Part shown: positions 1 through 21,303 of the stretch, piece after piece
How positions within the stretch are numbered: position 1 is the stretch's first letter
How the letters are laid out: each line of letters begins with the position of its first letter
Notes under the pieces: generated by a model
Told to the model about the DNA's origin: nothing
The model's database searches: none
The model's input: the letters and a program-made list of their open reading frames with translations, nothing else
IMG/VR virus record: IMGVR_UViG_3300042320_000605
Coordinates: 1 to 21,303 of that record
Strand: one strand, 5' to 3'
DNA: 21,303 bases
Origin: a virus
Program-made: the position numbers and the translations under genes

Positions 1-146
1 AGCCGGATCGCGGATACGTCTCCGGAACCAACATCCAGCTCGTGACGAGCGGCTTCGTCGGGCTCGGCCCTACCGATCTCGGCACGACCGGGGCGCCGCT
101 TAGCGCGACCCGCATCATCCTGTCGGGCTCCTACTTCATCTCCTGA
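1..146 (+). CDS. C-terminal end of an unrecognised virion-region protein (partial)
   Basis: Only the last 47 codons are in the window. The frame begins at base 3 and ends with TGA at 144-146. The tail is rich in Gly, Thr, Ser and hydrophobic residues and ends ILSGSYFIS, which looks like beta structure. It lies directly upstream of the tail tubular genes, the place where T7-like phages carry the major capsid gene, so a capsid or other head protein is the natural guess. That is inference from position; the fragment carries no motif I recognise. The stop overlaps the Shine-Dalgarno site (GAGGAA, 145-150) of the next gene, so the two are probably cotranscribed. Confidence 0.6.
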   Translation, partial: PDRGYVSGTNIQLVTSGFVGLGPTDLGTTGAPLSATRIILSGSYFIS

Positions 147-153
147 GGAATCC

Positions 154-408
154 ATGCCAACGCAGACAGTCGAGAAGGCGTCCTTCGACGCCGAGGGCGT
201 TATCTCCGTCTCCATCGAGACCATCGTCACGGACGGCAACGACGCCTTCGTGTCGCGGTCCATCCAGCGCGGTACCTACGCGCCCGGGACGGACACCGCG
301 CTGCTGCCCGCGTTCGCGGTGTCGCAGGCGAACGCCGTGTGGACCACCGCCGTCGTGGAGAACTACAAGTACAGGTTCGGCACGCCTGAGCCGCTCAACG
401 AACTATGA
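154..408 (+). CDS. Small hypothetical structural-region protein (84 aa)
   Basis: I do not recognise this 84-residue protein. It has no cysteine, no membrane segment and no signal peptide. Alternating hydrophobic and polar residues in the first half suggest a beta-rich fold, and the C-terminal third has an Ala-rich stretch followed by a Tyr-containing tail. A good GAGGAA site sits 3 bases before the ATG. The stop overlaps the next start (ATGA at 405-408), so its translation is coupled to that of tail tubular protein A. Its place between a presumed head gene and the tail tube genes fits a small head or connector component, but this is a guess from position only. Confidence 0.75.
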   Translation: MPTQTVEKASFDAEGVISVSIETIVTDGNDAFVSRSIQRGTYAPGTDTALLPAFAVSQANAVWTTAVVENYKYRFGTPEPLNEL

Positions 409-992
409 ACAAGCTCGATGCAGTGAACGCCGTGCTCCGCCGCGTCGGCGTCCTTCCCGTGCCGGCGCTCGACACCAACGGGCCGTCCGCGGCCGGGCAC
501 GCGGAGCGGTTCCTCGACGCGGCCGACAGGTCGCTCCAGGCGAGGGGCTGGCACTTCAACACCCGGCGCGAGGTCACGCTGACCCGCAACGTGTCCAACA
601 AGATCGCCGTCCCGGCATCGACGTTCCACATCGACACCGACGGCTCGAGCCGCGGGCTTGACGTGACGGTGGTCGGTGGGTTCCTGTACGACCTCGCGAA
701 CAACACCGACGTATGGGCGCAGAACCTTGTAGTGACCTACGTCGCCCAGGCGGCGTTCGCCGACCTTCCCGAGGCGTTCGCGGACTACGTCGTGACCGAC
801 GCGGCGTTCCAGTTCAACAGGTTCCACAAGAAGGACCAGTCGCTCGACCAGATGATCAGGGACGAGCTCACCGTGCGCTGGGCCGCCCTGAAGCGGGCCG
901 ACCGGGAGCTCGCCGACGTCAACGTGCTGAACACCGCAGAATCGAACCAGCTGCGCGGGCGGCCGCGCATGAGGGATAGGAGCGTCTACTGA
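405..992 (+). CDS. Tail tubular protein A, first copy (T7 gp11-like)
   Basis: This 195-residue protein has the hallmark start of T7-type tail tubular protein A: KLDAVNAVLRRVGVLPV, then a conserved Ala/Glu/Arg helix and a Gly-Trp-His-Phe-Asn-Thr motif near residue 50. T7 gp11 has 196 residues, so the length fits. In T7 the protein forms the ring that joins the portal to the tail nozzle. The second half holds a helix-rich FADYVVTDAAFQFNRF segment, also typical. No strong Shine-Dalgarno site precedes the ATG; translation is probably coupled through the ATGA overlap with the previous gene. A second, diverged copy follows immediately. The family assignment is from remembered motifs, not a search. 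Confidence 0.85.
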   Translation: MNKLDAVNAVLRRVGVLPVPALDTNGPSAAGHAERFLDAADRSLQARGWHFNTRREVTLTRNVSNKIAVPASTFHIDTDGSSRGLDVTVVGGFLYDLANNTDVWAQNLVVTYVAQAAFADLPEAFADYVVTDAAFQFNRFHKKDQSLDQMIRDELTVRWAALKRADRELADVNVLNTAESNQLRGRPRMRDRSVY

Positions 993-1570
993 TGCCAAGC
1001 AACGGGATGACCAAGCTCGACGCCGTGAACATGGCGCTCTCGGGCATCAACGAGTACCGGGTGACGTCGCTCGACACCGGCGGCACCTCGGTGCAGGCCG
1101 ACGCGGAGCGGTACGTCGACGACTCGACGCGGTACTTCTGCGCCATGGGCTGGCCGTGCAACACGCGCAGGTCGGCGGCCTTCACGCCGTCCTCCGCGAC
1201 CTTCGAGATCACGCTGGCGTCCGACGTCCTCCGCGTCCGCGGTGCCGGGCCGGACCAGCACCGGAACCTCGTGATCCGCGGCAGCAAGGTCTACGACGCC
1301 GACAAGGGCACGAACAGCATGGGCTCCGCGAACGCCGTGTTCATGGACGTGGCCGTCCTGCTGTCCTTCGAGGACCTCGACCCCATGCTGAAGGAGCTCG
1401 TCGCCAAGCACGCGCAGCAGCAGTTCGTGCGCCGGTTCTCCGCCAGCCAGCTCTCCGACGCATTCGTGTCGCAGGAGCTGTCCATCGTCGACTCCATCAA
1501 CCCGAGGGAGGGCACGTTCACCATGCGTCCGCTCTTCTCGCAGGAAGCACGGCAGCCCCAGCAGGGATAA
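992..1570 (+). CDS. Tail tubular protein A, second copy (T7 gp11-like paralogue)
   Basis: This 192-residue protein is a paralogue of the gene just before it. Both share KLDAVN near the N-terminus, then LDT-x-G-x-S, an AER helix, a Gly-Trp and an NTRR motif in the same order and spacing. Elsewhere they differ strongly, so the duplication is old or the copies were acquired separately. The ATG at 992 overlaps the previous stop by one base (TGATG) and has a GGATAGGAG site about 9 bases upstream. A second ATG at 1007 would align with the start of the first copy but lacks a ribosome site, so 992 is preferred. It may form part of the same ring as copy one, or an adaptor layer next to it. Confidence 0.8.
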   Translation: MPSNGMTKLDAVNMALSGINEYRVTSLDTGGTSVQADAERYVDDSTRYFCAMGWPCNTRRSAAFTPSSATFEITLASDVLRVRGAGPDQHRNLVIRGSKVYDADKGTNSMGSANAVFMDVAVLLSFEDLDPMLKELVAKHAQQQFVRRFSASQLSDAFVSQELSIVDSINPREGTFTMRPLFSQEARQPQQG

Positions 1571-3946
1571 ATGGCGACCAAGCCGTACTCCCAGAGGATC
1601 CCGTCGCTCCACAACGGGATCTCCACGCAGGCTCCGAGCAGCAGGTTCCCGAGCCAGGTCGCCGACGCCGAGAACGCCCTGTTCAACGTCGTGAGCGGGG
1701 TCTCCACCCGCGGCGGGTCCAGGCACGTCGTGACCCTCGACCAGATCGGGTCGGCGGCACTCGCGAACTCCGCGTCCGACTTCCGGTTCCACCGGATCGT
1801 CCGGGACTCGGCCGAGCGGTACCTCGTGGTCTACGGCCGCAACAACGGCGGCAACATGGACATCGAGGTCGTCGACCTCGGGAACCCGCGCAACCGGGTG
1901 CAGTACTTCACGCTCGGCTCCCCGAGCGCGGGGACCTTCACGATCTCGTTCGGCGGCCAGACAACGGCGGCCATCGCCCACAACGCGAGCGCGGCGACCA
2001 TACAGACCGAGATCCGGGCGCTCTCCACGGTCGGGGCCGGGAACGCCACGGTGACGGCGAGCGGCGCGTGGTTCGTGGTCGCATTCTCCGATACCCTCGC
2101 GTACACGGGCCTGATGACCATCACGTCGAGCCTGACGGGCGCGACGATCGACGGCCCATACGGGACGCAGTGCAAGGTCACCGGGCTGACCGGGGCGGTG
2201 CAGACGTACCTCAACGGCGGCAGCGCGATCGCCGGCGACCTGCGGCTCCTGACCATCGTCGACACCACGATCATCGCGAACTCGCAGGTGGCGACCGGGA
2301 CCACCACGTCGAACCAGGCGCTCGACGCAGCCAAGATGCCGATCAAGATGGAGCGCAGCTCGCTGGTCCCGCCGACCTTCGCGCTGTCGCAGATCACCTG
2401 GAACGCAGGGAGCGCGACCAAGACCGCGCCCGTCCCGATGCGGATGGGATCGGGCGGCGAGAAGCGGATCGCCGACGTCGCGTACCACCGCGGCAGGCTC
2501 TGCTTCGCGATGGACGAGTGGCTCGTCACGAGCCAGCCCGACTCGCTCTACAACTTCTTCCCGTTCGTGGACGAGCCGAACTACAACGACTCCAACCCGA
2601 TCGTGGCGCAGCTCGGCAGCTCGAGCGTGTCGGTGATCGACTGGATCGTCCCGTTCCGCAAGGCGCTGCTCGTCCTCACCAGGAACGGCGCGCAGTTCGA
2701 GATCGGCGGCGGGGAGACCTTCACGCCGAAGTCGGCCACCCTCACGCCGAGCACGACCTACGCGACGCAGCGGGTCAAGCCCGCGCCGATCTCGTCGTTC
2801 ATCTACTTCGCCGGCGTCCGCGAGAACACCTCGGTGGTCTACGAGTACGCCTACGACGACGTCCAGGTGTCGTACCGGGCGTCCGCGATCACCCAGCACG
2901 TCGACGGCCTCCTGCCGTCCTCCATCCGCAGCCTCGCGGCCAGCGACAACAACGACACGCTCGTGGTGGTGCCGGGCAACCCGTCGCCGAACCCGGGCGC
3001 GGCCGTGCAGTCGAACGGCCTCGGCGGCGGGCGGTGGTCCAACCCCAACACCTGGGCCGGCGGCATCTCGCCGACCGAGGGGCACGTCGCGCAGATCGCC
3101 TCCGGGGACGTCGTGGTCTTCGACGGCTACGGGCAGTCGAGCGCGAACCTGTTCATCTACCGCACGCTGCGCGTCGCGGACAAGCTCGTCCAGAGCGCGT
3201 GGACCAAGTACACGTTCAACACCGACCGCATCCTCGACGTGGCGATCGTCGAGGACACGGCCTACGTCCTGCGGATGGCGTACAACCAGCCGATCGGGAG
3301 CGGGAGCACGGCGGCGAACTACCGGGTGGTGATCGACTCCATGCCGATCTCGTCGGACCCGTCCGCGCCGGCCACGTTCGACGAGCAGCCGCGCCTCGAC
3401 CACCGCAGGGTGGTGCGTACCGGGACGGTCGCGGGCGGCTCCGTGAAGTGGCGCATCGACGCGGCCGACTACGACATCGACACGGTCTCCTCGCAGGTCA
3501 ACGGGACGTGGACCGACTACGACGCGACGGTCACGCCCGTGGCCGGATCGACCGACGCCGAGGTCAGCTGCTCGCAGACGTCGCTCTCCGACAAGCTCGT
3601 GGTCCTGGGCCGCCGCATCCCGTTCAAGGTGACCACGACGCGCCTGTTCCGCACCGACGACCAGGGCAACGCGATCGTCGAGGGCGAGCTGTTCGTCAAC
3701 AAGATCGTCACCGACCACACCAACTCCGGGCCGTACACGCTGTCGGTCTCGTCGGCGCGGCGCGAGGACCGGACGTTCAGGTTCTCGCCGTCCGAGGCGA
3801 ACATCGACAGGTACGGCCGGCTCCAGGCATGGACGCCCGGACGGGCGCAGGACATGAGCATCTCGGTGAGGAACGTGGACTCGCGCCCGGTCGTGATCAC
3901 CGGCATCGAGTTCTACGGCACGCACAACACGGCAACGGAAGGCTGA
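1571..3946 (+). CDS. Tail tubular protein B / tail nozzle (T7 gp12-like)
   Basis: The 791-residue length is close to T7 gp12 (794), which builds the tail nozzle. The N-terminus has the family pattern: a polar lead, GIS-TQAP and a Tyr/Phe-Pro-x-Q-x-x-x-x-N motif, then a Gly-Gly-Ser-Arg site where relatives have KRPP. The AWTKYTF motif near 543-549, followed by a DVAIVEDTAYVLR strand, is typical of the late propeller region. Two segments look inserted: about residues 112-193 resemble the small beta domain GTF-T-I-x-F-G-G-Q-T-T seen in tail and surface proteins, and about residues 467-521 hold a G8-like motif (W-S-N-P-x-T-W-x-G-G, then I-x-S-G-x-V-V-x-D). It follows tail tubular A directly, with a short AGGGA site. 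Confidence 0.88.
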   Translation: MATKPYSQRIPSLHNGISTQAPSSRFPSQVADAENALFNVVSGVSTRGGSRHVVTLDQIGSAALANSASDFRFHRIVRDSAERYLVVYGRNNGGNMDIEVVDLGNPRNRVQYFTLGSPSAGTFTISFGGQTTAAIAHNASAATIQTEIRALSTVGAGNATVTASGAWFVVAFSDTLAYTGLMTITSSLTGATIDGPYGTQCKVTGLTGAVQTYLNGGSAIAGDLRLLTIVDTTIIANSQVATGTTTSNQALDAAKMPIKMERSSLVPPTFALSQITWNAGSATKTAPVPMRMGSGGEKRIADVAYHRGRLCFAMDEWLVTSQPDSLYNFFPFVDEPNYNDSNPIVAQLGSSSVSVIDWIVPFRKALLVLTRNGAQFEIGGGETFTPKSATLTPSTTYATQRVKPAPISSFIYFAGVRENTSVVYEYAYDDVQVSYRASAITQHVDGLLPSSIRSLAASDNNDTLVVVPGNPSPNPGAAVQSNGLGGGRWSNPNTWAGGISPTEGHVAQIASGDVVVFDGYGQSSANLFIYRTLRVADKLVQSAWTKYTFNTDRILDVAIVEDTAYVLRMAYNQPIGSGSTAANYRVVIDSMPISSDPSAPATFDEQPRLDHRRVVRTGTVAGGSVKWRIDAADYDIDTVSSQVNGTWTDYDATVTPVAGSTDAEVSCSQTSLSDKLVVLGRRIPFKVTTTRLFRTDDQGNAIVEGELFVNKIVTDHTNSGPYTLSVSSARREDRTFRFSPSEANIDRYGRLQAWTPGRAQDMSISVRNVDSRPVVITGIEFYGTHNTATEG

Positions 3947-3947
3947 T

Positions 3948-4568
3948 ATGCCAATAGACGGACTGATCTACGGCGGAGCCGCGATGGGCCTGTTCCAGGG
4001 CTTCCTCGGCTCCATGGCGCAGGCGAAGCGCAACGACGCGCTGGCTGCGTCCATGCGCCAGCTTCAGGTCCAGCAGGGGAACACGAACGTGGCGTTCGAC
4101 ACCCGCAGCCAGATGCTCGCGGAGAACCAAGCGTTCCAGACGGAGGGGCTCATGCAGGGGATCGCCACGCAGCGCATGGCCCTGCGGAGGCAGTACCAGC
4201 AGGCCGCCGGGACCGCACGGGCCGGGCTCGTCGAGAGCGGGTTCGCCGTCAGCGGGTCCAAGCGTGACATCCTCCGCTCCATCGACATGGACGCCGTGAT
4301 CAACCGCCGGATCCTCGAGGCCAACATCGGGCGCTCCGTGCAGGCCAGCGCGATGGAGTACCGCAACCAGCTCTTCGGGCTCCAGCAGCAGCGGATGCAG
4401 CAGCAGTACGCCTACCAGAACCAGATTACGAGCCTCGGGAACGAGCAGGGCAGCACCTTCCTCACCGGGCTCACGCAGGGCATCCAGGGCTTCGGCACCG
4501 GCGTCTCCATCGGGAGCGCCTTCAGCGACCGCAGCGTCCAGACATACGTCGGCGGAGGACGGGCATGA
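3948..4568 (+). CDS. Internal virion protein, T7 gp14-like
   Basis: This 206-residue protein matches T7 gp14 (196 residues) in size, order and character. A glycine-rich hydrophobic N-terminus (about residues 5-22) is followed by a long Gln/Ala/Arg-rich helical region that ends in a Gly-rich C-terminus. In T7, gp14 leaves the capsid first and forms the outer-membrane part of the DNA ejection channel. The helical region near residues 100-115 contains a GSKRDILRS segment common in these proteins. A GGAAGG site lies 5 bases before the ATG. The stop overlaps the next start (ATGA), which fits the expected gp14-gp15-gp16 run. No enzymatic motif is seen. Confidence 0.8.
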   Translation: MPIDGLIYGGAAMGLFQGFLGSMAQAKRNDALAASMRQLQVQQGNTNVAFDTRSQMLAENQAFQTEGLMQGIATQRMALRRQYQQAAGTARAGLVESGFAVSGSKRDILRSIDMDAVINRRILEANIGRSVQASAMEYRNQLFGLQQQRMQQQYAYQNQITSLGNEQGSTFLTGLTQGIQGFGTGVSIGSAFSDRSVQTYVGGGRA

Positions 4569-7147
4569 GCCAGTTCCAGGCACAGGCCGCGTTCCTGCCA
4601 GCGAACCAGGGAGCAAGGCGCAACGCACCCGTCGACGTCCCGTCAGGCACGGGCATCCCCGCGGTGCAGGTCGCCGGCATCGGGGCGCCCGGCCTTCCCG
4701 GCGTCGCCGTGCTCCCGGCGCCCGTCCCGGACCTGTCGGCGGCACGGGACCTCGAGCAGGCGCTTCGGGCCACGCAGGCGCTCGGGAACACCCTGGTCGA
4801 CGTCGGCAACGCGCTGAACATCCAGCGGCAGATCGACGAGCGGCAGTCGATCTACGACGCCAGACTTCGCGCGGAGCAGGACGAGGGACGGATGCTCGTC
4901 GACTTCCAGGACGGGAAGATGGACGCGACGATCGACGCGACCGACGACATCGACGCATTCATCGGGCAGTACGCGGGCCGATACGTCGACCCCGCCCGGA
5001 CCCAGCCCGCCGGGGACGGCGAACGGCTTACCGCCGCCGAGGCCGAGTACCGCGAGCGGATCGGCAAGGTCGCGCAGCAGATGTACGTCCGGCGCCGCGC
5101 CGACCAGCAGAAGCTCAAGTTCGCAAGGGATGCCCGAGGCGTCCATGCAGAGCTCGTCGACCCGACCTCCGTCGGGCCGAGCCGCGACTCCGAGACCCTG
5201 TGGAACGAGTTCTCCGAACGCTACCCGTGGCTCGACCGCGCCACCTTCACGGAGGCAACGTTCGGCAAGGCGCTCGAGGCGCTGGCGAGGTCCGGCGACG
5301 AGGCCGGGTTCGCCCAGGCCAGCGCGCTGGTGACCGGCGGCGAGGACCGCACGATCGTCGTGGAGCCGCTCCGCAAGGTGCTCTCCGACGCAGTCCGCGC
5401 CCGACGGGCGAGCCAGCTCTCGATGGCCGAGCTCGCGATGAAGGAGGCGACGAGCAGCGAGTCACCGTTCCTCGGTCGGTACGCGACCCTGCGCGACAGC
5501 CTCGACTCCTCGGTGGAGGATCCCGGGCTGCGCGAGAGCACCATGATCGACTTCCTCACGGAGGAGATCAAGCAGACGCGGAGCGAGGGCGACCTTGCCG
5601 CGTCCGACGCCGTGGCGAAGATGCACCTCTCCCCGGAGGGCTACGCGGAGTTCAGCCGCCGCAAGGAGGCGCTCGCCGCGCCCGTGCTGACCAAGGTGCT
5701 GAAGGCGTATGCCAGCGACCCGGATGCGGACTTCGCGTCCTACGCGGAGAGCGTCGCCGGCCGCATCGACCCGGACGACCTTCAGACCGCATACGACGCG
5801 CGCGTCCGCACGGTGAAGGAACACCGCAAGTCCCTGATGATCACCGAATACCTCAGGACGGGCGACCGCGCCAGGCTCGAGGCCATGCTGGACGAGTCGT
5901 TCGACAGGTACGACACCGCGCGGCCGGAATGGTCACAGATCGACGAGAACATCAGCGGCGAGGAGTTCAACGACCTCCTCGATGAGCTTGACAAGATCGA
6001 CGAGGACCGGGCGCAGACAGCCGCCGCGGCGGACATCATGGCGCGGCGCGTCGTTCTCCAGCCAGGCGACACCAAGTGGGACACCGTCATGGCGAAGGCA
6101 GGAGCCATGCGCGGCGGCAAGATCATCGACCCGCAGAAGGCAGGGGAGCTGATCGTCGGGACGCAGACCGTCCCGGCGAAGATGCTGGACGCGATCTACG
6201 CGGACCTGCGCGGCACGGGACCGGAGCGCCGGCGCGCCATCGAGCTCCTGGCGGAGATCGCGCCGCTGCTCGAAGACCCCGCCGCGGCGGCACAGATCAA
6301 CGGATTCTCGCTGCGCGACTCGGACGCCGGTACCAACGCCGCGACGATCCGGGCCATCGAGTCGGTCCTGCCGTCGCTGGCGCGGATGCAGCGCGGGCAG
6401 GACGGCAGGCTGTCGGACGGTGACATCCAGGCGTCGGCCGAGGCGTTCAACGCGGCGCTCGAGAGATGGCAGGACGCGCAGCCGCCGGCGATCGACGCGC
6501 GGCGCTACGAGGATTCGCTCCGCGCCAACGGGATACTCAAGATCGGCGGCGTGAACACCTTCGACCCGCAGACCGGACTTCCGTCCTTTCCCGTATACCG
6601 CAACGCGCTCAAGACCGCGGCGGCAACCAAGCTCTCGCGCAATGGGCTTCCGAACGAGGCGGCCGTCGAGCTCGCCGACGTCGTCGCGTCCGACGTGATC
6701 GCCGAGTCGTACCCGGCCATCGGGAACGTCGGGATGTCGAAGCAGGTGCTGGAGCAGAAGCTGGAGGACAGGGTCAGCGCGACGGTCGCCTCGTACCACC
6801 TGCCGACGATCGGCGGTCGTGGGTTCACCTCGCCCGTTCCGCGGTTGTGGGCGCCCAACGCATCGTGGGACGAGGCACGCGCCGTCGCCATGCTCAAGGA
6901 GAAGGGCGTGGAATCGGACGCCGTCACGCACGTCTTCCCGTCGCTCGGAGACGGTAACTCGTGGTACGTCCTCTCGAGGGACAAGAAGGGGACGATGAAC
7001 TACGTCCAGATCGACCTCGGCAGGCCTGCCGTGGCCGCGCCGCTGACGGTCGAGCAGCGCATACAGCAGGCGCGCGAGCGGCGGGCGGCGTCGAAGTCCA
7101 AGCCGGCCAGCTGGATCGACGCGATGGGGGTAAACCTTGGACGCTGA
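4565..7147 (+). CDS. Internal virion protein, T7 gp15-like
   Basis: This 860-residue, largely helical protein lies between the gp14-like and gp16-like genes and so takes the place of T7 gp15 (747 residues). T7 gp15 forms the periplasmic tunnel of the ejectosome. The first 60 residues are Pro/Ala/Gly-rich and probably disordered. After that comes a helix starting LEQALRATQALGNTLVDVG and long charged segments. I see no membrane segment and no lytic transglycosylase motif. The C-terminal 130 residues (from about GGRGFTSPVPRLW) look like a separate compact domain. The start has a GGAGG site 6 bases upstream. Sequence identity to gp15 is too low for me to claim directly; the call rests on order, size and helical content. 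Confidence 0.72.
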   Translation: MSQFQAQAAFLPANQGARRNAPVDVPSGTGIPAVQVAGIGAPGLPGVAVLPAPVPDLSAARDLEQALRATQALGNTLVDVGNALNIQRQIDERQSIYDARLRAEQDEGRMLVDFQDGKMDATIDATDDIDAFIGQYAGRYVDPARTQPAGDGERLTAAEAEYRERIGKVAQQMYVRRRADQQKLKFARDARGVHAELVDPTSVGPSRDSETLWNEFSERYPWLDRATFTEATFGKALEALARSGDEAGFAQASALVTGGEDRTIVVEPLRKVLSDAVRARRASQLSMAELAMKEATSSESPFLGRYATLRDSLDSSVEDPGLRESTMIDFLTEEIKQTRSEGDLAASDAVAKMHLSPEGYAEFSRRKEALAAPVLTKVLKAYASDPDADFASYAESVAGRIDPDDLQTAYDARVRTVKEHRKSLMITEYLRTGDRARLEAMLDESFDRYDTARPEWSQIDENISGEEFNDLLDELDKIDEDRAQTAAAADIMARRVVLQPGDTKWDTVMAKAGAMRGGKIIDPQKAGELIVGTQTVPAKMLDAIYADLRGTGPERRRAIELLAEIAPLLEDPAAAAQINGFSLRDSDAGTNAATIRAIESVLPSLARMQRGQDGRLSDGDIQASAEAFNAALERWQDAQPPAIDARRYEDSLRANGILKIGGVNTFDPQTGLPSFPVYRNALKTAAATKLSRNGLPNEAAVELADVVASDVIAESYPAIGNVGMSKQVLEQKLEDRVSATVASYHLPTIGGRGFTSPVPRLWAPNASWDEARAVAMLKEKGVESDAVTHVFPSLGDGNSWYVLSRDKKGTMNYVQIDLGRPAVAAPLTVEQRIQQARERRAASKSKPASWIDAMGVNLGR

Positions 7148-10100
7148 GGTCAAGGACCCGTTCCGGTCGCTCGCGGAGCTGCGAGAGGACACGGTACGCA
7201 GGCTGTCGGGGACCGAGAGCATGGCCCCGCTGCCGACCTCGCGCGCCGAGGGTCCCGGGTTCGGCGACGCGGTCGGTTCGAGCTACGACCTCTCGCCGAC
7301 GCCGCGCCTGTTCCGCCGAACCGGGCTGATCGACAACATCGGCGAAGGGCTCGCCGTCATGCTGCCCGAGTGGGCGGGCGGCATCACGGTCGACGAGTAC
7401 GACCAGGCACTGCCGTCCGGGCCGCCCGAGCCGTTCCTCTTCGACGACTACGTCAAGCGGCTCCAGCCGCGGTCGCAGGACGTCGCGATCCGCCTGTACG
7501 AGAGCGGAGAGATCGACGACGACATGGATCGACGGCAGGTCGACGCGATCCTGACCGACTCGCTGTCCGTGCAGGACGACCTCGAGACGCTCGCCGCGTA
7601 CAACGAGAACGAGGGGTTCCTCAAGACGCTCGGCGCCAGCGCGCTCGGTGGCGCGGGCGACCCGGTGTACATGATCCCCGTCGGCGGCCAGGCGGCGCGC
7701 GGCGCGATGCTGCTGCGGTCGACGCCAGGGATGCTGCTGCGGCTCGGCGGCACCTCCGCGCTCACGATGAGTGCCCTGAACCTGGCGTCCAAGAAGGTGA
7801 TCGACCAGGCGTCCTACGACCTCACCAACGAGCCCGGCATGGGCGACGAGATCGTCGTCGCGTCCATCGGCGGCGGCATCGGCCTCGCCATGCCGGCCGC
7901 GGCCTACACGGCGAAGACGGCGCTCGCATCGGCCATCAACGGCCTCAGCTCCGGCGGCGCCAGGCTGCCGTTCGGGCTCCCGGCCTGGGCGCAGCGGTGG
8001 AACTCGCAGGAGCGGCTGCGCGCGGCGTTCCGGCAGATGAACCTCGACGAGACGGACCGCATCGTGCAGTCCGTGTCCGGCGAGGGCGCGGATGCCGCGC
8101 TGCGCCGCGCCGGCGGAACGATCCGGTTCGACCAGGAGCGCGCGCGGAGCGTCACGATCCTGAAGCGGCTGATCGCCGACGCCCGGGGCGGCACGTTCCA
8201 TCCCGACCTCTCCATCGCGCCGCTCCTCGCCGGGGACGACGCGGAGATCGCCGCGCTCACCACCAAGCTGCGGAACCTGTACAAGAGGGAACGAGCGGCG
8301 ATCAAGACGCTGAACCTGAACGCCATGGCCGCCGGAGCCGCGCCCGTCGCGGACCCGGACGCCTTCCGGTTCGCCATGCAGCGACACCCGGCGCAGGGCG
8401 CATACGACGACCTGCGGATTGTGCGTGCGTTCTTCGACAACGACCCGGAGATGCAGTCCTCGCCGAGCCGGAACCCGATCCTGTCGCTGTTCCTCGGAGC
8501 AGGCGACGCCCTGCCGACCGGGACGAGCCCGGGAGTCCGCATGAGCCGCTGGGGCAACCTGATGTACGACATCACGCGCGCCCTGTCCGGCAGCTTCACC
8601 GACATGACGCCCGGGCAGCTCAAGCTGCTCGGCGGCTCGCGTGCCAGCGCCGAGGCCACCAAGGATGCGTTCGACCTCATGCTCAACGGCGTGACCGTGC
8701 AGATGCGCCGCATCCTGAAGAAGCACAAGATGCTTGGCAAGATCCGGAGCCGGATTCCCGAGGGAAACGCAACTATGCGCGAGGCCGTCGACATCCTCTT
8801 CGACGACCAGAACGCAGCCATGGGCATGGCCGGCGCGGTATCGCAGCGCAACCCGGCGGCCGTCGAGCTCGCCGACACCATGCGAAACGGCTACTTCCGG
8901 CGAATCATGGGTGAGCTCGTGGACGTCGGGCTGTTCGACGCGAACCCGTTCGGGATGCAGCACTACGTCCCGCTCGCGGTGGACGAGCAGGCCGCGAGGG
9001 CCGACAAGCCCGGGTTCATCAAGGCGGCGATCGCGCAGTTCCGGTTCCTGGACGCCGCCGAGCGGCCCAACCAGATCCGGCCCGACGCCCTGGCGCGCGC
9101 CTTCGACCGCACCACCGACAAGGCGATCCGCGACGAGATCGTCGGCGCCGTCCGGACGCACGTCGGCGACCCGGCGTTCGCGCCGGCGAACGGCGACGAG
9201 ATCCGGGCAAGGCTCGAGGACCCCGGCGTCAGCGTGCTGCCCCCGGAGTCGGCCCTGCCGGCGACCGCGCGGACCGCGTACCGGGACTCCATCGAGGCCA
9301 TCTACGCCGAGGGAGCGGAGGCGCTGCAAAGTCGCATCACCAATCCCTTTTCCGAGACGAAGACCTTCGAGTCCATCGGCTCGGCCGGCAGGCCGGACTC
9401 CTTCCGGACGCGCACGTTCAAGGCCGTGGCCCCCGAGCTGCGCGAGTTCCTGATCCGGGACCCGATCACGCTGCTGCGCCGGTACGGCGCGCAGGTCCAC
9501 GGGCAGATCGGGATCGCCCGCGCGATCAAGGACCACCCCGACATCTTCGGAAAGCTCCAGATCCGCAAAGGCAGGAAGATGCGCGGCGTCGAGAATGTCG
9601 ATGACTTGCTGGAGTGGCTCAAGGAGGCCGGAAACGCATTTGATAGTCGATTCAAGGGAAAGGACGCCCCAGAGTTCTCCGGTGCATACAAGGCGGTCCA
9701 GGGCCTGCTGCTCGACCAGCAGGCAATGATCAAGCGCCTCATCGGGCAGACGCTCTACAACGACAATGCACGCCCTGCGGAGGGCACCATGTTCCTCACG
9801 CGCAACCTGTCGCGCGGCGCGATGCTCGTGAACGGCGGCATGATGGGCGTGTCGAACCTCGGCGACCTTGCCATGAAGCTCGGGTGGACGGCGATGCACC
9901 CGATCCGCGGCACGCAGATCCTGTTCGAGACCTTCGCGCCGTTCGTCGGCTCGCTCCGGCGGCGCGACCTCGAGTTCCTCAACATGATGAGCCACCTCTC
10001 CGCGCTGCCGCGGGATACGACGGACTTCGTCATGGCGCAGCGTGGCTTCGGGACCGGGCTGACCAGGTACGCATCCGGCAGGGCGGATGACCTGATGGAG

Positions 10101-11195
10101 GGCGCGGGCCGCGGGTTCGCTCGGGCGATCGGCCTCGACATGGTGGTCCGCATGAACAACAAGTGGGGCGCGGTGATCGCGACCGACGAGATGGTCAACC
10201 TCTCGAAGCGGCTGCTGCTCGCGATCGACTCGGGCGCCGCCGACCCGATCAAGGCGGCAAGGCTCTCCGAGACGCAGGTGGCGCTGCTGGCCCGGCTCGG
10301 CATCCGCACGGGCAACGTGCGCGCCGTGCTCGAGCAAGTGCACAGGCACGGCGTCCACTGGGACAACGGCCGCGCCAGCGCCGTCGGGTTCGACGAGTTC
10401 CTGCGCTCCGACCGCCCCGTGAACCCGCTGTTCGACCTGTGGGACGGCGCCAAGGACATGAGGCGCACGTTCATGGACACGATCCCGAACGAGGCCCGGC
10501 GCGTACTCAACGTGACGCCCGGCGTCGCGGACCGGCCGGTGGCCGAGGAGACGAACCAGGTACTGCGCCTGATGAACCAGTTCTCCTCGTATGCCCGCGC
10601 ATACAGCCTTCAGCGCGGACGTCGCATCGCGCAGATGCCGATCAACGAGCAGACGGCCATGCTCGCGACGCAGGTCATGCTCGGCTGGATCCTGTACGCG
10701 ACGAAGAACGACCTGACCATGAGGAAGCCGTTCCGGGAGAGCGTCGTCGAGCTCGTCGAGAACCCGAAGGCGGCCATCTGGGGCGCGGCGCAGGACAGCA
10801 TGGTGCTCGGCAGCATCATGCGGCCCCTCGGCTACGCCGACTCCTTCGGGATCGGGCCGTCGCGGTGGATGGGGCAGACGGTCGCCGGCGGCACGTTCGG
10901 CGCCGTGGCGCGCCAGCGATCCGACCGCGGCGTGAGCGGCGCGGAGGCGGCGGTGTCCGTGCTCGGCCCGGGTCCGCAGCTCGGAATCAAGCTGTGGGAT
11001 GCCATGAACCTCCCCGACAGCCCGAGGCAGGACTACATCGCGGCGCAGGTCAGCCCGCTCCAGAACTTCGTCTGGTCGCGCGTCCTCAACAGGATCGGGG
11101 TCAGCGAGAAGGTGTACGACAGGATCGGCTACGTCCCGGGCATCGTGCCCAGCGACGTGCTCCGGCCGCAGCGACCGACGTTGAGGGCACGATGA
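7137..11195 (+). CDS. Internal virion protein, T7 gp16-like
   Basis: At 1352 residues this is the largest gene and matches T7 gp16 (1318) in size and order. gp16 enters the cell envelope and helps pull in DNA. The best start is TTG at 7137, with a run of five G (7126-7130) 6 bases upstream; the next in-frame ATG lies about 28 codons further in and has no such site. It overlaps the previous gene by 11 bases. Hydrophobic Gly/Ala segments lie near residues 165-225 and 238-265, compatible with membrane insertion. T7 gp16 has an N-terminal lytic transglycosylase domain with a catalytic Glu; I cannot find a comparable motif here. The C-terminus ends in a basic, Pro-rich tail. Confidence 0.78.
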   Translation: MDAEVKDPFRSLAELREDTVRRLSGTESMAPLPTSRAEGPGFGDAVGSSYDLSPTPRLFRRTGLIDNIGEGLAVMLPEWAGGITVDEYDQALPSGPPEPFLFDDYVKRLQPRSQDVAIRLYESGEIDDDMDRRQVDAILTDSLSVQDDLETLAAYNENEGFLKTLGASALGGAGDPVYMIPVGGQAARGAMLLRSTPGMLLRLGGTSALTMSALNLASKKVIDQASYDLTNEPGMGDEIVVASIGGGIGLAMPAAAYTAKTALASAINGLSSGGARLPFGLPAWAQRWNSQERLRAAFRQMNLDETDRIVQSVSGEGADAALRRAGGTIRFDQERARSVTILKRLIADARGGTFHPDLSIAPLLAGDDAEIAALTTKLRNLYKRERAAIKTLNLNAMAAGAAPVADPDAFRFAMQRHPAQGAYDDLRIVRAFFDNDPEMQSSPSRNPILSLFLGAGDALPTGTSPGVRMSRWGNLMYDITRALSGSFTDMTPGQLKLLGGSRASAEATKDAFDLMLNGVTVQMRRILKKHKMLGKIRSRIPEGNATMREAVDILFDDQNAAMGMAGAVSQRNPAAVELADTMRNGYFRRIMGELVDVGLFDANPFGMQHYVPLAVDEQAARADKPGFIKAAIAQFRFLDAAERPNQIRPDALARAFDRTTDKAIRDEIVGAVRTHVGDPAFAPANGDEIRARLEDPGVSVLPPESALPATARTAYRDSIEAIYAEGAEALQSRITNPFSETKTFESIGSAGRPDSFRTRTFKAVAPELREFLIRDPITLLRRYGAQVHGQIGIARAIKDHPDIFGKLQIRKGRKMRGVENVDDLLEWLKEAGNAFDSRFKGKDAPEFSGAYKAVQGLLLDQQAMIKRLIGQTLYNDNARPAEGTMFLTRNLSRGAMLVNGGMMGVSNLGDLAMKLGWTAMHPIRGTQILFETFAPFVGSLRRRDLEFLNMMSHLSALPRDTTDFVMAQRGFGTGLTRYASGRADDLMEGAGRGFARAIGLDMVVRMNNKWGAVIATDEMVNLSKRLLLAIDSGAADPIKAARLSETQVALLARLGIRTGNVRAVLEQVHRHGVHWDNGRASAVGFDEFLRSDRPVNPLFDLWDGAKDMRRTFMDTIPNEARRVLNVTPGVADRPVAEETNQVLRLMNQFSSYARAYSLQRGRRIAQMPINEQTAMLATQVMLGWILYATKNDLTMRKPFRESVVELVENPKAAIWGAAQDSMVLGSIMRPLGYADSFGIGPSRWMGQTVAGGTFGAVARQRSDRGVSGAEAAVSVLGPGPQLGIKLWDAMNLPDSPRQDYIAAQVSPLQNFVWSRVLNRIGVSEKVYDRIGYVPGIVPSDVLRPQRPTLRAR

Positions 11196-11473
11196 AGAAC
11201 AACCAACAGGAACGAGAGTACGAGGAGCTCCACAGGCTCCTTTCGGCGACCATGCTCGACATCCTCCGGAACGGGCGCGAGACGGTCTCCGCGGACGGGA
11301 GCGTCCAGCGCGTGACGCCGACCTCCGCGGACCTCAACGCGATCCGCGGGTTCCTCAAGGACCACGGGATCAACGCCGTCCGGACCAAGGACAACCCGCT
11401 CAACGACCTCGTCGCAGAGATGACCAGGCGCGCTGGGAACGTCACGGCGGAAGAGCTCGCCGGCGACGACTGA
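11192..11473 (+). CDS. Terminase small subunit (DNA maturase A-like)
   Basis: The real gene starts at ATG 11192, overlapping the end of the gp16-like gene (ATGA), and encodes 93 residues. The pattern MLDILRNG, then VTPTSADLNAIRGFLKDHGI, is characteristic of small terminase subunits of podoviruses (T7 gp18 has 89 residues). These bind the packaging site and recruit the large subunit. The N-terminus is helical and charged (QQEREYEELHRLL). The same frame stays open far upstream, but that part is antisense-like Arg/Ala-rich sequence overlapping the gp16-like gene and is not coding. The large subunit lies about 1 kb downstream, separated by two other genes. Confidence 0.75.
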   Translation: MKNNQQEREYEELHRLLSATMLDILRNGRETVSADGSVQRVTPTSADLNAIRGFLKDHGINAVRTKDNPLNDLVAEMTRRAGNVTAEELAGDD

Positions 11474-11497
11474 CCGAACCCGAGGAGGAGGGGAACC

Positions 11498-12268
11498 ATG
11501 GCGCGACGCATCGCGGCGATCAGCTGCACGCACTCGCCGTTCACGCCGCCGGAGACGCACAAGTGGCTCCTGCGGACGCTGCGCGAGGTCGGGGGAATCA
11601 GCCACTTCGTCCACCTCGGCGACGTCTTCGAGGCCAGCTCCGCGAGCGTCCACCCGAACGAGCACGACCACACGCTGCTCGACGAGTACCGCCACGCCTC
11701 CGCGTTCCTGCGGTCCATCCGCGAGGAGCTCGGCGGAAGGGTGCACTACCACGTCACGATGGGCAACCACGACGACAACCTGCGGTCGCAGGACCCGCGC
11801 CGCATCCCGAAGCCGCTCCGCGACGTGACGGACTTCATGCGGACCGAGCCGTTCGCCGCCGAGGCCAGGCACTGGCACTGGACCCCCTACCGCAAGGACA
11901 GGGCCGGGTGCCTCGAGATCGGCCCCGTCGTGCTCGCGCACGGGTTCGACGCCGGGCAGGGCAGCGACGAGCTCGAGGCGCTCCAGTTCTTCAACATGAC
12001 CGGGGCGGAGCCGTGGAGGCTCTTCGTGCGCGGGCACACGCACCGCCCGGTCGCGCCGACGCAGTGCCGGCGGTCGCGGTCGATCCCGCTGCCGTGGTGG
12101 TACTGCAACGCGGGCACCTGCGGTCCGCTGGCGCCGGGATGGATGAGCCGCAGGGACACGAGCCAGTGGGGAGCCGCGGTGGTCGTCGTCGACCTCGTGC
12201 GCGACCCGTCACACAGGAAGCGCGGGCGTCAATGGGAGGCCCGGCTCGTCAGGATGGAAGACCAGTAG
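11498..12268 (+). CDS. Calcineurin-like metallophosphoesterase
   Basis: This 256-residue protein shows the metallophosphoesterase motifs in order: SCTH (residues 9-12, in place of the usual D-x-H), GD (41-42), GNHD (89-92), a lone His in AHGF (148) and GHTH (179-182). These bind two metal ions in phosphodiesterases and phosphatases that act on nucleic acids, nucleotides or phosphoproteins. The first metal ligand is Cys rather than Asp; the rest are intact. A strong GAGGAGGAGG site lies just upstream, after a 24-base gap. Phage homologues near terminase genes are known, but their substrate is not clear to me. It probably works late in infection, with the packaging genes around it. The C-terminus is basic (KRGRQW). 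Confidence 0.87.
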   Translation: MARRIAAISCTHSPFTPPETHKWLLRTLREVGGISHFVHLGDVFEASSASVHPNEHDHTLLDEYRHASAFLRSIREELGGRVHYHVTMGNHDDNLRSQDPRRIPKPLRDVTDFMRTEPFAAEARHWHWTPYRKDRAGCLEIGPVVLAHGFDAGQGSDELEALQFFNMTGAEPWRLFVRGHTHRPVAPTQCRRSRSIPLPWWYCNAGTCGPLAPGWMSRRDTSQWGAAVVVVDLVRDPSHRKRGRQWEARLVRMEDQ

Positions 12269-12276
12269 GAGGAGCG

Positions 12277-12510
12277 ATGGCGAAGAAGCGCGACTACGCG
12301 AAGGAGTACCGGGAGTACCAGGGCACGCCCGAGCAGCTGCGGAACCAGAGCCTCAGGCACAAGGCGCGCCGCGCGATGGGCCTGAAGACGGGCGACCCGC
12401 GCGAGGTGGACCACAAGGTGCCGCTCTCGAAGGGCGGCTCGAACGCGCGCGGGAACCTGCGCGTCGTGAGCCGGACGGCCAACCGCCGCAAGGGCGCGAA
12501 GCGGGCCTGA
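12277..12510 (+). CDS. Small HNH endonuclease
   Basis: The 77-residue protein starts at ATG 12277, behind a GGAGGAG site. It carries a complete short HNH motif: EVDHKVPLSKGGSNARGNL, then VVSRTANRRKG. The N-terminus is Tyr/Lys/Arg-rich (KEYREYQGTPEQLRNQ), as in many free-standing phage HNH proteins. There are no zinc-binding CxxC pairs. Its stop overlaps the large terminase start by one base. HNH proteins next to terminase genes are known to support packaging, as for HK97 gp74, by nicking DNA with the terminase; that is established for other phages and inferred here. A homing endonuclease is the main alternative, but the neat coupling in the operon argues for a packaging role. Confidence 0.85.
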   Translation: MAKKRDYAKEYREYQGTPEQLRNQSLRHKARRAMGLKTGDPREVDHKVPLSKGGSNARGNLRVVSRTANRRKGAKRA

Positions 12511-14177
12511 TGGACGAGACGACGATCAGGTACCTCGCCCGGCTGCACGCGGACTTCGACTTCTTCCTCGAGGAGCTGTGGCGCGAGATCGGGATGAAGG
12601 GGATGCCGGCGCACCACCGGGAGATCGCGCAGTGGCTCCAGCAGGACCGCCGCCGCAAGGGCGTGCTCGCCTGGCGCGGCGCGGCCAAGACCTGGGTGAC
12701 GATCGCCTACTGCTGCTGGCGGCTCTTCCGCAACCCGGCCAAGGAGCGGATCACCTACGTCTCCAAGAGCGAGCGGGCGGCCAAGGACAGCCTCTACCTC
12801 GGCCGCAAGTGGATCGGGCAGGCGCGGTTCCTCCAGCACCTGGTGCCGGACCGCGACCTCGGCAACCGCGACTCCGCCCTGATGTTCGACGTCTGCGGCG
12901 CCGAGGCCGACCGGACGCCGTCCTTCGCCGCCTACGGCATCACCGGGCAGATCACGGGCATCCGCTCCACCTGCATCATCGGCGACGACGTCGAGACCAG
13001 CGAGAACACCCTGACGCTCGACCTGCGGCGCAGGATGCGGGACCAGGTCTCGGAGTTCGAGAACATCATCGTCCCGGGCGGGGACATCGTCTACCTCGGC
13101 ACCCCGCACCACGAGGAGACGCTCTACGACTACCTGATCAAGGGCGGGTACTCGTTCCGGGCGTGGCCCGTGATGCACCCCGGCGAGGACGGCTGCGGCT
13201 GCGACCTCGGCCCGATGTACGCGGACATGGCCCCGGGCGACCTGGCGTGGCCCGACCGCTTCAGCCGCGAGGAGCTCGGCGCGCGCGAGGCCGCCGAGGG
13301 CAGGTCGAAGTTCCGGATGCAGTACCTGCTTCAGTGGAAGCTCGGCGACTCCAACCTGGCGCCCCTGCGGCTGTCGGACGCGATCGTGTTCGCGATGGAC
13401 CGAGACCGGGCGCCGATGACCATCAACTGGGGGCTCACCGGCCCCAGCGGCCAGACCACCCGGGTGGACGGCATCCCGAGCCTCGGGTTCGGCAACGACG
13501 GCTTCCACGGCCCGATCTTCTACGACGAGCAGTGGGCGCCCTACACCGGGTGCAAGATGTGGGTGGATCCTTCCGGCCGCGGCGAGGACGAGACGGCCTA
13601 CGCCATCGTCGCCCACCTGAACGGCTACCTGTTCGTCAAGGCCGCCGGCGGGCTCTCGGGTGGCTACGGGCAGGAGGCGCTCTCGGCCCTCGCCGCGGCC
13701 GCCAGGACGCACCGGGTGACCGAGATCTACGTCGAGGACAACTTCGGCCAGGGGATGATGGCGCAGCTCCTGGAGCCGATCCTGGCGCGATTCTTCGCCG
13801 ACCCCGGCGACGAGCCCGACCTGGCCGAGGGCTGGTCCTGCGGCATCCAGAGCGTCCGGGTCTCCACCCAGAAGGAGACCCGCATCATCGACAGCCTCGA
13901 GCCCGTCCTGAACAGCCACCGGCTCGTGGTCCACCCTGACGTCGCCCGGGACGAGGACCTCCAGCACCAGTGGACCCGCATCACCCGCCAGCGGGGCTGC
14001 CTCGACCACGACGACCGCATCGAGGCGCTCGCCATGTGCGTGCGCCAGTGGCGCGACGAGATGGCCCTCGACCCCGTCCGGGCCGCCGAACGCTCCCGGC
14101 AACGGATCATCGACGAGGAGCTCAAGAAGATCCGCGGCGAGATGCACCACGGCACCTCCTGGATCCGGCGAAGATAA
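12510..14177 (+). CDS. Terminase large subunit (DNA maturase B, T7 gp19-like)
   Basis: This 555-residue protein (T7 gp19: 586) is the packaging motor. The ATPase half has a Walker A-like WRGAAKT at residues 55-61, a Walker B CIIGDDVE at 155-162 and a coupling motif YLGTPHHEETLY at 195-206. The nuclease half shows the RNase H-like acidic residues: WVDPSG (Asp353), VEDNFG (408-413, Glu409/Asp410) and LDHDDR (498-503). The fold order is normal and nothing seems missing. The ATG overlaps the HNH stop (TGATG). This is the last gene of the late block; the terminator at 14463-14485 lies about 290 bases downstream. T7-type maturases cut concatemers, but the packaging strategy cannot be read from this sequence alone. 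Confidence 0.93.
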   Translation: MDETTIRYLARLHADFDFFLEELWREIGMKGMPAHHREIAQWLQQDRRRKGVLAWRGAAKTWVTIAYCCWRLFRNPAKERITYVSKSERAAKDSLYLGRKWIGQARFLQHLVPDRDLGNRDSALMFDVCGAEADRTPSFAAYGITGQITGIRSTCIIGDDVETSENTLTLDLRRRMRDQVSEFENIIVPGGDIVYLGTPHHEETLYDYLIKGGYSFRAWPVMHPGEDGCGCDLGPMYADMAPGDLAWPDRFSREELGAREAAEGRSKFRMQYLLQWKLGDSNLAPLRLSDAIVFAMDRDRAPMTINWGLTGPSGQTTRVDGIPSLGFGNDGFHGPIFYDEQWAPYTGCKMWVDPSGRGEDETAYAIVAHLNGYLFVKAAGGLSGGYGQEALSALAAAARTHRVTEIYVEDNFGQGMMAQLLEPILARFFADPGDEPDLAEGWSCGIQSVRVSTQKETRIIDSLEPVLNSHRLVVHPDVARDEDLQHQWTRITRQRGCLDHDDRIEALAMCVRQWRDEMALDPVRAAERSRQRIIDEELKKIRGEMHHGTSWIRRR

Positions 14178-14187
14178 ACCTCCACTT

Positions 14188-14202
14188 GTAAGAAGTTCTT
14201 AC
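14188..14202. repeat. 15-bp inverted repeat after the terminase gene
   Basis: GTAAGAA-G-TTCTTAC: two perfect 7-base arms around one base, 10 bases after the terminase stop. With such a short centre it is more likely a protein-binding site than an RNA hairpin. The half-site GTAAGAA occurs again at 19422 in the leader of the recombination operon, which might hint at a shared regulator. Confidence 0.6.
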
Positions 14203-14287
14203 GCCTTCTCCTTTCTGCGTACCGGGTGGCCTTCATCCGCCGAAACGCATACGGATCGGCTAACGAACGGCAACCAAGAACAACCCG

Positions 14288-14305
14288 TTGACCGATATCG
14301 GTCAA
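14288..14305. promoter_or_regulatory. Perfect 18-bp palindrome, probable operator
   Basis: TTGACCGATATCGGTCAA reads the same on both strands over all 18 bases. It sits alone in the 570-base non-coding gap, next to an 8-base palindrome ATCCGGAT (14305-14312) that recurs with one change at 14333 (GTCCGGAT) and 14486 (ATCCGGAC). Perfect palindromes of this size are typical of sites bound by dimeric repressors. TTGACC could double as a weak -35 element in either direction, but I see no good -10 partner. Confidence 0.6.
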
Positions 14306-14356
14306 TCCGGATCATGTACGAGCGATCGACAGGTCCGGATAAGCGGTACGAAAGTG

Positions 14357-14378
14357 CCACACTTTTCACCATGTGTGG
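14357..14378. repeat. Inverted repeat CCACAC / GTGTGG
   Basis: Arms CCACAC (14357-14362) and GTGTGG (14373-14378) enclose a 10-base loop; two G-T pairs could extend the stem. It overlaps a second small hairpin, AAAGTG-CCA-CACTTT (14351-14365), which ends in TTTT. The two cannot form at once. It could be a weak terminator or a control site. Confidence 0.35.
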
Positions 14379-14462
14379 TGTCCTCGCTCCCCGGCCGCGC
14401 CGGCCGACCCCTTTACACACAGACCATCGCACGGCCTGTGCATGGGCCAAGTGACCAATAAG

Positions 14463-14485
14463 AAGTGTCCGATCAGACACTTTTT
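14463..14485 (+). terminator. Rho-independent terminator of the late operon
   Basis: A perfect 7-base stem AAGTGTC / GACACTT with a six-base loop (CGATCA) runs into five T (14481-14485). It lies about 290 bases after the large terminase stop with no gene between. It fits the end of the late structural and packaging transcript. The stem is AT-rich for this genome, which makes it stand out. Confidence 0.75.
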
Positions 14486-14557
14486 ATCCGGACGTTGAGG
14501 CGAAATAGGAAAACTATCCCTATGTGGAGAAGGCGAAAGAGAGGGGGGAGCGGAGGG

Positions 14558-14641
14558 AGCTCGCGACAAGTGAGAAGCGACTCGCGACAAGCGACTGGTG
14601 ACTCGTTGCTGGTGACTCGCGACTCGTTGCTCGTGACTCGG
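14558..14641. repeat. Twelve tandem degenerate 7-bp repeats
   Basis: 84 bases divide without gaps into twelve 7-base units. The units, in order, are AGCTCGC, GACAAGT, GAGAAGC, GACTCGC, GACAAGC, GACTGGT, GACTCGT, TGCTGGT, GACTCGC, GACTCGT, TGCTCGT and GACTCGG. The consensus is about GACTCGT. They lie between the late terminator and the next gene, and no supported gene crosses them. A 7-base period does not keep a fixed helix face, and no reading frame across it looks real. I recall similar heptads in intergenic DNA of GC-rich bacteria such as Xanthomonadales, from memory only. Confidence 0.8.
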
Positions 14642-14747
14642 CCCCCGTCGACCGACCGCCGCCGGCGGCCACGCCCGGGGCGGCAGCCCCCATCAGTCCA
14701 TTCGCGAAGAAGAACCCGCCCAGGATCCACCCAGCCACGGAGGAGCC

Positions 14748-15047
14748 ATGCCGCGCGGTGACCGCATCCTCAAGATCCGCGGACAACGATGGCGACTCCG
14801 GTTCGTGCCCAACCTCGGCGACGCGGAAGGACTCTGCGACAAGGAGCAGCGGACCATCAAGATCGCCCTGGGCTACCCCGAGGACAGGACCCTCGACTCG
14901 GTCGTCCACGAACTCCTGCACGCCGCACTTTGGGACCTGGACGAGGAGTGCGTCCACGACACGGCCAACGCCATATCCGCCGCCCTCTGGAAGCTCCAGT
15001 ACAGGCGCGTTGACAAACGGAGACCGATCCGTCGCGAAAACTTGTGA
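14748..15047 (+). CDS. Small HExxH zincin-like metalloprotease
   Basis: This 99-residue protein carries VVHELLHAALWDLDEE at residues 52-67: the HExxH zinc motif (His54, Glu55, His58) followed by acidic residues that could give the third ligand. Before it comes a short beta region (RTIKIALGY), after it a helix and a basic tail. This is the layout of small phage zincins with a strand, an active-site helix and a second helix; some distant relatives belong to SprT-like or ImmA-like groups. Substrate and role are unknown; a virion-processing, anti-defence or repressor-cleaving role are all possible. A GGAGGAG site (14739-14745) lies just before the ATG. It stands alone, with GC-rich spacers on each side, and I found no clear promoter. 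Confidence 0.8.
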   Translation: MPRGDRILKIRGQRWRLRFVPNLGDAEGLCDKEQRTIKIALGYPEDRTLDSVVHELLHAALWDLDEECVHDTANAISAALWKLQYRRVDKRRPIRRENL

Positions 15048-15363
15048 GGGGTAGGTAGACCTTGATCCGGTCGCCGCACCCCCCGGGTGGGGGGGTCGCG
15101 CGCGCGCCCCCGCGCACGCACGCTCGCGCGCCCGGGCACGCGCCCGCCGGCGCGCGCGGGACATGGAGTGCGCCGATGGCACGCCGAGCGCCACAATCGG
15201 CGGCCGGCACCGCCTGGCGTGCGCGCCGCGGCCGTTCGCATGGTCCCGATCGGACTCGAACCACTGCCGCCGGCCCAGCTCGAGCCGCTCGAGCGCCCGC
15301 CGAGCGCCGCGCACCGCGCGCCGTGCCGCGCGCACGTTGTCCGCATGAACGTCCCTACCTCTT
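15048..15363. other. GC-rich non-coding spacer with a tRNA 3'-end-like stretch
   Basis: About 315 bases without a credible gene. It begins with a C-run/G-run hairpin (CACCC...GGGTG near 15077-15092) and a long alternating CG/CA stretch (15092-15150). At about 15241-15263 the minus strand reads GGTTCGAGTCC, then CGGGACC and A, the layout of a tRNA T-arm to 3' end. The rest of a tRNA is missing and the T-stem pairs poorly. Open frames across this DNA are Arg/Ala/Pro low-complexity and run through the terminator, so I do not call them. Confidence 0.6.
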
Positions 15364-15401
15364 GCCCAAGGCCCATTCGGGCCCTGGGCTTTTTTGTTTT
15401 T
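15364..15401 (+). terminator. Strong rho-independent terminator
   Basis: GCCCA-A-GGCCC, loop ATTC, GGGCC-C-TGGGC: a 10-pair stem with a single A/C mismatch, followed by T6-G-T5. It is the clearest terminator in the window. It would stop transcripts from the metalloprotease gene or readthrough, and it insulates the promoter that begins 18 bases later. Confidence 0.9.
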
Positions 15402-15418
15402 CCGCCCGGCCGCTGATG

Positions 15419-15446
15419 TTGACAAGTGATACAGCCGATGTACACT
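15419..15446 (+). promoter_or_regulatory. Sigma-70-type promoter of the small-gene cassette
   Basis: Perfect -35 TTGACA (15419-15424), 16 bases, then TACACT (15441-15446; 4 of 6 to TATAAT). The start of transcription would be near 15453. A hairpin GCGCCCG-GCGT-CGGGCGC (15456-15473) follows in the leader. The spacer length equals that of the two other promoters in the window. Confidence 0.75.
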
Positions 15447-15502
15447 CATAAAACAGCGCCCGGCGTCGGGCGCGAATCACGCACGAGCTCGAGAGGATGA
15501 CC

Positions 15503-15685
15503 ATGTACAGCCTGCAAGAGGACCGCAACGGGAACCGCATCGTCTGCCGCGGGGACGACGCACGGAACGGATACGTCGTGATCGCGACCGGCACCTACGG
15601 CGCGATGACCGCTGAGCGCGCGGCGCTCGACCTGGCCGCGCCCAGCGTGCGCGCGCGCCGAGACGCGATCGGGGGCGCCCGATGA
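15503..15685 (+). CDS. Small hypothetical protein, first gene of the cassette (60 aa)
   Basis: I do not recognise this protein. Two ATGs lie close together (15497 and 15503). The GAGAGG site (15491-15496) abuts the first with no spacing but lies 6 bases before the second, so 15503 is the likely start. The first half (MYSLQEDRNGNRIVCRG) looks like short beta strands; the second is an Ala/Arg helix. It has one cysteine. It is the first gene after the promoter at 15419 and its stop overlaps the next start (ATGA). Its length and charge would allow a small regulator or inhibitor, which is speculation. Confidence 0.7.
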   Translation: MYSLQEDRNGNRIVCRGDDARNGYVVIATGTYGAMTAERAALDLAAPSVRARRDAIGGAR

Positions 15686-16029
15686 CGCTCCGAGCTGAGT
15701 ACACCGTGGCACTGCTGGCGATCGGGTTCCGGCCGGCGTCGACCCGTTCGCGCAAGTACGACGCCTTCACGCGCACCGACCGCGACGGCCGCACCCGATG
15801 GGTATGGCTCGGCGCCGCCGGCGCGGTCCGCTCGAGCTTCGCGCCGGCGATCGGCTCCAGCGTGCCCGTCACCGATGCCGAGCGCCGCGCCCTGCTGGAC
15901 GTCGCGCGCTCGCTCTCGGCCGGCGCCCGCCGGGCCGACTATGACGCCCGGCACGGCGTGCGCGCCGACGGCTACCCGCCGAGCGACGCGGATCCGGCCA
16001 CGGGCGTCCAGTACGGGGAGGTAGCGTAA
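15682..16029 (+). CDS. Hypothetical protein, second gene of the cassette (115 aa)
   Basis: Not recognised. The N-terminus GFRPASTRSRKYDAFTR, then a WVWLGAAGAVRSS strand-turn motif, resembles small phage proteins that carry a GFxP-SRSRKY-x-x-F pattern; I know no function for them. After that follows a Thr-Asp-Ala-Glu-Arg-Arg helix (about residues 64-80) and an Asp/Gly-rich tail. No cysteine, no membrane segment. It overlaps both neighbours by a few bases, so the set is clearly one operon. The base composition is even richer in GC than in the late genes. Confidence 0.75.
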   Translation: MTLRAEYTVALLAIGFRPASTRSRKYDAFTRTDRDGRTRWVWLGAAGAVRSSFAPAIGSSVPVTDAERRALLDVARSLSAGARRADYDARHGVRADGYPPSDADPATGVQYGEVA

Positions 16030-16808
16030 TGAAGCCGACCGGATACGAAGTCTGGCGCGGCCGATCGCCGATCGACGGCGCCGACATCGTCGCGATCGCG
16101 ACGCTGGAGAGCTCGAACCGCAAAACCGGGAACATGGTGCAAGTCTGGATCCTCCGCACCGACCGGACCCCGCTCCAGGCGATCGCGACCGGCGCCGACG
16201 CGGCGATATGCGGCGGATGCGTGCACCGCCGGACGTGGATCGCGTCCGAACAGCGGTACGTTCGGACGTGCTACGTCGAGGCTGGCCGCGCGCCCGAGGG
16301 GATCTACCGCGCCTGGATGGCCGGCCGGTACCCTCGAGCCGACCGGCACCGGCGCTACGCGATCGGCTGCGGGCGCGCCGTGCGCCTGGGCGCCTACGGC
16401 GATCCGGCAATGGTCCCGATGAGGATCCTTCGCGACCTGGTGCGCGACGCCACCGGGCACACTGGCTACACGCACCAGTGGCGCGAGCCCTGGGCGCTCG
16501 AACACCGCGAGCTCTGCATGGCGTCGGCGGACACGGCGGCCGACTATGACGCGGCGCGCGCGGCCGGCTGGCGCACGTTCCGCGTGCGGCCCGCCGGCGC
16601 GCCGAAGCTGGCGGGTGAAGTCATTTGCCCGGCGTCGGAGGAAGGCGGATACCGGACGACCTGTATCGACTGCCGCCTCTGCCGCGGCGCCGACCCGGCG
16701 CGGCCGAATATGGCGCCGGGCGTCGTCATCGTCGCGCACGGCCCCGCCGCGCGCCAGTACGAGAAGGTAACGACGCTCACCGTCGGAGGCACGCCGTGCA
16801 CCGTTTAG
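16029..16808 (+). CDS. Conserved cysteine-rich phage protein of unknown function (259 aa)
   Basis: I recognise the family pattern but no function: an N-terminal YEVWRGRSPIDGADIVAI, a SSNRKTGNMVQVWIL block, CGGC-x-HR and a later CYV, a GxYP loop, a GAYGDPAMVP block, a TGYTHQW motif and a C-terminal Cys cluster (CPAS...GGYRTTCIDCRLCRG). Similar proteins occur in many phages and some actinobacterial genomes. The two cysteine groups (about residues 61-64 and 81; then about 203, 215, 218 and 221) could bind zinc or an iron-sulfur centre. The ATG overlaps the previous stop (TAATG) and a GGGGAGG site lies upstream. It is the largest gene in the cassette and probably its effector. Confidence 0.8.
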   Translation: MKPTGYEVWRGRSPIDGADIVAIATLESSNRKTGNMVQVWILRTDRTPLQAIATGADAAICGGCVHRRTWIASEQRYVRTCYVEAGRAPEGIYRAWMAGRYPRADRHRRYAIGCGRAVRLGAYGDPAMVPMRILRDLVRDATGHTGYTHQWREPWALEHRELCMASADTAADYDAARAAGWRTFRVRPAGAPKLAGEVICPASEEGGYRTTCIDCRLCRGADPARPNMAPGVVIVAHGPAARQYEKVTTLTVGGTPCTV

Positions 16809-16903
16809 CCCCGTGCGGCTGGTGGCTGGCGCTGCTGGCCGTCGTCGCCCTGGTGCGGGCGCTCGACCGCCCGCGCCGGCCGCGTGCGCCGCCCGCCCCG
16901 TAG
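16796..16903 (+). CDS. 35-residue single-span membrane peptide
   Basis: A GTG start at 16796 follows a perfect GGAGG (16785-16789) by 6 bases. It overlaps the end of the previous gene by 13 bases in another frame. The product begins MHRLAPCGWW, has one hydrophobic span (about residues 8-21, WWLALLAVVALV) and ends in an Arg/Pro tail, so a membrane peptide with a basic C-terminus is likely. Holin, toxin-like and sensor-anchor roles are all possible; nothing decides between them. The strong ribosome site, the membrane span and the terminator just after the stop (16927) support it. Too short for most gene finders. Confidence 0.55.
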   Translation: MHRLAPCGWWLALLAVVALVRALDRPRRPRAPPAP

Positions 16904-16926
16904 CTGCACTATGACGCACGCGCACC

Positions 16927-16952
16927 GCGCCCGGCCCCGTGCCGGGCGCTTT
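16927..16952 (+). terminator. Terminator of the cassette
   Basis: A perfect 9-base stem GCGCCCGGC / GCCGGGCGC with loop CCCGT, followed by TTTCC-ATTT. The stem is very stable, but the T-run is short, so termination may be partial. It lies 23 bases after the last small gene. Its arm repeats the GCGCCCGG word of the leader hairpin at 15456. Confidence 0.65.
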
Positions 16953-17179
16953 CCATTTGGGCCGAGCTCGCACCCGGCGCTAGGCACGCCCGCGCCGGCG
17001 TCGCCGAGCGCCGGCCCAGCTCGACCGGCCGCGCACGCCGCGGGCGTCGCTCGAGCTCGAGCCCGGCCGCCAGGCGCCGAGCGCCGGCGCCGACCCGGCC
17101 CGACCCGCGCCGCCGCCGGCCCGCCCTGGCGCCGACGCCGGCCCCGCCGCGCCCGGCCCGGCCCTGACCGCTCCCCATT
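16953..17179. other. Extremely GC-rich non-coding spacer
   Basis: About 225 bases that are nearly all G and C (runs of GCCGGC, CGCCGGCC and GAGCTCGAG). It shares a 15-base word, GCCGGCCCAGCTCGA, with the spacer at 15269-15283 (copy here at 17010-17024) and repeats GCCGAGCGCCG. The one open frame across it is Pro/Arg/Ala low-complexity and runs into the direct repeats, so I reject it as a gene. I see no promoter in it. Confidence 0.55.
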
Positions 17180-17220
17180 TGTCCACATACGGGCTCCTGA
17201 ATGTCCACATACGGGCTTCT
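17180..17220. repeat. 19-bp direct repeat upstream of the integrase-operon promoter
   Basis: TGTCCACATACGGGCTCCT (17180-17198) and TGTCCACATACGGGCTTCT (17202-17220) differ at one base. Start-to-start spacing is 22 bases, about two helical turns, so two proteins could bind on the same face. The second copy ends 10 bases before the -35 box. The first 9 bases occur a third time at 17431 inside the next gene. Repressor, activator and integrase arm sites are all possible. Confidence 0.75.
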
Positions 17221-17230
17221 ACATTTCCGA

Positions 17231-17258
17231 TTGACACGCGGCACATCGCGAGTAGAAT
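17231..17258 (+). promoter_or_regulatory. Sigma-70-type promoter of the integrase operon
   Basis: TTGACA (17231-17236), 16 bases, TAGAAT (17253-17258; 5 of 6 to consensus). It is the strongest promoter in the window. The spacer contains CGCG...CGCG (17237-17250). The transcript would start near 17265, just before the ribosome site AGGAGGTG of the first gene. Confidence 0.82.
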
Positions 17259-17284
17259 CAGTGCACACAGAGAGGAGGTGCCCT

Positions 17285-17563
17285 ATGGCATCCATGCAGG
17301 AGATCGACGCGCTCTACGATCGCGTCTACCACACCGAGGTGATGGGATCGAGGTTCGGCGAGCTCACGGTCATGTCGTGCCGCTGGCACACGCGCTGGGC
17401 CGACCACCCGACGGAGGGGATCTGGGCCGTTGTCCACATGGTGGCTCACGGGGCTCCGCTCGATGCGATCATCGCGTCGATCGAGAGGGGCGAGGCGCCC
17501 GACGGCATGGTGCCGTGCGAGGACGCCGACCGCGCGCTCGCAGAGATCAGGAGGAACCGATGA
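17285..17563 (+). CDS. Hypothetical protein, first gene of the integrase operon (92 aa)
   Basis: Not recognised. ATG at 17285 lies 6 bases after an excellent AGGAGGTG site. The frame is open upstream, but that part covers the promoter and is not translated. The protein has a Met-rich helical start, a SCRWHTRW segment with His and Cys, a hydrophobic WAVVHMVAHGAPLDAI stretch and an acidic C-terminal helix. The mixed His, Cys and Trp might suit metal binding, but no motif is complete. As first gene after the promoter with flanking direct repeats, it could be a regulator of integration or a host-facing early protein. Its stop overlaps the next start (ATGA). Confidence 0.7.
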   Translation: MASMQEIDALYDRVYHTEVMGSRFGELTVMSCRWHTRWADHPTEGIWAVVHMVAHGAPLDAIIASIERGEAPDGMVPCEDADRALAEIRRNR

Positions 17564-17763
17564 CCGCACCGAAGAAGAAGCTCGCCGGCAGCGGCGCGCG
17601 ATTCGCCGTCTGGCTGCTCGACCCGAAGGCGCCGGCGCGCGTCGAGCGCCTCGTCGCGCTGATGCAGGCCGAGATGCCGATCAAGGGCATCCGCATCTCG
17701 ACGGGACAGGCGGTCCTCGCCGCCGTCGAGGAGGCCATCGAGCGCAGGGAGAAGGCCAGGTGA
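17560..17763 (+). CDS. Small basic protein, possible ribbon-helix-helix DNA binder (67 aa)
   Basis: A 67-residue, Lys/Arg-rich protein. After a basic head (TAPKKKLAGSGARFAVWL) come a helix (ARVERLVALMQAEM), a short strand-like link (KGIRIS) and a second helix (TGQAVLAAVEEAIERREKAR). This order is like small ribbon-helix-helix or antitoxin-type regulators, but no diagnostic residues allow a firm call. A GGAGG lies 5 bases before the ATG. Directionality factor (excisionase) is another possibility because the integrase gene follows downstream; both are inference. It overlaps its neighbours at both ends. Confidence 0.65.
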   Translation: MTAPKKKLAGSGARFAVWLLDPKAPARVERLVALMQAEMPIKGIRISTGQAVLAAVEEAIERREKAR

Positions 17764-18158
17764 CGCCGTCGGTCAACGACATCATGCGCTGGCCCATCAT
17801 GCGCGGCATGACGCTCGGCGACCTGGCCGTCACGCACAGGAAGATATGGGGCAGGGATGGCGACCAGACGCTTGCGGATGCGCTGATCGCCCAGGGCAAC
17901 TCGTACTCCGACGAGGACAGGCGCTCGGCGTGGTTCAGGCTCTGCGAGGAGAAGGTCCGTCTCGGAATGTTGCCGCCGGTCGGATGCTTCCGTTACGAGA
18001 GCGAGCGCGTCGACGTCGCGCGCGTCTTCTACCTCGCGCGCGACCGACAAGCGAGGTTCCTGTTCGACGCGCGGAACATGATCGTGAGTCGAGAGGTGCT
18101 GGCGATGCTCGTCCTCGGCGGCGCATGGGCGCTGCTGTGGTGGCTGTTCGGTCCTTGA
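17760..18158 (+). CDS. Hypothetical C-terminally membrane-anchored protein (132 aa)
   Basis: The start is GTG at 17760, overlapping the previous stop (GTGA), with GGGAGAAGG upstream; the ATG at codon 9 is an alternative. The main part is soluble and charged, with a helix-turn-helix-like stretch (TLGDLAVTHRKIWGRDGDQT) that may be accidental. The last 20 residues (EVLAMLVLGGAWALLWWLF) form a clear membrane span, so the protein is a tail-anchored type with the soluble part in the cytoplasm. No family is recognised. Tail-anchored phage proteins include superinfection-exclusion factors, which is only a suggestion. A 22-base gap separates it from the integrase. Confidence 0.68.
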   Translation: MTPSVNDIMRWPIMRGMTLGDLAVTHRKIWGRDGDQTLADALIAQGNSYSDEDRRSAWFRLCEEKVRLGMLPPVGCFRYESERVDVARVFYLARDRQARFLFDARNMIVSREVLAMLVLGGAWALLWWLFGP

Positions 18159-18180
18159 TCAGGCAAGGCAGGGGGTTTCC

Positions 18181-19338
18181 ATGGTCACGCTCAACAGGAA
18201 CGGCAGGTACTGGCAGGCGCGCTGGGTTGACCCGGTCACGGGCCGCACCGTGCGGCGCGGCATCGGCCCGCGCGCGCAGATCTCGCACAGGCAGGCGGTC
18301 GCGCTCTGCAAGGTGATCGCCGACGAGGTCGCCGCCACCGCGCTGGCGTCGCTCGAGCCCGAGGCGCCGCAGGCCGACGCACCGCCGGCGTCGCCGACCG
18401 TCGCCGAGTGGCGCGACCGATGGCTCGGACAGCAGGTCGGGCTCATGGAGTCCACCATGCGGATGCACCGCCGCTACTGGCGCATGATCGTCGAGCAGCT
18501 CGGCTCCGGCACCCGCCTCGACGACGTCACGCCCGACATGGTGATCGACGCCAGGATCCGCATGGGCGACCGCGCCGACCTGCTGCACGGACCCGGCACG
18601 CTGCGGCGCGCCAAGGCCGAGACGACCATGGCCCGGATGTGCCGAAACGCGCGCAAGTACTGGCACGACGCCGTCGCCGCCGGCCTCGCCCGCCGCAACC
18701 CGTGGACCGCCGTCCGCACCACGGCGCCGGAGATCCAGGTGCCGCGCCGCGTGCTCTCCGACGCCGACGCCGAGCGCATCGTCGCCTGCTGCAAGCCGGG
18801 CGTCGCGCTGCTCGTCGCGCTCTGCCACTGGGCAGGGCTGCGCCGCCACGAGGCGATGGGCCTCCGCTGGGAGCACGTCGACTTCGAGCGCAACCGCATC
18901 GTCGTGTGGCCGAAAACGCACGTGGTGACGAGCAAGCACAAGCACAGGGAGGTGCGCCTCGAGCCGAGGCTCGCCGAGATCCTTCGCGCCGCGCCGCGCA
19001 CCGCCGACAACGTCGTCGGCAGGGTCACCGAGGCCCGCGCATGGCTCGACCTGCGCGCGGCCGCCCTCAAGGCCGGCGTCACGGGCGAGGTGTCGTTCCA
19101 GCTGATGCGCTCGAGCCGCGAGAACCACTGGTTCGCCGCCGGGTATCCGGCGAACGTCGTGACCGCATGGATGGGACACTCGCCGCAGGTCGCGGCCAAG
19201 CACTACCGAGGGGTAGCCGAGCAGTACTATGACGCCGCGCCACAGGGCCAGGCACCGGGATCCCAGGCCACCGAGCTCGCCGCCCTCCGCGCGCAACTCG
19301 CGGCGCTGCAGGCGCTCATCCTCGGCAAGGCCGGCTGA
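18181..19338 (+). CDS. int: Tyrosine recombinase (phage integrase)
   Basis: This 385-residue integrase recombines phage and host attachment sites. A beta-rich arm-binding start (NRNGRYWQARWVDP) leads to a core-binding helix bundle at about residues 73-180, then the catalytic domain. Visible catalytic residues: Arg221 in GLRRHE, Lys252/254 in SKHKHREVRL, Arg310 in FQLMR, His333 in WMGHS and Tyr342 in KHYRG. Box II has Gln (307) where many family members have His; I recall this in a subgroup with (Q/H)-x-L/M-R-x-S. The C-terminus adds a short Leu-rich coiled-coil tail. A GGCAGGGGG site lies upstream. No attachment site can be fixed from this window and no repressor gene is seen. Confidence 0.93.
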   Translation: MVTLNRNGRYWQARWVDPVTGRTVRRGIGPRAQISHRQAVALCKVIADEVAATALASLEPEAPQADAPPASPTVAEWRDRWLGQQVGLMESTMRMHRRYWRMIVEQLGSGTRLDDVTPDMVIDARIRMGDRADLLHGPGTLRRAKAETTMARMCRNARKYWHDAVAAGLARRNPWTAVRTTAPEIQVPRRVLSDADAERIVACCKPGVALLVALCHWAGLRRHEAMGLRWEHVDFERNRIVVWPKTHVVTSKHKHREVRLEPRLAEILRAAPRTADNVVGRVTEARAWLDLRAAALKAGVTGEVSFQLMRSSRENHWFAAGYPANVVTAWMGHSPQVAAKHYRGVAEQYYDAAPQGQAPGSQATELAALRAQLAALQALILGKAG

Positions 19339-19368
19339 AAGATTCAAGAAAGTTTCCTCGTTTTGCCG

Positions 19369-19396
19369 TTGACAGGATTCGGCGGGCGTTTACATT
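19369..19396 (+). promoter_or_regulatory. Sigma-70-type promoter of the recombination operon
   Basis: TTGACA (19369-19374), 16 bases, TACATT (19391-19396; 4 of 6). It lies 30 bases after the integrase stop, with no terminator between. A small inverted repeat ATTG...CAAT (19394-19407) overlaps the -10 and could be an operator. Confidence 0.72.
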
Positions 19397-19414
19397 GCCG
19401 CCACAATCGCGGAC

Positions 19415-19490
19415 GTTCACCGTAAGAACGACCGCAACGCGCAACAGGCGCGTGTGTTTCGGTCCTTTCTGGCCCATTCACGCGCGCCAT
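19415..19490 (+). promoter_or_regulatory. Structured leader of the recombination operon
   Basis: The leader holds GTTC-ACCGTAA-GAAC (19415-19429), then a perfect hairpin ACGCGC-AACAG-GCGCGT (19437-19453). The 3' side of that stem, GGCGCGTG (19447-19454), can instead pair with CACGCGC (19479-19485). Two exclusive folds upstream of a ribosome site suggest attenuation or translational control. The GC-rich words could also pair by chance. Confidence 0.4.
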
Positions 19491-19510
19491 GACTCCCCAA
19501 GGAGGGGATC

Positions 19511-20431
19511 ATGGCAGGAAGCACAGAGGTAATGGTGGCGCCGGCCCAGCCGGCGCCACACACGGGCACGGCGCTGGCCGCGCACGGCAACGGCTACGAC
19601 CCCATGGTCGTGGCGAGAATCTTCCGGGCATCGGGGCTCTTCCCTGACATCCAGAGCGAGGCGGCGGCGGCCGCGAAGCTGATCGTCGGCCGGGGGCTCG
19701 GCCTCAGCGACTACGACTGCATGGCGGGGCTGCACCTCGTCAGCGGCAAGGTCGTGCTGGCCGCGAACCTGATGGCGGCGGCCATCAAGCGCGCAGGCCG
19801 CTACGACTACCGCGCCGAGTGCAGCGACGAGCGGTGCGACATCACCTTCTTCCAGCTCGACGGCGGGAAGTGGCAGACGATCGGCACCACCAGCTTCACG
19901 CTGGCCGACGCCAAGCGCGCCGGCCTCGACGGAGGGCAGAACTGGCGCAAGCACCCGCGCGCCATGCTGTTCGCGCGATGCATCTCGATGGGCTACCGCC
20001 AGCACTGCCCTGACGCGCTCGGCGGCGCGCCCGTGTACGTCGAGCAGCACGGGGAGATGGAGATCCAGGACGACCGGGCCATCACGGCTCCGGCGGCGCC
20101 CGCGCCCGCCACGACGGACCGCGCGGCGCCGCCGGCGGCCACGGCCCCGGCGAGGCGCGACAACCTCGAGGACGAGGGAGAGGCCGAGTTCTGCGTCGCC
20201 GAGGTCGAGGTCGCCAAGACGGGCGAGGGCAAGTTCGGCGCCTGGGAGCTCGTGGTGCTGAAGACGGTCGAGGGACCGTCGTTCTCGACGCTGAACAAGC
20301 GCATGGCGCAGCAGATGCGCGACGCCGCCGAGAACGGGGCGCGCGTGCGCGTGACCTGGGCGCGCACCAAGAAGGGCGGCCTCGAGTGCAAGGAGCTCGT
20401 GCAGCTCGCCGAGACGGGGGACGGCCAATGA
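19511..20431 (+). CDS. RecT-like single-strand annealing protein
   Basis: Residues about 45-185 match a phage RecT-like pattern: AAAAKLIVGRGLGLS, HLVSGKVVLAANLMAAAIKRAGRYDYR, a SFTLADAKRAGL block, NWRKHPRAMLFARCISMG and a GGAPVYV end. Such proteins anneal single strands and work with a 5'-3' exonuclease in phage recombination and replication. An Ala/Pro linker (about 190-215) joins a second domain (about 218-302: EFCVAEVEVAKTGEGKFGAW, then VRVTWARTKKGG) whose strand pattern could be an OB-fold or similar; this addition is uncommon. A strong AAGGAGGGG site precedes the ATG. The stop overlaps the nuclease start (ATGA). The family call rests on remembered motifs; a functional analogue of different fold remains possible. 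Confidence 0.78.
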   Translation: MAGSTEVMVAPAQPAPHTGTALAAHGNGYDPMVVARIFRASGLFPDIQSEAAAAAKLIVGRGLGLSDYDCMAGLHLVSGKVVLAANLMAAAIKRAGRYDYRAECSDERCDITFFQLDGGKWQTIGTTSFTLADAKRAGLDGGQNWRKHPRAMLFARCISMGYRQHCPDALGGAPVYVEQHGEMEIQDDRAITAPAAPAPATTDRAAPPAATAPARRDNLEDEGEAEFCVAEVEVAKTGEGKFGAWELVVLKTVEGPSFSTLNKRMAQQMRDAAENGARVRVTWARTKKGGLECKELVQLAETGDGQ

Positions 20432-21255
20432 TGGGCTCCCTTCCCAAGCCGGGCTGCTACGCGAACATCGCTTCCGAGGAATACCACTCCTGGCCGGCGG
20501 CCTCGAGCACCGTGATCCGCACGATGATCCGGTCGAGCCCGGCGCACGCGGCCGCCGGCACGGTCGATCCGCAGAGCCCGGCGCTGCGTCTCGGCACCGC
20601 CGTCCATGCCGCCGTGCTCGAGCCCGTCCGGTTCGACGGCCTGATCCGCATCGAGCCGAAGGTGGACCGCCGAACCAAGGAGGGCAAGCAGCTGTGGGAC
20701 TCGTTCCAGCAGTCGCTGATGCCCGGGCAGACGTCGATCAGCGACGAGCAGTTCGAGGTGGTCCGGTCCATCGAGCGGAACGTGCGGGCGTCGGCCGCCT
20801 GCACCGAGCTGCTGTCACACGCGAGGAATCGCGAGTACTCCGTGGTCTCGGAGGTCGAGGGCGTGATGTGCAAGGCCCGCTGCGACGCCTGGGGCGACGG
20901 CCTGGTGGTCGACGTGAAGACCACCTCGTCCCTCGCCTCCGAGGAGGAGTTCAGCCGCACGGTGTTCTCGTGGGGCTACGCGCTCCAGGCGGCCTTCTAC
21001 CGGATGGTGCTCGACCGCGCGGGGCTGCGGATGGACTCGTTCGCCTGGATCGCCTGCGAGACGAACCCGCCCTACGCGGTCGCCTGCTACGCGATCGGCA
21101 ACGAGGTGCTCGACCTGATGGAGCCGGCGCTCGTCAAGGCGCTCCACCGCTGGAGCGACTGTGAGACGCGCAAGGAGTGGCCGGCTTACCCGGACGTGGT
21201 GCGGCACCTCCAGGTGCCGGCATGGATGCGGCGCGAGCTCGAGGAGGCGACCTGA
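20428..21255 (+). CDS. PD-(D/E)XK exonuclease, RecE/Exo VIII-like
   Basis: This 275-residue protein carries the RecB/RecE-type nuclease motifs: LRLGTAVHAAVLEP (residues 53-66, with His60), the metal ligand Asp153 in KARCDAW, Asp162-x-Lys164 in VVDVKTTSS, and Gln187/Tyr191 in ALQAAFYR. It also has the N-terminal YHSWPAASSTVIRT helix of the DUF3799 group. It would degrade the 5' strand and hand the 3' overhang to the RecT-like partner encoded just before it. Two ATGs lie in tandem at 20428 and 20431; the first overlaps the previous stop (ATGA) and is preferred. The pair of genes in this order is the usual arrangement in temperate phages. Confidence 0.88.
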   Translation: MMGSLPKPGCYANIASEEYHSWPAASSTVIRTMIRSSPAHAAAGTVDPQSPALRLGTAVHAAVLEPVRFDGLIRIEPKVDRRTKEGKQLWDSFQQSLMPGQTSISDEQFEVVRSIERNVRASAACTELLSHARNREYSVVSEVEGVMCKARCDAWGDGLVVDVKTTSSLASEEEFSRTVFSWGYALQAAFYRMVLDRAGLRMDSFAWIACETNPPYAVACYAIGNEVLDLMEPALVKALHRWSDCETRKEWPAYPDVVRHLQVPAWMRRELEEAT

Positions 21256-21256
21256 C

Positions 21257-21303
21257 ATGGCTAACGAGCTGGACACCGGACGTCTGGCCGAGCTCGAACG
21301 GAT
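21257..21303 (+). CDS. Start of a further gene in the recombination operon (partial)
   Basis: ATG at 21257 lies 9 bases after GAGGAGG (21241-21247) and one base after the previous stop codon. Only 15 codons are present (MANELDTGRLAELER), too few to name a family. The helical start and its position after the nuclease suggest another recombination or replication accessory protein, such as a single-strand binding protein, by position only. Confidence 0.5.
   Translation, partial: MANELDTGRLAELER

Follow-up and report, generated by a model that had tools for sequence, protein, structure and literature searches.

The window analyzed here, a stretch of 21,303 bases from an IMG/VR virus record, carries on its plus strand (1571..3946) a gene for a 791-aa nozzle protein (tail tubular protein B) of the T7 gp12 type, identified by Pfam, PHROG, and structural alignment. 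Pfam Phage_nozzle (PF25675) matches the protein with E = 3.2e-66 and 224.5 bits against a cut-off of 27, PHROG 457 (tail protein) matches it at 8.9e-77, and a sequence search of the PDB returned T7 gp12 at 3.9e-20. An AlphaFold2 model (mean pLDDT 74.7) aligned with T7 gp12 (9jyz_P) in VIA-align over 571 residues with Z = 25.7 and an rmsd of 4.3, and alignment and model together give the gp12 fold with its seven-bladed propeller; the WD40 proteins that also appeared in the VIA-align rows share only the common propeller and were rejected. Upstream, two adaptor (tail tubular protein A family) genes stand in tandem (405-992 and 992-1570, both PHROG 446), where T7 has a single tail tubular protein A gene. 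Sequence, fold, and gene order after tail tubular protein A are shared with T7 gp12 and Phage_nozzle, whereas T7 gp12 lacks both a 59-residue insert in blade 7 and an Ig-like stretch at residues 107-208. The latter (window 1889-2194) matches chains of PDB 9d93/9d9w (gp23 of the tail tip cage, gp19 of the tail tube, and capsid), which we take to be Bxb1-type, as well as PHROG major tail proteins, and from these matches we read it as a probable decoration domain, the Ig-like label being likewise our assumption. The nozzle of one relative, L029, has a similar stretch at a different place in the protein.

The blade-7 insert is sharply placed. The strand before it, NDTLVVV (residues 461-467, 2951..2971, plus strand; strand 463-468 in the model), is, judged against T7, strand B of blade 7, and the strand after it, LFIYRTL (residues 527-533, 3149..3169, plus strand; strand 526-535 in the model), is strand C. 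Between them, alignment places 59 residues (468-526, 2972..3148, plus strand) where T7 gp12 has a 7-residue turn, SHGDPSK, starting at its residue 516 in an alignment with ten phage-collection nozzles. A preliminary description of this DNA had quoted a motif at residues 467-521 (2969-3133), all of which the translation of 1571-3946 contains, and had held that the strands ending in LVV and beginning LFIYRTL are adjacent in T7-type relatives; so they are, except that a short turn lies between them. The motif W-S-N-P-x-T-W-x-G-G-x-x-P ... I-x-S-G-D-V-V-x-x-D is kept across 16 inserts picked from 24 (the window included; the remaining 8 being duplicates or near duplicates of these), with G27, W35, and I49 invariant and S30, P41, G52, D58, and Y70 nearly so (piece numbering). 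Most inserts are 59-61 residues long, and the longest are found in L029 (72), L060 (78), and L066 (86). The insert has a GC content of 75% against 68% for the nozzle, and a GC3 of 1.0 against 0.98, which gives no sign of recent import.

Outside its motif, the insert changes quickly. Between the window and L005, the propeller differs at 12% of its residues and the C-terminal part at 33%, but the insert at 42%; the window and L010 differ by 34% in the insert and 12% in the propeller, and L050 and L052 by 26% and 10%. Among the more diverged pairs compared, most show the insert outpacing every other region of the nozzle, L008/L009 being an exception. Rapid change around a kept motif would suit a small scaffold whose surface varies.

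Standard searches pass over this stretch. Pfam G8 (PF10162) found no match in the window, whether with the whole protein or with the insert (cut-off 22.9 bits), nor did Pfam, PHROGs, or NCBIfam return G8 for the whole nozzle or the window insert; weak Kelch, FmdA, and similar matches below cut-off were rejected as chance. A profile of the inserts returned a chitinase alone from the PDB sequences, at E = 0.66. When the 16 inserts were scanned alone with Pfam G8, 4 gave matches below cut-off (best E 0.003, 17.9 bits), and these begin at profile position 1 and end by position 37 of 124. For a direct comparison, G8 domains were chosen by the Pfam model alone from genomes drawn evenly from three phyla (Pfam G8 matches in 3/299, 14/198, and 8/149 genomes), and 28 domains were used with 20 upstream residues added, excluding genomes reached through the motif. 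They replaced a first G8 set picked via a WSxPxTW motif, whose high score was circular. A tblastn search of plasmids with the L008 insert served just to find G8 sequences; it returned 6 records at E 0.2-5, none significant, of which three are annotated as G8 domain proteins, one as an oxidoreductase, one as hypothetical, and one carries no feature.

Against the 28 G8 domains, hhalign gave the insert profile a probability of 97.7 and a score of 67.8, while 300 column shuffles reached at most 18.5 and eight other nozzle blocks, set against the insert as a control comparison, scored 7-11. On E-values scaled to a total of 24,736 targets, a profile of the 28 domains picked up the window insert (1.8e-8) and 14 of the 16 inserts at E<=3.5e-4, and hmmsearch with 16 full-length G8 domains placed the match at residues 481-519 (2.3e-6) and found 13/16 inserts at E<=0.01. 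Shuffled inserts (n = 1600) scored no more than 8.0 bits, compared with 34.9 for the window insert, and among 287 six-frame pieces of the window, the nozzle frame ranked first (1.7e-7). L060 and L066, whose inserts are the most distant ones, did not match significantly with the 28-domain profile (0.015 and 0.19), nor did L029, L060, and L066 with the 16 full-length domains (0.92 for L060, 7.9 for L066); these failures, together with the lack of a Pfam G8 match in the window, count against homology with G8.

The homologous part, as delimited by hmmsearch and hhalign, comprises residues 481-520 (3011..3130, plus strand) and corresponds to the Trp-bearing segment with which G8 domains and their beta-helix relatives begin. 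Insert and G8 domain share GxWSxPxTWxGGxxPxxxxxVxIxxGxxVxxD, and the likeness is confined to the first ~37-42 residues. According to one review, a full G8 domain has about 120 residues in five strand pairs with eight conserved glycines (PMC9600181). In the Pfam family, which includes CEMIP, TMEM2, fibrocystin, and bacterial secreted proteins, the remaining two thirds of the 124 positions are present, whereas the insert aligns over ~37 positions, measures 59 residues overall, and lies within a turn of the propeller rather than at the start of a beta-helix. The insert is not a whole G8 domain. In the crystal structure of TMEM2, the G8 region is described as belonging to one unbroken right-handed beta-helix that begins at the N terminus (PMC10206443).

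Searching in the opposite direction, the insert profile overlapped Pfam G8 places in 7/8 cases among 149 genomes and 16/16 among 198, or 23 of 24 in 347. At E<=0.05 it matched 33/149 and 67/198 genomes, many of these matches lying in proteins outside the Pfam G8 list at 1e-5. Such proteins from Bacteroidota and Planctomycetota (among them L194, L195, and L197), which have no Pfam G8 at E<=1e-5, carry the same module as the nozzle insert, and those of L194 and L197 share even its lead-in, SNGxGGGxW; the module often opens a large protein there, whereas it is internal in the nozzle. In many of the 28 bacterial matches printed, it comes right after an apparent signal peptide, judged by eye, and so at the start of the mature protein. 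Thus the relative of the insert is the opening segment of proteins that look like secreted beta-helix proteins, G8 being the part of them that has a name. Residues upstream of the Pfam G8 model read GxWSxP or nearly so in most G8 proteins, as they do in the insert: the Pfam model begins too late, at TW, omits this conserved segment, and misses a wider cap-bearing set (L174-L223).

Five scans gave 32 distinct IMG/VR records with related nozzles, 6 of which (L011, L058, L059, L063, L064, L067) stop short of the site. The insert is present in 23 of the 26 that can be read there and absent from L062, L065, and L068, and it was found in none of the 14 phage-collection nozzles read. At this turn, two marine phages (Pelagibacter phage HTVC201P and S28C10) show expansions that are smaller and unrelated, and the site looks tolerant of insertions (L032-L040, L157-L160). 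In a tree of 30 nozzles built with the insert cut out, the 14 with and the 16 without it are split by one branch with 100/100 support; the tree omits insert-bearing copies, near copies, and partial sequences (L002-L004, identical to the window, and L006, L008, L009, L028, L049, L053, and L057), along with the insert-free L065, which trimming had shortened. Since a single branch separates the two sets, one old gain is the simplest account, under which the insert would be a long-standing part of one T7-like nozzle clade and extend beyond this phage alone.

An 85-residue piece of the window in tblastn against phages returned 4 records at E = 8 (two cyanophages, each twice), which were not used; the L029 nozzle as query returned only itself; and no relatives were found in genome contigs that might have pointed to a host through proviruses. 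In 10 IMG/VR records, the insert profile matched the nozzle only, once each, and Pfam G8 gave two sub-cut-off matches in the same records, both in nozzles; a source common to the insert and a tail fiber of the same phage was therefore rejected for these records. A gene survey of a 42 kb relative offered no explanation for the insert. Literature searches found no title concerning phage tails among those on G8 domains and no title describing this insert among those on T7-like nozzle insertions or Ig-like nozzle domains.

Taken together, it is highly probable that the insert shares ancestry with the cap and initial strands at the N terminus of a G8-type right-handed beta-helix, with the rest absent, and that it is an old insertion in one nozzle clade. 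The preliminary description had proposed a G8-like fragment without counterpart in T7-type nozzles, which the hhalign score, the shuffles, and the insert-free relatives bear out (3 of 26 from IMG/VR and all 14 from the phage collection). A G8 domain in the proper sense is not what lies here, only its first third; and of the profile search proposed as a check, the Pfam model misses the window, while the Pfam-selected G8 sets match it at 2.3e-6 to 1.8e-8.

What the insert does must be considered in light of where it sits. In the usual order of propeller strands, the B-C turn is on the opposite face from the C-D loop. T7 gp12 is described as a seven-bladed propeller with C504 in blade 7 and C554 in blade 1, its tightest DNA gate (gate 2, D478) being in a loop of blade 6 (PMC6702177). 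The T7 gp12 residue numbering was checked against the sequence, and these blade assignments put the insert at the turn joining strands B and C of blade 7, next to the blade with the gate. From the published text and strand order rather than from coordinates, it would lie on the propeller face opposite the gate loop. The propeller planes are reported to be radial, and the strongest contacts between protomers to be made by propeller loops (PMC6702177). A place between or beside protomers would therefore be favored over a knob facing the host. The insert itself is modeled with low confidence, with block-mean pLDDT of about 47-66 in context and 45 when folded alone.

The insert may form a short, Trp-stabilized beta-arch on the B-C turn of blade 7 that serves as a protein-protein contact inside the tail, a reading to which we give a little less than an even chance. 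The arch would most likely contact neighboring nozzle protomers, a preference that follows from the part played by propeller loops in the strongest inter-subunit contacts of T7, or else another tail protein, and this contact could help keep the tail closed until ejection. The low pLDDT of the insert leaves the arch a prediction, and its rate of change speaks against the role, since a structural contact might be expected to change slowly, yet the insert mostly changes fastest. The explanation as a whole, a clade-restricted G8-type cap insertion with a contact role within the tail, strikes us as evenly balanced between right and wrong. We can also imagine, as a rather improbable extension, that six caps around the propeller ring make a six-fold docking ring that meets a beta-helical partner end-on (an accessory tail protein or spike) or in which the caps meet each other, so that a module for starting a solenoid is reused as a latch, freed when the nozzle untwists for DNA ejection.

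An outward-facing module, capping the outside of the nozzle and binding a glycan or protein of the host surface, would suit a loop position, the extracellular location of G8-bearing proteins, and the rapid change of the insert outside its motif, and a review reports that the G8 domain of CEMIP binds annexin A1 (PMC9600181). The motif residues themselves are kept, unlike a receptor site under diversification; no sugar-binding family matched the insert at a meaningful E-value in Pfam, PHROG, NCBIfam, or PDB sequences; and blade 7 adjoins blade 6, described as lining the channel (PMC6702177). Receptor binding is possible, though unlikely, and a structural or protein-contact role is more likely than glycan binding. 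The adhesion module for host glycans put forward in the preliminary description is unsupported, the G8 region of TMEM2 being the start of a beta-helix (PMC10206443) and the insert's blade lying beside the gate blade (PMC6702177).

It is just as doubtful that the insert extends into the channel and constricts it close to gates 2 and 3. Its blade adjoins the one that bears gate 2 (D478) in T7 (PMC6702177), and the related phage P-SCSP1u is reported to have one more gate, formed by a loop of its nozzle platform (PMC10575957), but the B-C turn would be on the opposite propeller face from the gate-2 C-D loop, and a Gly/Ser/Trp-rich insert is unlike the T7 gates, described as negatively charged residues in tight loops (PMC6702177). 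Least probable among these alternatives is that the loop grew independently and came to resemble the cap motif by convergence, with no common descent with G8 and no definite function. The expansions in HTVC201P and S28C10 and the unreached Pfam cut-off would allow this, but it sits poorly with ~37 columns aligned at E 1.8e-8 to 2.3e-6, with bacterial proteins that have the upstream lead-in as well, with a reverse search recovering nearly all G8 places, and with a motif kept across an old clade.

The nozzle protein itself is of known type; what is new is a G8-type cap within it, a real feature that the standard Pfam search overlooked. Its presence suggests that modules have passed between beta-helix proteins secreted by bacteria and the central DNA-ejection machinery of T7-like phages, at a spot that only a short turn occupies in the T7 nozzle. 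If the insert is a latch or docking point, it would offer a clear place to test how podovirus nozzles stay shut.

Several other features of these genomes deserve mention. In the Curvibacter phage PCA1 (L074:305-3250), a G8-like stretch (residues 17-107, E = 0.0075 with Pfam G8) opens the protein encoded right after the annotated tail fiber gene. Between the virion genes and the terminase, the window encodes a metallo-phosphoesterase (11498-12268; PHROG 221, 4.6e-8), for which PADLOC gave no match at E<=0.01. The insert-free nozzle frame of L065 (2153-5872) encodes 1240 aa with a long C-terminal extension that is lectin-like in appearance, of the LamG/concanavalin type by eye. Finally, an integrase, a RecT-like annealing protein, and an exonuclease VIII are encoded at 18181-21255 of the window, and their presence beside T7-type tail genes may indicate a temperate lifestyle.

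Follow-up and report, generated by a model that had tools for sequence, protein, structure and literature searches.

The gap behind the terminase gene of this phage holds a palindrome-rich element that is single-copy, common to otherwise unrelated phages and situated at the 3' ends of genes, and that is built of several inverted repeats reusing a few short half-sites. We read it tentatively, at somewhat short of even chances, as a horizontally exchanged, hairpin-rich boundary element of gene 3' ends. The window (the whole stretch analysed, 21,303 nucleotides) is a fragment of a T7-like podovirus with a T7-type large terminase, tail tubular protein (PF17212), nozzle (PF25675) and integrase, and also carries RecT-like and exonuclease-like genes. 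Terminase identity to the nearest named phages is ~37–41%; a single-subunit RNA polymerase is encoded by the relatives G002, G006 and G007.

A preliminary description of this DNA had listed four palindromic features in positions 14188–14378 (the inverted repeat P1, an 18-bp and an 8-base palindrome, and the hairpin P4), and all four are present where it placed them, at a density above chance (Table 1). The interval contains four perfect inverted repeats (arms ≥6, spacer ≤12) compared to 0.55 in dinucleotide shuffles (P = 0.004), its summed arm excess was matched by none of 1000 shuffles, and a perfect palindrome with an arm of at least 9 is also rare in shuffled sequence (P = 0.001). Just two of 223 tiles of the window reach an equal summed inverted-repeat score, and TTGACCGATATCGGTCAA is the longest perfect palindrome of its 21.3 kb. 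The same description was right that AT content exceeds that of the flanks (GC 57–61% around the gap, about 68–71% in the flanks) and that no gene explains the gap, which holds short mechanical ORFs only, none of them credible; one, open in the window as in L130/L132, is closed in the L133 and L005 copies. The palindrome-rich feature outruns the interval first described, extending from ~14171 to ~14449; it is non-coding, occurs once per record, and is followed directly 3' by a separate conserved hairpin (element A).

Table 1. Features of the window in and around the palindrome-rich element
Feature	Position	Strand	Details
T7-type terminase large subunit	12510–14177	+	555 aa; PF22530 E=5e-36, phrog_38 E=4e-97
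Terminase stop codon	14175–14177	+	gene upstream of palindrome-rich element
Palindrome-rich element, whole	14171–14449	+	14171–14407 is the part matched in other phages
Inverted repeat P1, GTAAGAAGTTCTTAC	14188–14202		GTAAGAA-G-TTCTTAC; 7-bp arms, 1-nt centre
Hairpin GCCGA-N12-TCGGC	14239–14260
Most conserved core	14287–14354		18-bp palindrome, ATCCGGAT and CCGGATAAGCGGTACGAA
Perfect 18-bp palindrome, TTGACCGATATCGGTCAA	14288–14305
8-base palindrome, ATCCGGAT	14305–14312
AAAGTG-CCA-CACTTT	14351–14365		overlaps P4
Hairpin P4, CCACAC-N10-GTGTGG	14357–14378
Element A	14450–14497		hairpin 14463–14482, A/T tracts; half-sites GTGACCAATAA 14451–14461 and TTATCCGGAC 14484–14493
Promoter-like motif around CCCTATGTGGAGAAGG	14511–14535	+	relatives have ACTATAGGGG or TATAGGGAGAGG at the same place
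Small HExxH metallopeptidase-like gene	14748–15047	+	SprT-like and DUF6782 scores below cut-off
Tyrosine integrase	18181–19338		3.8 kb from palindrome-rich element

Copies elsewhere were found by an exact scan of 2.9 million viral contigs, a collection from which records near the window may be omitted. It located TTGACCGATATCGGTCAA in L130 and L132, and GGATAAGCGGTACGAA in these two, L133, L005 and L129; the last was rejected as a copy, its contig being unrelated and the match due to chance. By blastn, window positions 14171–14407 match L130 at 87.8% over 237 nt and the element matches L132 (G025) at 91% and 82% over two parts; outside the element, the L130 and L132 contigs gave no nucleotide match to the window. 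Among their proteins, L130 and L132 share with the window distant metallopeptidase and exonuclease relatives (31–35% identity) and one short weak match. These two contigs are ~98% identical over most of L130, and are therefore counted as one lineage; an HNH endonuclease gene (L132 392–850), directly 5' of the element in L132, is missing from L130 despite this identity. L133 (G026) represents a third phage type with a diverged, partly inverted copy, in which a 35-nt module (window 14239–14273, G026 9711–9745) lies opposite to the rest (blastn). Clear copies are thus carried by three independent lineages: the window group, L130/L132 and L133. A fourth probably comprises L107–L113, in which the P1 module, and more weakly P4, lie 3' of a metallopeptidase gene 80–82% identical to that of the window; the P1 counterpart GTAAGAAACTCTTAC occurs in both L132 and L113, which share TGTAAGAAACTCTTAC exactly, and because the model score is weak (12 bits) the membership of this group rests on the P1 match. 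All copies of the element are from metagenome contigs, in which terminal repeats collapse.

Conservation across relatives, by which the preliminary description would have judged the palindromes, holds in part. The element is missing from the terminase relatives L002 and L006–L013, and these relatives alone had led to the view that the palindromes are not conserved; the exact scan overturned it, with an 88–91% match in the otherwise unrelated L130 and L132. The element has no named relative in Rfam, in phage and plasmid collections or in 688 bacterial genomes: Rfam 15 gave no match above the gathering score in the window, L130, L132 or L133, and BLAST with the element returned nothing from 50,697 phage and 72,556 plasmid records. 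The bacterial genomes, from which no copy was recovered, were a sample of 289 from one phylum and 399 from another, phyla that may not include the host, and were searched without a positive control. Two covariance-model matches to the core among the 399 (about 27–28 bits) were judged to be chance, one breaking many pairs and the other lacking the P4 hairpin.

The position of the element is one argument for a boundary. In the window, L003, L004, L005, L130 and L132 it immediately follows a stop codon, and in L130, L132 and L133 convergent gene ends flank it; these places, behind a terminase or between convergent genes, would suit an operator less well than a transcription boundary. Since nearly the same stretch lies at the ends of different genes in otherwise unrelated phages, it may be a small shared boundary or regulatory element. 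We envisage a modular non-coding element of ~240 bp that would be exchanged horizontally among phages of one ecological pool and kept immediately after an operon's final gene. There, we infer, its RNA hairpins would halt or trim transcripts arriving from either side and shield RNA 3' ends, keeping late terminase-operon transcripts out of the next operon; in the window it would work in series with element A, the lineage's own conserved hairpin.

Folding provides a further argument. Compared with shuffles, + strand RNA folding gave z-scores of -3.6 in the window, -5.1 in L130 and -3.5 in L132, with no excess in the L133 copy (z 0.8). Of thirteen control stretches taken from the window, the twelve clear of the element ranged from -1.1 to 1.1; the remaining one, at -3.2, begins at 14101 and runs into it. 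By these scores three of the four copies tested favour RNA structure, although palindromic DNA is by its construction able to fold on either strand. Against this, terminator prediction found no intrinsic terminator on either strand of 14188–14378, where no palindrome is a standard intrinsic terminator because none has a proper T run, and the three-copy alignment revealed no compensatory double change. The core sequence is moreover conserved beyond the requirements of a bare hairpin, and terminase relatives such as L002 manage without the element. It is the 3' position and the folding, set against the missing T run and the strict sequence, that lead us to rank a boundary above the binding of a protein to DNA.

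That strictness is the starting point of the main rival. Parts of the element are, judged from the copies compared, under sequence constraint: between the window and L130, positions 14275–14354 differ by 3 substitutions in 80, most neighbouring blocks being 10–25% different. No base of the 18-bp palindrome varies among the three copies possessing it, and CCGGATAAGCGGTACGAA is invariant in five (window, L130, L132, L133 and L005). Within the core ATCCGGAT can pair with GTCCGGAT (14333–14340), and the P4 counterpart in L130 and L132 is the 8-bp CCACACTT/AAGTGTGG. The stretch may be a DNA-level binding region, at which a host or shared phage protein would sit on paired half-sites (AAGTG/CACTT, GTAAG/CTTAC and CGGATAA) and regulate, bridge or mark the operon boundary; we consider this rather unlikely, if the strongest of the alternatives. 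In its favour, besides the invariant palindrome and modules that occur inverted, is the recurrence of AAGTG/CACTT, which is present in 10 of 10 related copies and was seen 37 times against 3.7 expected, counts that are not independent because the ten copies are partly homologous. Six of the 18 sites in the window fall inside one 323-nt stretch (P = 2e-4, AT-weighted random placement). The densest cluster of the window lies at the element locus, which holds the sole cluster in the window, G001, G003 and G026. The palindrome arms are also less diverged than the rest between the window and L132 (2/80 compared to 26/128 differences, P = 1e-4; arm limits were set by hand, and one hairpin's coordinates are approximate to two bases), but not significantly so between the window and L130 (P = 0.07) or L130 and L132 (P = 1.0). 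Further against binding, no regulator or repressor gene was recognised in the window, and in L130, L132 and L133 the element does not precede a gene. For the latter reason the operators proposed earlier, although possible, are not favoured, given a location between convergent gene ends in these three. The one promoter-like match that overlaps the 18-bp palindrome is weak (9/12), and its second hexamer is altered in L130 and L132.

A less probable explanation is that several phages captured a mobile palindromic repeat of their hosts (REP/BIME-like or MITE-like) which is functionless for the phage. Extragenic palindromes typically sit behind stop codons and between convergent genes, where this element is also placed, and the indels, the 35-nt inversion and the mosaic similarity between copies are what such a repeat might leave. 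However, there is one copy per phage genome, none in the 289 and 399 genomes of the two phyla sampled (which may not include the host), and the near-identity of the core suggests constraint.

The preliminary description had proposed operators, an origin of replication or packaging signals as possible contents of the gap. A non-coding cis element that is not due to chance, and is in parts constrained, survives from that proposal; a terminase-linked role in packaging (pac/cos) or as an origin is not supported. A packaging site (pac/cos or concatemer junction) or replication origin would suit the location just 3' of a T7-type terminase, on the flank where the terminal repeats of LUZ100 and Pasto also begin; those repeats, however, start farther on (396 nt past the terminase stop in LUZ100, a predicted 285 nt in Pasto). 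Relatives that share the terminase and gene order (L002, L006–L013) lack the element, and L014 has tRNA genes in its place. Moreover, G025 and G026 carry it ~4.6 kb from their large-subunit genes, which are of other kinds (phrog_2 type in G025, yet another in G026), and we regard a packaging or origin role as very improbable.

Least credible of all is an attachment site of the phage tyrosine integrase: attachment sites do contain inverted repeats, but the integrase gene is distant (Table 1), the carriers G024, G025 and G026 have no PF00589 match (G025, with ends that overlap by 146 bp at 97%, seems close to complete, and G024 and G026 may be partial), and no tRNA-like sequence, including the partial tRNA considered for the gap, was found in 14150–15000 at Rfam sensitivity. 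Elsewhere in the window, GGTTCGAGTCCGATCGGGACC (15239–15262, minus strand) resembles a tRNA 3' end; as a candidate attachment core it was discarded, being unsupported by Rfam and unmatched in 399 genomes.

Among relatives of the terminase, the interval between terminase and metallopeptidase consists of a variable slot followed by element A. The slot is empty or a few bases long in L002 and L006–L013 (terminases 68–82% identical, gene order kept), 130–270 nt with abundant inverted repeats in the window, L003, L004, L005 and L078 (enrichment in L003, L004 and L005, pooled P = 0.001), and occupied by two tRNA genes in L014 and L015. Those of L014 (7673–7737 and 7795–7869) are a tRNA-Met and an odd tRNA-like sequence with a very short anticodon arm. 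The metallopeptidase-like gene is the next gene downstream in all terminase relatives long enough to show it, and 5' of it the window has an array of GACTCG-type short repeats (14558–14640), with variable versions in L002–L005 and L078.

Element A lies behind terL in L002–L011, L014 (a 63% relative) and L078, and was not recognised in L027 (a 65% relative). Its GTCCRRATAA half-sites face each other about 21–22 nt apart with the hairpin between them, TTATCCGGAC being the reverse of GTCCGGATAA; exact GTCCRRATAA is confined to element A, barring a single additional site each in G007 and the 2.1-Mb G013, and a relaxed search for the element among viral contigs returned, outside the family, mainly chance matches. 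Stem covariation is 0.251 compared to 0.119 in shuffles (reached in 0/500; slid controls lower), the shuffle control ignoring relatedness, and so appears strong, yet carries no formal probability. With an A tract, hairpin and T tract, compensating stem changes, and folding energies computed on both strands, element A is probably a bidirectional terminator of the late operon, a role supported by the annotated terminator in LUZ100 and the hairpin in Pasto that follow their terminases.

Beyond element A, a TATAGGG-like motif may, by analogy, recall a T7-type promoter or initiation sequence, but does not recur elsewhere in the genomes; a T7-type promoter repeated genome-wide was rejected, as no repeated motif was present in G002, G006 and G007. 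In L006 and L009–L013 a very long G-run/C-run hairpin follows the ACTATAGGGG motif ~70–170 nt past the terminase stop, such that a transcript started at the motif would open with a long stem; the L008 and L012 contigs end inside this hairpin region, a probable assembly break. Seven near-copies of TAGTCCACACACAAGG-type repeats occur in G007 (~33975–35878, reverse-complement coordinates), a few kb past the terminase. Further along the window, a strong terminator-like hairpin with a T run and then a 10/12 sigma-70-like promoter, TTGACA-16-TACACT (15364–15446), probably form an early operon boundary. The related phages G005 and G006 share 99.7% identity where the late region ends but about 90% in the early region, a sign of recombination near the terminase/early junction.

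It is conceivable, though we think it somewhat doubtful, that the element belongs to a family, so far undescribed, of phage elements that are short, single-copy and non-coding, with interchangeable palindromic modules, moving between unrelated phages of one host pool and recognised, as DNA or RNA, by a host factor on which all of them rely or which they have to counteract. What phages of different lineages have in common is usually genes and seldom gene-free regulatory DNA, and a non-coding element common to phages with different packaging and replication genes would point to a common demand set by the host. It offers a concrete sequence for fishing out a host factor or for RNA-end mapping, and a warning that palindromes beside a terminase should not be taken for packaging signals on position alone.

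Several known systems resemble parts of this arrangement. REP, BIME and REPIN sequences are non-coding palindromes that lie behind stop codons and between convergent genes and spread horizontally, all of which the phage element shares; it differs in being present once per genome, in comprising several distinct palindromes rather than one repeated unit, and in being unmatched in the bacterial genomes sampled. The stoperators of cluster A mycobacteriophages are asymmetric, dispersed through the genome and bound by the phage repressor; they too are short sites that recur close to gene ends in non-coding phage DNA, but the sites described here are clustered at one locus in a phage with no recognised repressor gene. 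Bidirectional intrinsic terminators are matched by element A in its A tract, hairpin, T tract and compensated stem, although its GTCCRRATAA half-sites are conserved beyond what a terminator needs, and they differ from the palindromes of 14188–14378, which have no T tract. LUZ100, a T7-like phage with an integrase, has the annotated terminator T20 and the phage promoter phi8 directly after its terminase (PMC10134795). That pair is the counterpart of element A and the motif following it rather than of the palindrome-rich stretch, which LUZ100 lacks; the likeness lies in the place after a T7-type terminase, in the order of hairpin then phage promoter, and in an integrase-bearing T7-like phage.
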